A DNA stretch of 64,000 nucleotides from Blautia pseudococcoides. GTDB taxonomy: Bacteria; Bacillota; Clostridia; Lachnospirales; Lachnospiraceae. The stretch lies in NCBI RefSeq assembly GCF_001689125.2, contig NZ_CP015405.2:2769001-2833000 (forward strand), in the 5' to 3' direction. The notes beneath the pieces were generated by a model. It was not told where the DNA came from. It worked only from the letters and a program-made list of their open reading frames with translations, and did not search any database. Each line of letters opens with the position of its first letter. Positions within the stretch are counted from its first letter, which is position 1. Below, piece by piece: positions 1-64,000 of this stretch. A program made the translations under genes and the position numbers.

Positions 1-1032
1 GGTATCCAGACACATTTCAAAAGGACACACCTGCCACTTCCGGGCCTGTTTAAGCAGTTCCTCTCTCTGATAAGTATCCTGTTCTGTCAGCAATTCATAC
101 ACAGCATCATTTACCCTGTCAAAATGCCCCTTAGCATAAGGACACTTTTCCGGATTACACTCCACCTCATCCATGAGACACATCTTCTCCTTAGAGGTGA
201 CCGTAAGGGTTTTATAGGACAATCCCTTGCCCTTCAAAATAGAAAACGCCTCCTCCGCCACAGTCCTGGTGATCGTCTTAGCCGTCAGATAAAAAATCTT
301 ATCCCCATGTCCCTCCCCCACAGCCCGCACTGCTGGAAAAAGGGCCGCCATAGTCTTTCCAATCCCTGTAGGCGCCTGAATAAACAACTGTTTCCCATTC
401 CTGAGCGTATGGTAAACCCCAGCAGTCAGTTCCTTCTGCCCCTCCCGATATTCATAAGGAAACTCCAATCCCTGCATAGATTCCCTGCGCTCAATCCTTC
501 TTCTATACTGAAAATAAGCCCACTTATAATACTGCGCCATCAAATCCGAGAACCACTTTTTCAGCGCAGACATGGACAACTCTTCCCGAAACCGTTTCAC
601 CTGTTCTGACTCCAGCTGACAATACGTCATCTGCACCCCAATCCGTTCCAATTCCTTCTGCGTCCCATAAATATAAGCATAACACATAGCCTGTGCCCGA
701 TGAACCGGCACAGGCTCTTCCAAAAATTCAAGGTCTCGATAAACACCCTTAATCTCGTCAATCGTAACCCCATCCTTTTCCTCTATAATACCATCCGCCC
801 TGCCTTCCAGCCGGACAACAAACTCCTCAAATTCTTCTTCCCACAAAAGCGGAACCTCCGCCCGATAAGACAACCCCATCTGCTTCTGAATCTTCCGGTG
901 CACCTTACTTCCTTTCCTCATAGCCTCCCGGTCCGCAGACACTGTCCTCCGGTTATCCAAATTCCCGCTGCGCAGTATAAACTCCACCAAATACCTAACC
1001 GATATCCGAATCACTTCCTTCATCTCACTCAT
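1..1032 (-). CDS. DinG/XPD-type ATP-dependent DNA helicase, partial (3' end outside window)
   Basis: The first 344 codons are present; the gene runs off the left edge. An N-terminal part of about 200 residues resembles the PD-(D/E)XK nuclease-like segment found before some DinG-type helicases. The Walker A motif APTGIGKT lies at residues 220-227, followed by a motif Ia-like LTAKT. Cysteines then cluster (KMC, VEC, EKC and VCPFEMC further on), as in the 4Fe-4S domain of the XPD/DinG superfamily 2 helicases. It should unwind DNA 5'-3' during repair or recombination. The ATG at 1032 begins MSEMKEVI. A LexA-type box sits just upstream, which fits SOS induction. The family is clear; nuclease activity of the N-terminal part is an inference. 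Confidence 0.85.
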   Translation of the reverse strand, partial: MSEMKEVIRISVRYLVEFILRSGNLDNRRTVSADREAMRKGSKVHRKIQKQMGLSYRAEVPLLWEEEFEEFVVRLEGRADGIIEEKDGVTIDEIKGVYRDLEFLEEPVPVHRAQAMCYAYIYGTQKELERIGVQMTYCQLESEQVKRFREELSMSALKKWFSDLMAQYYKWAYFQYRRRIERRESMQGLEFPYEYREGQKELTAGVYHTLRNGKQLFIQAPTGIGKTMAALFPAVRAVGEGHGDKIFYLTAKTITRTVAEEAFSILKGKGLSYKTLTVTSKEKMCLMDEVECNPEKCPYAKGHFDRVNDAVYELLTEQDTYQREELLKQARKWQVCPFEMCLDT

Positions 1033-1049
1033 ACCCACATTCTAACACA

Positions 1050-1061
1050 GAACCTATGTTC
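1050..1061 (-). promoter_or_regulatory. LexA (SOS) box upstream of the helicase
   Basis: GAACCTATGTTC is a perfect GAAC-N4-GTTC palindrome of the Firmicute LexA type, 17 bases upstream of the helicase ATG. The same half sites occur in the dinB promoter of this window (7191-7204), which supports a genuine regulon signal. Confidence 0.75.
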
Positions 1062-1160
1062 CTGTACATCCCCAACCCCAGGGGAGTGCATCGCTCACAG
1101 GCAATCCCTTCCCCCTCCCGCATCCGTCATGCTTTCCCGTCCGCACTCCCCACCAACGCC

Positions 1161-1195
1161 AAAAAAAGCGGAAGCCCACAATCCGTGTCTTCCGC
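1161..1195 (-). terminator. Intrinsic terminator of the HPr-like gene
   Basis: On the minus strand GCGGAAG and CTTCCGC form a 7-bp stem around a 14-nt loop, followed directly by seven T. It lies 45 bases after the HPr-like stop codon. Confidence 0.8.
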
Positions 1196-1239
1196 CCCAA
1201 AATAACATATAAAATTATCAGTCCCCGAGTAATCCCCCT

Positions 1240-1467
1240 CTAAGCAATCGCATATCTGTCCAGAAATCTATCGAATCTCTCATCATGCCCATTACATCTC
1301 ACAGTGAGCACACGTGTCAAATCCATACTTAAAACTCCAAGGATCGACTTCGCATCAATGATAACTCTGTTGTAAAAAACATCAATATCAAATTCGCATT
1401 TACTGGCTTCAGTGACAAATTCCTTAACATCGCCTGTCTCATTCAACCTAATCTGGCGTTGTACCAT
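1240..1467 (-). CDS. HPr-like domain protein lacking the phosphorylatable histidine
   Basis: This 75-residue protein has the length and the second-half signature of PTS phosphocarrier HPr: DAKSILGVLSMDL matches the region around regulatory Ser46 and the conserved Ile/Met-Gly segment. The N-terminal active-site His expected near residue 15 is absent (EASKCEFDIDV occupies the region). It therefore probably cannot relay phosphate in sugar transport, although the Ser-46-like position remains, so a CcpA-corepressor-like (Crh-like) or purely structural role is conceivable. The ATG at 1467 is chosen because GAAAGG lies 9 bases before it; two upstream in-frame starts are poorly placed. A good promoter precedes it and a terminator follows, so it is monocistronic. 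Confidence 0.7.
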   Translation of the reverse strand: MVQRQIRLNETGDVKEFVTEASKCEFDIDVFYNRVIIDAKSILGVLSMDLTRVLTVRCNGHDERFDRFLDRYAIA

Positions 1468-1545
1468 ATTTACCATCCTTTCTTTTAAGAAACAACACGC
1501 CAACTGATATTATAGTTATGTCTTGATTCTTTATTGTTAGGACGT

Positions 1546-1574
1546 ATTATGACAGCTCTGCCTATATTTGTCAA
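1546..1574 (-). promoter_or_regulatory. Sigma-A promoter of the HPr-like gene
   Basis: On the minus strand TTGACA (1574-1569) is separated by 17 bases from CATAAT (1551-1546). The -35 lies inside an inverted repeat TGTCAA-N4-TTGACA, a possible operator. The rest of 1575-1779 holds an A/T-rich 8-9 bp inverted repeat (around 1600-1634) that may end mrp transcription; nothing else is recognised there. Confidence 0.65.
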
Positions 1575-1779
1575 GAATTTGACAAGATTTTCCCTCTTGT
1601 ACTAAAAACCGCCATTTTATCACGCTTTTTAGTAAAATAAACAGGAAATATTTTGTCGAAACTTGTCTGCTCTGTGCAGTTTGACGTCTCCGTTTAACCA
1701 TGATATACCAGTTATCATTTTACTCAGAGAAATATCCCCAAATCAGAGACCCAAATTTTGTCACTGTATCAGCCGCCGC

Positions 1780-2622
1780 TCAGGCTTTCGGCAGATATTT
1801 TAGGGAATCCTTCAGATATTCGTTGATCACATCCGCATATCCGCCGGCGTCCACAGTTGCTGCCAGCTCAGGTTCCAGAGGCATCTTGGCAATTACCGGC
1901 ACACCCAGCTCTGCTCCGATGGCATCTACTTTGCTCTCCCCAAACACATGGATCTCTTTTCCACAGTCAGGACATTTGACAAAGCTGTAGTTCTCCACCA
2001 AACCAATCACCGGAACCTTCATCATCTTGGCCATGTTGTAAGCTTTTTTCACAATCATATGCACCAAATCCTGCGGAGATGACACAATGACAATTCCATC
2101 TACCGGAAGAGACTGGAATACAGTCAGCGGGACATCTCCGGTTCCCGGAGGCATGTCCACGAACAGATAGTCCAGTTCGCCCCATATAACATCCGTCCAG
2201 AACTGCTTTACCATATTCGCAAGAATCGGGCCTCTCCAGATAACCGGAGCCTCCTCCTGAGGCAAAAGCAGATTGATGGACATGATCTTAATATCATTCT
2301 TTGTCAGAATTGGATATATGCCATTGTCATCCGCGGTAGCGGAACCTTTGATCCCGTACATTCTCGGGATGGAAGGCCCTGTGATATCTGCATCCAGAAT
2401 ACCTACACGGTATCCCTTGGATGCCATCTCATTGGCCAGTGACGCGGTGACAAAAGATTTGCCTACGCCGCCTTTTCCACTGACAACACCGATCACCTTC
2501 TTAATTTCGGAAAATGCATTCAACTCTTCTTTTGGGATTCCGCCGCCGTTTGCATGGCTGCATCCCTCACAACTTTTTTTATCACAGCTCTTGCTGTCGC
2601 ATTGTTTCTTTTCTTCACTCAT
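1780..2622 (-). CDS. mrp: Mrp/NBP35-type P-loop ATPase, iron-sulfur cluster carrier
   Basis: A 280-residue cytosolic ATPase of the Mrp/ApbC family, which binds and transfers Fe-S clusters to apoproteins. The deviant Walker A motif SGKGGVGKS lies near residue 49, DADITGPS follows as the family's Walker A' region, and the C-terminal CPDCG motif provides the bridging cluster ligands. The N-terminus carries an additional cysteine-rich segment (CDSKSC, KKSCEGC), as in Nbp35-like members. ATG 2622 (MSEEKK) has AAAGGA 8-10 bases upstream; a GTG six codons earlier lacks a good ribosome site. It follows the CsoR-like gene by 31 bases and is probably cotranscribed with it. Confidence 0.92.
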   Translation of the reverse strand: MSEEKKQCDSKSCDKKSCEGCSHANGGGIPKEELNAFSEIKKVIGVVSGKGGVGKSFVTASLANEMASKGYRVGILDADITGPSIPRMYGIKGSATADDNGIYPILTKNDIKIMSINLLLPQEEAPVIWRGPILANMVKQFWTDVIWGELDYLFVDMPPGTGDVPLTVFQSLPVDGIVIVSSPQDLVHMIVKKAYNMAKMMKVPVIGLVENYSFVKCPDCGKEIHVFGESKVDAIGAELGVPVIAKMPLEPELAATVDAGGYADVINEYLKDSLKYLPKA

Positions 2623-2653
2623 GATTCTTTCCTTTCCCACTGGGGTTTATACC

Positions 2654-3028
2654 TTATTTCATAAACCTGTCAATGGCTTTATTTAATTCTTCCAGGGCTT
2701 CTTTATCCCCGCTCTCCACTGCATCCACGATACAGTGCTCAATGTGATCCTGCAGAATCACCTTTCCGGTATTGTTGATCGCCGCCTTCACTGCCGAGAG
2801 CTGTATGAGCACTTCACTGCAGTCCCTGCCGTCCTCCACCATACGGCGGATTGATTCCAGATGACCGATCGCTCTTGACAAACGGTTCAGCACTGCCTTC
2901 GTATGGGTGTGGGTATGCGTATGGGAATGGGGGTGTCCGTGTCCCTGTGTGCCGGCATCTTCATGCACATGCTCAATCACTGTTCCGTCAGGAAGACTAT
3001 GTGTATGGACATGTTTCGTCTCTTCCAT
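2654..3028 (-). CDS. CsoR/FrmR-family metal- or thiol-sensing repressor with a His-rich N-terminal extension
   Basis: The C-terminal 80 residues are a CsoR/RcnR/FrmR (DUF156) four-helix DNA-binding repressor: LNRLSRAIGHLESIRRMV, then a conserved Cys (DCSEVL), and His/Cys in the DHIEHC segment, giving the Cys-His-Cys sensor set. The first 43 residues are unusual, with at least ten histidines including a HSHTHTHTHT run, which suggests extra metal binding (Ni, Co, Zn or Cu). The gene is first in a pair with the Fe-S carrier mrp, so it may autoregulate that pair. ATG 3028 follows GAGGAGG at good spacing. The family is sure; the effector is unknown. Confidence 0.85.
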   Translation of the reverse strand: MEETKHVHTHSLPDGTVIEHVHEDAGTQGHGHPHSHTHTHTHTKAVLNRLSRAIGHLESIRRMVEDGRDCSEVLIQLSAVKAAINNTGKVILQDHIEHCIVDAVESGDKEALEELNKAIDRFMK

Positions 3029-3054
3029 TGTGGTTTCCTCCTCGCACTTTCTCT

Positions 3055-3082
3055 ATTATATCAAACCCAGAAAAAAAAGCAA
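3055..3082 (-). promoter_or_regulatory. Promoter of the csoR-like/mrp pair
   Basis: The minus strand reads TTGCTT, 16 bases, TATAAT. The -10 lies 27 bases upstream of the csoR-like start codon. Confidence 0.55.
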
Positions 3083-3137
3083 TGGTTTCCCTGCTCTTCA
3101 GCCTCCGTGGGGATAATGGCTGTGTAAACAGCAGCAT

Positions 3138-3368
3138 CTAAATCTCAGAAAATGTAAATCTCTGATGTACCTCCGCTGTCATCACATCATATACCACACT
3201 TCCGTCTTCCTTCTCTGTCTTCTCCATACGAAGCTCCTTTTCGGAATTAAACTTCGCGTTCAGCCAAACCTCCGGGCTTTCCATATCCACTTCCTGAATA
3301 AAATTATCCCTGGAATGGTTTCCCGGACACTGGTTGAAAATTTCGTGTATTACTTCATACGTTTTCAT
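3138..3368 (-). CDS. Conserved-looking hypothetical protein, 76 aa
   Basis: A small acidic soluble protein starting MKTYEVIHEIFNQC and ending QRFTFSEI, without a membrane segment or a recognisable domain. The start at 3368 is chosen because GGAAGGAAAGAG stands directly before this ATG. The frame stays open 46 codons further upstream, but that part (rich in Lys, Ala, Arg, Pro) coincides with a strongly structured RNA leader and has no ribosome site. I do not recognise the family. The long structured leader suggests that the gene is regulated at the RNA level. Confidence 0.6.
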   Translation of the reverse strand: MKTYEVIHEIFNQCPGNHSRDNFIQEVDMESPEVWLNAKFNSEKELRMEKTEKEDGSVVYDVMTAEVHQRFTFSEI

Positions 3369-3560
3369 CTCTTTCCTTCCTTTCAAACACTGCCTCTTAG
3401 CCTTATGGGGCCTTTTGGCTGTCCATGCAAAATCACTTTGGGCGGCAGGCTTCTTGTCTGCCGCAGCTCCACCCGGTTCCCGATCACCACTGCGCGTTCG
3501 TTTCATCCTGCCGCAGGTCTCTGGGAACCTACCTCTTTTCTATTTTATCACGATCGTGCA
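3369..3560 (-). promoter_or_regulatory. Structured 5' leader of the 76-aa gene (unassigned RNA element)
   Basis: On the minus strand, GGTTCCC and GGGAACC (about 45 nt apart) can form a perfect 7-bp stem enclosing a CCTGC-G-GCAGG hairpin. A second hairpin follows, with GCGGCAG opposite CCTGCCGC, and then a GCC-AAAA-GGC hairpin before the ribosome site. The pattern is that of a multi-helix regulatory leader. I could not match it to a riboswitch class by eye. Confidence 0.4.
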
Positions 3561-3649
3561 GATTTTGTGTGATTTTCTCCCCTGTTTTTACAAAAAAACC
3601 AAAAATAAATTGCAAAGCCCGTACAAATATCGTATTATGGTAGTTACCA

Positions 3650-3704
3650 GAAAAACCGGGGGTATCAGATCCCTCCGGACACGTAAAACCAGGGAGGAAT
3701 TCAA
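3650..3704 (+). promoter_or_regulatory. Putative translational switch in the xpt leader
   Basis: CCCTCC at 3671-3676 is exactly complementary to the xpt Shine-Dalgarno GGGAGG (3692-3697). The same CCCTCC also pairs with CCGGGGG at 3656-3662 in a 7-bp stem with one bulge. The two pairings exclude each other, which is the logic of a ribosome-site sequestering switch. It does not show the usual purine-riboswitch core. Confidence 0.4.
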
Positions 3705-4277
3705 ATGCAGCTTTTAAAAGAGCGTATTCTAAAAGACGGCACGGTAAAGCCGGGTAATATACTGAAGGTGGACAGTTTCCTGAATCACCAGATGGACATA
3801 CCATTCATCAACGAGATCGGCAAAGAGTTCAAACGCAGATTTGCCGGCTCCCCTATCACAAAGATTCTTACCATCGAAGCCTCCGGCATTGGCATTGCCT
3901 GTATTGTGGCACAGTATTTCGGCGTCCCGGTGGTCTTTGCAAAAAAAGCCCAGAGCCTGAACCTGGACGGTGAAATGTATACGACCAAAGTCCAGTCCTT
4001 TACCCATAAAAAAGTTTATGATGTGATATTATCAAAAAAATTCCTGCAGCCGGAAGACCATGTACTGATCATTGACGATTTCCTGGCTAACGGATGCGCA
4101 CTCCAGGGTCTCATCGAAATAGTGGATACAGCCGGAGCAACTCTGGAAGGAGCCGGTATAGTCATTGAAAAGGGCTTTCAGCACGGTGGCGACGCGCTGA
4201 GAGAAAAAGGCATCCGTGTGGAGTCCCTGGCAATTGTGGATTCCATGAGCAATGATTCCCTCACCTTCCGCGCATAG
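3705..4277 (+). CDS. xpt: Xanthine phosphoribosyltransferase
   Basis: A 190-residue purine salvage enzyme that converts xanthine and PRPP to XMP in the cytosol. It begins [12 protein letters not shown] as in Xpt proteins, and the PRPP-binding motif [11 protein letters not shown] lies near residues 124-134. Length and sequence match Bacillus-type Xpt throughout. ATG 3705 has GGGAGG 7 bases upstream. It is monocistronic, with its own terminator 16 bases after the stop codon. The leader contains mutually exclusive hairpins over the ribosome site (see 3650-3704). Confidence 0.95.
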
Positions 4278-4293
4278 TACATAGCAGTTTATA

Positions 4294-4324
4294 GGGCAGT
4301 CCAAAACTGGACTGCTCTTTTTTT
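4294..4324 (+). terminator. Intrinsic terminator of xpt
   Basis: GGGCAGTCCA pairs with TGGACTGCTC (10 bp, one G-U) around a 4-nt loop, followed by seven T. Confidence 0.9.
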
Positions 4325-4381
4325 AAGAAACTGGCTCTTTATAGAATGCCAATTTTCGGCTATATTGTGTAGAAAGAAAGC

Positions 4382-4454
4382 GTTCGGCAGCCAGATTCCC
4401 CATACCTGAAGCGGCTTCGCAGGGATTCTTACATGTAAAATGAAGGTGCCGGAC
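4382..4454 (+). promoter_or_regulatory. Structured leader upstream of the ECF S component
   Basis: GTTCGGCA (4382-4389) pairs with TGCCGGAC (4447-4454), 8 bp with one G-U. It closes a region holding ATTCCC/GGGATT and GAAG-CGG-CTTC stems and a TTACATGTAA palindrome. ECF S-component genes are often under riboswitches. I could not match this to TPP, FMN, cobalamin, preQ1 or THF classes by inspection. Confidence 0.35.
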
Positions 4455-4482
4455 AGCTATATCGTTAAAAGGAGTTTACATT

Positions 4483-5004
4483 ATGGAAAACAAAACAAAA
4501 AAGATTGTCATGACCGCACTTTTCGCAGCTCTGGCCTGTGTTGCCACCATGTCCATCCGCATTCCCACCCCCGGAACCAGCGGTTACATTCATCCGGGGG
4601 ATGCCATTGTGATCCTTTCCGGGATCATCCTGGGTCCTGCCTACGGATTCCTGGCCGCCGGTATCGGTTCCTGCATGGCCGACCTTTTGGGGGGATATTT
4701 TATCTACGTCCCCATCACCTTTGCTATAAAAGGCCTGGTGGCACTGTTTGCTGCCCTTGCCTACAAAAAGATAGCCAAAGACAGTAAAACAGCCTGGGCA
4801 GGCGTCCTCACAGGAGGCATTATCGACATGGTGCTGGTTGCAGGGGGCTACTGCCTGTGTGAGTTCTTCCTGTACGGCACAGCCGCATTTTTAAGCGTGC
4901 CCTCCAATCTGATCCAGGGTGCCAGCGGTCTGATCCTCTCACTGGTCCTCTATCCGCTTCTCACTGCAGTACCGGATATCAAACGGATGATCGCCTCCGC
5001 GTAA
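4483..5004 (+). CDS. ECF transporter S component (substrate-binding membrane protein), substrate unknown
   Basis: A 173-residue integral membrane protein with about five or six hydrophobic helices. The start KKIVMTALFAALACVATM corresponds to the first S-component helix and carries the AxxxA-like small-residue pattern used to dock on EcfT. GYIHPGD and GPAYGFLAAGIGSCMADLL are typical of the family that takes up vitamins or related compounds. No ECF ATPase or T component is nearby, so it presumably uses the shared (group II) energising module. ATG 4483 has AAAGGAG at about 8 bases. Its structured leader suggests ligand control. Which vitamin it carries cannot be told from the sequence. Confidence 0.85.
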   Translation: MENKTKKIVMTALFAALACVATMSIRIPTPGTSGYIHPGDAIVILSGIILGPAYGFLAAGIGSCMADLLGGYFIYVPITFAIKGLVALFAALAYKKIAKDSKTAWAGVLTGGIIDMVLVAGGYCLCEFFLYGTAAFLSVPSNLIQGASGLILSLVLYPLLTAVPDIKRMIASA

Positions 5005-5046
5005 GTATTAGGCCCGGTCATAGCCGGCAGCACTGCGTTTAGAATC

Positions 5047-5116
5047 AAGGATGCGTTTTCGATCTTACAGCTCCCGGCAGGCCGGTGCGGTATCATCAAA
5101 ACGCATCCTTTTTCTT
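5047..5116 (+). terminator. Terminator after the ECF S component
   Basis: Two perfect 13-base complementary arms (5047-5059 and 5098-5110, AAGGATGCGTTTT and its complement) are followed by a T-rich tail. The loop is long (38 nt) and contains a further small GC hairpin. Confidence 0.75.
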
Positions 5117-5118
5117 TT

Positions 5119-5562
5119 CTACAAGTCTTTTATCATCTGGAAATAATGCAGCTCCTCATATCCAAGCCTCTCATACAGCGCGATCGCTCTCTCGTTGCTG
5201 TATGTGGCTTCCAGACGGAATCTCTTGGCATGGGAATACTCCTGTTCGATCCAGGCAAAGACTTCACTTCCGTATCCCTTTCCTCTGGCATTTTCCATAA
5301 AGTACAGTTCCTCCAGCCACACCGTGAGACCACCTGCCTCATTACTGAAAGTAAAAGCGAGAAGCAGGTATCCGACCACACCGCTTTCATCCTCCAGCAT
5401 CAAAACCCTGGCATATTCCCTGCTTCTTAAACATTCCTTCAGGGTTGCTTCAAAATGCTCCTGAGGTACTGTATGCATACAGGCTTCACCGCCGTAAAAC
5501 TCCTTTTCCATCTTAAAGAATATGTCTCTGTCTTCCTCTCTGATATCTCTGATCGTCAGCAT
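5119..5562 (-). CDS. GNAT-family N-acetyltransferase
   Basis: A 147-residue single-domain acetyltransferase beginning MLTIRDIREED. The acetyl-CoA loop is ENARGKGYGSEV (near residues 91-102), the A motif of the GNAT fold, and ERAIALYERLGY near the C-terminus is the typical last helix. It should transfer acetyl from acetyl-CoA to an amine; the substrate is unknown. It stands alone on the minus strand, and the 3' end faces the ECF gene terminator. Confidence 0.85.
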   Translation of the reverse strand: MLTIRDIREEDRDIFFKMEKEFYGGEACMHTVPQEHFEATLKECLRSREYARVLMLEDESGVVGYLLLAFTFSNEAGGLTVWLEELYFMENARGKGYGSEVFAWIEQEYSHAKRFRLEATYSNERAIALYERLGYEELHYFQMIKDL

Positions 5563-5616
5563 AATTATTGTTATCCTGTAACTGTTCCGGATTTACCAGC
5601 TACATTTTCCTTTCTG

Positions 5617-5811
5617 TTATTTTTCTGCTTCCATTGCAAAAACCTGTTTCATCATCTCACAGTTCTTGCTGTGGGGACATGCACCGTAATCACAGTCAAT
5701 CCTGTCAAAATGCAGGCCGTCTTCATTCTGTACGAATTCGCATATGGCACTCCTTGCCATATCGTAATTCTTACAGTATCCGTTTACAAATTCCTCCACT
5801 ATCTCACTCAT
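5617..5811 (-). CDS. Small cysteine-containing hypothetical protein downstream of dinB
   Basis: A 64-residue protein starting MSEIVEEFVNGYC, with five cysteines, four of them in GYCKNYD, CDYGACPHSKNC. The spacing could hold a metal, but I do not recognise the family. The start ATG 5811 overlaps the last codons of dinB (8 bases shared), so it is translationally coupled to the polymerase and probably part of the SOS unit. Confidence 0.6.
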   Translation of the reverse strand: MSEIVEEFVNGYCKNYDMARSAICEFVQNEDGLHFDRIDCDYGACPHSKNCEMMKQVFAMEAEK

Positions 5812-7117
5812 CCCGCTTGTTCTTCTCCTCATTTTCTTTCTGCTTCCAGTTTAGGGAAAGCCCCTCCGCAGCGCTCACCTCAGGAGCCGGAAGTTTTCCT
5901 TCCGGATGACCTCCCGCCATATTTTCGATGGGCTGCTTCAGGAAAGAAGCCCGCATGACCGCCCCTGTTCCGAATTTTTTGCGGATCTCATCAACAGCCT
6001 GGTCCATTTTCTCCAGTTTATCATAATCCGTGTGATCAAACAAGGACAACTGCCTGCCGCTCTCCTCCCTGGAAACACGGCTGGTCCGCACCCCCAGAAG
6101 ACGGATGGGCGCTCCGTCCCACAGTTCATCAAACAGCCTGCAGGCCTGATGATAAAGCTCTGAGGTGATATTGGTGGGGGCATTCAGCACCATCTGGTGG
6201 GAGACTGACTGCAGTTCATGATCCTTAATGGTGATGGACACCACCTCAGCCTTCATACCGTCACTGCGCAGCCGGGAGGCCACTGTCTCACAAAGGGATA
6301 GCAGCACCTGTTTTGCGGTCTCCTCATCCACCACATTAAAAGCTATGGTCGTACTGTTGCCGTACCCCTTATTATCCTCCTGCACGGATTCCACCACAGC
6401 GCTGTCCCTGCCGTTGGCAAAATTCCAGATAGCCTCCCCGTGCTTTTTCAGATGATGCCGCAGAATCTCCACATCCGCGGCAGCCAGGTCCCCAATGGTA
6501 TAGATCCCCAGCTTCTTTAAAGTGTTTTCCGTGGATTTGCCTACAAACAGCAGTTCCGATACGGGAAGAGGCCACATCTTCTCGGGAATCTCCTCCGGAA
6601 ACAGCGTGTGGACTCTGTCTGGCTTCTGGAAATCAGAGGCCATTTTTGCCAGCAGCTTATTGCTGGAGATTCCGATATTCACTGTAAACCCCAGTTCTGT
6701 CTTGATGCGGTCTTTGAGCCGGTGCGCAAATGCCACCGGTTCCCCCAGCAGCCGCTCCATCCCTGTCATATTCATAAACGCCTCGTCAATGCTGTATTTT
6801 TCCACATCTGGTGTGTATTCTCTCAGGATATCCATAAACTTTCCCGAAAACACCCGGTACATTCCGTGATGGGAAGGGATAATAGTCAGGGATGGGCATT
6901 TCCGCATGGCGTCCACAATAGGCTCCCCTGTCCTGACACCAAAGGCTTTGGCAGGAATGGATTTTGCCAGGATGATCCCCCGCCTTTTTGACCTGTCCCC
7001 TCCCACTGCACTCGGAATGCTGCGAAGATCCACAGTCCCTCCGTTTTCAAGCCTGTAAACAGCCTCCCAGGAAAGAAACGCACTGTTTACATCAATATGA
7101 AAAATGATGTTCTCCAA
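5804..7117 (-). CDS. dinB: Y-family DNA polymerase IV (DinB type)
   Basis: A 437-residue translesion polymerase. IIFHIDVNSAFLSWEA at the N-terminus carries the first metal ligand Asp, YSIDEAF (near residue 107) is the catalytic motif, and NIGISSNKLLAKMASDFQKP is the conserved fingers/palm segment. The little-finger domain follows. The QLSLFD motif near residue 367 is a beta-clamp binding site. The start is a TTG at 7117, since the polymerase homology begins right there and GGAAG lies 10 bases before. It is controlled by a promoter whose spacer contains a LexA box. It forms an overlapping unit with the 64-aa gene. The C-terminal tail after residue 395 is variable and charged. Confidence 0.95.
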   Translation of the reverse strand: MENIIFHIDVNSAFLSWEAVYRLENGGTVDLRSIPSAVGGDRSKRRGIILAKSIPAKAFGVRTGEPIVDAMRKCPSLTIIPSHHGMYRVFSGKFMDILREYTPDVEKYSIDEAFMNMTGMERLLGEPVAFAHRLKDRIKTELGFTVNIGISSNKLLAKMASDFQKPDRVHTLFPEEIPEKMWPLPVSELLFVGKSTENTLKKLGIYTIGDLAAADVEILRHHLKKHGEAIWNFANGRDSAVVESVQEDNKGYGNSTTIAFNVVDEETAKQVLLSLCETVASRLRSDGMKAEVVSITIKDHELQSVSHQMVLNAPTNITSELYHQACRLFDELWDGAPIRLLGVRTSRVSREESGRQLSLFDHTDYDKLEKMDQAVDEIRKKFGTGAVMRASFLKQPIENMAGGHPEGKLPAPEVSAAEGLSLNWKQKENEEKNKRDE

Positions 7118-7182
7118 TTCTATCCCACTTCCTTATATCATAACAATTTGATTCCCGCAAGGTCTTTGACCTCTTTAGGACC

Positions 7183-7211
7183 ATTATACCAGAACATATG
7201 TTCTTTGTAAA
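7183..7211 (-). promoter_or_regulatory. SOS promoter of dinB with LexA box in the spacer
   Basis: On the minus strand TTTACA (7211-7206), a 17-base spacer, and TATAAT (7188-7183). The palindrome AGAACATATGTTCT occupies 7191-7204, that is, nearly the whole spacer, so bound LexA would block RNA polymerase. Confidence 0.9.
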
Positions 7212-7214
7212 TAC

Positions 7215-7243
7215 TTGACAAAACTTCCAACCTATTCTATTCT
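7215..7243 (+). promoter_or_regulatory. Promoter of the metallophosphoesterase gene
   Basis: TTGACA (7215-7220), 17 bases, TATTCT (7238-7243), divergent from the dinB promoter. The LexA box is only 10 bases upstream of this -35. Confidence 0.7.
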
Positions 7244-7279
7244 TGAAGTAATAAATCCAATTCACAAAAGGAGTCTGTT

Positions 7280-8473
7280 ATGCTGGCTATCATACTTGCC
7301 CCATTTTATCTTTTGATCAATTTCTATGTTGTCCGCTGGATCATCCGCTGGACAGGTGCCTGCCACAGGCATTTGAAATCCAGGCCGTTCCGTGCGGTTT
7401 TCCTTTCCATTTATATTTTCATGTGCCTGACGCCCCTGACCTCTTATCTGGTCTCTGCCAATCCCTGGCACAGTTATCTGAAGCGCCTTTTCAATTACTG
7501 GCTGGGCACATTTTTATATATTGTACTTATCATCCTTATCTTCGACCTGGGAAGATTCCTGTTAAAACATACAAGATGGATAAAAAATGAAACCCTTGCC
7601 CTGCGCCGCACTTTTGTCATAAGCGGCGGTGCCGCGGCCTGCCTGATCATCGGCCTGAGCGCCTATGGGATCATCCATGAACACCGGGTCTATGTAAACC
7701 ACTATGAAGCCAAAGTGGAAAAATCCGGCGGCAGACTGGACCATCTGCGGATCGCCCTGACTGCAGACCTGCATCTGGGCTACAGCATCGGCACATACCA
7801 TGTGAAATCCATGGTGGACAAAATAAACGCTGAAAACGTGGACCTGGTCTGCATTGCCGGCGACTTCTTCGACAACGAATATGACGCTGTACTGTACCCG
7901 GAAAAAACCATTTCCATCTTAAAGAAAATAAAGAGCACCTACGGCGTATATGCCTGCTGGGGCAACCATGACTTTAAAGAAAAGCTCCTTGCCGGCTTTA
8001 CCGTACCCGTCAAAAACGGACAGCACACAGATACCCGGATGGATGACTTCCTGAAAAAATCCGGAATCCGGCTCCTGGATGACAAGTCTGTCCTCATTGA
8101 CGACTCCTTCTATCTGACAGGCCGTAAAGACCCCCAGCGTTCCAAAAAAATGAAGGAAAACCGACTCTCACCGGAGGACCTTTTAAAAGACCTGGACCAT
8201 GACAAGCCCATACTGGTCATTGACCACCAGCCCAAACAGCTCCAGGAACTGGCAGACGCCGGCTGCGACATAGACCTCTCCGGCCACACCCACGACGGAC
8301 AGATGTTCCCGGGCAATCTGACCACAAAACTCATGTGGGAAAACTCCTGCGGAGAGCTGAAAAAGGATAATATGTACTCCTATGTCACCTCCGGCGTGGG
8401 GATCTGGGGTCCTGCCATGCGTGTGGGAACAGACGCTGAGGTCATGATCATTGACGTATACTTTTCAGAATAA
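7280..8473 (+). CDS. Membrane-anchored metallophosphoesterase (calcineurin-like, YkoQ/YaeI type)
   Basis: A 397-residue protein. Four hydrophobic helices within residues 1-125 anchor it; the catalytic domain follows from about residue 150. Metal-binding motifs appear in family order: LTADLHLGY (D-x-H), IAGDFFDN (G-D), CWGNHDF (G-N-H-D), VIDHQP and SGHTHDGQMFPG (G-H-T-H). The family hydrolyses phosphodiesters or phosphomonoesters, and several members act on lipid intermediates. The ATG is preceded by AAAAGGAG at 7 bases. It is divergently transcribed from dinB. The substrate is not deducible. Confidence 0.88.
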   Translation: MLAIILAPFYLLINFYVVRWIIRWTGACHRHLKSRPFRAVFLSIYIFMCLTPLTSYLVSANPWHSYLKRLFNYWLGTFLYIVLIILIFDLGRFLLKHTRWIKNETLALRRTFVISGGAAACLIIGLSAYGIIHEHRVYVNHYEAKVEKSGGRLDHLRIALTADLHLGYSIGTYHVKSMVDKINAENVDLVCIAGDFFDNEYDAVLYPEKTISILKKIKSTYGVYACWGNHDFKEKLLAGFTVPVKNGQHTDTRMDDFLKKSGIRLLDDKSVLIDDSFYLTGRKDPQRSKKMKENRLSPEDLLKDLDHDKPILVIDHQPKQLQELADAGCDIDLSGHTHDGQMFPGNLTTKLMWENSCGELKKDNMYSYVTSGVGIWGPAMRVGTDAEVMIIDVYFSE

Positions 8474-8505
8474 AAGTTCTGCATTATTTAAAGGGAACCG
8501 GCTGC

Positions 8506-9642
8506 TCATTCTGCTGCCAGTTCCCTCAATACTCTTACGGTCTGCTCCACTTCCTCCAAAGTATTAAACCAGGAAAAAGAAAAACGAACGGCCCCCTGCT
8601 CCTGCGTTCCCATTGCCTGATGCATCAGCGGCGCGCAGTGTGCCCCGGACCGGGCATAGATCTCATAAGTACAGGACAGTTCATCACTTACCTGTGCCGA
8701 ATCATATTCTCCTATATTGAGAGCCACAATCGCAGCTCTCTCCTTTTTCTCAAAATCCCCGTACACCTTAACGCCTGGTATTTCCCGCACACCTTCATAG
8801 AACGCACGGGCAAGCTTCTGTTCATGGGCACCGATATTTTCCACGCCTGCCTGTTTCACATACTCCACAGCGCTTAACAGGCCCATGATTCCGTGCCCAT
8901 TCAGCGTTCCCGCTTCCAGCCTGCCCGGCATGATCCCCGGATGCTCCCGTTCAAAAGAATGGATTCCGCTGCCTCCTGCTTTTAAAGGGCGAATCTCCAC
9001 CCCTTCCCGCACGCAGATCCCACCTGTTCCCTGAGGCCCCATAAGCCCCTTATGTCCGGTAAAACAAAGCACATCTATTCCGCATTTTTCCATCTGAACA
9101 GGCACCGCTCCCGCAGTCTGAGACGCATCCAGGACAAAAAGAATCCCTTTTCTGCGGCAAAGCTTTCCAATCCTTTCTATATCCAGCATATTTCCCGTAA
9201 CATTAGAAGCATGGGTGCACACCACGGCCCTGGTCTTCTCCCCAATGGCCTGTTCCATCTCCTCATAAGAAATATTTCCTTTTTCATCTGCCGGAAGAAC
9301 CGTCACCAGAACCCCTGCTTTTTCCATCTCATACAAGGGTCTGAGAACCGAATTATGTTCCAGCGCGGTAGTCACCACATGCTCTCCGGGATCAAACATC
9401 CCCCGGATCACTGTATTCAATGCCTCCGTGGCATTACAGGTAAACGCCACACCGGAAGGATCACCAAATCCAAAAAATCCCGCAATGGCCTCCCTGGCCT
9501 CATAAATCTTCCTGGACGTCTCAAGGGTGATCCCATGGCCACCCCTCCCATAATTTCCAAGGGTGCCCATAGCCTCATAGACAGCCTTTCTCACACATTC
9601 CGGTTTCCTCAGTGTAGTTGCCGCATTATCCAGATAAATCAT
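8506..9642 (-). CDS. Cysteine-desulfurase-like aminotransferase class V (linked to selD)
   Basis: A 378-residue PLP enzyme beginning MIYLDNAATT. Key sites are CNATEALN, the PLP-lysine motif CFTGHKGLMGPQGTGG, and SGAHCAPLMH, whose Cys is placed like the sulfur- or selenium-accepting cysteine of NifS/CsdA enzymes. It should release sulfur (or selenium) from cysteine (or selenocysteine). It lies 21 bases downstream of selD, which suggests that it supplies selenium or sulfur for selenophosphate-dependent steps. A GTG three codons upstream (9651) is an alternative start. Confidence 0.85.
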   Translation of the reverse strand: MIYLDNAATTLRKPECVRKAVYEAMGTLGNYGRGGHGITLETSRKIYEAREAIAGFFGFGDPSGVAFTCNATEALNTVIRGMFDPGEHVVTTALEHNSVLRPLYEMEKAGVLVTVLPADEKGNISYEEMEQAIGEKTRAVVCTHASNVTGNMLDIERIGKLCRRKGILFVLDASQTAGAVPVQMEKCGIDVLCFTGHKGLMGPQGTGGICVREGVEIRPLKAGGSGIHSFEREHPGIMPGRLEAGTLNGHGIMGLLSAVEYVKQAGVENIGAHEQKLARAFYEGVREIPGVKVYGDFEKKERAAIVALNIGEYDSAQVSDELSCTYEIYARSGAHCAPLMHQAMGTQEQGAVRFSFSWFNTLEEVEQTVRVLRELAAE

Positions 9643-9663
9643 CTCTATCACCGTCTTTCCGTC

Positions 9664-10707
9664 CTATCGGATCATCAGGAACTTCTCCTGCATATCCGTC
9701 ACAAATCCCACGATCCCAGCCTTCAAAGGATACCCGGCTTTCTCAAGCTTAACAAGCACAGCCTCAGCGTCCTCCCTTCTCAGGCTCACCAAAAGCCCTC
9801 CGGAAGTCTGCGGGTCAAAGACCAAATCCTCCAAAGCTTCCTCAACCTTGTCCTCCAGCCATACATCCTTCTTATTATACGCCTTATTCCTGTAAGTCCC
9901 CTCAGGGACCAATCCCATAGACGCATAAAAAAGAGCGTCCGGCAGCACTTCTAATCTGCCGGACTCGATCACAAGCGAAACCCCGCTTGCCCTGGCAGTC
10001 TCCAGCGCATGTCCCGCAAGCCCAAATCCTGTCACATCCGTACAGCTATGCACCTCAACCTCTCTGAGCCCCTCCATCGCCAATTTATTCAGGCAGCTCA
10101 TACTCTCCACCGCGCACCTTTTCGCCTCCTCAGAAGCCATACCAGCCTTCACAGCCGTATTGACCAGCCCCACTCCCAGAGGCTTTGTCAGCAGAAGCAC
10201 ATCACCGGCCTGCGCCCCGCCATTCTTCCAAATCCTATCCGGATGCACAAAACCCGTCACGCAAAGCCCATACTTAGGCTCCTCATCATTAATAGAATGC
10301 CCACCTGCCAGCACAGCCCCGGCCTCCTTCACCTTAGAAGCCCCGCCTGCCAGCATCTCCCCCAGCACCTCAGCCCCCAGGCAATTAGGAAACGCCACCA
10401 CATTCAAGGCAATCCTCGGTTCCCCGCCCATAGCATACACATCACTGAGCGCATTAGCCGCGGCGATCTGTCCAAACGTAAACGGATCATCCACCATAGG
10501 CGGAAAAAAATCCACTGTCTGAATCAAAGCCACCTCATCCGAAACCCGATACACCGCCGCATCATCCGCCGTCTCAACCCCCACCAACAAATTCTCATCC
10601 ATCACCGCAGGCAGTCTCCCCACCACCTCCGCCAAAATCCCCGGCCCAATCTTAGCCGCACACCCCGCACTCTTAGAAAACTCCGTCAACTTCACCCCAG
10701 CACTCAT
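9664..10707 (-). CDS. selD: Selenide, water dikinase (selenophosphate synthetase)
   Basis: A 347-residue ATP enzyme that makes selenophosphate from selenide. The active-site segment is SAGCAAKIGPG, with Cys rather than selenocysteine at the catalytic position. Further SelD signatures are DDAAVY, VDFFPPMVDDP, AANALSDVYAMGG, LAGGHSINDEEPKYG and DPQTSGGLL. Selenophosphate feeds Sec-tRNA, selenouridine tRNA or labile-selenium molybdenum hydroxylases. No selA or selB lies in this window, and the moaA/MOSC genes at 34-36 kb would fit the last use. The region upstream (10.7-11.5 kb) is a large repeat block. Confidence 0.95.
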   Translation of the reverse strand: MSAGVKLTEFSKSAGCAAKIGPGILAEVVGRLPAVMDENLLVGVETADDAAVYRVSDEVALIQTVDFFPPMVDDPFTFGQIAAANALSDVYAMGGEPRIALNVVAFPNCLGAEVLGEMLAGGASKVKEAGAVLAGGHSINDEEPKYGLCVTGFVHPDRIWKNGGAQAGDVLLLTKPLGVGLVNTAVKAGMASEEAKRCAVESMSCLNKLAMEGLREVEVHSCTDVTGFGLAGHALETARASGVSLVIESGRLEVLPDALFYASMGLVPEGTYRNKAYNKKDVWLEDKVEEALEDLVFDPQTSGGLLVSLRREDAEAVLVKLEKAGYPLKAGIVGFVTDMQEKFLMIR

Positions 10708-10781
10708 AACAATCTCCTATCCATTCCCATCTCTATCAATCTCACAATATCTCCTCCCACCTCTATTAACCTCTCAATATC

Positions 10782-11174
10782 CCTTATGCTTCTGCCACCC
10801 CCTCAATATCCATTATGTTTCCACCACCCCCTCAATATCCTTATGTTTCTGCCATCCCCTCAATATCCTTATGTTTCCGCCACCCCCTCAATTTCCTTAT
10901 GTTTCTGCCATCCCCTCATTATCCTTATGTTTCTGCCATCCCCTCATTATCCTTATGTTTCTGCCATCCCCTCATTATCCTTATGTTTCTGCCATCCCCT
11001 CATTATCCTTATGTTTCTGCCATCCCCTCATTATCCTTATGTTTCTGCCATCCCCTCATTATCCTTATGTTTCCGCCACCCCCTCAATTTCCTTATGTTT
11101 CTGCCATACCCTCAACATCCTTATGTTTCTGCCATCCCCTCATTATCCTTATGTTTCCGCCACCCCTTCAATAT
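10782..11174. repeat. Tandem repeat, 14 units of about 28 bp
   Basis: Fourteen consecutive units begin CCTTATGTTTCTGCC and end CCCTCATTAT or a close variant. Thirteen are 28 bp and the second has one extra base. Units 5-10 and 13 are identical; units 4 and 11 share the variant ending CTCAATTT. More diverged partial copies extend to about 10726 on the left and 11190 on the right. There are no spacers, so it is not a CRISPR. Because 28 is not a multiple of three and the unit holds no stop on the plus strand, all three plus frames are open, which is an artefact rather than coding. Confidence 0.95.
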
Positions 11175-11247
11175 CCTTATATCTTGCTCTTTCCAACCCC
11201 TCCCGCCCCACACCCTCACGCCGAGTCCGGTGGTCAGCCAGTCAACA

Positions 11248-11465
11248 GGGAAAGGAGCGGTGAGCGGAGGGCAGCCGGGGCAGAGGGTATCAGGCAGGCG
11301 GTGTTTCGAGGAGCGGGCAGAAGATCCACCTGCCCCAGACACTTAATGAGGAAGCCGCTGCTGACGAATTTAGTGACTGGGAGCAGGTTAGCTTCTGCCC
11401 AGCGGAGCGCTCCGTCTGCCTGATACCCTCTGCCCCGGCTGCCCTCCGCTCACCGCTCCTTTCCC
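11248..11465. repeat. Long inverted repeat, two 54-bp arms
   Basis: Arm 11248-11301 and arm 11412-11465 are complementary with a single mismatch; the first 50 bases are perfect. The 110-bp centre contains another inverted pair (GGGCAGAAG / CTTCTGCCC), so the whole 218 bp could extrude as a branched cruciform. No transposase is present. It could be a MITE-like or REP-like element. Confidence 0.9.
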
Positions 11466-11552
11466 GTCCGCCTTCATATCCCCGTCCGCCTTCATATCCC
11501 CCTCCGCCTACATATCCCCATCCACCTTCATATCCCCTCCGCCTCCATATTA
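11464..11552. repeat. Short tandem repeat, period about 18 bp, five copies
   Basis: Units such as CGTCCGCCTTCATATCCC recur about five times between the inverted repeat and the stop codon of exonuclease III. The third to fifth copies carry substitutions. Confidence 0.8.
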
Positions 11553-11556
11553 ACTC

Positions 11557-12312
11557 CTACTCAGCAATCACCACCTCCACCGGACAATGATCCGACCCAA
11601 ACACCTCCGTATGGATCCCCGCCGAAACCAACTTCTCCCTCAACCGATCCGACACACAAAAATAATCAATCCTCCACCCCGCATTCTTTTCCCTTGCCCT
11701 AAACCGATAAGACCACCAGGAATAAACCCCGGTCTCCTCCGGATAAAAATACCGGAAACTGTCCGTAAACCCAGCCTCCAAAAGCTCCGTAAATTTCCCT
11801 CTCTCCTCGTCCGTAAATCCCGCGTTATGCCTGTTAGTCTTCGGATTCTTCAAATCAATCTCCTCATGTGCCACATTCAGATCCCCGCACATAACAACCG
11901 GCTTTTTCTCATCCAATTTCAAAAGATACGCCCTGAACGCATCCTCCCACTCCATCCTGTAAGGAAGCCTTGCCAGCTCATTCTTTGAATTGGGCGTATA
12001 ACAAGTCACAAGATAAAACCCATCATATTCCAGAGTGATCACCCTGCCCTCCTGGTCATGCTCCTCCATCCCAATCCCATATGCCACAGAAACCGGCTCC
12101 TTCTTGGCAAAAACAGCCGTCCCCGAATACCCCTTCTTCACAGCATAATTCCAGTACGCGTAATACCCTTCCGGCGCAAAATCAATCTGCCCTTCCTGAA
12201 GCTTTGTCTCCTGCAGACAGAAAAAATCCGCGTCCGCAGCCTCAAAAAACTCAGTAAATCCCTTCTGCACACAAGCCCGCAGGCCATTCACATTCCATGA
12301 TATAAATTTCAT
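11557..12312 (-). CDS. exoA: Exodeoxyribonuclease III (AP endonuclease)
   Basis: A 251-residue Xth/ExoA-type nuclease that cleaves at abasic sites and removes 3' blocks in base excision repair. Motifs are [22 protein letters not shown] (metal ligand Glu), [43 protein letters not shown] and SDHCPVEV (catalytic Asp-His). Full length is as expected. The ATG follows GAGGAGA. It sits downstream of a DNA glycosylase gene on the same strand, which makes functional sense because the glycosylase creates its substrate. Confidence 0.97.
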
Positions 12313-12412
12313 ACAATTCTCCTCTCTGTTCTATACAAATACGTGTCTAAAATTCATCCCCACAATCTGCACGCCCCAATTCACAGTATATTTTGCCCCA
12401 CCTCGGTAAACC

Positions 12413-12448
12413 CAGCCCGCTGCGCATCCCTTGACGCGCAGCGGGCTG
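12413..12448. terminator. GC-rich hairpin between glycosylase and exoA
   Basis: A perfect 13-bp stem (CAGCCCGCTGCGC and complement) with a 10-nt loop lies 10 bases after the glycosylase stop. There is no clear T tract on the minus strand, so it is a weak terminator or an mRNA-stabilising hairpin. Confidence 0.55.
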
Positions 12449-12458
12449 AAAACAATTT

Positions 12459-12959
12459 TCAAATATACTCTAAAATCTCCCGGTAAGATTCCAGGATCCT
12501 TTCATATTTCATACCGCAGTTTGCCGGACTGGTGGACGGCAGCTGTCTGATTGGCACACCCGTATCAGGCTCGCAATATTTCCGGTAAAGTGCTGCCGCC
12601 TTCTGGCCTGTAGCAAAAACGGCCTGTATGGGCGCGGCCTTCAGCACGATGGACATATCATTTGCCGCCGGGTTTTTAATACTTCCGTCGTCCGCCCCGC
12701 GTATCTCGCAGCTTTTCAGTACATCCCACACAGCCACCTTATGAGCCAGCAGCATTTTCTTCTTTTCTTCTATGGTCAAAGGCATATCTTCGCCCAGCAC
12801 TTCCCCTATCACTTTCCAAAATCTGTTTCTGGGATGCCCGTAATAAAAGCCTTCCTCTCTGGATTTCGGAGAAGGCATAGTCCCCAAAAGCAGTACTCTG
12901 GAACTGCTGTCAAAAACCGGTGCAAACGTATGCGTCACATATTCTGTCTGATTTTTCAT
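12459..12959 (-). CDS. DNA-deoxyinosine glycosylase of the uracil-DNA glycosylase superfamily
   Basis: A 166-residue protein. LLLGTMPSPKSREEGFYYGHPRNRFW is split here as LLLGTMPSPKS plus FYYGHPRNRFW, the motif 1 region characteristic of the hypoxanthine/uracil glycosylase family related to Mug. VWDVLKSCEIRGADDGSI and a late LPSTSPANC (motif 2) complete the active site. It should excise deaminated bases. ATG 12959 (MKNQTEY) has GGAGG 5 bases before; an upstream in-frame start is less favourable. It lies next to exoA as a likely base-excision pair. Confidence 0.85.
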   Translation of the reverse strand: MKNQTEYVTHTFAPVFDSSSRVLLLGTMPSPKSREEGFYYGHPRNRFWKVIGEVLGEDMPLTIEEKKKMLLAHKVAVWDVLKSCEIRGADDGSIKNPAANDMSIVLKAAPIQAVFATGQKAAALYRKYCEPDTGVPIRQLPSTSPANCGMKYERILESYREILEYI

Positions 12960-13125
12960 CGGCTCCTCCCCCAAACAGACGAAATATTGTAAATACCCAG
13001 ACCTGCCGGATATTTACAAAATATAACATCTTCTTTTCTTTTATAATTGTAGAATTTTACTTCTTTCGTCCCCATTATACACTATTTTTTCTATCCTGCG
13101 AAGTAAAAAAAGTTGGCAAAACGAC

Positions 13126-13155
13126 TTTACGAACGCTGTCCTATGAGTATATAAT
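13126..13155 (+). promoter_or_regulatory. Probable promoter of the purF-like gene and start of a ~230-nt leader
   Basis: TTTACG (13126-13131), 18 bases, TATAAT (13150-13155). The resulting leader (about 13162-13393) can fold: CAGAATG 13217-13223 pairs with CATTCTG 13267-13273 around GC-rich sub-hairpins, and CCGG-N5-CCGG follows. No known riboswitch was recognised. Confidence 0.5.
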
Positions 13156-13393
13156 AAAGACTGCATCGGAAAAACCGCAGAAAGTACACACAACACACGA
13201 TCTGTGGTGAAAATAACAGAATGTTACTGCAAACAGCAGCACGCTTCGCGATGCACAGATATAGAGCATTCTGCTCCGTATCACGCCGGCTGCTCCGGGA
13301 TTTTTATGTGAAGGCGCATAAAACACCTGGCGGAAAATCGGCTGTATATAATAACAACAGACAGAATTCTTAAGTAAAAAAGGAGAAAAATCA

Positions 13394-14809
13394 ATGGGTG
13401 GAATATTTGGAGTAGCTTCTAAATCCAGCTGCACTTTGGATTTGTTTTTCGGAACAGACTATCATTCTCATCTAGGAACAAGAAGAGGCGGTTTGGCAGT
13501 CTATGGACCAAATGGATTCAACCGTTCGATTCACAATATCGAAAATACCCCTTTCCGTACCAAATTCGATGGAGACTTAAACGAACTGGAAGGAAATCTG
13601 GGTATTGGCTGTATCTCTGACAACGAGCCGCAGCCGCTTTTAGTCCAGTCACATCTGGGCAGCTTCGCTATCACAACTGTGGGAAAGATCAACAACATGG
13701 ATGAGCTTGTAGATATCTCCTATAAAAACGGATGTACGCACTTCCTGGAAATGAGCGGCGGAAGCATCAATCCAACCGAGATGGTGGCGTCCCTGATCAA
13801 CCAGAAATCCACCATTGTGGAAGGGATACAGTATGTACAGGAGCTTGTAGAGGGTTCCATGACCCTGCTTCTGCTCACCCCAAAAGGAATCTATGCCGCC
13901 CGTGACCGGGTAGGCCGCACCCCTGTTATCCTGGGTAAAAAAGAGGACGCGTTCTGCGCTGCCTTTGAAAGCTTCGCCTTCTTCAATCTTGGCTATGAAC
14001 CCTACCGTGAACTTGGCCCCGGAGAAGTTGTATTCCTTACACCGGAAAGCGCTGAAACTTTAGTGAAACCACAAGAGGAAATGAAGATCTGTTCCTTCCT
14101 GTGGGTATACTATGGCTATCCCACCTCTACCTATGAAGGCATAAATGTAGAGGAAATGCGCTACGAATGCGGCAAAAAACTGGCACAGCGCGATGCCCAG
14201 AGGGAAAATGTAAAACCCGACCTGGTTGCAGGTGTTCCCGATTCCGGTATCGCACACGCCATTGGCTACGCCAACGAATCCGGCATTCCCTTCTCCCGCC
14301 CGTTCATTAAATATACACCGACCTGGCCCCGCTCCTTCATGCCGACTCAGCAGAGCCAGAGAAACCTCATCGCCCGCATGAAGCTGATTCCTGTGGAAGC
14401 GCTGATCAAAAACAAAAGTCTGCTGCTCATTGACGATTCCATTGTCCGCGGCACACAGCTTCGCGAGACAACCGAATTTTTATACAGCAGCGGAGCCAAA
14501 GAAGTTCACATCCGTCCGGCCTGCCCGCCGCTTCTGTTCGGCTGCCCGTACCTGAACTTCTCCCGCTCCAAATCCGAAATGGATCTGATCACCCGCCGTA
14601 TCATTGCAGACCGTGAGGGGGACAATGTTCCCGCGGAAGTCCTTGCCGACTACGCGAACCCGGATTCCTCCAACTACAAAGAAATGCTGGAGGAGATCGG
14701 AAGACAGCTTAATTTCACCACCCTTCACTATCACCGTCTGGATGATCTGACAGCTTCCATCGGCCTCAGTCCGTGTAAAATGTGCACACACTGTTTTGAC
14801 GGAAAATAA
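13394..14809 (+). CDS. purF: PurF-like amidophosphoribosyltransferase with Gly in place of the nucleophile Cys
   Basis: A 471-residue homolog of the enzyme that makes phosphoribosylamine from PRPP and glutamine. The N-terminal Ntn domain covers about residues 1-230, and the phosphoribosyltransferase domain follows with the PRPP motif LLIDDSIVRGTQ. Cysteines for a Bacillus-type 4Fe-4S cluster are present (Cys233, the FGCPYL cysteine, and CKMC near the end). The protein starts MGGIFGVA, whereas active enzymes start (M)CGIFG. GGT is clearly read, and AGGAG 7 bases upstream fixes this start. Glutaminase activity should be lost, leaving an ammonia-dependent enzyme or a regulatory paralog. It is monocistronic and ends at a strong terminator. 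Confidence 0.88.
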   Translation: MGGIFGVASKSSCTLDLFFGTDYHSHLGTRRGGLAVYGPNGFNRSIHNIENTPFRTKFDGDLNELEGNLGIGCISDNEPQPLLVQSHLGSFAITTVGKINNMDELVDISYKNGCTHFLEMSGGSINPTEMVASLINQKSTIVEGIQYVQELVEGSMTLLLLTPKGIYAARDRVGRTPVILGKKEDAFCAAFESFAFFNLGYEPYRELGPGEVVFLTPESAETLVKPQEEMKICSFLWVYYGYPTSTYEGINVEEMRYECGKKLAQRDAQRENVKPDLVAGVPDSGIAHAIGYANESGIPFSRPFIKYTPTWPRSFMPTQQSQRNLIARMKLIPVEALIKNKSLLLIDDSIVRGTQLRETTEFLYSSGAKEVHIRPACPPLLFGCPYLNFSRSKSEMDLITRRIIADREGDNVPAEVLADYANPDSSNYKEMLEEIGRQLNFTTLHYHRLDDLTASIGLSPCKMCTHCFDGK

Positions 14810-14873
14810 TAGATGAAATACAGCCGAAGCTGCTCTAAACAGATCTGCTGCAGGCAAAGGAAATCATGCGATG

Positions 14874-14922
14874 AAGCACTGTATATCAAGAGTATAAATA
14901 TACAGTGCTTTATTTTTATTTT
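14874..14922 (+). terminator. Terminator of the purF-like gene
   Basis: AAGCACTGTATAT (14874-14886) pairs perfectly with 14898-14910 (13 bp), followed by a T-rich tract. Confidence 0.88.
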
Positions 14923-14954
14923 CTTTACTGTTATAATAAAATAAATCGTACTTT

Positions 14955-14976
14955 TTCCATATCTCAAGATATGGAA
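14955..14976. promoter_or_regulatory. Perfect 22-bp palindrome, candidate operator
   Basis: Ten-base arms TTCCATATCT and AGATATGGAA flank a 2-base centre. It lies about 18 bases after a TATAAT (14932-14937) and 58 bases before the 132-aa gene, so a repressor there would control that gene. Confidence 0.5.
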
Positions 14977-15034
14977 TGAAAAACAGTGTTGTTTATGTTG
15001 AACACATTGGCCACAGCGGCAGAAGGGAATTGTA

Positions 15035-15433
15035 ATGGAAAAAAATGATAAGATAAATCGTCTATCTCATATTATAGTCTCTTTCAGTATGCTTCTTTTT
15101 GCCATGTGTTTAACTATGCATGTGCTTTTATGTTGTACTTATGCTCCTTATGGATCATTAGATATGACAACTGTAATTGAGACGTGGGCAACTTCAGAAA
15201 GTATGGCTGAAAATGAAGACATTGATCATACTACCGATTTTAAGACTTCCTTTTTGAACCAAAATAACTCTTATAATGAAACTATAACGAAAAATATATG
15301 CTCCATACTTACAATGGCAGCTATCCCCAAAGGAATCAGCTTTACTTTTTTTCTTTTTTACTTTTTGACCTTATCTATCTCTTTGCCTGATGATCACACA
15401 TTAATTAATCAGAAGGTACGTCTGGACAATTGA
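15035..15433 (+). CDS. Small membrane protein of unknown function, 132 aa
   Basis: One hydrophobic helix spans about residues 12-35 (IIVSFSMLLFAMCLTMHVLL), a polar acidic and Asn/Thr-rich part covers 40-90, and a second helix about 97-118. This gives two membrane segments with a likely extracytoplasmic loop. AAGGGA lies 9 bases before the ATG. The base composition is more A/T-rich than that of the neighbours. I do not recognise the family. It is followed on the same strand by the 69-aa secreted-type protein, and a palindrome precedes it; the two may form a small functional unit. Confidence 0.5.
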   Translation: MEKNDKINRLSHIIVSFSMLLFAMCLTMHVLLCCTYAPYGSLDMTTVIETWATSESMAENEDIDHTTDFKTSFLNQNNSYNETITKNICSILTMAAIPKGISFTFFLFYFLTLSISLPDDHTLINQKVRLDN

Positions 15434-15482
15434 ATCTTTTCCTTTTCAAATCATGGACAAAACATGCCTATGCACTATTATT

Positions 15483-15506
15483 AGAATACTTTATGGCAAG
15501 TATTCT
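15483..15506. other. 9-bp inverted repeat between the two small genes
   Basis: AGAATACTT and AAGTATTCT around TATGGC. There is no T tract, so it is not a typical terminator; it could be an operator or an mRNA hairpin. The rest of 15434-15633 shows nothing recognisable apart from the ribosome site of the next gene. Confidence 0.45.
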
Positions 15507-15633
15507 GGTGGTTATAAGTCATTTTTAGAATGAAACAATGGCTTCTTTTTTGTGTGCAAATTAGGCAGCGGCCGTAACCTGTATTCTTATTACGGGAGTG
15601 AAACAAAGCAGAGATTGAATTGGAGGAATATAA

Positions 15634-15843
15634 ATGAAAAAAAAGATATATAAACTATTTCTCACCCTAATGGTGTGTCTTTCCCTGGGTTCGGGTCCCA
15701 TAGCCCAAAATGAGATGTTCAAGATGCTTAAAGCTCTTTCAGGAACAGATGATGCGCAGGTTCAAGAACTTGATGAAGAAAAAGAGTCCGAAGAAATAAG
15801 AAAGAGGAAGAAATTCCTGACTTATATTCAAGATATTCTATGA
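15634..15843 (+). CDS. Small exported peptide/protein of unknown function, 69 aa
   Basis: It starts MKKKIYKLFLTLMVCLSLGSG, a basic N-region plus hydrophobic core typical of a signal peptide (a predicted cut after about residue 20-25, with no lipobox). The mature part is highly charged, with an acidic stretch ELDEEKESEEIRKRKK. GGAGG stands 8 bases before the ATG, so translation is likely. No homolog was recognised; it may be a secreted peptide or membrane-attached partner of the preceding protein. Confidence 0.55.
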   Translation: MKKKIYKLFLTLMVCLSLGSGPIAQNEMFKMLKALSGTDDAQVQELDEEKESEEIRKRKKFLTYIQDIL

Positions 15844-15926
15844 AAGATAGAGGAAAATAGTTCATTTGCATAATCATTCAACCTATGCATAATCTAAAAT
15901 CCTGGATTTACTTAATCTACAGCCTG

Positions 15927-15962
15927 AAATGCCCTAGATATGATACGATATCTGGGGCATTT
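15927..15962. terminator. Long hairpin after the 69-aa gene
   Basis: AAATGCCCTAGATAT pairs over 15 bp (one G-U) with the segment 15948-15962 around GATACG. It separates converging genes and probably acts as a terminator, although T tracts are poor. Confidence 0.55.
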
Positions 15963-16013
15963 AAAACCGGTCCTATGCTCGCGATTCCATTCCTTACATT
16001 TTGCGGCCCCGGA

Positions 16014-16760
16014 TCATCCCATGCAGATTTCTTTTATGGATTGGAGCACATCCTCCTTTTGGCTGCACTCAACCGTAAAAGTCACATCCGGGCTGTTCCT
16101 TTTTACGGTCTCAATTATCTCTTTATAATCCAGGTTTCCCCTTCCCAGCCTCCAGTGGGCATCCCTGTCCCCCGAATTGTCATGGACATGCAGATGTTTG
16201 ATATAACTGCCAAACAGCTCCGCCCATGCACCAGCCGGCCTATCTGAATAGCAATGGGCATGTCCTATATCCAGGCAAAGCCCAAAATCAGGATGCTCCA
16301 CCTTCCTCGCCACTTCAAGAATTGGCTCTGCCTGTCTGTCAAACACATTTTCCATCACGATCTGGATCCCTTCCCTGCTTTCCAGAAACCGTTTATAAAA
16401 ATCCGCCACCCTGTCGGCCCAGCCGATCAGCAGATATACATCCGGCACATAACAGGTGTGGAACACCAGTTTTTTTGCCCCCAGTCTTTTCGCCGCCCAG
16501 TAAGCCTGCTCATATCTTTTCCTGGTAGTCTCCAGGATCAGGGAATCAAACGTCATAGGATTCAAATCCAAAAAGGGCCCATGGAGGATCAGGTTCTCAC
16601 ACCCCATCTCCTCCAGCCTCTTTTCATACTGATCAACCTTCTCTTCCAGGCAGTCCAAATTTTCCGAAATAGAAAACTCAATACTTTCAACCCCTGCCCC
16701 TGTTCTATTTATCACATCTCTCATATCCCAGTCTTCCAGTAAATGACTCACGTAAATCAT
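16014..16760 (-). CDS. Sugar phosphate isomerase/epimerase (xylose isomerase-like TIM barrel)
   Basis: A 248-residue protein of the AP-endonuclease-2/xylose-isomerase-like fold. Metal-ligand motifs are NLILHGPF, KLVFHTC, IQIVMENVFDR (Glu), LCLDIGHAHCYSD (Asp, His), YIKHLHVHDN (His) and TFTVECS (Glu). This set binds a divalent metal and supports isomerase, epimerase or endonuclease chemistry. Standing alone, its substrate cannot be stated. The 240 bases upstream (16761-16957) show no gene. Confidence 0.75.
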   Translation of the reverse strand: MIYVSHLLEDWDMRDVINRTGAGVESIEFSISENLDCLEEKVDQYEKRLEEMGCENLILHGPFLDLNPMTFDSLILETTRKRYEQAYWAAKRLGAKKLVFHTCYVPDVYLLIGWADRVADFYKRFLESREGIQIVMENVFDRQAEPILEVARKVEHPDFGLCLDIGHAHCYSDRPAGAWAELFGSYIKHLHVHDNSGDRDAHWRLGRGNLDYKEIIETVKRNSPDVTFTVECSQKEDVLQSIKEICMG

Positions 16761-16957
16761 ACTTCACCCGTCCACTCTCTTTATCTATTACTATGATTTC
16801 TATATCCGAACTCTCCTGATCATTTCCATAATACCACAAATCCCCATACAATTCTTCCCTTTTCCAACAACAAAGACAATCTTCCGCCAGTGCAATAAAA
16901 ATCTGCAGCCGGACCAGGCTGCAAGCCTTCCTGTTCAGTGTCCGGCAGAACCGTGCA

Positions 16958-16996
16958 GAAAAAAAGGACCGCCACGTCCCCGCAGCAGTCCTTTTC
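16958..16996 (-). terminator. Terminator of the YitT-family gene
   Basis: On the minus strand a 12-bp stem with three G-U pairs (AAGGACTGCTGC / GTGGCGGTCCTT) is followed by seven or eight T. Confidence 0.85.
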
Positions 16997-16999
16997 CGC

Positions 17000-17866
17000 C
17001 TAATAATCTGTCTTCTGATAAAAATGTCCTTCCAGAAAGTCCGTCTTGATCACATTGATAAATGCCTTCGGATCCGCCTTCCGTACTCGTGAGACCAACA
17101 CTTTAGCCTCTGCGCTGGAAACAACAGAATAAAGCATTTTCCGCCCTTCATTAGAATAACAGCCGGTAGCCGCAAACTCCGTTGCACTGTGATTCGTCAC
17201 CTCATAGATCTCCTGGTACACGGCATCCGGGCAGTCCGTAACAATAAACAGGGTCTCCTTCTTATACGCTGTATGCAGCATATGGATGATCTGTGTGGAC
17301 GTAAACTGGAAAATAATAGAGTAAAGCGCTTTATCCCATCCAAACAAAATACCCGCGATCACCAGCACACATCCGTTGCCAAGCAGAATAAAATTCCAGA
17401 CATCTTTATTCTTTTTCTCAGCAAAATAAATAGCGATAAAATCCGTACCTCCGCCGCTTGTCCCGCCCATGAGACAAAGACTCACAGCAAAACCGTTCAG
17501 CAGTCCGCCGAACACGGAGATCAGCAGAATATCCTGGGTGATCGGCTGATACGGAATAATATCGGTAAGAACACTGGTCAGCACAATGATCATGGCGGAG
17601 CTGACTGTGAACTTCTTGCCTATGGCTTTAAAGCAAACAACGGTAGGGATTGCATTTAACAGCAGGTTGATCACCGTAAACGGCAGTGCAACACCCAAAA
17701 ACCGTTCAAAGATAGTCTGGATCAGCAGCGTCACTCCATTAAACCCGCCGGGATACAATCCACCGGCTCTTACAAAGGTTTTAATATTAACTGCCATGAT
17801 AATGGCACCTGCAAGCCCAAAGACAACTCGTTTTGCCTCTGCCTTATAATCAATATTTTCTTTCAT
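17000..17866 (-). CDS. YitT-family membrane protein
   Basis: 288 residues. About five or six transmembrane helices (DUF161) occupy residues 14-190, with repeated glycine-rich signatures GGLYPGGFNGV and LMGGTSGGGTDF. A C-terminal soluble DUF2179 domain (about 200-285) follows. The family is common in Firmicutes and its function is unresolved; transport of a small anion or metabolite is suspected. It starts 19 bases after ddh ends, so ddh and this gene are probably cotranscribed. It ends in a strong terminator. Confidence 0.88.
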   Translation of the reverse strand: MKENIDYKAEAKRVVFGLAGAIIMAVNIKTFVRAGGLYPGGFNGVTLLIQTIFERFLGVALPFTVINLLLNAIPTVVCFKAIGKKFTVSSAMIIVLTSVLTDIIPYQPITQDILLISVFGGLLNGFAVSLCLMGGTSGGGTDFIAIYFAEKKNKDVWNFILLGNGCVLVIAGILFGWDKALYSIIFQFTSTQIIHMLHTAYKKETLFIVTDCPDAVYQEIYEVTNHSATEFAATGCYSNEGRKMLYSVVSSAEAKVLVSRVRKADPKAFINVIKTDFLEGHFYQKTDY

Positions 17867-17885
17867 TTTTCCTCATCTGCTGACC

Positions 17886-18872
17886 TTACAGCATGTGTTT
17901 CCGAAGCTCCTCCGGAGATTTTACAGTTAAATAAGCCGGTGCAATATCAAAGACGGTTCTGCAGCCGCTCTGTCCCTCCCGGTTCAGACGGTATGCTGCC
18001 CTTGCGTAAGCTGCAATGACAGAGGAAGTGAATTCCGGATTTGAATCCAGTTTCAGACTGTACTCAATTACATGACTGTGCTCTTGCTCCCATCCTGTCT
18101 TTCCTGTACGGATAACAAATCCTCCGTGAGGAAGTCCCGCGTGCTCAGCTTTCATCTGCTCCTCACTGATGAAATGCACAGTTGTCTCATACTCATCAAA
18201 ATAATTGGGCATTGTCTTGATCTCTTTTTCAATTTTCTCTTTATCAGCGCCATCTTCTGCCACTACAAACACTTCACGTGTATGCTTTTCTCCGGTTGTC
18301 AGTACCGGATTCTCGCCGTTTCTGACTGCCGAAAGCGCTTTTTCCACAGGAATGGTATACTGTCTTGCATCCACAACTCCATCAATTCTTCTGACTGCAT
18401 CTGAATGTCCCTGACTTACGCCTTTTCCCCAGAAGGTGTAGTCTGTTCCTTCCGGCAGAATGGCATTGGAATACAGACGGTTCAAAGAAAACATGCCCGG
18501 ATCCCAGCCCACTGAGATCAGGCCGATCTTCCCGCTCTTCTTTGCCGCTGCATCTACATCTGCAAAATGCTCAGGAATTTTTGCATGAGTATCAAAGCTG
18601 TCCACCACGTTGAAATACTGTGCAAACTCAGGTGTCTGCTTCGGTAAGTCTGTTGCGCTTCCGCCGCACAGGATCAGAACGTCAATCTCGTCCTTCATCT
18701 TCACAGCTTCATCCACATGATATACTTTTGCAGTCTCTGTCATGATATGGACATCTGCAGGATCACGGCGTGTAAAAACAGCAGCAAGCTCCATATCCGG
18801 GTTCTGTTTCACCGCACATTCTACTCCGCGTCCCAGATTACCATAGCCTAAAATTCCGATTCTTATACTCAT
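17886..18872 (-). CDS. ddh: meso-Diaminopimelate D-dehydrogenase
   Basis: A 328-residue NADPH enzyme that aminates tetrahydrodipicolinate directly to meso-DAP, giving lysine and peptidoglycan precursor. The N-terminal Rossmann fold has the motif GILGYGNLGRGVE. ISVGWDPGMFSLNR and TFWGKGVSQGHSDAVRRIDGV (substrate-binding loop) are specific to Ddh, and the length agrees. It is first of a pair with the YitT-family gene. Confidence 0.96.
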   Translation of the reverse strand: MSIRIGILGYGNLGRGVECAVKQNPDMELAAVFTRRDPADVHIMTETAKVYHVDEAVKMKDEIDVLILCGGSATDLPKQTPEFAQYFNVVDSFDTHAKIPEHFADVDAAAKKSGKIGLISVGWDPGMFSLNRLYSNAILPEGTDYTFWGKGVSQGHSDAVRRIDGVVDARQYTIPVEKALSAVRNGENPVLTTGEKHTREVFVVAEDGADKEKIEKEIKTMPNYFDEYETTVHFISEEQMKAEHAGLPHGGFVIRTGKTGWEQEHSHVIEYSLKLDSNPEFTSSVIAAYARAAYRLNREGQSGCRTVFDIAPAYLTVKSPEELRKHML

Positions 18873-18971
18873 CCTTTATCTCTCCTGTTAATTTTTTCTA
18901 TCGTGTTTCCCTTTTCATCCCACTAAGTATAACAAATTCCCTTTTTCACTTCAACCTGCAAAATTCATAAA

Positions 18972-20309
18972 TCAGCCGATGCCTCCGTAAAAAATACCTA
19001 AAATATATACAACAAAAGTCATTCCCACAAAGAGATATTTTGTCGCAGGCTCGAACCATTTCCCAAGGGCTTTTGTCCGTCCCATCTGCACCTGTTCTCT
19101 GGCAAACCCTTTTGGCGCTGCCCAGAAAAACATCACTGCGGCCAGGAGCGCGCCGAGAGGGATAATATAAATGGAAACCACATCCATCCACATGCTGACC
19201 ATATCAGCACTCTCGATAAAGATCCCCACTGCTGCCGCCGCAAAGGCCACCAGAATGACCGCCATCTTCCTTGACAGTCCAAACTGTTCCTGAAGCGCCT
19301 CAATGGGTGTCTCAAACAAGTTCATCAGGGAAGTCACCGCAGCAAACAGTACAGCCACAAAAAATACCACTGCGAACAACTGGCCAAATGGCATCTGCCG
19401 GAACACCTCAGGAAGTGTAATGAACATCAGCGGAGGTCCCGCGGACACATCCAGCCCAAAGGCAAAGACAGCCGGAATCACAACCAGACCTGCAAGGATA
19501 GCGGCACAGGTATCAAAAAACGCCACATTCCTGGCACTCTCCACCACATCCACATCCTTTGACAGGTAACTGCCGTACACCAAAGTGCCCGACCCTGCCA
19601 GAGACAGGGAAAAGAATGCCTGCCCAAGGGCAAACACCCAGGTTTTGGGCTGCGCGAGATATTCCCATTTGGGCACAAAGAGATATTTATAGCCCTCTCC
19701 CACATTTCCCAGCGTCAGCACACGCACCATGAGAAACAAAAAGAAAACAAAGAACAGGGGCATCATAACCTTATTCATCTTCTCGATCCCTTTGGAAACC
19801 CCAAACGCCATAATAAGGAAGGTCACAGCCAGACCTGCCATATGCCATCCCACGCTTCCAAATCCACCTGCGATCTCTCCAAAATAAGCGGAGACATCCG
19901 GGGCGCGGAACATGGTTCCCGACAGGGACCCCCACAAGAACCGCAGAAACCAGCCCACTACCACAGAGTAGCCTATGCCAATAGCCAGGGAGCCAAGAAC
20001 CGGTATCATGCCGATCAGTCTGCCGCCCTTCAGCCCCCGCATCTCCATCACACTACCGAACGCTCCCGAAGGCCCGGTCTTCATGGCACGCCCAAAGGCC
20101 ATTTCCCCCACCACTCCGGAAAATCCCAGGATCGCCACAAAGATGAAATAGGGGATCAGAAAAGCAGCACCGCCATACTGCCCGGTCCGGTAAGGAAACA
20201 TCCAGATGTTTCCCATCCCCACAGCCGAACCTACACACGCCACAATAAAACCAAATTTTGAACGGAAAGCATCCCTGGTTTGGGATGCTCCCGCCGGGTT
20301 CTTTTTCAT
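18972..20309 (-). CDS. Sodium-dependent symporter of the NSS/SNF family
   Basis: About 445 residues and 11-12 transmembrane helices. The first helix has the family signature FIVACVGSAVGMGNIWMFP (sodium and substrate contact around the unwound GMGN). SLSLAGSGTLVYGSYL and later helices are as in bacterial neurotransmitter:sodium symporters such as MhsT/LeuT, which import amino acids. The start is set at ATG 20309 (MKKNPAG), with AAAGGATGGG before it; upstream in-frame ATGs at 20321 and 20399 overlap the ribosome site or lack one. The substrate is unknown. Confidence 0.9.
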   Translation of the reverse strand: MKKNPAGASQTRDAFRSKFGFIVACVGSAVGMGNIWMFPYRTGQYGGAAFLIPYFIFVAILGFSGVVGEMAFGRAMKTGPSGAFGSVMEMRGLKGGRLIGMIPVLGSLAIGIGYSVVVGWFLRFLWGSLSGTMFRAPDVSAYFGEIAGGFGSVGWHMAGLAVTFLIMAFGVSKGIEKMNKVMMPLFFVFFLFLMVRVLTLGNVGEGYKYLFVPKWEYLAQPKTWVFALGQAFFSLSLAGSGTLVYGSYLSKDVDVVESARNVAFFDTCAAILAGLVVIPAVFAFGLDVSAGPPLMFITLPEVFRQMPFGQLFAVVFFVAVLFAAVTSLMNLFETPIEALQEQFGLSRKMAVILVAFAAAAVGIFIESADMVSMWMDVVSIYIIPLGALLAAVMFFWAAPKGFAREQVQMGRTKALGKWFEPATKYLFVGMTFVVYILGIFYGGIG

Positions 20310-20395
20310 ATTTTGTCCCATCCTTTTATGTAATATGATCCTTTCAAAGGATAACACACAACTATGGGACTGTCCATAGATTCCCAGAGTGTGCC

Positions 20396-20437
20396 GCAAA
20401 AAGACCGCTGCACTTTAGTTTCCCAAGTGCAGCGGCC
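20396..20437 (-). terminator. Terminator of the decayed sugar cluster
   Basis: CCGCTGCACTT and AAGTGCAGCGG form an 11-bp perfect stem with a 9-nt loop. On the minus strand it is followed by TCTTTTT. Confidence 0.85.
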
Positions 20438-20720
20438 GAAACGCCATCGCCATCCGGATTCCAACACTCGGAAGCTGTGACAGATCCACATTGGAGGCTG
20501 CCGCGCTCTGTCCGCTTGTGAGGAATTGGATATTGGTAATGATCGTGTTCAGGATCGCCTGAATGCTGAACAGTTTTTCAACGCACACTGCCCCGGTCTT
20601 GTCCATGGGCGCCCAGTCAATGAATATCCAGTCCCCTGGCCTTTCCCTCATAAATCCGTCACTATCCGTCCTGCTTCTGCAGAATGCCATCACATGCTCC
20701 ATTCTGTTTCGGCTATGCTT
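20438..20720 (-). pseudogene. Fragment of an alpha-L-rhamnosidase-type glycosidase
   Basis: The reading frame on the minus strand contains DSDGFMRERPGDWIFIDW and APMDKTGAVCVEKLF, which match the conserved catalytic-domain segment of bacterial alpha-L-rhamnosidases (D-W-x-x-M-D-K-x-G-A-V-C). Only about 50-60 recognisable residues are left; the rest of the frame shows no similarity. It is a relic of a glycosidase gene of at least 700 residues. Confidence 0.65.
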
Positions 20721-20750
20721 TTTATGACCCCCTTTGTCACCCCTGACCCC

Positions 20751-21384
20751 CTATTGGATTTGGCTGGCGAACTGCAGCAACTGATCTTCATATACATATT
20801 TTGTCAGACATCCCACTCCCTGTACACATGTACCTCCTGTCACATTTCCAAAACGGATACACTGCTCCACGGGATAATCATGAAATAATCCATAAATAAA
20901 ACCACTTAAAAATGCATCCCCGGCTCCAGTGGCATCTACAGCCTCCACATTTTTCATAGAAGGAATGACAGAAATGCCGTCTTTATTTTTCAGAAGACAT
21001 CCATCCCGGTCCAGTAATGATCACATCATTGAAAAATTCTGACAGCCTTTCTGCTGCATTTTCTATTGTGATCTCACCTGTGATCTTCAATGCCTCTTTC
21101 TGATTGGGGACATAGTAATCGGCAATCTGCAAATATTCTCTGTATTTATCAATGGACAGGTCATCGCTCCACCCCGTATCGAACACCTGCAAAGTCCCTT
21201 CCCGATGTAGTTTTTGATAAACATCTAAAAAACCTTCATGCATATCCACCACTTTTGCCCCGCTTAAACTTTCATATACCTGTTCAAGAACTCCGGCAGT
21301 GATCTCTACCTCGTCCCTGTATGAAACAAAACTCCTGTCATGTTCCCAAACCATTGTGGAGGAAAGTACCACGGGCCGCAACAT
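20751..21384 (-). pseudogene. PfkB-family carbohydrate kinase, frameshifted and N-terminally truncated
   Basis: Two frames join into one PfkB protein. 21384-21015 encodes RPVVLSSTMVWEHDRSFVSY through YYVPNQKEALKITGEI. After a one-base loss near 21014-21018 the next frame continues LDRDGCLLKNKDGISVIP and the catalytic signature VDATGAGDAFLSGF. About the first 90 residues of a normal kinase are missing. It belongs to the same decayed cluster as the rhamnosidase fragment. Confidence 0.8.
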
Positions 21385-21403
21385 CTCGTATTGTTGCTGC
21401 CAT
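21370..21403 (-). pseudogene. Start of a LacI-family regulator fused to the kinase relic
   Basis: ATG at 21403 begins MAATIRDVAA, the typical N-terminus of the LacI helix-turn-helix, and then breaks off at the kinase sequence in another frame. A deletion removed the rest of the regulator and the kinase N-terminus. It is a very short but characteristic match. Confidence 0.5.
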
Positions 21404-21771
21404 CCTATCAGTCCTCTCCCATTTTTTAGTCAATATAAACTATTATTTGTTTTTATCAGCTTTTTTCTGGTCAATTTAACAATAAATCTCACATTAAAAA
21501 AAGTCAACGCAGTTTCATGTGTTTCACATTTGTTTCATTGTTTTCCTGTCTTTCTCATAATAGTATCTATAACTGCAGACAATAATACCTTTGATATTGC
21601 ATCCACCCGGAATTCCACATATCACCATTTTTTCCTTACATGCAAAAAAGACAACCGAACACCTCTATATGAGGCATCCGATCATCTTTTTTATCATTCC
21701 ATCTTTGCTTATAAAATAGGTGAGTAGTGCTTCTCCTTACCATACAAAGGCAGTAAAGCTGCAGTCAAGAG
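21404..21771. other. Non-coding interval, 368 bp
   Basis: No convincing gene was seen. It holds the terminator of the downstream-oriented dehydrogenase gene (21645-21691) and A/T-rich sequence. A plus-strand open frame across 21299-21727 has no ribosome site and no protein-like composition. Confidence 0.6.
21645..21691 (-). terminator. Terminator of the zinc alcohol dehydrogenase gene
   Basis: On the minus strand a stem of 16 pairs, many G-U, is flanked by A6/T6 runs around a TATAT-type loop. The T tract is TCTTTTTT-like. Confidence 0.75.
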
Positions 21772-22821
21772 TTACTCATGGATCTTAATAACTGCCTTTA
21801 CAATATCCGCCTTATTCTTCATAGAGAACTCCATAGCCTTATCCGCTTCAGTAAGCGGGAATTCATCTGTCACGATCCCCTTCAGATCGATCTTGCCGTC
21901 CGCAACAGCCTGGATCGCCATAGGATAAATATGACGGTAACGGAACACTGTCTTGAAGGTCAGTTCCTTATCAAGAGCGATACTCATAGGCAGGGTCACT
22001 TCCCCTGTCTTACTGTATCCCACAAATACAATAGTGGAGCCTTTTCTTGCCATGAGGATGGCCTGTCTGGAGGTCACTTCCGCACCGGCAGTCTCAATCA
22101 CCAGATCCGTTCCCCTGCCGCCGGTCAGCTCTTTTACTCTCTCCACAACATCCTCTTTCATGCCGTTGATGACGCCTGTGGCGCCCAGTTCCATGGCTTT
22201 TTCCAGACGTTTGTCCATCACGTCCACCACGTAAACTTCACTGACACCTCTGGCCTTTAATGCCATCATGGAGACAAGGCCGATACAGCCTGCGCCCATA
22301 ACAACAGCCTTCTGTCCCAGATGGGCATCTCCCTGGATCGCAGCGTGGAATCCGACTGCCAAAGGCTCAATGAGAGCACCCTCCAGAGTACTGACATTGT
22401 CCGGCAGCTTAAAGCAGAGATTCGCCTCATGTGCCACGTATTCCTGGAACACGCCGTCAACCGGCGGAGTTGCAAAGAATACCACATCCGGGCAGAGATT
22501 ATACTTGCCCTCTTTACAGAATTCGCACTGTCCGCAGGTCTTTCCCGGCTCCAAAGCCACACGGTCACCAACCTGCAGATGCTTTACCTCTCTGCCCACT
22601 TCCACTACAACGCCGCCCGGCTCATGGCCCAGTACGAACGGTGGTTTTACCACATAATCCCCGATAGCCCCTGTCTCATAATAATGCAGGTCCGAACCGC
22701 AGATTCCCACATAATCCAGCTTTACCAAAACTTCGTCGTCCTTTGGCTGCGGGATGGGTCTTTCTTCAAAATCCATCTTCTGGATATCCGTCATTATTGC
22801 TACTTTCATCATGCCTTCCAT
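21772..22821 (-). CDS. Zinc-dependent sorbitol/xylitol-type polyol dehydrogenase
   Basis: A 349-residue MDR-family dehydrogenase. The catalytic zinc region is YVGICGSDLHYYETG plus GHEPGG, and structural zinc cysteines are in CGQCEFCKEGKYNLC. The Rossmann motif GAGCIGLVS near residue 175 is followed by an acidic residue (VVDVMDKR), indicating NAD preference. The closest subfamily is sorbitol/xylitol/L-threonine dehydrogenase. ATG 22821 has AGGAGG 10 bases upstream; ATGs at 22812 and 22809 are possible too. Next to relics of a sugar cluster, it may be the surviving metabolic gene. Confidence 0.88.
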   Translation of the reverse strand: MEGMMKVAIMTDIQKMDFEERPIPQPKDDEVLVKLDYVGICGSDLHYYETGAIGDYVVKPPFVLGHEPGGVVVEVGREVKHLQVGDRVALEPGKTCGQCEFCKEGKYNLCPDVVFFATPPVDGVFQEYVAHEANLCFKLPDNVSTLEGALIEPLAVGFHAAIQGDAHLGQKAVVMGAGCIGLVSMMALKARGVSEVYVVDVMDKRLEKAMELGATGVINGMKEDVVERVKELTGGRGTDLVIETAGAEVTSRQAILMARKGSTIVFVGYSKTGEVTLPMSIALDKELTFKTVFRYRHIYPMAIQAVADGKIDLKGIVTDEFPLTEADKAMEFSMKNKADIVKAVIKIHE

Positions 22822-23017
22822 CTCTTGTTTTCCTCCTCTTGTGATTGTGCATTATGTGACTTCATTATAAGTCAGAACCGTATAGACTACAAGTGAAATT
22901 CATGTCTTTTTCCTTCAAATTTCTTTGATTTTTCCCATATCCCAGCGCTGTCTTGAACACTTGCATATTCACAGTCATACCGCTGCCAGATCTGCGCAAA
23001 AACCTTCACGATTAAAA

Positions 23018-23063
23018 TAAAAAAGGCAGGGATAAAACCGAAAACCCGGTCCTATCTCTGCCC
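23018..23063 (-). terminator. Terminator of the AICAR transformylase/PurO operon
   Basis: On the minus strand a long interrupted stem (GGCAG...GATA...CCG / CGG...TTATC...CTGCC) is followed by TTTTTT. Confidence 0.85.
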
Positions 23064-23082
23064 AAAGCGGAGGCGAAATTAT

Positions 23083-24261
23083 TTAGTGATGGAACAGACG
23101 GATGCCTGTAAATGCCATCGCCATATTGTACTTATTGCAGCACTCGATCACTGCATCATCGCGTACGGAGCCGCCCGGCTCTGCGATATATTTAACGCCG
23201 CTCTTGTTAGCGCGCTCGATATTGTCTGAGAACGGGAAGAATGCATCAGAGCCTAATGTGACATCCGTCAGTTTGTCAAGCCATGCACGTTTTTCCTCAC
23301 GTGTAAACACTTCCGGCTTCTCTTTGAAAATCTTTTCCCAGGCCCCATCAGCCAGAACATCCATGTATTCCTCACCGATGTAAACATCAATAGCATTATC
23401 TCTGTCAGCACGGCGGATACCGTCGATAAAAGGCAGATCCAGCACCTTCAGGCATTGTCTCAGCCACCAGTTATCAGCCTTCTGGCCTGCCAGACGGGTA
23501 CAGTGTACACGTGACTGCTGGCCTGCGCCGATACCGATCGCCTGTCCGTCTTTTACAAAACAGACGGAATTAGATTGTGTATATTTCAGTGTGATCAGAG
23601 AAATCTTCAGATCCATCAGCGCGTTTGCCGGAATTTCTTTATTCTCTGTCACAATATTGGAAAGCAGCGCATCGTCAATAGAAAGCTCCTGTCTTCCCTG
23701 CTCAAATGTGATGCCGAATACTTCTTTATGTTCCAGCGGAGCCGGCTGATAATCCGGATCGATCTGAATCACATTATAATTGCCGTTTTTCTTCTGTTTC
23801 AGTATTTCCAGTGCTTCCTCTGTATATCCCGGAGCGATAACACCGTCGGAAACCTCTCTCTTGATCAGCATAGCTGTGTCTTTATCGCACACATCAGACA
23901 GGGAAATAAAGTCACCAAAAGAGGACATTCTGTCAGCGCCCCTCGCTCTTGCATAAGCACATGCCAGCGGTGATAATTCACCCATATCATCCACCCAGTA
24001 AATCTTTTTCAGCACATCTGACATGGGAATCCCAACTGCCGCACCTGCCGGTGATACATGTTTAAAAGAAGTTGCAGCCGGAAGTCCGGTAGCCTTTTTC
24101 AGTTCTTTCACCAACTGCCAGCCATTAAAAGCATCCAGAAAATTAATATATCCCGGCTTGCCGCTGAGAACTTCAATAGGAAGCCCGCTGCCGTCAGCAA
24201 CATAAATTCTGGAAGGTTTCTGGTTCGGATTACATCCGTACTTTAGCGCTAATTCTTTCAT
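23083..24261 (-). CDS. purH: Stand-alone AICAR transformylase (phosphoribosylaminoimidazolecarboxamide formyltransferase)
   Basis: 392 residues, equal to the transformylase part of PurH without the N-terminal IMP cyclohydrolase domain. It begins LALKYGCNPNQKPSRIY, as at the PurH domain border. SFKHVSPAGAAVG contains the catalytic Lys-His pair, and QQSRVHCTRLAGQKA and GSDAFFPFSDNIERA are further conserved sites. It formylates AICAR with 10-formyl-THF. The missing cyclohydrolase is supplied by the PurO-type gene directly upstream (27 bases). The unit is under a ZTP riboswitch that senses the phosphorylated form of its own substrate. Confidence 0.93.
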   Translation of the reverse strand: MKELALKYGCNPNQKPSRIYVADGSGLPIEVLSGKPGYINFLDAFNGWQLVKELKKATGLPAATSFKHVSPAGAAVGIPMSDVLKKIYWVDDMGELSPLACAYARARGADRMSSFGDFISLSDVCDKDTAMLIKREVSDGVIAPGYTEEALEILKQKKNGNYNVIQIDPDYQPAPLEHKEVFGITFEQGRQELSIDDALLSNIVTENKEIPANALMDLKISLITLKYTQSNSVCFVKDGQAIGIGAGQQSRVHCTRLAGQKADNWWLRQCLKVLDLPFIDGIRRADRDNAIDVYIGEEYMDVLADGAWEKIFKEKPEVFTREEKRAWLDKLTDVTLGSDAFFPFSDNIERANKSGVKYIAEPGGSVRDDAVIECCNKYNMAMAFTGIRLFHH

Positions 24262-24288
24262 ATTTCTGTTCTCCTCTATGCTTCGTAC

Positions 24289-25002
24289 TTATTTGTTTTT
24301 ATTTACGATCCTTGTCTCATACTTCCCGGTTTCAATATCAATAAACCGCACAAACAGAGACACTTTATTGTCCTCATTCAGGCTCTCCCAAACATTTTTT
24401 GTAAACCCATCAATATCATTTGGAATCCCCACCAGCTTCGGTTCTCCCTCAAAGCTTGGCAGCGGATTGCCGTCATGCATATAAGTGTGGATAAAATGTC
24501 CTTCCCCGGCTGCCGGGTTCTCATAGGTGAATGTATAACGGTTACATCCCGCAGGACTTCCGTTGCTGCTCTTCAAAATAGACATGGCATAATGGTATGT
24601 GCCGTCCTCCACCTGCATAATACCGGAGATCCTCGGTGTATAGTTGGGGCCGTCCGGCTCAAACTCACGAGCCCTTAAGGACTGCTCAAAAGAGATTCCC
24701 TGTTCCATACCTTCATAGACCGTATCTGTCTGGTCACCGTTCGTTACGATCGTCTTATTGCCAATCACACGTACCGGTGCATATATGATCAAGCTGGGAT
24801 CAGTCAGCTTAGACGGGTCAAATGCCTGGGTGCGGATACCCTCTCCCTCTTCCACGAACACACGGTTCCTGCTGTTCTCACTTCTGCCCATGATAAAATA
24901 TGCTGTAACTGCCTTTGTACCATCCTCGGACTTACCAATAACAATTCCCCTTCCAGGGTATGCATTTTCTCTCAATTCATTCTCAAGTGATAACATTTTC
25001 AT
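24289..25002 (-). CDS. purO: PurO-type IMP cyclohydrolase
   Basis: 237 residues. The N-terminal NAYPGRGIVIGKSEDGT and FIMGRSENSRNRVF segments belong to the archaeal-type IMP cyclohydrolase family (PurO), which closes the ring of formyl-AICAR to IMP, the last step of purine synthesis. It is first in the operon with the separate transformylase, so this organism splits PurH into two genes. ATG 25002 has AAGGAG about 9 bases upstream. Confidence 0.88.
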   Translation of the reverse strand: MKMLSLENELRENAYPGRGIVIGKSEDGTKAVTAYFIMGRSENSRNRVFVEEGEGIRTQAFDPSKLTDPSLIIYAPVRVIGNKTIVTNGDQTDTVYEGMEQGISFEQSLRAREFEPDGPNYTPRISGIMQVEDGTYHYAMSILKSSNGSPAGCNRYTFTYENPAAGEGHFIHTYMHDGNPLPSFEGEPKLVGIPNDIDGFTKNVWESLNEDNKVSLFVRFIDIETGKYETRIVNKNK

Positions 25003-25082
25003 GAATTCCTTCTCCTTCTCATTTTGACCATGATCATAGCTGCCAATCCATGGGCAACTTTACCCTAATAAAACATAACAAC

Positions 25083-25178
25083 AAAAAAAGCCCACGCTCT
25101 GAACATACTTGCCCAGACGGTCGGCTTCCTACGCTTATACTCCCTGTGGTTCATTCCACTTCCGTCAGTCATATAAGC
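25083..25178 (-). promoter_or_regulatory. ZTP (pfl) riboswitch with overlapping terminator
   Basis: The minus-strand RNA reads GACTGACGG, GTGGAATGAACCAC (hairpin), AGGGAG, then GCCGACCGTCTGGGC. These are the conserved parts of the ZTP/ZMP aptamer. GACGG and CCGTC pair in place of the usual GGCG/CGCC, a compensatory change. The aptamer's 3' half overlaps a stem ending in GTGGGC and seven T (25089-25083), so ligand binding should prevent termination. The genes controlled use ZMP (AICAR). Confidence 0.9.
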
Positions 25179-25185
25179 AATTTAA

Positions 25186-25214
25186 ACATTATCACGTAAT
25201 CTTTCCCTTGTCAA
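25186..25214 (-). promoter_or_regulatory. Promoter of the ZTP riboswitch-purO-purH unit
   Basis: TTGACA (25214-25209), 17 bases, TAATGT (25191-25186). The predicted start is at about 25178, immediately before the aptamer. Confidence 0.8.
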
Positions 25215-25346
25215 CGCTTTTTGACAATTTTTATCAAAAACTTCCCCATACACATTTTAATCCGCCATCCTCTACCTCTTTCGTAAACCAGCCAATACCA
25301 GGCAAGGGAAGCAAAGAGCGGTGCTTCCCCTGCCGTCCGCCTTTAC

Positions 25347-26546
25347 CTACCCTTCACATACCTGAAAAATATAAAACTTCAAATAATAAGACTCCTCCGC
25401 CGCCCAAAGTATGGGATGATCCGCCGCCTGCGTCCGATACTCCACCTGCCGTAGTCTCTTATGCACATTCCTTGCCGCCTGCCCAATGGTCTGCGTAAAC
25501 ATCTCATAAGACATAAAATGCGAACAGGAGCAAGTCGCCAAAAACCCTCCATCCTTCACCAGTTTCATAGCCCGCAGATTGATCTCCCGGTACCCTTTCA
25601 CCGCATTCTTAACAGAGTTGCGCGATTTCGTAAACGCCGGAGGGTCCAGGATCACCACATCGAACTTCTCCCCCTCTTTCTCCAGCTTCGGAAGCAGCTC
25701 AAACACATCTTCACATACAAATTTTACACTCCCTGAAAGCCCGTTCAGCGCAGCATTTTCTTCTGCCTGCTCCACTGCCAGTTGGGACGCGTCCACCCCT
25801 AACACGCTCTTTGCCCCTGCGATCCCCGCATTCAGCGCAAAAGAACCTGTATGTGTAAAGCAGTCCAGTACTTTTGCATCCCTGCATAATTTCTGAATGG
25901 CCCGCCGGTTATACTTCTGGTCCAGGAAAAAACCGGTCTTTTGGCCGTCCTCCACATCTACCAGATACCTCACACCATTCTCACATATCTCCACCTTGGT
26001 ATCAAAAGGCTCTCCCATAAACCCCTTTACCGGTACCATCCCTTCCTGCCTTCTCACCTTTGCATCACTCCGCTCGTAAATGCCCCGGATGGCAGTACCG
26101 TCCTTTGCCATCTCTTCCTTCAAAAGCTCCAGGATCTTCCCTTTCAGTCTGTCAATCCCCAAGGCCAGTGACTGCACCACCAAAACATCGGAAAATTTAT
26201 CCACAACAAGCCCCGGCAGAAAATCCGCCTCACCGAAGATCACGCGGCAGCTGCTTGTGTCCACGGTTTTCTTCCTGTATTCCCAGGCATCCCACACCCG
26301 TTTTCTCAAAAAGTCCTCATTGATCTCCTGCTCCGATCTTCTTGTCATCATACGGATCCTGATTTTGGAGTTGGTGTTGATAAATCCTCTTCCCAGGGGA
26401 TAACCGTCAAAATCGTGGACCACCACCATATCCCCATTCTCAAAACTTCCCAGGATACTGGCTATCTCATTGTCATATATCCACGGACCTCCTGCCTTCA
26501 GGGAACGCCCTTCCCCCTTCTTCAGTGTCGCGATCGCCAGACTCAT
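25347..26546 (-). CDS. rlmI: Class I SAM-dependent rRNA large-subunit methyltransferase (RlmI type)
   Basis: 399 residues. An N-terminal PUA domain (about 1-75, LKAGGPWIYDNEIAS) is followed by a central domain and a Rossmann methyltransferase: VLDCFTHTGSFALNAGIAGAKSVLGVD is split across motif I (DCFTHTGSFALNAG), then ILDPPAFTKSR (motif IV, N/DPPF-like) and TCSCSHFMS with the catalytic Cys. It methylates C5 of a cytosine in 23S rRNA (C1962 in E. coli). ATG 26546 follows GGAGG by 7 bases and starts 21 bases after the end of the XRE gene, suggesting cotranscription. Confidence 0.88.
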   Translation of the reverse strand: MSLAIATLKKGEGRSLKAGGPWIYDNEIASILGSFENGDMVVVHDFDGYPLGRGFINTNSKIRIRMMTRRSEQEINEDFLRKRVWDAWEYRKKTVDTSSCRVIFGEADFLPGLVVDKFSDVLVVQSLALGIDRLKGKILELLKEEMAKDGTAIRGIYERSDAKVRRQEGMVPVKGFMGEPFDTKVEICENGVRYLVDVEDGQKTGFFLDQKYNRRAIQKLCRDAKVLDCFTHTGSFALNAGIAGAKSVLGVDASQLAVEQAEENAALNGLSGSVKFVCEDVFELLPKLEKEGEKFDVVILDPPAFTKSRNSVKNAVKGYREINLRAMKLVKDGGFLATCSCSHFMSYEMFTQTIGQAARNVHKRLRQVEYRTQAADHPILWAAEESYYLKFYIFQVCEG

Positions 26547-26565
26547 GTGTCTTCCTCCATTTTCT

Positions 26566-27495
26566 CTATTTTTTCGGTCCCAGCACAATATATGCGATTC
26601 CGCATAACAGACCCCCTACCGGGAATAAAACCCAGCTGATCTGCCAGGCATGCTGTAAAAAACTCCAGAGCAGATAAACTGCTGCCGTCACGATCATGAT
26701 ACAGGCCGACCATTTGGCAGCCAGCGGCATATGATCCTCCTCATCCAGTATACGCCTCTGCTCCGGAGTCAGACGTTCACGGTACAGCGGATCGTGCTCT
26801 TTGTTATATTCATCTATATTATATCTACTTTTTTCCATCCCTGTATGGACCAGCAGCATGAAGCCCGCACTGACGAGCAAAAGCATCAGAAAGCGGTAAA
26901 ACGCAGAGGCTTCCACACCTGCAGGTGCGGGCATAAAGTTCTGAAGCTCATCCACCACTACACTTATGAGAATGATTCCCACTCCCGCGGCGATCCTGAT
27001 GGGAAATCCCCTGTCAAACCGTTCTATCTCCTCCCCGGTGTAAAAAGGCTGTATATAGGGATGCCTTTTTGTAAAGTTAATGTGTCTGATACCCGCCACC
27101 ACAAATGTCAGAACAGCCACAATAAAGAAAGGAAATATAACAATATCCTGCAGATTTCTCAAAAATCCATTCATCCCATCCAGAAGAGTGCGAAAAGAAC
27201 ACCCCACGATCAGGAAGCCCACGCCAAAGGTAACCGCATTGCCAAATCTTTTCATATGCTCTTCATATTTAGCGGAATCTTCCACCACTTCCGCCTGGGC
27301 ATCCCCGCGCAGCAGAGTATCCATACTGCAGGAAAACAGTTCACAGAGCAGTATGATCTTTTCCATTTCCGGATAAGAGGTGCCTGCTTCCCATTTGGAA
27401 ACCGTCTGTCTGGACACTTCCATCCTCTCCGCCAGCTGTTCCTGCGTGATTTCCTCCCGCTTTCTGTAATACTGCAAATTTTCTCCAAAGCTCAT
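26566..27495 (-). CDS. XRE-family regulator with a C-terminal membrane domain
   Basis: 309 residues. Residues 1-65 are a helix-turn-helix of the Xre/Cro type (ITQEQLAERMEVSRQTVSKWEAG). The remainder carries about five hydrophobic helices (two pairs near 90-145 and 165-220, plus 270-305), so DNA binding is tethered to the membrane. Such proteins often sense envelope conditions. ATG 27495 has GGAGG at 8 bases; an earlier in-frame ATG is less likely. CATGTAAACT occurs twice upstream (27551 and 27591 areas), a possible operator. Confidence 0.82.
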   Translation of the reverse strand: MSFGENLQYYRKREEITQEQLAERMEVSRQTVSKWEAGTSYPEMEKIILLCELFSCSMDTLLRGDAQAEVVEDSAKYEEHMKRFGNAVTFGVGFLIVGCSFRTLLDGMNGFLRNLQDIVIFPFFIVAVLTFVVAGIRHINFTKRHPYIQPFYTGEEIERFDRGFPIRIAAGVGIILISVVVDELQNFMPAPAGVEASAFYRFLMLLLVSAGFMLLVHTGMEKSRYNIDEYNKEHDPLYRERLTPEQRRILDEEDHMPLAAKWSACIMIVTAAVYLLWSFLQHAWQISWVLFPVGGLLCGIAYIVLGPKK

Positions 27496-27599
27496 AATGA
27501 TTTCCTCCATTTCTCAATCTTGATCTTGGAATCATTATAGGATTGCCTTCATGTAAACTCTACCAATTTCCTGTTGCTTTTGAGGAAATCCATGTAAAC

Positions 27600-28193
27600 T
27601 TACGGTTGCGCCCCGCTGTTTAAACGGGTTTTCACGCTTTTCCACTGAGGATAGAATACATCCATATAGCCATAAAAGATCCGGTTATGCCCCCGTTCCA
27701 AAAGGTGTACCAGCTCGTGGATAACCACATATTCCAGACACTCCCTTGGATACTCCGCCAGCCAGACATTGAGCCAGATCCGCTTTTTTTCCACATTACA
27801 GGTTCCCCATCTGGTTTTCATATCCCTCAGGCGCCACTCCTCTGCATGGACTCCCACTTTCTGTTCACACTCCTGTATGACTGGGGGCAGAATTTTTTCA
27901 AGACGCATTCTGCACTCCTGTTTCTTTGCCTCCCGCTCCAGGCCTGTATATAATTCCCAGGGGGGCAGATTCTGCCCCTTTGTCTTCCGGTGTTCCTCGA
28001 TCCAATCCATTCTCTCCAGGATAAATCTTCTGATATCGCTCTCCTGCATTTTAAGAGGTGCGGAAACCCGGATGCTTCCGTCCGCACTCACACGCAGATA
28101 CATATTGCGTATGGCTTTTTTCGTCACCTGGATATTCATTCCGTTTTCCGTCAATTGATAAATCTTTCCCCGTTTTCCGGTTGTCTTTACCAT
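27600..28193 (-). CDS. YgjP-type M48-like metallopeptidase
   Basis: 197 residues, DUF45 family. The zinc motif [11 protein letters not shown] is at about residue 148, preceded by the conserved RWGTCN segment and an N-terminal beta region. ATG 28193 overlaps the stop of map (ATGGTAA) and has GGAGG 7 bases before. It belongs to the map operon. The substrate is unknown; the family is thought to be cytosolic. Confidence 0.85.
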
Positions 28194-29059
28194 GCCAGGA
28201 CCTCCGGCCCATTCTCGGTCACAAGCACCATGATCTCCCACTGGGCAGAAGGCAGTCCATCCTCTGTATAAACGGTCCACCCGTCATCCTCGTCAATGAA
28301 AATATCACTGGTCCCCATATTTACCATAGGCTCTATGGTAAACATCAGCCCCGGTGCCATTACCATTCCGGTGCCTGTTCGGCCAATGTATCCCACCCAT
28401 GGGTCTTCATGAAACTCCAGCCCAATGCCGTGTCCCCCGATCTCCTTCACCACGCTGTATCCGTTTTTCTCTGCATGTTCATGGACTGCCTGGCTCATAT
28501 CCCCCAAAAATCCCCAGGGTTTTACCTGTGCCAGGCCTCTCTCCACGCATTCCTTTGTAACCTGCACAAGGCGCTCTTTCTCCTTCCCCACATCACCGAT
28601 ACAGAACATCCTTGAGGAATCAGAGTAATATCCGTTCAGGATCGTGGACACATCCACATTGATGATATCTCCCTCCATAAGCACAATCTCCTCAGATGGA
28701 ATGCCGTGGCAGACCTGATTGTTGATGGAAGTGCAGACACTGTTCGGAAATCCCTCATAGTTAAGAGGCGCCGGAACGGCCCCCGCTTTTGTGGTGATAT
28801 CATATACCCAGCGGTCAATCTCGGCTGTGGATATCCCCTCTTTGATATGTTCCGCTACATGATCCAGTATGGCAACATTGATCTCAGCGCTCTTTTTGAT
28901 CCCAACGATCTGTTCCGCTGTCTTAATGATCTCACGCTTGGGCACAATCCTTCCCTGGGACTGCAGATGATTCAGCTTATCATCAAACGGCCCGTGGCAT
29001 TTTTTATATTTTTTTCCGCTGCCGCACCAGCACACGTCATTTCTTCCTAAACGATTCAA
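28187..29059 (-). CDS. map: Methionine aminopeptidase type I with an N-terminal SEC-C zinc motif
   Basis: 290 residues. Residues 1-25 ([18 protein letters not shown]) form a SEC-C metal-binding motif, thought to help ribosome or partner contact. The pita-bread peptidase domain has HGIPSE, the metal ligands in [18 protein letters not shown] (two Asp), [13 protein letters not shown] (His), FTIEPM (Glu) and QWEIMVLV (Glu). It removes the initiator Met. The start is a TTG at 29059, read from homology and GGAAG at 8 bases. It is followed by the metallopeptidase gene with overlap. Confidence 0.95.
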
Positions 29060-29064
29060 ATTCC

Positions 29065-29718
29065 TTACTTCCTTTCCCTAAGAATCTCCCTCAGTTTTTC
29101 TGTTACTGCCCCGGCAAGCGCTCTGTGCCCCTCCACATCCAAATGGACGGCATCCTGGGCGCAGGGCAGTGTCACTGCCGCGGCATCTAAAAAAGCACAG
29201 CCCTGCCGCCTGGCAGCCTCTCTGTAATAACCTGCCAGTTCCTTTGAGATCCGCACTGCCCTCTCCCCGCCGAACATGGGGGAAAATTGGTGGCTTAGGA
29301 TCTCCTCTCTGATCTTCAAAGGAGAAATCAGCAAAATCTTTGGCACCGGCTCCTGTTTTTCCCGAAAATACATCTTTATGGTTTTAACCAGTTTCTCCGC
29401 ACCTGCAGCCACATCAGCGGCAGTCAGGGAAAATCTCTGTTTTAGATCATTTGTCCCCAGCATCAATACCACCACATCCAGGGGACTGTGGCTTTCCAGA
29501 CAGGGAATCAGGTATTTCAGTCCGTTTTTCATACCTTCAATAGGGTCTTCCCAGACGGTTGTCCTCCCATTTTGTCCTTCCTCGATGATCCGGACCCCTT
29601 CCTCCCTCAAAGCCTCCTGCACCAGACTGGTCCAGCGCACGCCCCAGGGGAAACGGTTACCGGTCACACCGTCATACCCATGGGTATTGGAATCTCCATA
29701 ACATAATACATTTTTCAT
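29065..29718 (-). CDS. SGNH/GDSL-family esterase
   Basis: 217 residues. Block I is [14 protein letters not shown] (catalytic Ser), block [17 protein letters not shown] (Gly, Asn), and block [10 protein letters not shown] (Asp-His). No signal peptide is seen, so it is probably cytosolic. Related proteins act as acyl or aryl esterases. It lies 5 bases upstream of map and just after an acetyltransferase gene, so it is part of a tightly packed operon. Confidence 0.88.
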
Positions 29719-29721
29719 CTT

Positions 29722-30264
29722 TTATTTCTCCATTGCCTCATATTCTTCTCTTGTGATGCGAAACAGGTAATGGGGCATATGGATCCCATAGTAATACTTC
29801 ACAAAGGAACCTGCCATTTTCATACCGTTTCTCTTCGCCACACTCTGGGATGCAGTGTTATTATCCCGGATGACAGAATATACCTCCTCTGCCTTTAATA
29901 CCTCAAAGGCATGATCCCTGCAGGCCCTGGCCGCCTCTGTAGCGTATCCATGGTGCCAGAACTCCTTGCAGAATAAATACCCCACCTCCATCACCTGTTT
30001 TCCCTCACAGTCCTGCATGGTAAGGCCGCACTGTCCGATGAATTCTCCCGTCTCCTTTAAGATAACTGCCCATAGTCCGAAACCATACTGCCTGTAGCGC
30101 TCCAGCTGTCTTTTAAGCCAATCCCGGGCCTCCTGGTCAGTAAAGGCATGGGCATAGGCATACATAACTTCCGGGTCCTGCAGCATTTTGTTCAAAGATG
30201 CCTGGTCCTCCCAGCTCAGCTTTCTGAGCACAAGGCGCTCTGTCTTTAGTACGGTGTCTTTCAT
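29722..30264 (-). CDS. GNAT acetyltransferase, RimJ/RimL type
   Basis: 180 residues. The start MKDTVLKTERLVLRKLSWED is typical of ribosomal-protein-acetyltransferase-like GNATs. EVGYLFCKEFWHHGYATEAARA is read as the acetyl-CoA motif (HHGYATEA), and NTASQSVAKRNGMK as the last conserved helix. It acetylates an unknown amine. The start codon overlaps the stop of the preceding acetyltransferase by 4 bases. Confidence 0.88.
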   Translation of the reverse strand: MKDTVLKTERLVLRKLSWEDQASLNKMLQDPEVMYAYAHAFTDQEARDWLKRQLERYRQYGFGLWAVILKETGEFIGQCGLTMQDCEGKQVMEVGYLFCKEFWHHGYATEAARACRDHAFEVLKAEEVYSVIRDNNTASQSVAKRNGMKMAGSFVKYYYGIHMPHYLFRITREEYEAMEK

Positions 30265-30764
30265 GCTTTCCTCTCCCTCTGGTATGCCATCCTCGGTGTT
30301 CCGTCTTCCATATATACCGTTCCGCAGGGAAGGAAACCGTTTTTTTCAAATACTCTCTGCATGGTTTTATTATCCTTATGTGTATCCCCCCGCATATTAC
30401 TGCACCGGGTCAGACACCACTGTACACAAAAGGAAGCCACACCTTTTTTTCTCCCGGCAGAGGCGATCCGGTGCAGGAATCCATATGGCTCCTCATTTAA
30501 CCAGCAGCCGTTCTCTATCTTTCGGTAATTTGGCTCTTCCCCTATATCGAACATGAAAACGCCTTCTGTTCCATCCGATGACTCACAGATGTATAAGACG
30601 CTGCGGTTCAAATCCTTTTCCACATCTTCCTGTGCCGGATAACCGTTTACCCACTGTCCGGGGTTCCCGTTTTTAGCCATGTACTCTCTTGCCTGTTCAT
30701 ATAAGGCCACGACTTCCTCTATATCTTCTTCCTTTGCTCTGCGAATATGAAATACTGTTTCCAT
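30261..30764 (-). CDS. GNAT-family acetyltransferase
   Basis: 167 residues, start METVFHIRRAKEEDIEEV. AGRKKGVASFCVQWC replaces the more usual Gly-rich CoA loop, and DNKTMQRVFEKNGF is the conserved C-terminal segment. ATG 30764 has GGAGATAGG before it. It is first gene of the GNAT-GNAT-SGNH-map-peptidase run, which is tightly packed. The substrate is unknown. Confidence 0.82.
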   Translation of the reverse strand: METVFHIRRAKEEDIEEVVALYEQAREYMAKNGNPGQWVNGYPAQEDVEKDLNRSVLYICESSDGTEGVFMFDIGEEPNYRKIENGCWLNEEPYGFLHRIASAGRKKGVASFCVQWCLTRCSNMRGDTHKDNKTMQRVFEKNGFLPCGTVYMEDGTPRMAYQRERKA

Positions 30765-31043
30765 TGATCCTATCTCCTTAAAGTGCACCGCAGCCAGACA
30801 GCTATCCCATCGCCATGGACGAAATGGAATTTTGCTCATGACCGGGAAGGCACTGCACAGTTACCTTTATCTGTAAAATGACTACGCACAGTATAACACG
30901 ATTTTTTCTGTTTTTCCACATGACCCACACGATTTATCAAAAGTTCCTGTTGTTTAAATTCTTTATAATTTTCAGATAATAATATAATTTTCAGTATCTT
31001 TACAGTTATAAATATTTTAATTTACAAATTATCATTTTACTTC

Positions 31044-31072
31044 TTGACAAGCCAAAACATGACTGTTATAAT
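31044..31072 (+). promoter_or_regulatory. Consensus sigma-A promoter for a non-coding transcript
   Basis: TTGACA (31044-31049), exactly 17 bases, TATAAT (31067-31072). No protein gene follows on this strand before the terminator at 31242-31282. Confidence 0.85.
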
Positions 31073-31078
31073 AAAGCC

Positions 31079-31290
31079 ATAAACAAAGAGAGAACAAAAT
31101 AAAAACAGAAAGGACTGATACCACCGAAAACGTAAATGAACATTCATAATACAAAAGAAAGGAAGGTACGGACCACCAAGAACTTAACGATTTAACCCAT
31201 AATAAAACAAGGAAGGTAAAGTCCCATGGACACATCAGTTTAAAAGAGTCATTCGGAATGTAAACTTCGGATGACTCTTTCCTATTGCTT
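31079..31290 (+). ncRNA. Candidate ~210-nt non-coding RNA with three ~50-nt repeats
   Basis: The interval between a perfect promoter and a strong hairpin terminator has no open frame above 19 codons with a ribosome site. It contains three diverged repeats starting at about 31108, 31157 and 31207. Each begins GAAAGGA or CAAGGAAGG; the first two then carry CCACC, an AAC-TAA segment and CATAATA with an A-rich tail. This layout (promoter, short tandem repeats, terminator) resembles repeat-containing antitoxin RNAs, but no toxin gene is adjacent. AAGGA motifs could also be protein-binding sites. Function unknown. Confidence 0.6.
31242..31282 (+). terminator. Terminator of the candidate ncRNA
   Basis: AAAGAGTCATTCG pairs with CGGATGACTCTTT (13 bp, one G-U), with a TTT-CCTATT tail. 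Confidence 0.75.
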
Positions 31291-31310
31291 ATATTTCTTT
31301 TTATAATAGC

Positions 31311-31341
31311 AAAAACCCTTCAGGATGACTCCCAAAGGGTT
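31311..31341 (-). terminator. Terminator of the first rubrerythrin gene
   Basis: AAACCCTT and AAGGGTTT stem on the minus strand, followed by TT-rich sequence. Confidence 0.65.
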
Positions 31342-31366
31342 TGAGTATATCTATTGAATCCCATCT

Positions 31367-31963
31367 CTAATGTGAAAACGGTGAAAGCTCCAGACGGATG
31401 AAATAGCCCTGGTCATGGGAACATACCGGACATTGTTTGGGCGCTTCTTTGCCCCAGTGGATATAACCGCATTTCAGGCAGATCCAGCCAGTCTCCACAT
31501 CGGATACAAAAAGCTTCTGATCCTCCATATACTGGGCAAACTTGCCAAAACGGTCACCATGGGTTTTCTCAATATCTGCAATCATGTGGAAAGAATTAGC
31601 GATCTGCAGGAATCCTTCCTCTTTTGCTTTATCTCCGAAGTTCTTATACACGTCATCATGCTCTTCGTATTCATTGTGCTGCGCCATGCGCAGGAGCTTA
31701 TCTATATCAGGAGAGATATCTACCGGATATCCGCCGTCAATCTGGATCGTTTCCCCTGCCATCTCTTTTAAATGCTGGTAAAAAATGTAGGCATGCTGAC
31801 GCTCCTGGTCAGCCGTGTAGCTGAAAACAGCCTCCACCACATGCAGATGTTCTTTTTTTGCCTGAGACGCGGCAAAGGTGTAGCGGTTTCTGGCCTGGCT
31901 CTCACCTGCAAAGGCACGCATCAGGTTCTCTTTTGTTACGCTTTCTCTAAAATCTACAGACAT
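31367..31963 (-). CDS. Rubrerythrin
   Basis: 198 residues. The N-terminal ferritin-like di-iron domain has ESQARNRYTF, DQERQHAYIF and EKTHGDRF ligands. The C-terminal rubredoxin domain has CLKCGYIHWG and CPVCSHDQGYF. It reduces hydrogen peroxide in anaerobes. The ATG is preceded by a purine-rich site (AGGAGG-like). It is one of two rubrerythrins in this window. Confidence 0.94.
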   Translation of the reverse strand: MSVDFRESVTKENLMRAFAGESQARNRYTFAASQAKKEHLHVVEAVFSYTADQERQHAYIFYQHLKEMAGETIQIDGGYPVDISPDIDKLLRMAQHNEYEEHDDVYKNFGDKAKEEGFLQIANSFHMIADIEKTHGDRFGKFAQYMEDQKLFVSDVETGWICLKCGYIHWGKEAPKQCPVCSHDQGYFIRLELSPFSH

Positions 31964-32041
31964 ACAATTGCCTCCTGGAATTTATTTTCCATGTTATTTT
32001 TTCCAGAAGTTTCAAATTTATACCTGCATCTTACAGCCTTC

Positions 32042-32641
32042 TTAAATGGTATGATAGAGGGCAGTCAGGATCTCCAGAATCTGTTCCCTGGAAAAACGGC
32101 TGCTGTCCAGACATAGATCATAGCCTTTCATGCTGCCCCACTTCTCATCCGTGTAATTGTTATAGTAATATTTTCTCTGTTTGTCTACCTTTTTGATAAG
32201 CTGCTCTGCGCCTCTTTCATCCCATACGGTCCGCGCCCGGATGGTTTTGACCCTGGACTCCATAGAAGCATAGATAAAGACACTTCTGCAGTCCGGTTTA
32301 TCTCTGAGAATATAATTTGCGCACCGTCCTACGATCACGCAGTCTTCCTTCCCGGCCGCCTCCTCGATGATCTCTGTCTGTACATGGAACAGCACATCAT
32401 TGAGAGGCTCATAGTGAAACTGCCGCTCCATAGCCATATTCTCATCAAAAGAATAACGCCAGGGGCTTTCCCTCTTCTCGTCTACTTCCTCCAGCTTCTC
32501 CTTCGGAAGGTTCTTTTTCTGGGCTGCAAGGGTGATCAAATCTTTATCATAATAATTGATACCCAGGTGCTCTGCCAGATCCTGCGCGATTTTTCTGCCA
32601 TTGCTTCCAAATTCCCTGCCAAGTGCTATCACTTTACCCAT
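32042..32641 (-). CDS. Cytidylate-kinase-like P-loop protein
   Basis: 199 residues. IALGREFGSNGRKIAQDLAE is read as the modified Walker A loop (REFGSNGRKI), followed by YYDKDLI, VIVGRCANYILRD and a C-terminal helix. It matches the 'cytidylate kinase-like family' often found in Firmicutes, whose substrate is not established. ATG 32641 is chosen (GGAAGG upstream); an ATG ten codons earlier is possible. Monocistronic. Confidence 0.82.
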   Translation of the reverse strand: MGKVIALGREFGSNGRKIAQDLAEHLGINYYDKDLITLAAQKKNLPKEKLEEVDEKRESPWRYSFDENMAMERQFHYEPLNDVLFHVQTEIIEEAAGKEDCVIVGRCANYILRDKPDCRSVFIYASMESRVKTIRARTVWDERGAEQLIKKVDKQRKYYYNNYTDEKWGSMKGYDLCLDSSRFSREQILEILTALYHTI

Positions 32642-32741
32642 AATATACCATCCTTCCCTATTTACATACATATATAGTTCCTGTCTTAATTATACAAAAT
32701 TTTTACAACTTTTACAACTTTTTTCAGACAGAATATACCTC

Positions 32742-34202
32742 CTATTTCTCGCGGCTTTTCTCCGATATATCTGTCTGTGCAGGACCGTCCACACAGTGCC
32801 CCCTATAGTCAAACCGGGAACCGTGGCAGGGGCATTCAAAACATTTTTCATCCGGATTCCATTCAAGCTGGCAGCCTAAATGGGGGCATTTTGCAGACAC
32901 CAGATAGACTTCGCCCTCCTCGTTCCTGTATGCCCCAACCTTTTCCCCGTCATAGTCCACAATACCCCCGTGTCCCTTTGGCAGCTCTTCCAAATCACCT
33001 CTGCCCTGTGTAAAGACCCTTCTGCTCAAATCCTTCACTGCATGTATGCTGTCCTTACAGAAGTTTCCGGCGGAAGCCTTTGGAGTAAAGCGCTGCGGGG
33101 AAAAGATGCCGAAGACTTCCTCATCCTCCCCCTCACCCAGAATACTCTCTGTTATCATACACGCGGCCGCCATGGAAGAACTCATCCCCCATTTTCCAAA
33201 TCCTGTGGCAGTGTACCAGCCGGGAGTCTCCGCCGAGTATCTGCCTATATACGGAATCTGGTCCATAGGCATACAATCCTGGGCTGACCATTGATACTGT
33301 ACCTGACTTTCCGGAAAGAACTCCCCCGCTTTTCTTTTCAGCAGCTCGTACTTACCTCCCACACGGTTCTCTCCGGTGCGGTGGCCGCCTCCGCCAAAAA
33401 GCAGGTACTCCCCGGCACTTCTGAAGGACCATGCATGGGCATTGTCTGTGCCCAGATACATTCCATGCAGCTTTGGTGCCTTATTCAGTCCCAGCACATA
33501 GCTGCGCTCCTGGTGCATCCGCATGAAATAATATCCCGGCACATTGAGGAATGGATAATGGCAGGCAAAGACAATTTTTTCTGCCCTGACACTCCCCTTA
33601 TCCGTCACAAGTCTGTCCCCCTCTGCCTGCAGCACTCTTGTATGCTCATAGACTGTCAGCCCGCAGGCAGCGGACTGCAGAAAAAGAAGAGGGTGAAACC
33701 GGGCCTGCTCTTCAAAACGCACAGCGCCTGCCACCTCAAAAGGAAGCTCTGTATCCTTCGTAAATACAGCATCAATCCCAAGGCCGGCAGCGCTTTTCGC
33801 CTCTTCTTTCAGCAGATCCGGTGTTTCCAGTGTATATAAATATGCCGGGCATCGGACAAAACCGCAGTTTATCTGCCTGTCATGTATCATTTTCTCGTAC
33901 CTGCCTATGGCCTTCTGGTTTTCTGCGGCGTATTTACCTGCGGCTTCCTCCCCGTGCTTTGCTAAAAGCTTCTGATAAATCACTCCGTGCTGGGAAGTGA
34001 TCTTGGCTGTTGTCTTCCCGGTCTGGCCGCCCCCGACCCTGTCCGCTTCCAGCACCACCACCTGCATTCCCTGTTCCGAAAGAAAATGCGCAGTCAGTAT
34101 TCCGGTCATCCCTCCGCCCACTACAGCCACATCTGCTGTAATATCCTTTGTCAGCTCCGGAAAACTCTGTATCTTTGTCTCATCCATCCATAAACTTGTC
34201 AT
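32742..34202 (-). CDS. FAD-dependent oxidoreductase (DAO family) with C-terminal Rieske domain
   Basis: 486 residues. The dinucleotide-binding motif VAVVGGGMTGILTAHFL is near residue 25, and TTAKITSQHG and GFGKWGMSSSMAAA belong to the DAO fold. The C-terminal Rieske domain (about 390-480) has CPHLGCQLEWN and CPCHGSRFD, the Cys-His pairs of a 2Fe-2S cluster. It transfers electrons from an unknown substrate. ATG 34202 has GGAGG 5 bases upstream. The open frame extends 73 codons further, but the terminator at 34373-34406 lies in that part, so it is not coding. Confidence 0.9.
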   Translation of the reverse strand: MTSLWMDETKIQSFPELTKDITADVAVVGGGMTGILTAHFLSEQGMQVVVLEADRVGGGQTGKTTAKITSQHGVIYQKLLAKHGEEAAGKYAAENQKAIGRYEKMIHDRQINCGFVRCPAYLYTLETPDLLKEEAKSAAGLGIDAVFTKDTELPFEVAGAVRFEEQARFHPLLFLQSAACGLTVYEHTRVLQAEGDRLVTDKGSVRAEKIVFACHYPFLNVPGYYFMRMHQERSYVLGLNKAPKLHGMYLGTDNAHAWSFRSAGEYLLFGGGGHRTGENRVGGKYELLKRKAGEFFPESQVQYQWSAQDCMPMDQIPYIGRYSAETPGWYTATGFGKWGMSSSMAAACMITESILGEGEDEEVFGIFSPQRFTPKASAGNFCKDSIHAVKDLSRRVFTQGRGDLEELPKGHGGIVDYDGEKVGAYRNEEGEVYLVSAKCPHLGCQLEWNPDEKCFECPCHGSRFDYRGHCVDGPAQTDISEKSREK

Positions 34203-34372
34203 AGCTGCCTCCATTATCTGTATCTCTGTAATTATCCTGTCTCTTCCCTGCTGCAGAATATGCAGCTGGGAAGGTACGGAACCATTGCCATATTTCTTTT
34301 CATAGAATGCACCTAATGCTTCCTGGATATACAAAAACTGCCGGTTTCTAACAGAGGGATTGAATGCCGTAC

Positions 34373-34406
34373 AAAAAACAGAGACCACGTTTTGCGCGGT
34401 CCCTGC
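34373..34406 (-). terminator. Terminator of the moaA-MOSC operon
   Basis: CAGGGACC pairs with GGTCTCTG on the minus strand, followed by TTTTTT. A second hairpin (CGGCACA/TGTGCCG) precedes it. Confidence 0.85.
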
Positions 34407-34451
34407 CATATTTCGGCACAAAGCTCTGTGCCGTTCTCTCTCTGCCTTTTG

Positions 34452-34895
34452 TCAGTCTTTAAGGATCACCAGTTCATCCCCCACCTTAATCCTTCCGCCG
34501 TGAAGGACCCTGGTAAACACACCCTCTCTGGGCATAATACAGTCACCCATCTTCTGGAAGATCTCACAGCCGTGATGGCATTCCTTCCCAATCTGTGTCA
34601 GCTCCAGCACCACATCGTTACAGCGAAATCTTGTCCCAAGGGGCAGGTTCTTAAAATCAAATCCGCTGACGACCAGATTCTCTCCGAAGGCACCGTCCGC
34701 CACCTCTGCTCCCCGGTTCCTGAAATCCTCTATCTTTTCATAGCTCAGAAGGCTTACCTGGCGATGCCATTTTCCTGCGTGGGCATCTTTTTCAATGCCG
34801 AAATCCTCTATAAAATTGGCCTCCTGAATATTTTTTTTCTGTGTTCCTTTTTTTTCACTGATACAGACAGCCAGTACCTTTCCCATTTTGTTCAT
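34452..34895 (-). CDS. MOSC-domain protein (molybdenum cofactor sulfurase C-terminal type)
   Basis: 147 residues, a stand-alone MOSC domain. IEKDAHAGKWHRQVSLLS, then GAFGENLVVSGF and LELTQIGKECHHGCEIF with the conserved Cys, are hallmark segments. MOSC proteins handle sulfur, molybdopterin or pterin ligands for molybdoenzymes. It overlaps the 3' end of moaA by 4 bases, so it is translationally coupled with molybdopterin synthesis. Confidence 0.9.
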   Translation of the reverse strand: MNKMGKVLAVCISEKKGTQKKNIQEANFIEDFGIEKDAHAGKWHRQVSLLSYEKIEDFRNRGAEVADGAFGENLVVSGFDFKNLPLGTRFRCNDVVLELTQIGKECHHGCEIFQKMGDCIMPREGVFTRVLHGGRIKVGDELVILKD

Positions 34896-35872
34896 CCTCC
34901 GATCTCAGACATCTTTTTGTTCTCCAGCCCTTCCTCCTGCTTCTCTAAAAAGCGGTGGCTTCCGGGCTTCTCAAATATGGTCTTTTCCATAACGGCTCCG
35001 ATCTGCGCGTCTGAGCTTCCGTCCCTTAACAGACTGCGCATATCCGCCCCATGTGAAAACTGCAGACATGGTTTTAAAAATCCCTCTGCCGTAAGCCTGA
35101 CCCGGTTGCAGTCACCGCAGAATTTGTGGGATATGGCGCTTATGAAGCCTATTTTCCCCTTAAACCCATCCAGCTGTATATATGTACTGGGACCGTTGCC
35201 GAATCTGCCGCTTAAGGATACTGCTTTGCCGTAAGCCTCCTCCAGCAGATGCCGGACATGGTCCTCGGTCTCCTCTCCGCAGTATTGCCGTCCATACCCA
35301 ATAGGCATCATTTCAATGAAACGCACATCCACGGGTCTGTCCTTTGCCAGACCTGCAATGGGTATCCACTGGTCCTCATTTACGCCATGCAGCAGGACAC
35401 AGTTTACCTTTACACGCACATTCGGAAACTGCAGAGCCTTATCCATTGCTTCCAAAACCTTGTCAAGCCCTTTTCTCCTGGTGATCTTTTCAAACATCTC
35501 CTGAGAGAGCGCATCCAAGCTGATATTTACCGCATCTGTTCCGGCTTCCGCCAAATCCTGCATCTGGTCTCCCAGCAGGATTCCATTGGTGGTCAGGGTT
35601 ACATTATTGATTCCCGGTATGTTTTTTACCATTCTCACCAGCTCAGCCGCATTTTTTCTCACCAGAGGCTCTCCGCCGGTAATCTTCACCTTACTGATAC
35701 CCTTTCCCGCTAAAATGCGGCACAGCCTGGTAATTTCATCATAGGTCAGAATATCGCTGTGCTCCACCTGTTCGATGCCGCCCTCCGGCATGCAGTACAT
35801 GCAGCGCAGGTTGCAGCGGTCTGTAATGGAGATGCGGATATATTCGATATTCCGTCTGTACTGATCCAACAT
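34892..35872 (-). CDS. moaA: GTP 3',8-cyclase (radical SAM)
   Basis: 326 residues. The radical SAM cluster motif is CNLRCMYC, followed by KITGGEPLVRK. The second 4Fe-4S site has FCGDCNRVRLT plus the Cys in KPCLQF. The C-terminus ends in Gly-Gly, which is required for activity in MoaA. It starts molybdopterin synthesis from GTP. ATG 35872 has AGGAAG 8 bases upstream. It forms an operon with the MOSC gene; other moa genes are not in the window. Confidence 0.95.
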   Translation of the reverse strand: MLDQYRRNIEYIRISITDRCNLRCMYCMPEGGIEQVEHSDILTYDEITRLCRILAGKGISKVKITGGEPLVRKNAAELVRMVKNIPGINNVTLTTNGILLGDQMQDLAEAGTDAVNISLDALSQEMFEKITRRKGLDKVLEAMDKALQFPNVRVKVNCVLLHGVNEDQWIPIAGLAKDRPVDVRFIEMMPIGYGRQYCGEETEDHVRHLLEEAYGKAVSLSGRFGNGPSTYIQLDGFKGKIGFISAISHKFCGDCNRVRLTAEGFLKPCLQFSHGADMRSLLRDGSSDAQIGAVMEKTIFEKPGSHRFLEKQEEGLENKKMSEIGG

Positions 35873-35988
35873 AATTTTATCTTCCTGTTTTCTTGATTTA
35901 TCTACAGTATACCTCAAAATTACCGAAATTGCACCTGTTACTTTACCTAATCATGACATTTTACACAAAATACCAACAGGTCTGTCCT

Positions 35989-36528
35989 TTAATAATCTTC
36001 GCAGTTCAGTTTAAAATACCCCTGGGGGCAGCCGCATACAGGACATCTGATGGGCGCACAGTCCCCATAAGCAATATGGCCGCAGTTCATACAGATCCAT
36101 ACCATTTCACGTTCTTTGCAGAACACGCGGTTTGTCAGAATATCCTGGGTCAACTGCTCAAAACGGAAATCATGATGCCGCTCGATCTCCCCTACCTCTC
36201 TGAAAAGCCTGGCTACCCCTTTAAAGCCCTCTTCCTCTGCTTTTTTCGCAAAGCTTTCATACATTTCCGACCATTCTTTTTTCTCACAATCATGGGCTTC
36301 TTCCAGATTTCTGCTGGTCTCCGGCATTCTTCCGCCGTTTAAGACATTCTGCCATATCTCGGCGTGATGCATCTCATTAAATGATGTCTCCTCAAAGATC
36401 CCTCCGATATGCATATAGCCTTCATTTCTGGCCTGCTTCGCATAGATCCGGTATTTTCCGCAGGCCTGCAGTTCTCCTTTGTAGGCCGTTATAAGATTCT
36501 TAAAGGTTTCACTCTCTCTTAATTCCAT
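35989..36528 (-). CDS. Rubrerythrin-family protein
   Basis: 179 residues. The ferritin-like part has GELQACGKYRIYA, EMHHAEIW and EIERHHDFRF ligands, and the C-terminal rubredoxin-type domain has CMNCGHIAYG and CPVCGCPQGYF. It is more diverged than the 31.4-kb rubrerythrin. Likely peroxide detoxification. GGAGAAAAG precedes the ATG. Confidence 0.9.
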   Translation of the reverse strand: MELRESETFKNLITAYKGELQACGKYRIYAKQARNEGYMHIGGIFEETSFNEMHHAEIWQNVLNGGRMPETSRNLEEAHDCEKKEWSEMYESFAKKAEEEGFKGVARLFREVGEIERHHDFRFEQLTQDILTNRVFCKEREMVWICMNCGHIAYGDCAPIRCPVCGCPQGYFKLNCEDY

Positions 36529-36573
36529 CTTTTCTCCGAATTCCGGCTTTATAATATTCTATGTACAGCAGCC

Positions 36574-36909
36574 TCATTTCTTTCCTCTCACCAGGTCATA
36601 ACTTTCATCTATCATCCTGCAAATTTCTTCCTCCGGCACGGAACCGTCCAAAATGACAGAATTCCAGTGTTCTTTATTCAGGTGATAAGCAGGAAGTACC
36701 GATGCGTATGCTGTGCGCCAGAAATCCCGCCACTGAGGGTCTGTTTTCAGATTCACCCAGATATTTCCCTCCCGCTCAAAAATCCATGCAAATATCTTCC
36801 GGCTGCCCTTCATCCGGATAACTGTCCAGTTCCTGTCATGAAAAGGATAGTCCTCAAATACTTCCGGCATTTTCAGGCAATAGGAAACCGCTTCCTCTCT
36901 GGTTCTCAT
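36574..36909 (-). CDS. MmcQ/YjbR-family protein
   Basis: 111 residues. It contains the family pattern: an N-terminal YCLKMPEVFEDYPF, KIFAWIFER and the C-terminal MIDESYDLVRGKK. These small proteins have a CyaY-like fold and are described as DNA-binding; the physiological role is unclear. AGGAGG precedes the ATG at good distance. A 9-bp inverted repeat (CTAGAGTGT, 36931-36939 and 36960-36968) lies upstream and may be an operator. Confidence 0.85.
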   Translation of the reverse strand: MRTREEAVSYCLKMPEVFEDYPFHDRNWTVIRMKGSRKIFAWIFEREGNIWVNLKTDPQWRDFWRTAYASVLPAYHLNKEHWNSVILDGSVPEEEICRMIDESYDLVRGKK

Positions 36910-37014
36910 ATGGACCTCCTCTCTTTTCTCCTAGAGTGTGTAGGAATGAATTTTCCGATACACTCTAGTATACAGGAATCCCCGTATGCCGTCAAATTGT
37001 TCATTTTTCACCCA

Positions 37015-37043
37015 TTGACAGAATTCCATTTGTGTGTTATGCT
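37015..37043 (+). promoter_or_regulatory. Promoter of the ilvB T-box transcript
   Basis: TTGACA (37015-37020), 17 bases, TATGCT (37038-37043). Confidence 0.75.
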
Positions 37044-37059
37044 ATAAAACAATTAAAAA

Positions 37060-37356
37060 AGCATTTAGATAAATGCGGTGACGGGGAGGAGTACATACCC
37101 AGCCGGCTTTCAGAGAGAAGATGTTTGGTGTGAATCTTCAGCTAGGAAGTATGGAAGTAGCCCCTGAGCAGTGAGCCGAACAGAGACAGGATATCTCTTA
37201 GTAGACCTCAACGTCCCTTTCCCACGTTACAGGGAAAACAGTATCGATATCCTTACGATCATCTGTACTGGCAAAGCGCAGGATTTTTCCTGAAATCAGG
37301 TGGTACCACGGATGACTTATCCGCCCTGAACTGAATTCTCAGTTCAGGGCGTTTTT
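37060..37356 (+). promoter_or_regulatory. T-box riboswitch controlling ilvB-ilvN
   Basis: The T-box sequence AGGTGGTACCACGG (37298-37311) pairs with an uncharged tRNA acceptor end. Stem I carries the AGAGAG and GGTGTGAA distal elements and a GGAA-GTA-GCCCC segment, from which a valine specifier (GTA) is the best reading. The terminator is a 13-bp stem (37322-37334 with 37339-37351) and T5. It fits amino-acid control of branched-chain synthesis. The specifier call is tentative. Confidence 0.92.
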
Positions 37357-37401
37357 CATTGTATAAGGACCATCTAAGAATGTTTAAAGGAGGATTTGTC
37401 C

Positions 37402-39120
37402 ATGACAGGAAATGAATTATTCGTAAAAGCACTGCAGAAAGAAGGCATTGATTATCTCTTCGCATACCCAGGCGGTTATGCCATCGACATCTTTGATGAG
37501 CTGTACAAACAGGATTCCATCCAGGTGATACTCCCCCGCCACGAGCAGGGCTTGATCCACGCCGCGGACGGCTATGCCAGAGCTACCGGACGCACCGGTG
37601 TCTGTCTGGTAACCAGCGGCCCCGGAGCCACCAACCTGGTCACCGGTATCGCTACCGCCAACTACGACAGTGTCCCCCTGGTATGCTTCACCGGCCAGGT
37701 TCCCACAAACCTCATCGGAAATGACGCGTTCCAGGAGGTTGACATTGTGGGGATCACCCGCGGTATCTGCAAATATGCCGTGACTGTGCGCGACCGCAAA
37801 GACCTGGGACGCATCATCAAAGAAGCCTTCTATATTGCCAACTCCGGCAAGAAGGGACCTGTTCTGATCGATCTTCCAAAGGATATCATGCTGCAGGAAG
37901 GGGATGAACAGTATCCCAAGGAAGTTCACATCCGCGGCTACAAACCCAGCAGCGGCGTGCACATGGGACAGTTAAAAAAAGCCATGACTATGATGAAAGA
38001 AGCGAAAAAGCCTCTGTTTCTCATGGGTGGAGGAGTGAATATCGGAAGGGCAAATGAAACAGCACTGGCGCTTGCGGAGACTACCAGGATTCCGGTCATC
38101 ACCACCATTATGGGAAAAGGCTCCATCCCTACCGGCCACGAACTCTATGTGGGCAATGTGGGAATGCACGGCTGCTATGCCGCTAACCGTGCCATCAGTG
38201 AATGTGACCTGCTATTCTCCATCGGTACCCGTTTTAATGACCGTATCACAGGAAAGATAGATGAGTTTGCCAAGAACGCCAAGATTGTCCATGTGGACAT
38301 TGACGCGGCCTCCATCTCCAGGAACATTCAGGTAGATATCCCCATTGTGGCAGACGCTAAGGATGCCATGGAAGCCATGCTGAAACATATCAAGTGCTGC
38401 GAGCATAAAGAATGGCTGGATGAAATCGCTGACTGGAAGAATGCCCATCCTCTGGACATGGACCAGAATAAAGGCATCACACCTCAGAAGATCGTACAGT
38501 GCATCAACGAACAGTTTGAGGAGGGCATCTTTGTCACAGACGTAGGCCAGCATCAGATGTGGGTGACACAGTATCTGGAAATGGACGAAAAGAAACAGCT
38601 CCTCACCTCCGGCGGCCTGGGCACCATGGGGTACGGATTCCCCGCATCTCTGGGAGCTAAATTTGCATATCCCGGAAAGCCTGTGGTGTGCGTTTCCGGC
38701 GACGGGGGGATGCAGATGAACATCCAGGAGATGGCAACTGCCGTTGCCTACGGCCTCCCGGTCATCATCTGTATATTCAACAACAGCTATCTTGGCATGG
38801 TGCGCCAGTGGCAGCAGCTTTTCTATGATAAACGCTACTCCTCCACCTGTACACGCCGCAGAAAGACCTGCAGCGCCAACTGCAAAGGCCCCGGAAAGAA
38901 CTGCCCGGAATACACTCCCAACTTTGTGAAGCTGGCAGAGAGCTATGGCGCATACGGTATGCGTGTGGAGAAAGAGGAAGATATGGCCGGAGCCTTCCAG
39001 TTTGCAAAGGGCAACACTGACGCCCCCACCATTCTGGAATTTATCATTGACAGCGATGAACTGGTTCTGCCCATGGTACAGGGCGGAAAACCGCTGCATA
39101 ACATGATTTTGGACTGCTAG
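37402..39120 (+). CDS. ilvB: Acetolactate synthase large subunit with a four-cysteine insertion
   Basis: 572 residues, ThDP enzyme of valine/leucine/isoleucine synthesis. The N-terminal FAYPGGYAIDIFDEL has the family pattern, although the usual catalytic Glu motif is at LPRHEQG. SGPGATNLVTGIA and the ThDP motif GDGGMQMNIQEMATAV plus NNSYLGMVRQWQ follow. Unusual is an insert near residues 483-501 with Cys483, Cys490, Cys494 and Cys501 (C-x6-C-x3-C-x6-C), rich in Lys/Arg, just before PNFVKLAESYGA. It could bind a metal. AAAGGAGG lies 8 bases before ATG 37402. Under T-box control, followed by ilvN after 12 bases. Confidence 0.95.
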   Translation: MTGNELFVKALQKEGIDYLFAYPGGYAIDIFDELYKQDSIQVILPRHEQGLIHAADGYARATGRTGVCLVTSGPGATNLVTGIATANYDSVPLVCFTGQVPTNLIGNDAFQEVDIVGITRGICKYAVTVRDRKDLGRIIKEAFYIANSGKKGPVLIDLPKDIMLQEGDEQYPKEVHIRGYKPSSGVHMGQLKKAMTMMKEAKKPLFLMGGGVNIGRANETALALAETTRIPVITTIMGKGSIPTGHELYVGNVGMHGCYAANRAISECDLLFSIGTRFNDRITGKIDEFAKNAKIVHVDIDAASISRNIQVDIPIVADAKDAMEAMLKHIKCCEHKEWLDEIADWKNAHPLDMDQNKGITPQKIVQCINEQFEEGIFVTDVGQHQMWVTQYLEMDEKKQLLTSGGLGTMGYGFPASLGAKFAYPGKPVVCVSGDGGMQMNIQEMATAVAYGLPVIICIFNNSYLGMVRQWQQLFYDKRYSSTCTRRRKTCSANCKGPGKNCPEYTPNFVKLAESYGAYGMRVEKEEDMAGAFQFAKGNTDAPTILEFIIDSDELVLPMVQGGKPLHNMILDC

Positions 39121-39132
39121 GAGGAGAAGAAT

Positions 39133-39630
39133 ATGAAGAAAAGATGGATTTCCTTATATGTAGAAAATGAAGTAGGTGTGCTGGCGAAGATTGCCGGACT
39201 GTTCTCCGGAAAATCATACAACCTTACAAGCCTGACCGTTGGCACCACGGAGGACCCCACCATTTCCCGCATGACCATCAGTGTGGAGAGTGATGACTCC
39301 ACCTTTGAGCAGATTAAAAAACAATTAAACCGCTGTGTGGAGGTCATTGAGGTGATCGACTTCACCAATTCCCGCATCCACAGGAAAGAAGTTCTGTACA
39401 TTAAGATCAAGGACTGCGACGAAACGGTAAAGACAGAGGTGTTCCGCATCGCAACCATCTTCCATCTGGCTGTGGTGGACTACGGCAAGACAGAAATGCT
39501 GCTGGAGAGCCTCCAGACAGAAAAGCGGAATGATGAAATCATTTCCTACTTCTCCGGTTACTTTAAAAATATTGAGGTAGTGCGGGGAGGCAGTGTGGCG
39601 ATCAAAGGCGTGAGCATTCAGGACAAATAG
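39133..39630 (+). CDS. ilvN: Acetolactate synthase small (regulatory) subunit
   Basis: 165 residues. An N-terminal ACT domain (ISLYVENEVGVLAKIAGLFS; SYNLTSLTVG) binds the feedback effector valine, and a C-terminal ALS-associated domain follows. GGAGGAGAAG precedes the ATG. It is cotranscribed with ilvB and ends 13 bases before a strong hairpin. Confidence 0.95.
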   Translation: MKKRWISLYVENEVGVLAKIAGLFSGKSYNLTSLTVGTTEDPTISRMTISVESDDSTFEQIKKQLNRCVEVIEVIDFTNSRIHRKEVLYIKIKDCDETVKTEVFRIATIFHLAVVDYGKTEMLLESLQTEKRNDEIISYFSGYFKNIEVVRGGSVAIKGVSIQDK

Positions 39631-39643
39631 ATCAAAGATAAAA

Positions 39644-39680
39644 AGAGGCAGCTATGCTTAACCGCAGCATGGCTGCCTCT
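39644..39680. terminator. Bidirectional terminator between ilvN and the GGDEF gene
   Basis: 15-bp stem (AGAGGCAGCTATGCT with its complement, one G-U) around TAACCGC. The better T tract (TTTTATCTTT) is on the minus strand. Confidence 0.85.
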
Positions 39681-39683
39681 ACT

Positions 39684-41987
39684 CTATTGCTCATTTCCGT
39701 CCTCCGGGCATTCCCGGTCATCCCCCGCCTCTTTTTTCAAATCCGTTATATCATGGCAGGTAAGGAGCACCACCTGCTCCCCTTTCCATTTTATAAAGCA
39801 GGCATCCGCAGATGTCCAAACCTGTAGAAACGGATTGTAAACCTGCCGCACACACCTGGGATGGTCACTGTCCATATCCTTTATGGGACAGAATTCACAG
39901 GGCGTCTCCCGGTGGAAGAATGCTTTGTGACAGGTATTTCCCAGCTTTGCATCCGGTACCCACTCCCTGGTCTTACGGTTGATATAAAGCATTTTCCTTG
40001 TTTCCGGATGCACCACATACACCCAGGAACTTTGATTGTCAAGAATGGCTTCCAGGGATGCCGCATTCTGGATCGCTTTATCCTGTGCCCGGAGCTTCAG
40101 CAGGAAGGTACTCAGTATTTCCGCAATGAATACCAGCGTATTCACCTGCTCCCGGGTCCAGTAGCGGTTCACACGGCACTCATCAAATCCCACAAATCCC
40201 TTGTACTGCCCTTTGTCATAAATGGCGCACTGCAGCATGGACTTAATCCCCTGCGGCTCCAGGGTTTCCCGCTGCTGGGGTGTCAGTGCGTCAATGTCAC
40301 GGCAGTAGAACACACCACTCTCATTAAAATTGCTGTGATAACTGCCTTCCAGATCATTGGCATACAATACATGCTGAAGATTTCCTATCTCCGGTCTTAC
40401 GCCCTCGTTACACCATTCGTATGTGTTAGTACAATAATTCGGGTCTTCCTCATCCTCAAATATGTAAACACGGCTCACATCAAACTGGCGCCCCACCACC
40501 TCCAGAATGGCATTGACCGCAGTGTCCAGATTGGAGGATTTGTACAGGATCCGGAACACATACTCAAACAGGCGCAGTTCCACATTGTTCTCTGTCTCCT
40601 CGTCCGAATCTATCCGGGTATTGGCTGCGCTGCAGGGCTGTACGGGAAACGCCTCTGCCAGCTGCTTTGCGTCCGCTATGCAGTATCTCCCTTTCCCCAG
40701 CTTCTTGGCCCGGTACAATGCCTGGTCCGCCCGCTGAAAAAGCTCATTGTATGTTTTCCCGCAATCCGGAAAGATCGCTATGCCAATACTGCAGGAAAGC
40801 TCCACTTCCGTAAGTTCCTGCACTGCCATTTCCCCTATCGCCTTCATTACCTGGACTGCTTTTTGTTCCGCAAGGGCAGCATCCGGTATGTGACCGAGAA
40901 ATACCAGGAATTCATCTCCGCCTACCCGCCCCACAATATCCTCACTGCGGAATTGCTTCTGAATGGTGTGGGCAACCTCCGTAAGCAGGGCATCACCAAA
41001 AAGGTGTCCCATGGTGTCGTTCATATGCTTGAAGTTATCCAGGTCAAGTATCATCAGCGCCGCCCTCTTGCCCGGTACACCATTAGCCAGTATGGCCTGG
41101 ACAGACTCCTGGCTGGTTCCCTTATTATATAATTTTGTCAGCATGTCGCGCTGCGCGCGTTCTATTAGGTTCTGAGCCTTTTTCTTTTCCGCGTCGATAT
41201 CCAGGATAGCCCCTACTGCCCGCACTGCCCGTCCCGTTTTATCTGTCAGACCTGTAATCCGTATCCGGCACCAGACAGCCTTCTGCTTTCCGTTTACAAT
41301 ACGGATCTCCTCCTCGGCGTAATGTTCCCCCTTTTGGATGCGCGAAAGAAGCTTTGCAATAAGAGGCTGGTCCTCAGGCAGAATATAGGGTGCCTGCCAA
41401 AAAAGGCGGCTGACGTGCTGTGTAACCGGGGAACAACCGAACTTTTTCTCCCAATTGCCGGAAAATACCATAGCATCAGCCTGGATGTCCCATTCAAAAA
41501 GGATATCTGTGGTCTGGTCCATAATGATCTGATGCCGCTCCAGGGACAGGCGCAGTTTTTCTTCAAGCTCCTTACTCCGGGTCACATCTACAAGCACACA
41601 GCAGAAATACCGGTTCCCCTTGTCATCATGGAGCAGATGCCCCTTGTCCAGAACCCATATGGTACTTCCGTCCTTGCAGGTCATCCGGTATTCCAGTTCT
41701 TTATCCGGACCGAGAGCCATCTGTCTCTGCACCTCCGCTAAGGTACTCTCCCGGTCCCTTCTGTCTATCAGTTCCCAAAAACTGTTCTGAAACTTTTCTT
41801 CTACCTCCTGCTGTGTATAACCCAGCATGGAGAGAAATCCCTTATTCATCTGCAATAGAGTCAGTTTCTCATCATAGCGGCAGGAAAACATGCCGCCCGG
41901 AATATTATCACTCAATATCTGCAGGTCATTACTGCCCGCTTTCTTTGGCAGTGACATTTTATGCTCTTCATTTTTCATATTGCCCAT
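39684..41987 (-). CDS. PAS-PAS-GGDEF-GAF-PAS diguanylate cyclase
   Basis: 767 residues with no membrane segment. PAS domain 1 covers about 20-135, PAS 2 about 150-268, and GGDEF about 278-435 with the intact active site RVGGDEF (356-360) and the LDLDNFKHMNDTMGH substrate region. A GAF-like domain follows at about 470-625. The last PAS-like part (about 640-750) has the Cys-rich FHRETPCEFCPIKDM. An intact GGDEF implies c-di-GMP synthesis controlled by cytosolic signals. No I-site RxxD was confirmed. AGGAG lies 4 bases before ATG 41987. Confidence 0.9.
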   Translation of the reverse strand: MGNMKNEEHKMSLPKKAGSNDLQILSDNIPGGMFSCRYDEKLTLLQMNKGFLSMLGYTQQEVEEKFQNSFWELIDRRDRESTLAEVQRQMALGPDKELEYRMTCKDGSTIWVLDKGHLLHDDKGNRYFCCVLVDVTRSKELEEKLRLSLERHQIIMDQTTDILFEWDIQADAMVFSGNWEKKFGCSPVTQHVSRLFWQAPYILPEDQPLIAKLLSRIQKGEHYAEEEIRIVNGKQKAVWCRIRITGLTDKTGRAVRAVGAILDIDAEKKKAQNLIERAQRDMLTKLYNKGTSQESVQAILANGVPGKRAALMILDLDNFKHMNDTMGHLFGDALLTEVAHTIQKQFRSEDIVGRVGGDEFLVFLGHIPDAALAEQKAVQVMKAIGEMAVQELTEVELSCSIGIAIFPDCGKTYNELFQRADQALYRAKKLGKGRYCIADAKQLAEAFPVQPCSAANTRIDSDEETENNVELRLFEYVFRILYKSSNLDTAVNAILEVVGRQFDVSRVYIFEDEEDPNYCTNTYEWCNEGVRPEIGNLQHVLYANDLEGSYHSNFNESGVFYCRDIDALTPQQRETLEPQGIKSMLQCAIYDKGQYKGFVGFDECRVNRYWTREQVNTLVFIAEILSTFLLKLRAQDKAIQNAASLEAILDNQSSWVYVVHPETRKMLYINRKTREWVPDAKLGNTCHKAFFHRETPCEFCPIKDMDSDHPRCVRQVYNPFLQVWTSADACFIKWKGEQVVLLTCHDITDLKKEAGDDRECPEDGNEQ

Positions 41988-42114
41988 ATGGCTCCTATTT
42001 TTTGTTCCCTGGCTTTCTTTTATCCGAAATCACAGAAACTTACGATTCATTTTCTATCATTCTATCAAATACTCTGTATTTATGCAAGGAACAAAAAGAG
42101 GAAAAAGCACATAA

Positions 42115-42309
42115 TCACATCCAGCCGCAAACCCACGCCACTGGGCATACCACAACAGAAGCAAGCGCATAAACAGCGCCCAGAATAAATGCCGGTATGC
42201 CGATAAAAGTACAGAGCAGGGATATACACGGATGCCTCCTGGCAAAATGAGCCGCCGTGGCGTCAAACCTGTTTTCCGCTCTTTGCATTGACTCTCTGAT
42301 ATGTGTCAT
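42115..42309 (-). CDS. Small single-span membrane protein, 64 aa
   Basis: It starts MTHIRESMQRAENRFD, with an amphipathic N-terminal half and one strongly hydrophobic helix (about residues 32-58, LCTFIGIPAFILGAVYALAS). GGAGG lies 7 bases before ATG 42309. No family was recognised. Confidence 0.5.
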   Translation of the reverse strand: MTHIRESMQRAENRFDATAAHFARRHPCISLLCTFIGIPAFILGAVYALASVVVCPVAWVCGWM

Positions 42310-42409
42310 AACGGTCCCTCCTATGGCATCTATCCTATCACCAGCCGTATTAAAACGGTAAAAGTGATACAGAAAAGAAATAAAAATGCCATTAAAAAGG
42401 ACTTGTTGA

Positions 42410-42845
42410 TCACTCTGTATCCTTGACTGCCTTATCCAGAAAAACCACACCGTCCAAATGCTCCAGCTCGTGGCAAAAACACTTAGCCATCTCATCTTCC
42501 CCTGTCAGGATGATCTCCTCCCCATTTTCATTGACTGCCCGAATGGTAACACGCTGTGGACGGATAGTCTTTACAAAACGGTTCGGAAAGCTCAGGCATC
42601 CTTCTATGCATTCCTGAACCCTGCGGATCGATCAGCTTCAGCGTATGGTCGAGGTAAACAATGACCACCAACCTTTTCAAAATCCCCACCTGGTTTGCCG
42701 TCAGTGCTGCGCTGTTTTCCGTGTGATGCAGAGTATCCATCATATCATCCAGGATCTGCCGGATCCTGCCATCAATGTTCTCCACTTCTCTGCACTGCTT
42801 CCTCAATATAGGATTCCCGTCATACCGCAGTTCTCTTATTGCCAT
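42410..42845 (-). pseudogene. def: Peptide deformylase pseudogene
   Basis: ATG 42845 with GGAGG upstream begins MAIRELRYDGNPIL, a typical deformylase start. The first catalytic motif is degraded (SAALTANQVG instead of GVGLAANQVG). After KLIDP about ten codons are lost and the frame shifts. The remainder reads ECIEGCLSFPNRFV and CFCHELEHLDGVVFLDK in another frame, to the stop at 42410. The metal-binding motif HELEHLDG is intact but cannot be joined. Confidence 0.85.
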
Positions 42846-43079
42846 TGCTGTCCCTCCTGCTGCTTTCCGCCCTTGACTTTCTCGGGCTGACATCAAAAAA
42901 AACACCGCCTCAATAGAGCAGGCAAAAACACACGAAATATCATAGGCAAGCCAGATTGACGGTTCAAACTTTTCTGTCTCTATGGCATTAATCGCCTGCC
43001 CAGATGTCCCCACCAGGTTTCCCAACTGTTCCTGGGTCATCCCTCTTTGCTCCCTAAATTCCCTGATTCTGTTTTTCAT
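42846..43079 (-). pseudogene. Xre-family regulator, read-through by a poly-T slip into the deformylase
   Basis: MKNRIREFREQRGMTQEQLG, then AINAIETEKFEPSIWLAYD, is a small Xre-type helix-turn-helix protein common in Firmicutes. After CSIEAVF the frame meets eight T (minus strand of 42895-42902) and continues FLMSARESQ into the deformylase. Adding one T would restore FFDVSPRKSRAES, the usual tail. The HTH domain may still work. Confidence 0.75.
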
Positions 43080-43211
43080 TGCAGTTCCCTTCTGTCATGC
43101 TGACTTTACACAAAGTATACACCTCCGCATCTGTCATGTTAACCTTACAATCATCTCAGACTAAAGTGCCCGGAGAACGATTTCCTTTCTGAACAAATGC
43201 TGAAAAAACCC

Positions 43212-43239
43212 TTGCAATCCGGTAAGAATCTGTTATAAT
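43212..43239 (+). promoter_or_regulatory. Promoter of the tRNA-Tyr/tRNA-Leu unit
   Basis: TTGCAA (43212-43217), 16 bases, TATAAT (43234-43239), 41 bases before the first tRNA. Confidence 0.75.
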
Positions 43240-43280
43240 GATATCGTATTAAAGAAAACTGACATTTTCATATTTATCAT

Positions 43281-43362
43281 GGACGGTTTCCCGAGTGGCC
43301 AAAGGGGACAGACTGTAAATCTGCTGCAAATTGCTTCGGTGGTTCGAATCCACCACCGTCCA
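43281..43362 (+). tRNA. tRNA-Tyr (anticodon GTA)
   Basis: GGACGGT pairs with ACCGTCC (acceptor stem) and the discriminator is A. The anticodon loop is CTGTAAA between CAGA and TCTG. A long variable arm (class II) and GGTTCGAATCC T arm are present. CCA is not encoded. Confidence 0.96.
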
Positions 43363-43367
43363 TTCTT

Positions 43368-43391
43368 ATCGGATAGGTTCGCCTATCCGAT
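43368..43391 (+). other. UUCG hairpin between the two tRNA genes
   Basis: A 10-bp stem ATCGGATAGG/CCTATCCGAT closed by TTCG and followed by ATCTTTT. It may partly terminate transcription or guide processing between the tRNAs. Confidence 0.6.
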
Positions 43392-43398
43392 ATCTTTT

Positions 43399-43484
43399 GC
43401 CGCAGTGGCGGAACTGGCAGACGCCCGGGACTTAAAATCCCGTGGGTAGTGATACCCGTACCGGTTCGATTCCGGTCTGCGGCA
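43399..43484 (+). tRNA. tRNA-Leu (anticodon TAA)
   Basis: GCCGCAG pairs with CTGCGGC and the discriminator is A. The anticodon loop is CTTAAAA between GGGA and TCCC. Long variable arm GTGGGTAGTGATACCCGT. T arm CCGGTTCGATTCCGG. Confidence 0.96.
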
Positions 43485-43497
43485 GTAGTTGAAAGTG

Positions 43498-43533
43498 AGA
43501 GAAACGTTGATATACAGCGTTTCTCTTTTTTGT
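43498..43533 (+). terminator. Terminator of the tRNA unit
   Basis: AGAGAAACG / CGTTTCTCT stem with an 11-nt loop, then TTTTTTG. Confidence 0.85.
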
Positions 43534-43584
43534 TCAAAAACGATTTAAAAAATTCTTCTTATTGACGTTTCACAGATAGTGAAG

Positions 43585-43732
43585 CGTGGTTGCTGTCTCC
43601 CTATATACGGATAAACAAGCCCTGTTAGGAACCATCGCTCTGGGCACCTGCGGGGACATTAGATTTGAAAAAGTACGAACAAAAGGAATATGGGCAGCAA
43701 GTGCATGGAAGATAGCAGAGCGTAATTGTTAA
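43585..43732 (+). pseudogene. Unrecognised C-terminal protein fragment
   Basis: The plus frame reads VAVSLYTDKQALLGTIALG and then TCGDIRFEKVRTKGIWAASA, ending AERNC-stop at about 43732. There is no start codon or ribosome site. Composition and codon use look coding, so it is probably the tail of a gene cut by insertion or deletion. Family not recognised. Confidence 0.4.
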
Positions 43733-43821
43733 TGAAGTCTCATATGCCTTTCTTTACTTGTGTATTTTATAAATTACTGTTTGTAGTGGCAGTTAAGCAA
43801 ATTGGAATTTGAGGTACTAAG

Positions 43822-43998
43822 ATGAAGAAATCAAGACAAAATTATTATGGATGCTTATGTGCAGAAATGTATGAGATTTTACATGAGAAAGCACCGCAAG
43901 ATGAATTAGATTTTTATCTTTCTTATGCAAAAAAAGAGGAAAAGATTTTGGAAGCCTTGTGTGCAAAGCCTTTAAATCAAGGCTTTTTTCCTGTCTAA
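43822..43998 (+). pseudogene. N-terminal remnant of a SAM-dependent methyltransferase
   Basis: 58 codons: MKKSRQNYYGCLCAEMYEIL, then ELDFYLSYAKKEEKILEALC resemble the start of class I methyltransferases of mobile elements, just before the G-x-G SAM motif. It then breaks into an unrelated tail and stop at 43998. A/T-rich composition indicates transfer. Confidence 0.6.
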
Positions 43999-44400
43999 CT
44001 GTCCACAGCAGACCTCCTTTTCCGTTCACTTTCTGTTTTCTGCCGCCTGTGAACTTTGGCGGCGCAGTCGGGGCAGTATTTCCCCGGTTGGATTTTGGAC
44101 GAACACACCGCCGCAGACCGCACAGCGTTTCAAGTCCCTGCCCCGGTAAATCTCCGCTTCCAGCGTCCCGGCGTGCGGCAAGACCGCCCACCGAAACCAT
44201 TTACAGCAGACCGAGCATCTGCGGACAGGTGCAGGTATCCCCATCATCAAGGACAATGCAGTTACCATCCTCATAGTTACAGCACTCCCGCCGTATTAAG
44301 GCGTTGGCCTGTTTCCTCTGCGCTGGTGTCATGCGGTAGGGCGTTCCGTCCGGCCTGCGCTCCAGTGGCGGCAGGCGTTTATATGAATGGCTTCCCGCCC
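43999..44400 (-). pseudogene. Cysteine-rich VLP-type protein of a conjugative element, frameshifted
   Basis: Three minus-strand frames join into one protein: MTPAQRKQANALIRRECC with YEDGNCIVLDDGDTCTCPQ; then CSVCCKWFRWAVLP with DLKRCAVCGG; then KYCPDCAAKVHRRQKTESER. This is the small cysteine-rich protein that accompanies relaxase genes of Clostridial conjugative transposons. At least two frameshifts are present. The part upstream to 44485 is open but not recognised. Confidence 0.75.
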
Positions 44401-44490
44401 ATTTCAATTTCGAGAAAAGAAACGCCCCAAAATCAGAAAAAGAGCGGCCAAGCACTTTAAGGGATTGGCCGCCTTGTCCACCCATTCAGC

Positions 44491-44613
44491 GGAAGGGCGG
44501 GCATTACGGAGCAGCTTAAAGCTACCGACCAACTGAAATGGGTTGGACTTATGAATATGGTCAAGGCACAGGTGGAGGATATCTTCTTTAATGAACTGAT
44601 ATATTGTGATTAG
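44491..44613 (+). pseudogene. TnpV transposon protein, C-terminal fragment
   Basis: The frame reads AGITEQLKATDQLKWVGLMN and ends NELIYCD-stop. This matches the C-terminus of TnpV, a small protein of mobilizable Clostridial transposons. The N-terminal two thirds are missing. Confidence 0.7.
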
Positions 44614-44637
44614 AGTAATGCAAGAACCAATCATATC

Positions 44638-44676
44638 AAAGGGGTACAGCAATTTTTGAATTTGCTGTACCCCTTT
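44638..44676. terminator. 15-bp perfect hairpin before the AraC gene
   Basis: AAAGGGGTACAGCAA and its complement (44662-44676) flank a 9-nt T/A-rich loop. It separates the relic region from the efflux operon. Confidence 0.65.
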
Positions 44677-44806
44677 GGATTTCACTATTTCTTTTAATAA
44701 ACAATTGATATAAAAATTTTATTATAATAGACTTTACAAAAGAGGACAAGAAAAGCGAGGAATATAAATATTTATTCATATAAGATGTGTATGAGGAGGA
44801 AAGAGC

Positions 44807-45673
44807 ATGGAATGGTTGACAAATTTGAGCAATGCCATAGAGTATATTGAAAATAATTTGGATAAAGAAATCTCTTATGACGAAGCCGCCCGAATTGAGT
44901 GCTGCTCGACCTATTATTTTCAACGTATGTTTACCTATGTTGCAGGAATTACATTAGCTGATTATATACGCCGCCGCAGAATGTCGCAGGCTGCTTTTGA
45001 GTTGCAGCGTACAGAGAAAAAAGTGGTGGATGTTGCATTTGAATATGGGTACTCGTCCCCAACATCTTTTAACAGAGCATTTCAAAGTGTTCATGGCATT
45101 ACCCCTGCTGCTGCAAAAAGCAGAGGAAGTCTATTAAATGCGTACCCACCAATCAAGTTTTCGGTTGAAGTCACAGGAGGAAGTGCTATGTCTTATCACA
45201 TTGAGGACAAAGAAGAAATGCGAATTGTCGGTATCCGTACTCCATTGGTAGAGGATATGGAGGAAAACCACAGGAACGTTCCCGAATTTTGGAATAACAC
45301 ACTTAAAGGAGCAGGGTTTTCACAAATATGCGGTCTTTCCACAGAAGAACCAAAGGGAATTTTGGGTATTACTGTCTACGAAAATCCTCAAAACTTTTTT
45401 TACTATATTGCAGCCGCTACCGATGCCCCTGTTCCTGTGGGTATGTACGAATATAAAATCCCTGCGGCAACATGGGTGGTTTTTGAAAATGACGGACGAT
45501 ACAAAGAAAGCGTTCAAAGTGTTTTTAAACGTTTTTATAAAGAATGGTTATTGTTTTCCGGCTATGAATATGCAGGACTACCCGATATTGAGGTATACCC
45601 TATTTCAGACGGAAAGGCCATAAACGGTTACTCCCAAGTTTGGATTGCCGTAAAAAAAGAAAAGGAGAATTGA
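44807..45673 (+). CDS. AraC-type regulator with C-terminal GyrI-like ligand-binding domain
   Basis: 288 residues. Two helix-turn-helix motifs in residues 1-105 (YYFQRMFTYVAGITLADYI; VVDVAFEYGYSSPTSFNRAF) form the AraC DNA-binding domain. Residues 125-288 are a GyrI/SOUL-like effector domain that in relatives binds amphipathic drugs. It is the likely activator of the downstream GyrI-like and ABC genes (3-base gap). Base composition is A/T-richer than the core genome, which suggests transfer. The ATG follows GAGGAGGAAAGAGC. Confidence 0.92.
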   Translation: MEWLTNLSNAIEYIENNLDKEISYDEAARIECCSTYYFQRMFTYVAGITLADYIRRRRMSQAAFELQRTEKKVVDVAFEYGYSSPTSFNRAFQSVHGITPAAAKSRGSLLNAYPPIKFSVEVTGGSAMSYHIEDKEEMRIVGIRTPLVEDMEENHRNVPEFWNNTLKGAGFSQICGLSTEEPKGILGITVYENPQNFFYYIAAATDAPVPVGMYEYKIPAATWVVFENDGRYKESVQSVFKRFYKEWLLFSGYEYAGLPDIEVYPISDGKAINGYSQVWIAVKKEKEN

Positions 45674-45676
45674 AAT

Positions 45677-46132
45677 ATGAATTATCGAGTTGAAATCAAA
45701 GATATTGAGCCTATTCGTGTGGCTTATATGAAGTATGTAGGAGTTGCTACCGAAGCAAACAAAGTGTTCCCTAATGTATTCAAGTCTATCATGGGCAAGG
45801 CAAATGGAGCACCCTTGTTTAGCTATTTATCCATGAACCAAGAAACAAAGGTCGCTGAAATGGAACTTTGTGTGCCGACAGAAATGATGCCAAACGGAAA
45901 CGGTGTGGAAGTAAAAGAGCTGCCACGGATAAAGGCGGTTTGCCTTACTCATGTTGGCTCTTATGAAACGCTTTTTCATGCGTATGCTGCCATTGACGAA
46001 TATGCAAAGGAAAACAAGTTGATATTAGCACCTCCTTTTCGTGAAGTTTTCATTAAAGGTCCGGGAATGCTTATAAAAGGAAATCTCGGCAAGTATATTA
46101 CAGAGGTGCAGTTTCCCATTATGGAGGAATAA
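45677..46132 (+). CDS. Stand-alone GyrI-like small-molecule-binding protein
   Basis: 151 residues, start [20 protein letters not shown], a complete GyrI-like domain (repeated strand-helix modules; [19 protein letters not shown] is the conserved second half). Such proteins sequester or hydrolyse hydrophobic compounds. Located between the AraC/GyrI regulator and an ABC exporter, it probably acts in the same drug response. AAGGAG precedes the ATG. Its stop overlaps the next start region. Confidence 0.88.
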
Positions 46133-46134
46133 TG

Positions 46135-47088
46135 ATGTATGCGATTGAAGCTCAAAATGTAGTAAAACAGTATAAAAACGGCGTACAGGCGTTAAACGGT
46201 TTGAATATTTCTGTTAAGACGGGCGAAATTTTTTCTTTGTTAGGTCAGAACGGTGCAGGAAAATCCACTTTAATCAAGATATTAACCACCTACTTAAAGC
46301 CTACTTCGGGCAATCTTATCATGCTCGGAAAAGATATTGCAGGACAGGCAGACAAGGTACGCTCTGAAATTGCCTGTGTCGCACAGCAAACCTCCATTGA
46401 CATGCATTTATCCTTAGAGGAAAATATGATGTTTCAAAGCCGACTTTATAAAATCCCCAAAGCAGAAGCAAAAAAGAAAATGGAAACCTTGATTGCGGAT
46501 TTTGGATTGGAACAATATAGAAAATATCCCGTATCCTCTTATTCCGGCGGTGTAAAAAGGCGGCTTGATATTGCACTAAACATGATGACAAATCCTAAAA
46601 TTCTATTTTTGGATGAGCCTACCGTTGGGATGGATATTCAATCCCGTATGAGTATGTGGGAAATGATGAGGAAAATCCGTGATGATTTCGGAACAACCGT
46701 TTTCCTGACAACTCACTATTTGGAAGAAGCAGATAATCTAAGTGATACCGTCTGCATTATGAAAGACGGAAAAGATGTGATACAAGGTACACCTTTGGAA
46801 TTACGCTCCTTTATTAGACAGGACAGTTTACAAATTCAGTTTGCCACTAAGTCGGAGGCACAGAAGTATTTATTGCCACTAAAAGAATGTTTTTCTGACA
46901 AGTTTGTATTTGAGAGAAATACTGAAATCATCATCAACACGAAGGACAGCCATACTGACATGGAAAAGGGAATCCGCTTTTTGTTAGAGCAGCACATCCC
47001 TTGTAATGGTGTTCAAATCGCACAGCCGACTTTAGAAGATGTTTTCTTACGCTTAACTGCTAAAAATGAACAGGAGGAATGTGCATGA
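46135..47088 (+). CDS. ABC transporter ATP-binding protein (DrrA-type drug exporter)
   Basis: 317 residues. Walker A is GQNGAGKST near residue 38, the signature motif SSYSGGVKRRLDIA (here SGG instead of SGGQ), and Walker B ILFLDEPTVGMD, with switch His in TTHYLEEAD. The C-terminal extension is as in DrrA-type exporters. GGAGG is 7 bases before ATG 46135; ATG 46132 is the alternative. It overlaps the permease gene by 4 bases (ATGA). Confidence 0.93.
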   Translation: MYAIEAQNVVKQYKNGVQALNGLNISVKTGEIFSLLGQNGAGKSTLIKILTTYLKPTSGNLIMLGKDIAGQADKVRSEIACVAQQTSIDMHLSLEENMMFQSRLYKIPKAEAKKKMETLIADFGLEQYRKYPVSSYSGGVKRRLDIALNMMTNPKILFLDEPTVGMDIQSRMSMWEMMRKIRDDFGTTVFLTTHYLEEADNLSDTVCIMKDGKDVIQGTPLELRSFIRQDSLQIQFATKSEAQKYLLPLKECFSDKFVFERNTEIIINTKDSHTDMEKGIRFLLEQHIPCNGVQIAQPTLEDVFLRLTAKNEQEECA

Positions 47089-47840
47089 GTGTCTTAACTA
47101 TTTTGCATAGAAATATTAAGTGGCGGTTTCACAATGCCTTTACCATAGTAATCACCATTTTGCAGCCGATGCTTTGGCTTGTTCTTTATAGTGCCATAGC
47201 CGGGCAAACCATGCAAAACACAGGAATTGAAAACTATACCGCTTTTATTTTGCCGGGTCTAATGGTATTGGTTAGCTTTGGCACTTGCAGCAGCGGTGGA
47301 ATTATGAATTATCTGATGAAAGCAGATGGCAGCTTTTACCGTGTACTTATCGCCCCAATCCGTCGCAGCTCTATTGTATTAGGGCAACTTTTAGAAGCGG
47401 TGTTATGTTCGTTTCTTGAAGTGGCAATTATGGTAATTGTAAGCCTGTTCTTTTTTGTGAAAATTCCTATCAGCATCCCAGTGGTTTTTTATACGGTAGT
47501 TTTAGTCTTTCTATCATCGTTTTTTATGGCAGGACTATGTTACGGCATTAGCCTTATACTTCCAAATGAAGTAATGTATGAAACAGTGATGAATGCCATT
47601 GTACTGCCCATTTTCTTCCTAAGCACGGCATTGTTTCCGGCAAACAGTATTACAGGGGCTTTAGGGGTTGCAATCAACCTAAATCCATTTACCCATACAA
47701 TGAACGCATTACGCTCTCTCATTTTATATGGAGAAATTGACATAAAACAAATAATTCTTGTGATGGCTCGGTTTGTTGTATTAGGTTGTATCAGCTTTGG
47801 ATGGGCACACTCCAGATTAAAAAAAGAAACGAACTTATAA
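47085..47840 (+). CDS. ABC-2 type permease of the exporter
   Basis: 251 residues with six predicted membrane helices. The start MSVLTILHRNIKWRFHNAF is followed by the ABC-2 signature around ALFPANSITGALGVAINLNPFTHTMN. GGAGG lies 7 bases before ATG 47085. It pairs with the upstream ATPase, giving a DrrAB-like exporter regulated by the AraC/GyrI protein. Confidence 0.92.
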   Translation: MSVLTILHRNIKWRFHNAFTIVITILQPMLWLVLYSAIAGQTMQNTGIENYTAFILPGLMVLVSFGTCSSGGIMNYLMKADGSFYRVLIAPIRRSSIVLGQLLEAVLCSFLEVAIMVIVSLFFFVKIPISIPVVFYTVVLVFLSSFFMAGLCYGISLILPNEVMYETVMNAIVLPIFFLSTALFPANSITGALGVAINLNPFTHTMNALRSLILYGEIDIKQIILVMARFVVLGCISFGWAHSRLKKETNL

Positions 47841-47946
47841 ATCAAACACCGCCCAACGGTAATAAAAAAACCGTTGTTGTGGCGGCAGGATAGCCATGCC
47901 CATAATATAAAACATAGCTACACGGCGGTAATAAGGAGGTATCGCC

Positions 47947-48018
47947 GTGTTTACGCTGCATAGTTTTAACTTACTAAAAAAAGTCACTCCCCACCATTGG
48001 GGTGCTGTGTCTATATAG
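47947..48018 (+). CDS. Putative 23-aa leader peptide
   Basis: GTG start, 7 bases after a perfect AAGGAGG. The peptide reads (M)FTLHSFNLLKKVTPHHWGA and ends VSI. The start codon lies in a hairpin stem with the ribosome site in the loop. Too short for homology; judged by the ribosome site and the following terminator. Confidence 0.45.
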   Translation: MFTLHSFNLLKKVTPHHWGAVSI

Positions 48019-48058
48019 CTGAACACCCATTTCACCCAACAGGAAATAGGTATCTCCA

Positions 48059-48098
48059 TGCCCGATTGAGATTTTATGAATTTCAGTCGGGCATTTTT
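48059..48098 (+). terminator. Terminator after the leader peptide
   Basis: TGCCCGATTGAGAT pairs with ATTTCAGTCGGGCA (14 bp, two G-U), then TTTTT. Confidence 0.85.
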
Positions 48099-48133
48099 GC
48101 GTTCGGATAAGAAGCAGGCGCGATAGCGCCGGG

Positions 48134-50042
48134 GTAGAGTAGGCGAGTGATATTTTCACTCGCCCCTCATCAAACCGTGCATGAGGTTCTCCCTCACACG
48201 GCTTTCCGACATTCTTCTTTCTACAGCATTACGTCATGCGCTAGCCATTTTCTTTAGTCCTTTTTCGCAAATACTTTTTCTAACAAAGCCTACCTTAGAC
48301 ATATGATTTCGTCTTTGGTGTTTCTTGTTATACCATCTTGTAAAGGTGCAGATAATATACCAATCCAGTGCCAGCATCCATTTTTCGTTAGTTTTGGTTG
48401 AATAATAATTCTTCCATCCTGTGATTTTCGGATTTAGATTTTTAATTAAATCTTCTTCCTTTGCAACCAGCATGCATCGGTTATTAACATTCCTTTTGAT
48501 TTCTGCTTTCATCTTCTTCATGGCTTTTTTGCTTGGGTACTGGTATGTTTCTTTATACAGTTGCCCTTTGCTTGTTTCCGTTGTCATTCTTCTGTGGTGC
48601 ATACCAAGAAAATCAAATCCTTCTTTACCATCCCACATACTGACAATTTTTGTTTTCACTGGATGTATCTTTAAATCCAGTTTTCCCATGATGTATTGAA
48701 GCAGATTCAGTGCATGATTTGCACTTTTCTTGTTCTTACAGATAACCACTGTGTCATCTGCGTACCTTACAAGAATTCCATGAGTAAGTCCATACTTTTC
48801 CCATAGTCTGTCTAGTGTATTTAGGTAGATATTTGCCAGTAACGGAGATATCACCGAACCTTGGGCTGTTCCTAATTCAGAGACTGTTAGGATATTTCCA
48901 TACAGTATCCCTGACTTAAGCCACTGTCTTATCAGTTTCAGAATTCTTCTGTCCGATATGCGTTGTTCCACAAGCAACATCAGTTTATCTTGGTTTACGT
49001 TATCAAAGAACTTTTCGATATCTGCATCTACTACATAATAGCCTTTGTTGTTACATGCTTTTCTTACCACCTCTAGTGCTTGTTTTGCACTTCTTTTTGG
49101 TCTGAATCCATAGGAACAATCTCTAAAGTCAGCTTCGAATACTGGCTCTATCGCTATCTTTGTAGCCATCTGCACAATTCTGTCCTTAACCGTTGGTATT
49201 CCAAGTGGTCTTTCACTTCCGTCTGGTTTTGGTATCATGACACGTTTTACTGGGAATGGTTTGTATTTTCCATCCATCAGTTCCGATTTGATTTCTGTTA
49301 GGTATTTCTCAATCCCCATCGTCTCAATATTTTCGATACTGATACCATCTACACCACTAGAACCTTTGTTAGCTTTTACTCGTTTCCATGCTTCGAAAAG
49401 CACATCATCCCGATATACTTTATCGTATAGTGCATGGAATCTTCGGCTATCACATTTCTTGGCTGTCAGATATAGTTTGTTTTGAAGTTGTCGAACTTTT
49501 TCTTTGGAGTTGTTAGTATTCATTACATTCTCTCACTCTTACCCTCTCTACAAACATGAATGAAGCAGGGAACCTTTCCATAGACTGCGTTTTCTTGCAC
49601 AGTCATTATCGGTACTATGTTCCCCTCCGACTCCCTCCCATCAGAAATACGACTTCGCCAAGCTTATACGCTTTCTCTTTACCTTTCGGTGATGGGTAGG
49701 GTCTCTCCAGTTCCGAACCACACTTTTCATACATACCGCTTCCTCTATACCGAGGGATTCCTCCGTGTTGCTTTCCAGTATCTTCACACGTTCCATGGTT
49801 TTCGCCCATATACCCAAGGCTCAACTTCCCTTTGTTCTCTTTCGAGACCTTTTTTTAACGATACGGCAGAATTCACTTTATGTTACGGTCTGCATGATTG
49901 CTCGCTCCCTTATCGGGTTACTTTATCCACTCGCTTAGCACCCTGTATTACTACAACGCACCGAGTTTAGCTACACGGCTCACTGGCGATTACCGTGACC
50001 GGACTTACACCGGCAAGTGTGGTACAGCTTCGCTGGACACAC
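48134..50042 (-). mobile_element. Group II intron, about 1.9 kb
   Basis: The 5' end GTGTGTCC (minus strand from 50042) and about 520 nt of ribozyme sequence precede the maturase gene. Behind it comes domain V, with GAAAGCCGTGTGAGG opposite CCTCATGCACGGTTT (the AGC triad present), and a domain VI hairpin ending near CTACTCTAC. The 5' exon is a hairpin (GCAAGC/GCTTGC) with TATTTTTGCG, so the intron sits just after a terminator-like motif. Ends are accurate to a few bases. It is inserted in relics of a conjugative element. Confidence 0.85.
48234..49523 (-). CDS. ltrA: Group II intron reverse transcriptase/maturase
   Basis: 429 residues. RT motifs include GVDGISIENIE, PLGIPTVKDRIVQMA, the YGFRP motif, VVDADIEKFFDNVN, GTAQGSVISPLLANIYL and the catalytic RYADD. 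A maturase (X) domain follows (KITGWKNYYS). There is no clear HNH endonuclease domain after it, so the element would depend on nicks or single-stranded target DNA. Intact, so the intron may be mobile. It begins about 520 nt inside the intron. Confidence 0.95.
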   Translation of the reverse strand: MNTNNSKEKVRQLQNKLYLTAKKCDSRRFHALYDKVYRDDVLFEAWKRVKANKGSSGVDGISIENIETMGIEKYLTEIKSELMDGKYKPFPVKRVMIPKPDGSERPLGIPTVKDRIVQMATKIAIEPVFEADFRDCSYGFRPKRSAKQALEVVRKACNNKGYYVVDADIEKFFDNVNQDKLMLLVEQRISDRRILKLIRQWLKSGILYGNILTVSELGTAQGSVISPLLANIYLNTLDRLWEKYGLTHGILVRYADDTVVICKNKKSANHALNLLQYIMGKLDLKIHPVKTKIVSMWDGKEGFDFLGMHHRRMTTETSKGQLYKETYQYPSKKAMKKMKAEIKRNVNNRCMLVAKEEDLIKNLNPKITGWKNYYSTKTNEKWMLALDWYIICTFTRWYNKKHQRRNHMSKVGFVRKSICEKGLKKMASA

Positions 50043-50136
50043 GACGCAAAAATAGCAAGCGTTATACGCTTTCCCTGCTTGCCAGAACATGCGTAACCCA
50101 TTTAGTAAAGATAATCATTAAGGCTTGATTTTTATA

Positions 50137-50169
50137 TATAATCATGTTAATCTGGGTTTAGTAACTAAA
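50137..50169 (+). promoter_or_regulatory. -10 element and palindromic operator of the MarR-type gene
   Basis: TATAAT at 50137-50142, then TTTAGT-A-ACTAAA (50157-50169), a perfect palindrome between the promoter and the start codon. It is well placed for autorepression. The -35 is weak. Confidence 0.5.
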
Positions 50170-50204
50170 TTGATTTACCTGCTAAATTGTATCGAGGTGT
50201 AATT

Positions 50205-50651
50205 ATGAGCGATGAAACCATCAATTTCTTTGAAATGATATATAAAATAATCAACAAATTTAATAGTAAAACAAATAAGCCGAGACACTACGGAACTGAA
50301 CATCTATTGTATAGCTCAGAAGTACATATGATTGAGATAATCGGCCAATATAGCTCATTGACCGCCACACAGATTGCTAATGTTCTAGGTATTACGAAAG
50401 GAGCTGTATCTCAAACAACAGGTAAACTTCTCAAAAAAGGTCTTATCTGCAAAGCATTGTCTCCTAATGGTAACAATGAAGTGCTAATCAGTTTAACGCC
50501 AGATGGTGAAAAAATTTTTCAAAATCATTTGACTTATCATAAGGAGCTTACGGAAAAATTATCTACACTATCGGCAAGGCTCCCTGATAGTAGTTTGGAA
50601 ATTGTGCAAGAAATGCTAAAAACCATAGATAATGCTTTAGACGATTACTGA
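50205..50651 (+). CDS. MarR-family transcriptional regulator
   Basis: 148 residues. The winged helix-turn-helix covers about 45-110 (LTATQIANVLGITKGAVSQTTGKLLKKGLI), with the wing and GEKIF dimer helix after it. ATG 50205 has GAGGTG 6 bases upstream. It forms a pair with an alpha/beta hydrolase (12-base gap), which is a common arrangement for drug or lipid stress. The region is A/T-rich and probably acquired. Confidence 0.9.
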   Translation: MSDETINFFEMIYKIINKFNSKTNKPRHYGTEHLLYSSEVHMIEIIGQYSSLTATQIANVLGITKGAVSQTTGKLLKKGLICKALSPNGNNEVLISLTPDGEKIFQNHLTYHKELTEKLSTLSARLPDSSLEIVQEMLKTIDNALDDY

Positions 50652-50663
50652 GAGGAGAGAATA

Positions 50664-51398
50664 ATGGTTTTTAAAACTATTGGAAAACCGGGAAAGCCTA
50701 TTGCTTTACTTATACATGCCATGTTTGCAACAAGCAATATGTTTAATCCGCTAATCGAGTTGATGCAAGAAGAATATTTTATTGTTTTGCCCACATTATC
50801 AGCCCATACAACAAGTGACATAGAGACACCCCCTTTTCAATCTGCACATGCTGAGAGTACCGAGATTATCAATTATCTGCGACGCAATAATTTTTGTGAC
50901 ATTGAAATTCTTTTAGGCTCATCTTTAGGTGGGATCGTAGCTTTTGATATATTTATAAGACGGCAACTGACAATACATAAAATATTTTTAGATGGAGCAC
51001 CATTTATTCATCTTCCTAACCCAATCATTAAAATAATGGAGACGATATTTAGTCGAGTGTCTTATAAGTCCGCTAAATATCCATGCAAGTCTAACATATT
51101 GGATAAAATGTTTCCTACTATGTCCACAGAAATGAAAAAAGTCTGTGGGCATATGAGTGATAGAACCATTAAGAATTTGACCAAAACCTGCTATACTTAT
51201 CAATTACCAAAGCTGATCGAACTTTCCGAGAATCAATCGGTTACTTTTATATATGGTACTGCTGAAATCGCGCGATTTAGCCTTCCTGCTATACGGAAAT
51301 TTAAAAACTGTAACTTCATAATTAAGAAGGGATATGCTCATTGTAGCTTCTTAATTGAAGAACCTGAAAACTACTTGGAGCTTTTACAAAATACATAA
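50664..51398 (+). CDS. Alpha/beta-fold hydrolase
   Basis: 244 residues. The nucleophile elbow is LLGSSLGGIVAF (Ser), the oxyanion region LLIHAMFATSNMF, with a late His in KGYAHCSFLIEEPE. No signal peptide. It pairs with the MarR-type regulator. Substrate unknown; hydrolysis of an ester or thioester is assumed. Confidence 0.82.
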   Translation: MVFKTIGKPGKPIALLIHAMFATSNMFNPLIELMQEEYFIVLPTLSAHTTSDIETPPFQSAHAESTEIINYLRRNNFCDIEILLGSSLGGIVAFDIFIRRQLTIHKIFLDGAPFIHLPNPIIKIMETIFSRVSYKSAKYPCKSNILDKMFPTMSTEMKKVCGHMSDRTIKNLTKTCYTYQLPKLIELSENQSVTFIYGTAEIARFSLPAIRKFKNCNFIIKKGYAHCSFLIEEPENYLELLQNT

Positions 51399-51522
51399 AC
51401 GACTGAAGAGAAATCAAGGCCTTCAAAATGAACTTCCAGTTTGGCAGGCTAACATTACCCACTACTTCGAGACAAAATGTCCAGAGGTGGTAAGGCCATT
51501 CACCAGAAAGGAGGGCTGCACT

Positions 51523-52236
51523 ATGAACGCGGAGCACCGAGTTTTGATTATTGATAGCGATATGAAAAACTGCAAAGCCATTAAGTACGCTTTGACTGAA
51601 TACGGCATCAGTGCTTATTACACCATGTCCGTGGTAGACGGTATTTAGCGCCTAAATCGTCATAACTACGAGCTTGTGATACTGGACTTCTCCCTGTCGG
51701 AAACAGACGGCTTTCAACTACTCCGTTTTATGCGGCAAATGCGGAATATGCCGATCTAGGTGCTGTCCTCCCTGGGCGGCATTGAGAACAAGGCGAGGGC
51801 ATTCCGATTGGGATCGGATGATTTTCTGGAAAAGCCCCTGGAACTCCAGGAGTGCTTGCTCCGGGCCCAGGCCCTACTCCGGCGTTATTCCTCCGCCGCC
51901 CCACCCTTGCCCGGCCAGCGGTGCTATACCATCGTCACGTTTGAAAACCTGATGATCGACCCCTTAACCCGTCGCGTCCTATACAATAGGCGGGAACTGG
52001 ACTTTACCCGCCGGGAGTTTGATCTGCTATATGTGCTTTCCTCTCAGGCAGGGCGGGTGCTGACCCATGAACAACTGCGTTACTATGTATGGAACGATGA
52101 TTTTGAGGGTGACGAAACCAACGCCATCCCCGTAAGCGTAAGCCGCCTGCGGCAAAAGCTAGGCGACGGAGATTGCATTGAAAATGTCCGAGGCGTGGGC
52201 TATCGTTTCATAGACCCCAGGTGCAAAAAAGAATAA
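51523..52236 (+). pseudogene. OmpR-type response regulator interrupted by two in-frame TAG codons
   Basis: AGGAGG 8 bases before ATG 51523 opens a 237-codon frame: receiver domain (VLIIDSD; LVILDFSLSETDGF with the phospho-Asp; DDFLEKPLEL with Lys) and a winged-helix output domain (DFTRREFDLLYVLSS; VSVSRLRQKLGDG; VRGVGYRF). TAG stops occur at 51646-51648 and 51757-51759, both in the same frame, with no frameshift or gap. Read-through would give a full-length regulator. Otherwise it is a recent pseudogene. No sensor kinase is adjacent. Confidence 0.85.
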
Positions 52237-52337
52237 TGTGTATTAACCGACAGCCCCCCTTTATTTTTTTTTCACTACAGTGGTATAATATGAGTATGCA
52301 AATTAGTAGGAATAATAAAAGAAGGGCATATCTATAA

Positions 52338-53018
52338 ATGAAATACATAAAACAGATCAATTCTGAATTAACGCAAATAGCTAAAAACGTACCTTATAAT
52401 AAAATGATCATAAAGTGTGCCAATATCTTTCGGGTTATATCTTTTCATTTAACAAGGGTTCCAAAGGGAGTTGTTGATCGGCATATTACTCTTACAGGAC
52501 ATAAGGGGGCAAAATTTAAGGTGGAGATATTTGAGCCATCAAATGTAAAAGAAAAGCTGCCCTGTTTGATCTATGTACATGGAGGAGCATTCAGTTATAA
52601 GGCTTCCGCCTATCATAAAAAACTTGCCTGTATATATGCAATGAAAGTAAAATGCAGGGTTTATTACCCGGATTATCATTTAACCCCTAAGTATCCATAT
52701 CCGGCAGCATATGATGATGTTTTGGCGTTATATAAATGCATTATGGAAAATTCAGATGCATTTGGGATTGAAAAGGAAAAGATTGGAGTGGCTGGAGATA
52801 GTGCCGGTGCATCCATTGCTGCATTGATTTGTAATAATTATGAACAGGAAGCGTTGAAACAGCCCTGTCTTCAAATGCTTGTATATCCTGTAACGGATGT
52901 AGATATGCAGACGGATTCCATGAAAAAGTTTTCAAATACTCCGTTATGGAACTCAAAAAGCAACAGACAAATTCCCATCCCGGTCTGCCGCTTTTTAAAA
53001 AGACCAGCCCAAGATTGA
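52338..53018 (+). pseudogene. Alpha/beta hydrolase-3 esterase, C-terminally truncated
   Basis: 226 codons. The HGGAFSY oxyanion motif (near residue 78) and the GDSAGAS nucleophile elbow (near 149) are those of the hormone-sensitive-lipase-like esterases. The homology ends after FSNTPLWNSKSN. The catalytic Asp and His parts are missing, and the remaining residues run into the terminator of the neighbouring amylase gene. It marks the right end of the accessory region. Confidence 0.75.
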
Positions 53019-53031
53019 GCCGGTCTTTTTT
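52995..53031 (-). terminator. Terminator of the GH13 gene
   Basis: On the minus strand AAAAAGACCGGC pairs with GCTGGTCTTTTT. It overlaps the last codons of the truncated esterase on the other strand. Confidence 0.8.
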
Positions 53032-53038
53032 GCTGCTT

Positions 53039-55165
53039 TTATGCATTTCTGCTGTTTTTTTCTATTTCACATCGAATGACCATCGCACCGTGTGAGGGAA
53101 CCCTCATCCGGACAACGCCGCCTTTACAGACATGGATCTTCTTGATAAGGCTGTACCCAAAATCTCCTGTCACCATGAGCTGCTTAAAATGGGCCTCTCT
53201 GCTTCTGGATATACCCAGTTCCCAGACAGACAGTTCCACCATCTTAGTCTGGTCGCTGTTGTTCACAGCCACCACGGTCTTCGCCCTGTCCGTAAATCTT
53301 CCGTAGCACAAAAGCTGGTAATCATTTGCCAGGAATTTTAAAGAGCCTTCTATCAGTTCCCGGTTCTCCTTGTGAATGGCGATCATGTCTCTGTGGAACT
53401 GGATCAGTTCCCGGTCTTCCCTGCCCCAGGGATAGGTTCTCCGGTTGTCCGGGTCCGTAAATCCGCACAGCCCGGCCTCATCTCCATAGTAAATGGTGGG
53501 CGCGCCGGGCCATGTCATCTGCATGACAACAGCCTCCCTGAAGACCGCCTTGTTGATCTCATGCTCTGCCGCCTCGGACCCCAGATGTGCTACACGGCCC
53601 ACCTTGTGGTTTGTCCTTGTAAGGAAACGGGAATGGTCGTGGTTGGACAGTTCATTCATGGCAGTCATTAAGGAAGGTGCGTAAAAACTGGCCATATGAT
53701 ACTGCATGGCACTGATGAAGCAGTCGCTGTTCCCAAACATTCCCTCACTGTACTCATCACTGTGCTTTTCCATTCCTGTCAAAAACCAGGTCACCGGCTC
53801 CATAAAGGCATCATAGTTCATGACGGTATCCCACTGGTCACCCTGCAGCCAGGATTTCGCCTCCCCGTAATGCTCGGCAAGGATGATCGCCTCAGGATTG
53901 GCTTCCTTTACATTCCGTCTGAAATCTCTCCAGAACTGATGGTTATATTCATTGCTGTGTCCCAGATCCGCAGCCACATCAAGACGCCATCCATCTACAT
54001 TATAGGGCGGAGACACCCACTTCCTGGCTATCTTCATAATATATTCGTACAGCATGGGGGAGTCCTCATAGTTAAGCTTCGGCAGTGTGTCATGCCCCCA
54101 CCATCCGTCATAAAATTGATTATAAGGCCAGTCATATTCATTGTGGAAACGGAAGAAGGTGCGGTAAGGACTGTCCCCTGTGATATATGCACCCTTCTCA
54201 TATCCCTGCTGATGCTCATAGATCCGCTCTCTGTCAAGCCACTTATTAAACGAACCGCAGTGATTGAACACTCCGTCCAGGATCACCTTCATGCCCCTTT
54301 TGTGTACTTCTTCCACAAATTGGGCAAAAAACGCATTGCTGGCTTCCAGGTTCTCGTAGTCTGTCACTCTCTTAATATATTTGGAGGCATGAGAATTATC
54401 CTTGTCCCCCCAGTTAAGAGAATCTCCCCCGTCACTGACAATCTTCCCGTAATGAGGGTCAATGTAATCATAGTCCTGGCTGTCGTATTTGTGATTGGAG
54501 GGAGACACAAAGATAGGGTTAAAATAAATCACATCCACACCTAATTCCTGCAGATAATCCAGCTTATCCCAAACGCCCTGCAGATCTCCGCCGTAGAAAT
54601 CCCTCACATCCATGGATTGGGGCCAGCGGTACCAGTCCTCCACTCTCTGGACATGTTCATCAATATAACAGTATTCTCCTGTCACTACATCGTTTGACAT
54701 GTCGCCATTGCAGAAACGGTCCACAAAAATCTGGTACATAACCGCGCCTTTGGCCCATTCCGGTGTCTTGAAGCCCGGCACAATACCGAAGGAATAGTGT
54801 GGGTCAATCTCCCGCACCACGCCCATCCTGTTGTAATAACAATTCAGCTTGCCTGTATATATCTCAAAATAATACCTGACCGTCTCAGTGCCAAGGGGAA
54901 TGTTGGCTTCAAAATAATCAAAACCATCCCTGGAGTCAGCCAGGTCCATCACTTTTTTCTTGTCTTCGTATACCAGATAGACCAAATCCACATTATTTTT
55001 CTTTGTGCGGATCCTCACATTTACAACATCTCCCGGCTCCGGTTCAAAAGGTGTCCTGTAATTTTCTGTCTCATCACTGAACACCGCACGTTTATTGAAA
55101 GCAGGACGCATGTTGGTCACATACTCCTGAATTTTTTGTGCATTCTTCATATATTCGTAATTCAT
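53039..55165 (-). CDS. Glycoside hydrolase family 13 (neopullulanase/maltogenic amylase type)
   Basis: 708 residues, no signal peptide, so intracellular. An N-terminal beta domain (about 20-130, CBM34/48-like) precedes the (beta/alpha)8 domain. The conserved regions are DGVFNHCG, GWRLDVAADLG (nucleophile Asp), IILAEHYGEA (acid/base Glu) and LSNHDHSRF (Asp). It cleaves alpha-1,4 (and perhaps alpha-1,6) glucans such as imported maltodextrins. The start ATG 55165 has GGAGAGGATGCATT before it. It stands alone. Confidence 0.93.
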   Translation of the reverse strand: MNYEYMKNAQKIQEYVTNMRPAFNKRAVFSDETENYRTPFEPEPGDVVNVRIRTKKNNVDLVYLVYEDKKKVMDLADSRDGFDYFEANIPLGTETVRYYFEIYTGKLNCYYNRMGVVREIDPHYSFGIVPGFKTPEWAKGAVMYQIFVDRFCNGDMSNDVVTGEYCYIDEHVQRVEDWYRWPQSMDVRDFYGGDLQGVWDKLDYLQELGVDVIYFNPIFVSPSNHKYDSQDYDYIDPHYGKIVSDGGDSLNWGDKDNSHASKYIKRVTDYENLEASNAFFAQFVEEVHKRGMKVILDGVFNHCGSFNKWLDRERIYEHQQGYEKGAYITGDSPYRTFFRFHNEYDWPYNQFYDGWWGHDTLPKLNYEDSPMLYEYIMKIARKWVSPPYNVDGWRLDVAADLGHSNEYNHQFWRDFRRNVKEANPEAIILAEHYGEAKSWLQGDQWDTVMNYDAFMEPVTWFLTGMEKHSDEYSEGMFGNSDCFISAMQYHMASFYAPSLMTAMNELSNHDHSRFLTRTNHKVGRVAHLGSEAAEHEINKAVFREAVVMQMTWPGAPTIYYGDEAGLCGFTDPDNRRTYPWGREDRELIQFHRDMIAIHKENRELIEGSLKFLANDYQLLCYGRFTDRAKTVVAVNNSDQTKMVELSVWELGISRSREAHFKQLMVTGDFGYSLIKKIHVCKGGVVRMRVPSHGAMVIRCEIEKNSRNA

Positions 55166-55624
55166 AATGCATCCTCTCCATCATTCAGTCGAAAAAGTCC
55201 TGTATCTCTGCTTTTTCTGAATTACTATACCTATGCAGTCACCTTATAGCTGCAAAAATTCTAATCAATACTGGTCATGGGTACACTTTCCCATCATTAA
55301 TCTATTTTATCCCACCCTTGCTGCATATACAACTACTTTTTGAAAACGAAAGTCAATTTTTTACTTTCTGCCCTCTGAAAAGTAAAAGAGACAGTCTTAC
55401 GACTGCCTCTTTTGGAGAAGGTATTTCTTCTTATGGGGTGTAGCAAAAACTATATAATGTATTGGGGGGTTTTTACAGTTATTATAATACCATGCAGCAC
55501 GGAAAAAGTGTGCACAATCTTAAATAAATTTTTAACGAATTTTTGACCATTTTCACATCCATCAAAAATACGCCTTTCCCATTCTTTCGGAAATCTGTAC
55601 AAAACCAGTCCTCAAACCTACAAT
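55166..55624. other. Intergenic region, 459 bp
   Basis: It holds the ftsH terminator (55384-55414). A TATAAT-like sequence on the minus strand lies near 55480-55490, from which a ~100-nt RNA could run into that terminator. A/T-rich sequence follows. No gene was seen. Confidence 0.5.
55384..55414 (-). terminator. Terminator downstream of ftsH
   Basis: AAAAGAG-CAGTC and GACTG-CTCTTTT form an interrupted 12-bp stem with a 4-nt loop and a TTTTACTTTT tail on the minus strand. Confidence 0.75.
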
Positions 55625-57457
55625 TTAGCTTTCTGACACCGCATTTTCCTGAAATAATGCCTCGAACTCTTCCCGTCCGATTTTTTCCTTTTCCAACAGC
55701 AGCTCCACACATCCGTGAAGAACATTCATATGTGCACTGATCAATTCTTTCGCCTTGCTATAAGACTCATCGATGATACGTTTTACTTCACTGTCGATCA
55801 GAGCCGCTGTCTGCTCGCCATAATTTCTGGCATGGGCCAGATCCCGGCCGATGAACACTTCGTCTTCATCCGATCCGTAATTGATCAGCCCTACTTTATC
55901 GGACATACCATACTGGGTGACCATGGAGCGGGCAAGCTGTGTGGCCTGCTTGATATCCTGGGAGGCTCCTGTTGTCACATCCCCGAAAATCAGTTCCTCC
56001 GCTACGCGGCCGCCCAGGTCCACAATAATGTTCTCCAGCATTTTATTCCTGCTGTTGAACATTTCATCCTGTTCCGGCAGAGGCATGGTATAACCTGCAG
56101 CGCCCATTCCGGTGGGTATGATGGATATGGTGTGCACGGGTCCCATCTCCGGCAGCACGTGGAACAGAATTGCGTGGCCTGCTTCGTGGTATGCGGTAAT
56201 TTTCTTTTCTTTTTCGGAGATCACGCGGCTTTTCTTTTCCGCGCCGATCCCCGTCTTAATAAATGCCTGGCGGATATCTTTCTGGGTCAGGAAATATCTG
56301 CCGTCCCTGGCGGTAATGATAGCCGCCTCATTCATTAAATTCTCCAGGTCAGCACCGGTAAAGCCTGCTGTGGTCCTGGCGATCTCTTTCAGATCCACGT
56401 CCTCGCCCAGAGGTTTCTTCCTGGCATGGACCTGTAATATCTCTTCTCTGCCCTTCACATCCGGTCTTCCAACGCCAACCTTACGGTCAAAACGGCCGGG
56501 ACGCAGGATTGCCGGGTCCAGAATATCCACACGGTTGGTAGCTGACATCACGATGATGCCTTCATTGACGCCGAAGCCGTCCATCTCCACCAAAAGCTGG
56601 TTCAAGGTCTGCTCTCTCTCGTCATGGCCGCCGCCCATACCGGTACCTCTTCTTCTGGCAACCGCATCAATCTCATCAATAAATATAATACAGGGGGCGT
56701 TCTTCTTGCCTTCCTCAAACAAATCCCTCACACGGGATGCACCTACACCTACGAACATCTCCACAAAGTCCGAACCGGAGATAGAGAAAAACGGAACTCC
56801 GGCTTCCCCTGCCACGGCTTTTGCAAGCAAGGTCTTACCTGTTCCCGGAGGGCCTACAAGCAGCACCCCTTTTGGGATCCTGGCACCCACTTTTACATAC
56901 TTCTGTGGGCTTTTCAGGAAATCCACGATCTCCTGAAGCTCCTCCTTCTCCTCCTGGAGTCCTGCCACATCCTTGAAGGTGACACTCTTCTCACTGTCCA
57001 CCGTCATCTTGGCACGGCTCTTGCCGAAATTCATCATCTTGGCATTGCTGCCCCCAGACATCTGCCGGCTCATAAGATTGAAGACAAAGATGACCATGAC
57101 CCCCACTAAAATAAGGGGAAGAATGGAAGACATAAAGGTATTGTCCCCCGGCACGTCTCCTACTTTGGGTTCTACCCCCTTTTCCGCCAGAAAATCACTT
57201 AACTTCTGGACATCTGTTGTGTTGAACTGCTCCTGGTCCCCGTTTTTCAGTTCCACACTGACTTTGCCGTAAGGACTTACTTTCTCGGGATGGATATACA
57301 CTTCCACAACCTGATCATTTTCTACCGCAACTTTGAATTCTGCCTCGCTGTACTCGTTATTCACTGTGAGCTGCCGGCTGAAGATCCAGTATCCCCCTAT
57401 GACCAGTACAACGATCAAAAGGACGCTGGGCAGCCAGCTTTTTGCCTGTCTGTTCAC
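55625..57457 (-). CDS. ftsH: ATP-dependent zinc metalloprotease FtsH
   Basis: 610 residues. Two membrane helices (about 9-25 and 112-128) flank an extracytoplasmic part. The AAA+ domain has Walker A GPPGTGKT (202-209), Walker B IIFIDEID and the SRH arginines RPGRFDR. The zinc site is HEAGH (424-428). It degrades membrane and regulatory proteins. The start is GTG 57457 with AAGGAG 8 bases upstream; another GTG six codons earlier lies over the ribosome site. It follows hpt by 27 bases, as in Bacillus. Confidence 0.97.
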
Positions 57458-57484
57458 GTCATGTTCTCCTTTCACCTTATATCA

Positions 57485-58006
57485 CTATAATTCCACCACA
57501 CCAATATAAGGCAGGTTTCTGTATTTTTGTGCATAATCCAGCCCATATCCAACTACAAATTCATCCGGAATATTAAAGCAGACATAATCCACGTTCACGT
57601 CTTTTACTCTCCGTTCCGGTTTATCCAGAAGGGTACAGAGACGAAGGCTGTTAGGATTTCTCTGCTTCAGCACCTCGATAAGATAGCTCAGTGTCCTGCC
57701 GGAATCAATGATATCCTCCACGATCAGCACATCCTTGCCCTCTATACTCTCATCCAGATCCTTTACGATCCTGACTACACCGCTGGAACTGGTGTCATCT
57801 CCATAACTGGATACTGACATAAAATCAAGGCTCACCGGAACATTGATCCGCTTTGCCAGCTCACAGGTAAAAAAAACACCACCCTTGAGCACACAGATCA
57901 AATGCACCTGCCTGCCCTCATAGTCCCTGCTTATCTGCTCTCCGATCTCACGGATCTTTTTGTCCACGTCTTCTTCGCTGATCAGCTGCCTGATTGTTTC
58001 ACTCAT
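57485..58006 (-). CDS. hpt: Hypoxanthine phosphoribosyltransferase
   Basis: 173 residues. The PRPP motif VLIVEDIIDSGRTLSYL is near residues 95-111, the flexible loop SSYGDDTSSSGVVRIVKDL precedes it, and the purine-binding end DEFVVGYGLDYAQKYRNLP follows. It salvages hypoxanthine and guanine to IMP/GMP. It overlaps the end of tilS by 8 bases. The tilS-hpt-ftsH order is conserved in Firmicutes. Confidence 0.96.
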   Translation of the reverse strand: MSETIRQLISEEDVDKKIREIGEQISRDYEGRQVHLICVLKGGVFFTCELAKRINVPVSLDFMSVSSYGDDTSSSGVVRIVKDLDESIEGKDVLIVEDIIDSGRTLSYLIEVLKQRNPNSLRLCTLLDKPERRVKDVNVDYVCFNIPDEFVVGYGLDYAQKYRNLPYIGVVEL

Positions 58007-59342
58007 CTTCCTTTTCTCCTTTGACCTGTACTTTGATTACTGTCTTTGTCTGCCCGGTAATTTTGTAATATTCACTGATACGGTAGCCCACCACCCATAC
58101 GATGTGGGACCCGTCCGCCAGCAGGGTCAGGTTCTCCCGCTCCTGTCTGGGGATCTTGCAGTCTATCAGATAATCTTTTAATTTTTTTCTTCCTCCCGCG
58201 GAGGTGACAGTCAGATAATCCCCGGGCTGCCGTTTTCTCACGGTGAGGTTTCCTTTTATTTTATCATAATCGAACCATTTCGTATACTTTTTTTCCGGAA
58301 TTTGCTGGTTTTCCCAGGAAAAAATATGGAATTCCAGCTCTTTGGGAAGGATTTCCTGATTCCCCTTTTTATAAAACAGAAGATCGCCGTAGGACTGCTG
58401 CACCGTAATGCCGTGTGCCAGGGATTTCTGTCTCCCTGTCCTTTGCCCCAGCAGTTCCAAGGCTTCCTCCACATGGGCGGAAGTGATGTCTTTCTCCCCG
58501 CCTGCAAGATATGCCAGCACTCTCTTCACAACATAAACCTGCATCACCGGATGCTCCGCAGAAATCTCCTCCGCAAGGAAAAGTCCGCTCTGATCCTCTT
58601 TGACATACCTACTATAAAGCATATCCGCCTGCTGCCCAAGATATTCCTCCACGGACAGAAAAGTTTGCGCCGTTTTCGCAATGTGTTCTGCAGCCCTGGA
58701 ATTGACTGCTTTAAGCTCCGGCAGGATTTTTTTGCGGATTCTGTTTCTGGTATAGGACAGCTCTTTGTTGGTACTGTCCTCCATCCATGGGATGTCTTTT
58801 TTTAGCAGCCAGCTCTCAATTTCACTTCTTCCCACACACAAAAGGGGACGGATATAGACTCCGTCCCCCATCCGGCGCACAGGATGGATTCCCGAAAGGC
58901 CCGCGGCACCGCTTCCCCTTGCCAGGTTATGAAGGACCGTCTCCGCCAGGTCATCCCGGTGATGGGCAAGTGCTGTTTTTTTTGCGCCCGCCTTTTTGCT
59001 CTCCAGACTAAAAGCCTGCTGGCGCACAGCCCGTCCTGCCTCCTCCACCGTCATATGTCTCTTACCGGCAATCTGCTCCACATCATAAGAATACACGCTG
59101 CAGGGTATGGATCGCTCCCTGCAGATCCGGACTACATATTCCTCGTCCCGCTTCGCCTCACTGCCCCGCAGCTGATGATTTACATGTACTGCCTGTACGG
59201 AAAACGGCACCTTTTTTTGGTACTCCCACAACAAAAACAACAGGCCCACCGAATCCGCCCCGCCGGAAACTCCGACGATCACCCGGTCGCCCGCTTCTAT
59301 CATTCTGTACTGCTCTATATAAGAAAATACCTTTTCCTCCAT
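57999..59342 (-). CDS. tilS: tRNA(Ile)-lysidine synthetase
   Basis: 447 residues. The N-terminal PP-loop ATP pyrophosphatase motif SGGADSVGLLFLL is near residue 26. HVNHQLRGSEAKRDE, TALAHHRDDLAETVLHNLARGSGAAGL is split here as AHHRDDLAETVLHNL and RGSGAAGL, and a C-terminal TilS domain (RQPGDYL; KLKDYLIDCKIPRQERE) follows. It makes lysidine at C34 of tRNA-Ile(CAU). ATG 59342 follows AAGGAAAAAAT; two in-frame ATG codons further up are possible. Between spoIIE and hpt. Confidence 0.95.
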   Translation of the reverse strand: MEEKVFSYIEQYRMIEAGDRVIVGVSGGADSVGLLFLLWEYQKKVPFSVQAVHVNHQLRGSEAKRDEEYVVRICRERSIPCSVYSYDVEQIAGKRHMTVEEAGRAVRQQAFSLESKKAGAKKTALAHHRDDLAETVLHNLARGSGAAGLSGIHPVRRMGDGVYIRPLLCVGRSEIESWLLKKDIPWMEDSTNKELSYTRNRIRKKILPELKAVNSRAAEHIAKTAQTFLSVEEYLGQQADMLYSRYVKEDQSGLFLAEEISAEHPVMQVYVVKRVLAYLAGGEKDITSAHVEEALELLGQRTGRQKSLAHGITVQQSYGDLLFYKKGNQEILPKELEFHIFSWENQQIPEKKYTKWFDYDKIKGNLTVRKRQPGDYLTVTSAGGRKKLKDYLIDCKIPRQERENLTLLADGSHIVWVVGYRISEYYKITGQTKTVIKVQVKGEKEDE

Positions 59343-59383
59343 ATTTTTTCCTTGGTCCATTTGGTATTTAAATCCTTTCCGCA

Positions 59384-60871
59384 TTACTTTTTCCAGAGTC
59401 CCGCTGCAAGCACTGTCATATCATCCGTGGCTTTGTACTCGCACTGGGCCAGCACACGCTCCAAAATCCCTCTTCCCAGGTCCTGTGCCGCTTCTGCGTG
59501 GGTCTGCAGGATTATCTCTTTCATGGTATCCTCCGCATTCTCCGGAGGCAGGGCATCCAGCACCCCGTCTGTCACCATGATGATAAAATCACCCTCGTAG
59601 AGCTTCTTGCTGGTGGATTCATAATCCACCTGCTGCACCAGTCCAAGCGCCAGGCTTGTGGAGGAAATAGCCTCCACCCAGTGGTCTCTCTTGATAAATG
59701 TGGTAGCTGCCCCTGCCTTCAGGAAATGGCACATACCGGAGTACAAATCCACAATAGAAATATCCACAGTAGAAAACTTCCCTTCCCTGGTCTGCAGATT
59801 TAAAACAGAATTGACCATTCTGGCTGCTGTCTCCCCGGTAAAACCGGAATCCACAAACTGTTCCAGCATGTCCACCACATTCTCACTCTCCCGGCAGGCC
59901 TCCAGGCCGGAACCCATGCCGTCGGACAGGCACATGAAAAACTGGCCGTTGTCCTCTGTGGTGCACATGTAATTATCCCCGGAAATAGTCTCCCTCTCCT
60001 TTGTCACCTTAGCCACTCCGTACAGCATCTTGAAATTCACTTCCTCCACAAAACGGACAACTGTGAATTCCCTTGTGATCAGAGTCTTGCCTTCCACCTT
60101 GGGCGTCATTCTGCTTCCGCACATTTTCGTGAGCACTGCCCCCGCCTCCGAAGCGGAGATGCAGGCCTGTCCCTTTGCGCGCAGCTCGCAGAAATACTGT
60201 ATTTTCCCGTCCGGCTGCTGCAGCATCCAGACATTCTTGAGAAGTATATGCTTCTTTTTCAGTCTCTTGGCAAATTCCTCCCGGAATACAGGGTCCGTCT
60301 GGACAATGTCGAACAAATCCCTGGACAGCACTTTCATAAGCTGTGCCATCTCTCCTAACTGTTCCGCAACCGCGATCCGGTTTTCCAAAAGTTTATTATT
60401 CCACATCAGATTCTGTCGTTCTCTCTCCATTAACCTCTGCATTTCCTGCGTAAGTTTGCCCTGGTTGATGCAGACCCCTGTCAATTCCGTTTTCGCCACC
60501 CGAAGCTTCTCCTCGTCCCCTTCCTCCATAACCCGGAAAAGGCTGTAGACTCTCTGGTATGACTGCACGGAATGCTGTTTCCAGCAGATATGGTTTGCCG
60601 GGCATGTCTTACACTGTCTCTCTCTTAGTTGTTCCACCAGTTCTTCCAGTTCCCCGCCTGATAAGTAGTCCTTGCGGTATGGCATACCGTAAAAGCTGTC
60701 TGCAAGTTTCTGGAAGGATCGTGCATAGCGCTGCATTTTCTCTTTCTGTGGATGCTGGTCGTACACCAAAGTGGCTGCACTTTTTTTCATGTCTGAAAAA
60801 ATAGTTTTTGCCATGTCCCGCAGTATCAACAGGGCGCTGACCACGAGCATGGCAATGATCCATTCCTGCAT
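59384..60871 (-). CDS. spoIIE: SpoIIE-family PP2C phosphatase with a short membrane anchor
   Basis: 495 residues, against about 830 in Bacillus. Only one hydrophobic helix (about 4-18) instead of ten is present. A central helical region and a Cys-rich patch RQCKTCPANHIC (about 84-96) follow. The C-terminal PP2C domain (about 285-490) has SGDNYMC, CLSDGMGSG, FSTVDISIVDL and MVTDGVLDA, the metal-binding aspartates. SpoIIE dephosphorylates SpoIIAA to release sigma-F in the forespore. GGAGG lies 9 bases before the ATG. Its promoter has the 21-bp Spo0A-type spacing. Confidence 0.9.
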   Translation of the reverse strand: MQEWIIAMLVVSALLILRDMAKTIFSDMKKSAATLVYDQHPQKEKMQRYARSFQKLADSFYGMPYRKDYLSGGELEELVEQLRERQCKTCPANHICWKQHSVQSYQRVYSLFRVMEEGDEEKLRVAKTELTGVCINQGKLTQEMQRLMERERQNLMWNNKLLENRIAVAEQLGEMAQLMKVLSRDLFDIVQTDPVFREEFAKRLKKKHILLKNVWMLQQPDGKIQYFCELRAKGQACISASEAGAVLTKMCGSRMTPKVEGKTLITREFTVVRFVEEVNFKMLYGVAKVTKERETISGDNYMCTTEDNGQFFMCLSDGMGSGLEACRESENVVDMLEQFVDSGFTGETAARMVNSVLNLQTREGKFSTVDISIVDLYSGMCHFLKAGAATTFIKRDHWVEAISSTSLALGLVQQVDYESTSKKLYEGDFIIMVTDGVLDALPPENAEDTMKEIILQTHAEAAQDLGRGILERVLAQCEYKATDDMTVLAAGLWKK

Positions 60872-60914
60872 CTGGTATTACCTCCCCTGAATAAGCAATC
60901 GCTATCAAAGGTGT

Positions 60915-60983
60915 ATTATAGATGCTTTTGGCTTCAATCTTTGTCAAAAACACGCTGCAAAAGCGAAAAACTTTTAGACAAAA
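60915..60983 (-). promoter_or_regulatory. Spo0A-dependent promoter of spoIIE (21-bp spacer)
   Basis: On the minus strand TTGACA (60947-60942) and TATAAT (60920-60915) are separated by 21 bases, not 17. A 0A-box-like TTTGTCAAA overlaps the -35 (plus 60940-60948) and a second TTTTGTCTAAA lies at 60983-60973. This is the arrangement known for Bacillus spoIIE/spoIIG promoters, activated by Spo0A-P with sigma-A. Confidence 0.75.
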
Positions 60984-60991
60984 TCTGTTCC

Positions 60992-61291
60992 TTATTCTTC
61001 CTCTTTAAAGATAATCTGATTTCCTTCCACAAGCCCCAGTTTGTCCCTGGCCACTTCCTTGGCGTATTCGTCTGTCTGCATGTACTTTTTCAGCTCGTCA
61101 ATCTCTTTTGTCCGTGCTTCCTCGTCCTTTATTTTAGCGCTTACTTCGCTCTTTTTCGCCTCGTACTGCGCTGCTTTTCCTTCTAATCTGCTGCTTTCTG
61201 CCATTAAACCTATAAATAAAACACCTACTACAAACGTCACGCTAACCATGGCGATTTTGTTTTGCAGGTTTTTTTTCTTTTTTCTTCTCAT
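60992..61291 (-). CDS. divIC: Septum formation initiator DivIC/FtsB
   Basis: 99 residues. A basic N-terminus (RRKKKKN), one membrane helix (about 12-29), then a coiled coil (SRLEGKAAQYEAKKSEVSAK onward) and a conserved DEYAKEVARDKLGLVEGNQI end are typical of DivIC. It stabilises the divisome with FtsL. The start overlaps yabQ by 50 bases. It precedes spoIIE as in Bacillus. Confidence 0.9.
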   Translation of the reverse strand: MRRKKKKNLQNKIAMVSVTFVVGVLFIGLMAESSRLEGKAAQYEAKKSEVSAKIKDEEARTKEIDELKKYMQTDEYAKEVARDKLGLVEGNQIIFKEEE

Positions 61292-61730
61292 TCTGATTCT
61301 TCCTGACTTTTCGTATCGACTTTTGTTTAGTTAAGGAAATTTTAACTCCTGACAGCCAAAATTTCAACCTTTTTCTTATGTAGTGTAATGGTTTCAGCGG
61401 TATTTTTAACAAACACTTCATCTTTGACAAAAAAATGGAAAGATATTTTACCAGAAAACCACTCAAGCCCCAATGATAGATCAGCGCGCCCAGGCATATC
61501 CCTGCCAGGGCATATACCCGTATGATCCCGTCATTCTCCAGATATATGACGGAGAAAAGAAAAACGCCTGCCACGCACCAGTATAGCAGGTCTTCCAGGC
61601 TTACAAAAAAATCCTTGTGGGATATGACATTCCGGAAAATACGGAGTACATCATAAGCTGCCGCAAGCAGGACTCCGGCCAGAAAGGTCCTGCAGAAAAA
61701 CAGCAGCTCCTGCTGCATATAGCCGCTCAT
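61242..61730 (-). CDS. yabQ: Spore cortex biosynthesis protein YabQ
   Basis: 162 residues with four to five hydrophobic helices in residues 1-110 (FFCRTFLAGVLLAAAYDVLR at the start is the family pattern) and a very basic tail. YabQ is a sigma-E-controlled membrane protein needed for cortex formation. It starts one base after the yabP stop and overlaps divIC. Confidence 0.88.
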   Translation of the reverse strand: MSGYMQQELLFFCRTFLAGVLLAAAYDVLRIFRNVISHKDFFVSLEDLLYWCVAGVFLFSVIYLENDGIIRVYALAGICLGALIYHWGLSGFLVKYLSIFLSKMKCLLKIPLKPLHYIRKRLKFWLSGVKISLTKQKSIRKVRKNQNEKKKEKKPAKQNRHG

Positions 61731-61731
61731 C

Positions 61732-62019
61732 TTATTTAAAGAGCCTCTTCAGCATACCGTCTCCGCCCTTGGACTTCAGAACCGTCCCCTGGCTGTAGAC
61801 AAGACTGTCCACCTGGCCTGCAATGTCCACCTCCTGTTTATCTAGATCAAGGCGGGTCACATGCAGCTCAGACCCTTTTATAGTCAGCATACCGGCGCTT
61901 GTGATCAGACTGATCTCCCCGTCATCAAAAGCCACCACATCTTTCACTCCGGTTATGCTTCCCGACTCCCTGTCAGTCATCTGCAGCTTATGTGCGGTCT
62001 TCAACTGCTTCTCTTCCAA
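61732..62019 (-). CDS. yabP: Sporulation protein YabP
   Basis: 95 residues. HKLQMTDRESGSITGVKDVV then FDDGEISLITSAGMLTIKG and LHVTRLDLDKQEVDIAGQVDSL (split) are the YabP/YqfC family core. The start is read as TTG 62019 (EEKQLKTAHK), with GGGGGA 8 bases upstream; no ATG fits. It is required for spore formation in Bacillus. It is coupled to yabQ. Confidence 0.88.
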   Translation of the reverse strand: MEEKQLKTAHKLQMTDRESGSITGVKDVVAFDDGEISLITSAGMLTIKGSELHVTRLDLDKQEVDIAGQVDSLVYSQGTVLKSKGGDGMLKRLFK

Positions 62020-62131
62020 AATAGCAAATCCCCCATATATCTCTCTCAAAAGATTATATGGGGGGTTAAAAAACAATATACCGATTTTATTTATTTAGAT
62101 CCACGTAACTGTCCGGTGTCTTCACAGTTAG

Positions 62132-62150
62132 GGGCAGGAATCCCTGCCCA
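62132..62150. other. GC hairpin between yabP and rqcP
   Basis: GGGCAGG-AATC-CCTGCCC, within a 160-bp gap. Flanked by CCGGT/ACCGG-type complementarity. There is no T tract; it could attenuate or stabilise the transcript. Confidence 0.4.
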
Positions 62151-62182
62151 ACCGGTCTCTCTATGGGATTTTGCCTGGCTGC

Positions 62183-62422
62183 TCAAAGATAGCGGAACAG
62201 TTCGCTGGCCGCCTCTTTTTTCACCGTTTCCTGTACGTCCAGGATTTCCACACGTACATTCTTGCTGCCAAATTGGATCTCCAGGATATCACCGGCCTTC
62301 ACCTGCGCGGATGCCTTGGCAGGCTTGTCATTGATCAGGACGCGCCCTGCATCACAAGCCTCATTTGCAACGGTTCTGCGTTTGATCAGACGGGATACCT
62401 TTAAATACTTGTCAAGTCTCAT
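62183..62422 (-). CDS. rqcP: S4-domain RNA-binding protein RqcP (YabO/HslR family)
   Basis: 79 residues, one S4 domain: MRLDKYLKVSRLIKRRTVANEAC, split as RLDKYLKVSRLIKRR and GRVLINDKPAKAS. In Bacillus YabO (RqcP) binds stalled 50S subunits with RqcH during alanine-tail ribosome quality control. It lies 6 bases after the HU gene and upstream of yabP, as in Bacillus. Confidence 0.92.
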   Translation of the reverse strand: MRLDKYLKVSRLIKRRTVANEACDAGRVLINDKPAKASAQVKAGDILEIQFGSKNVRVEILDVQETVKKEAASELFRYL

Positions 62423-62428
62423 TTTCTC

Positions 62429-62704
62429 TTATTCGTTCACAGCGTCTTTTAATGCTTTGCCTGCTTTGAATTTCGGGGATTTGGAAGCTGCGATGGTCAT
62501 AGTCTCGCCAGTCTGAGGATTTCTTCCCTCTCTTGCAGCTCTCTCGGATACTTCAAATGTACCAAAGCCGACTAACTGAACTTTTTCACCTTTCTTCATC
62601 TCTGCAGTTACTACATCAATAAATGCCTTTAAAGCTGCCTCTGCGTCTTTTTTGGATAATTCTGTTGCCTCAGCCATAGCTGCAACTAATTCTGTTCTGT
62701 TCAT
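62429..62704 (-). CDS. hup: HU-family DNA-binding protein
   Basis: 91 residues. [20 protein letters not shown] is the helical dimer part, [22 protein letters not shown] the beta-arm signature, and [20 protein letters not shown] the C-terminus. It bends and compacts the nucleoid. TAGGAGG precedes the ATG. First gene of the rqcP-yabP run. Confidence 0.97.
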
Positions 62705-62886
62705 GAGTATTTCCTCCTAAATGAATTCTCCCTTATTTCTCAATAAGTTTCATAGTCTCATAGGGCTTTTTACCACTTACCCGGTGGAAGCCTACTGTTA
62801 TTTATACCTTTTTTCCCTGTGTTTGTCAAGCACATACATGGCGCTTACAAGGAAATTTTTTGGAATCTTCGGGCAAATACCCCTTT

Positions 62887-64000
62887 TTACATCATTTTAT
62901 CAATTAATTCCTTTACAGCCTGTCCAAGTGCAGCGGATTTCTCGTCTGCATCTGCCAGTGATGTACCCTTGATACCATAGTATAATTTGATCTTAGGCTC
63001 CGTGCCGGACGGACGAACACATACCCATGCATCATCATTCAGGTCATAGTAAAGCACATTGGAGCTTGGAAGTCCGGTTGCCTTCACTTCTTTTGTCTCC
63101 ATATCTACAATTGTGTCTGCCTTGTAATCTCTTGCGGAGGTCACTTGATAAGCACCGATGGCAGACGGCGGGTTCTTTCTCAGATTCTCCAGAATGGTCT
63201 GGATCTTCTCCAGGCCTTCAATCCCCTTCAGGGTGATGGACTGGATATCATCTTTGTAATAACCGTATTTTTCATACATGGCGATCATGGCATCCCAGAG
63301 CGTCATGTCTTTGGTCTTGTAATATGCGGCAGCCTCGCAAAGGGCCATGGTTGCCACGATGGCGTCTTTATCTCTTGCGTGGGTACCGATGAGGCAGCCG
63401 TAGCTCTCCTCAAATCCGAACAGATAGGTGCCTTTTCCTGATGTCTCAAATCCCAGTATCTGCTGGCCTATGTATTTGAATCCTGTCAGCACTTCGATGA
63501 AACGGATGCCGTAATGTCTGGCAATAGCGCCAGCCATATTGGTGGTAACAATGGTGGATACCATCGCACCGTCCTCCGGCAGTCCTCCATTCATCTCTTT
63601 TCTCTGGCCAATCTCATAGTCAGCCAGCAGACAGCCTGACATATTGCCGGTCAGGGTGTGGTATTCCCCTGTCTTGCCGTCTTTGACACGGACACCTAAG
63701 CGGTCTGCATCCGGGTCGGTAGCCAGCACCAGGTCTGCATCCACCTCTTTTGCAAGCTTTAAGCCCAGATCAAAGGCTTCGTCCGCCTCCGGGTTCGGGT
63801 AGCTGACTGTGGGGAATTCACCGTCCGGCAGCTCCTGCTCTTTTACGACATATACCTTTTCAAATCCCAGCTCTTTTAATACACGTCTTGCAGGAATATT
63901 TCCTGTGCCGTGCAGAGGGCTGTACACAATTTTCAGCTCTTTTGCCATGGCTTTGATGGCATCCATGTGGATCACCTGGCTTTTCAGCTCTTCCATGTAG
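62887..64000 (-). CDS. Phosphoglucomutase/phosphomannomutase, partial (N-terminus outside window)
   Basis: The C-terminal 371 codons are present; the start is beyond the right edge. The metal-binding loop is ATDPDADRLGVRV, the sugar-binding loop GFEESYGCL, and the phosphate-binding loop VRPSGTEPKIKLY. The catalytic serine part is not in the window. Length and motifs fit the 560-600-residue PgcA-type enzyme, interconverting glucose 1- and 6-phosphate. The internal ATG at 63996 is not the start, as the frame stays open. Confidence 0.93.
   Translation of the reverse strand, partial: YMEELKSQVIHMDAIKAMAKELKIVYSPLHGTGNIPARRVLKELGFEKVYVVKEQELPDGEFPTVSYPNPEADEAFDLGLKLAKEVDADLVLATDPDADRLGVRVKDGKTGEYHTLTGNMSGCLLADYEIGQRKEMNGGLPEDGAMVSTIVTTNMAGAIARHYGIRFIEVLTGFKYIGQQILGFETSGKGTYLFGFEESYGCLIGTHARDKDAIVATMALCEAAAYYKTKDMTLWDAMIAMYEKYGYYKDDIQSITLKGIEGLEKIQTILENLRKNPPSAIGAYQVTSARDYKADTIVDMETKEVKATGLPSSNVLYYDLNDDAWVCVRPSGTEPKIKLYYGIKGTSLADADEKSAALGQAVKELIDKMM

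Follow-up and report, generated by a model that had tools for sequence, protein, structure and literature searches.

Tandem putative ribosome-binding modules in a conserved predicted RNA family of Lachnospiraceae

We found by comparison with related genomes that a predicted small RNA of Blautia pseudococcoides is a string of putative ribosome-binding modules, and that it belongs to a family conserved in Lachnospiraceae; other families of the same class have related modules. The RNA lies in a 64,000-nt stretch of contig NZ_CP015405.2 (the window), to which all coordinates refer. At the level of sequence, the comparison establishes promoter and terminator sequences, the anatomy of the modules, a genetic-code signature, the strength of the Shine-Dalgarno (SD) sites, their spacing and their spread. 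This anatomy is strongly supported, and from it we infer expression and function. We propose that the RNA may act in trans, with start-less SDs as docking sites for 30S subunits or ribosomes and mini-ORFs through which these are recycled, a reading that we hold to be nearly an even call.

Promoter, modules and terminator of the window RNA

The window RNA comprises the following features, all on the forward strand.

31044..31072 (+), promoter: -35 TTGACA at 31044-31049, 17-nt spacer, extended -10 TATAAT at 31067-31072; 12/12 match to sigma-70
31079..31285 (+), predicted transcript of ~205 nt, with a presumed start 7 nt past the -10
31107..31135 (+), module R1, a variant first module: SD-like AGAAAGGA, then CUGAUACCA, start-less CCG, AAA, ACG, UAA; seen in the alignments
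31155..31187 (+), module R2: SD AGAAAGGA-AGGU, core AGGUACGGACCA at 31164-31175, start-less CCA at 31176-31178, AGA, ACU, UAA at 31185-31187; module model E 1.4e-7
31207..31243 (+), module R3, the last: SD AAGGAAGG at 31209-31216, spacer, AUG; module model E 3.8e-6
31226..31243 (+), mini-ORF AUG GAC ACA UCA GUU UAA (MDTSV*); counterpart in 19/19 genus loci
31243..31280 (+), intrinsic terminator hairpin: 15 pairs, 8-nt loop, T-rich stretch 3'; supported by covariation

An earlier, sequence-only reading had pointed to a consensus TTGACA-17-TATAAT promoter, and we found that this site, whose -10 is preceded by TG, is indeed perfect: positions 29500-33000 contain 12 promoter-like sites, and no other scores 12/12. 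Shuffles of that interval gave a mean of 6.2 promoter-like sites of any quality. The promoter matches at 10-12/12 positions in the 18 genus loci that hold the region, and locus L014 ends at a contig end there. The hairpin terminator named in the same reading is borne out as well: across 19 genus sequences, 97.6% of the cells of its stem are paired, with 28 double-change cells and a covariation score of 0.358. No shuffle matched any of these three measures (0/500 each), and slid controls were 31-53% paired. Coarser measures of the stem were no better than shuffles, namely 5 pairs with a double change (reached by 171/500) and 10 further pair types (reached by 410/500). Outside the terminator we found no supported structure: RNAalifold gives short pairs that are invariant or vary on one side only, and the single-sequence fold has z = -2.85 with the terminator included. 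We dropped a reading as a structured RNA, as no pairs with double changes occur beyond the terminator.

The five nearest genes (GNAT, GNAT, rubrerythrin, cytidylate-kinase-like and GDSL) are all on the opposite strand; because the nearest of them, the two GNAT acetyltransferase genes and the rubrerythrin gene, are so oriented, the RNA stands alone. The next gene downstream is convergent (31367-31963, minus). A terminator-like hairpin at 31313-31342 (-), immediately downstream of the rubrerythrin gene, converges on the RNA's own terminator. The placement between a GNAT gene and rubrerythrin, which had been suggested as a guide to related loci, holds in part: among the 19 genus loci, some with short flanks, the nearer GNAT gene is kept in 9/19 and rubrerythrin in 3/19. 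In some other genera the neighbours appear to differ, being enolase-, phosphoglycerate mutase- or peptidase-like as recognised by eye.

The three ~50-nt degenerate repeats noticed in the window are real, with 80% identity over 20 nt (31149/31199) and 81% over 16 nt (31120/31172); every repeat has AAGGA, whereas only the first two contain CCACC and are followed by CATAATA, as had been described. Their SD duplex energies are -9.7 (R1), -13.8 (R2) and -8.7 kcal/mol (R3). The genus alignment (A1; 19/22 loci used, L025-L027 left out, orientation corrected) contains the conserved blocks AGAAAGGACUGAUACCACCRAAA (R1), GAAAGGAMGGUACGGACCACC (R2) and RAGGUANNNNCCMAUGGAY followed by a short ORF (R3), and little is conserved besides the modules, the 5' end and the terminator.

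The region had been described as being without a supported ORF, which our alignments contradict: R3 carries an ORF of 5 or 6 codons, alike in position, start and stop, in 19/19 genus loci (MDTSV, MDNEIR, MDTEIH etc.), and in the window its stop codon shares one base, 31243, with the start of the terminator stem. It had also been argued that a conserved small ORF might account for the region and undo the case for an RNA. The ORF is there and is conserved, but its 18 nt do not explain the whole element. A 19-codon ORF from ATG 31137 was rejected; this ATG is lost even in the near relative L007.

Module anatomy across relatives

A position matrix iterated over the loci yielded 320 distinct modules with the core A-G-G-U-A-C-R-G-W-C-C-A, in which GG is conserved at 90/99%, A at 96% and CC at 99%. 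Each module begins with an SD, followed by the conserved spacer UACRGWCCA (9 nt) and a triplet X; an in-frame stop then comes, as a rule, after two further codons. We examined 236 non-redundant modules (307 before clustering at 80%) in which only the part upstream of the codon position was scored; this leaves the triplet and the stop unselected, although the loci themselves came from models that include both. X was AUG in 85 modules, CCA in 69, AAG in 24, CCG in 20, UUG in 14, ACA in 8, AUC in 6, CCU in 3 and GUG in 2, with five singletons. A start codon (AUG/UUG/GUG) thus occupied X in 101/236 modules (~43%), and 135/236 were start-less. CUG was found 0 times versus 26.3 expected under independence, and UUG 14 times versus 4.5.

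We found that stops come early and in the frame of X. A stop by codon index 6 was present in frame 0 in 85/101 start modules (46 and 30 in frames 1 and 2); by index 3, it was in frame in 63/89 CCR modules (off-frame 13 and 6) and in 36/46 of the other start-less modules (off-frame 5 and 7). Shuffled tails gave 41.7, 23.4 and 10.7 for the three in-frame counts. At index 3, the start modules had 50, 43 and 17 stops in frames 0, 1 and 2, a contrast that is weak versus frame 1, which is raised partly because AUG-A reads UGA there. These in-frame early stops indicate that start-less modules, too, keep the SD-spacer-triplet-two codons-stop layout.

The SD duplex with the 16S tail ACCUCCUUUCU was stronger in the start-less classes (-12.5 and -12.2 kcal/mol) than in start modules (-10.1), against -5.1 to -5.8 for shuffled sequences, with the caveat that the SD positions are part of the matrix that selected the modules. 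For comparison, the 56 window genes at their best start had a mean of -9.3. The 16S 3' end was not found in the B. pseudococcoides assembly itself (G000), and the tail used is that of same-family rRNA: GGCUGGAUCACCUCCUUUCU matched in 5/60 family genomes, and each of the 4 loci inspected proved to be a 16S 3' end. R1, R2 and the 135/236 start-less modules combine a 16S-complementary SD with the lack of a standard start at working distance, a few of the 135 carrying near-cognate triplets such as AUC. We also considered an extended pairing of the spacer with 16S and rejected it. The real spacer beats shuffled ones in 223/236 modules, and CC is paired in 225/236 best duplexes, but in the 7-mer control equal pairing was reached by 2054 (AUG), 9154 (CCA) and 673 (AAG context) of 16384 7-mers. 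Since the pairing fails this control, a protein or RNA contact at UACRGWCCA is possible.

Module spacing is narrow. The 298 arrays yielded 273 distinct pairs of adjacent modules, whose spacing had a minimum of 41, a 5th percentile of 50 and a median of 55 nt, and 177/273 pairs fell at 50-59 nt in a scan that allowed 9 to 150 nt. Such a distance is close to the stretch of mRNA that an initiating 30S subunit covers. With modules about one footprint apart, all of them could be occupied together; the ~50-nt spacing could instead reflect descent from a duplicated unit. Of the 298 arrays, 168 had one detected module, 72 had two and 26 had three, with a largest array of ten; L065 has eleven when a longer gap is allowed. 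Long arrays of 8 to 11 detected modules occur in L065 (genome G175), L320 (Blautia wexlerae) and L265 (Anaerobutyricum hallii), and L065 repeats AUG-UAC-ACA-UAA several times. A subtype (L041, L045, L049, L057 and L098) has a longer 5' part, which in L041 and L045 contains an inverted repeat seen by eye, then one start-less and one start module; its last ORFs read MDSEVH, MDNESR, MDNGFK and LDNESI.

The last ORF at the terminator

We scanned 147 arrays and found a terminator in 124. The stop of the last detected ORF lay -9 to +3 nt from the stem in 62/124 of these, an undercount because in L019, L020, L023 and L024 the weak last module escaped the scan, although the genus alignment has its ORF; the median stop-to-stem distance over the 124 arrays was 0. 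The ORF of the last module often has 5-9 codons. Among 56 distinct terminal ORFs, the start was AUG in 38, UUG in 16 and GUG in 2, the stop UAA in 40, UAG in 14 and UGA in 2, and the second residue D or E in 49/56 (GAC 24, GAT 19, GAA 4, GAG 2). Starts and stops thus interchange within the genetic code and the frame is fixed to the SD, a pattern that points to a translated mini-ORF; together with the interchange of codons, it is hard to explain unless the terminal ORF is translated. Of the 147 arrays, 66 have a downstream ORF in the same orientation and 55 a convergent one; in the other 26 no downstream ORF was seen. This mixed orientation fits a role in trans and argues against a cis-acting attenuator.

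Spread of the family

Conservation in relatives had been set as a test of the RNA, and the element is conserved. A 281-base search found it in 19/20 Blautia genomes, B. pseudococcoides included; G006 was the miss. A sequence-only model of 19 sequences matched 90/397 sampled family genomes at E <= 1e-3, a number of them in tandem. We built a second model from 117 modules (alignment A2; 117/154 candidates, 37 mainly low-scoring or near-duplicate ones dropped by hand). It repeated the genus count of 19/20, with G006 (99% complete) again without the element, and in the order it matched 99/392 genomes at E <= 0.01, 81 of them in the family and 18, mostly weak, in other families. Two of those 18, from one genus of family f11, hold real AUG-type arrays (L164, L165). 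Family f8 is represented by single modules (L167-L171), whose frame is in most cases longer or unclear, and we do not claim single matches at E ~0.01 in other families of the order. At the level of the class, 53/391 genomes matched, of which 41 lie outside the order and the other 12 belong to the family; at that of the phylum, 3/348 did so at E <= 0.001, all three within the family. Among the matches listed for an exact 23-nt pattern in named genomes are Blautia hansenii, wexlerae, schinkii and parvula, Roseburia inulinivorans, Anaerobutyricum hallii, Mediterraneibacter, Sellimonas, Drancourtella and others.

The earlier suggestion of an undescribed small RNA gene or new class is supported. 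In Rfam, the window RNA had no match at the gathering score, and at E up to 10 its best hit had 20.2 bits versus a cut-off of 60. Searches of 33 relatives' loci gave no family match to the RNA, only T-box, tRNA and Gut-1 away from it, and over 15 representative loci the RNA was again without a match.

From 18 of the 41 matching genomes outside the order we took 20 regions, mostly the strongest. The module reads AUG, two codons, stop in 17/20 of them, with the stop one codon earlier in 1/20; in 2/20 (L229, L236) a longer frame starts at the AUG. Fifteen loci outside the order can be aligned as a related RNA: the module follows shortly after a conserved promoter, the middle varies in length, and an MLDIKSEQK-type last ORF has its stop next to the terminator in all 15 (by eye in L221 and L224; the start codon of L234 is uncertain). 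L233 has three mini-ORF modules before its MLDIKSEQK-type last ORF. These comparisons suggest that the AUG-type module may be older and the start-less triplets an elaboration of Lachnospiraceae. The related RNA of L218-L228 and L232-L235, from other families of the class, reaches ~500 nt, has no Rfam match, and runs from a 5' AUG mini-ORF module to a last ORF at the terminator; most of these loci also contain an ACACGRCGGUGU hairpin, AAUUCGCCUUUUG and a UUCUC-nnUA-GAGAA hairpin.

Proposed function and alternatives

In the proposed docking of ribosomes, the RNA would be transcribed from its perfect promoter and then occupied by ribosomes. Start-less modules (R1 and R2 here) would base-pair with the 3' end of 16S rRNA and retain 30S subunits in unproductive complexes; at AUG and UUG modules, bound ribosomes would initiate, stop almost at once, and leave. 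The net effect would be that initiation capacity is withheld or parked, and as a side effect the RNA would be shielded from RNases. Several points count against this proposal: with the 1-3 detected modules of most arrays, bulk titration would call for a very abundant RNA, the model cannot explain the conserved spacer UACRGWCCA, and one genus genome (G006) is without the element. The broader idea is that of a regulatory-RNA class, an array of landing SDs and stop-at-once mini-ORFs, one per footprint, that would set initiation capacity in gut Clostridia by holding and recycling 30S subunits; we advance it tentatively, as somewhat more doubtful than credible.

The strongest rival, which we nevertheless consider unlikely, is a stabiliser, in which a 30S subunit on the start-less SDs blocks 5'-3' decay and the real function of the RNA lies elsewhere. 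As described in PMC4113751, the STAB-SD of Bacillus thuringiensis cry3A is a start-less SD that binds 30S without initiating and stabilises the mRNA. The start-less SDs reported here fit that description, as SD-like sequences that would not initiate and can bind the 16S 3' end, and the first detected module core lies <=45 nt from the -10 in 52/140 arrays with a promoter found and <=100 nt in 108. Stabilisation, however, would need no more than one 5' SD, and some arrays have about ten modules; within the genus a separate function finds little conserved sequence apart from modules, 5' end and terminator. The STAB-SD of PMC4113751 occurs once, in the leader of an mRNA that encodes a protein; the window RNA has tandem modules, a conserved spacer, mini-ORFs and a terminator, with no gene in the same transcript.

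Protein titration, with an RNA-binding protein recognising AGGUACRGWCCA and the SD and codon features secondary, would fit the conservation of the spacer beyond SD needs (CC 99%, A 96%), which 16S pairing does not explain. It leaves the start/stop degeneracy and the frame unexplained, and we judge it distinctly unlikely. Titration through AAGGA had been suggested before: the repeated, functional-looking sites are real, but AAGGA is best read as an SD, and a CsrA sponge is rejected, as none of the 20 genus genomes has CsrA (0/20) in a search whose control was positive in 3/14 named genomes. Sponges of the CsrB/RsmZ type are multi-site RNAs that titrate a partner, and the window RNA, also multi-site, could do likewise. 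Unlike them, it is found in a genus without CsrA, and GGA is neither in all modules nor in supported hairpin loops.

Could the terminal acidic peptide (M-D-x-E-x type) itself be the product, with the upstream modules regulating it? The preference for D or E at the second residue (49/56), encoded by synonymous codons, speaks for such a mini-gene, but the peptides are variable (5-9 residues) and the abutting ORF was scored in only 62/124 arrays, albeit an undercount; we find this improbable. Minigenes such as lambda bar consist of an SD and an ORF of few codons. The terminal module resembles them in this, and differs in being arrayed in a chromosomal RNA family with start-less copies mixed in. 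A sponge for a C-rich regulatory RNA resembling the anti-SD is quite improbable: the SD-plus-spacer sites are repeated and predicted to be accessible, but a search of both strands of the own genome for the 12-nt core gave 6 occurrences, one in this RNA and five in apparent coding sequence (judged by eye), so that no antisense partner was found there at exact core match.

An attenuator, in which the adjacent terminator is disabled by a ribosome on the last ORF and polymerase runs on into the downstream gene, would suit the abutment of stop and stem (median distance 0 in 124 arrays), but is very improbable given that the next gene is convergent here and in 55 of the 121 arrays for which a downstream ORF was seen. 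Type III antitoxin RNAs (ToxI, TenpI, CptI) consist of a promoter, tandem repeats and a terminator. The window RNA shares this layout, and it had been taken for a possible orphan antitoxin, which is hardly credible: as was noted at the time, no toxin gene follows (no endoribonuclease gene directly downstream, none among the nearest five genes, none by PADLOC), no Rfam antitoxin matches, and the repeats have code-like features, an SD with start and stop codons, and no supported fold.

One further motif deserves comparison. TwoAYGGAY RNAs have two conserved hairpins with AYGGAY loops. The present family shares AYGGAY strings (AUGGAY, ACGGAC) and an origin in human gut and Clostridiales; unlike TwoAYGGAY, it has no pair of supported hairpins and no Rfam match, and many modules lack AYGGAY. 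PMC2864571 gives the motif by name in a table.

If the docking reading is right, a dedicated RNA of tandem landing sites, many of them start-less, would act on the bacterial ribosome pool. The principle is partly known from STAB-SD and minigenes; an RNA built as an array of them is apparently undescribed, and we found no description of ribosome-pool control by such an RNA in the open-licence literature searched, outside which most subscription journals lie. To our knowledge, ORFs of 2-9 codons, such as this family contains, are not normally reported by gene annotation. The gut genera with the RNA include Blautia, Roseburia, Anaerobutyricum and Mediterraneibacter, and even with the mechanism wrong, a conserved RNA of code-like anatomy needs explaining.

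Additional observations

The window also holds a T-box leader at 37069-37331 (+), a ZTP riboswitch at 25104-25182 (-) and two group II intron parts at 48134-50016 (-), all by Rfam. One Blautia genome (G010, contig 115) has a second, diverged copy of this RNA type (L025), and several family genomes have matches at 2-3 places. The only IMG/VR match of an exact module pattern is L244, 9199-12945, in which the RNA lies between an integrase-like gene, whose end is ~250 bp upstream, and a gpmI-like gene (both by eye); given this gene order, a prophage seemingly adjoins a host copy of the RNA.
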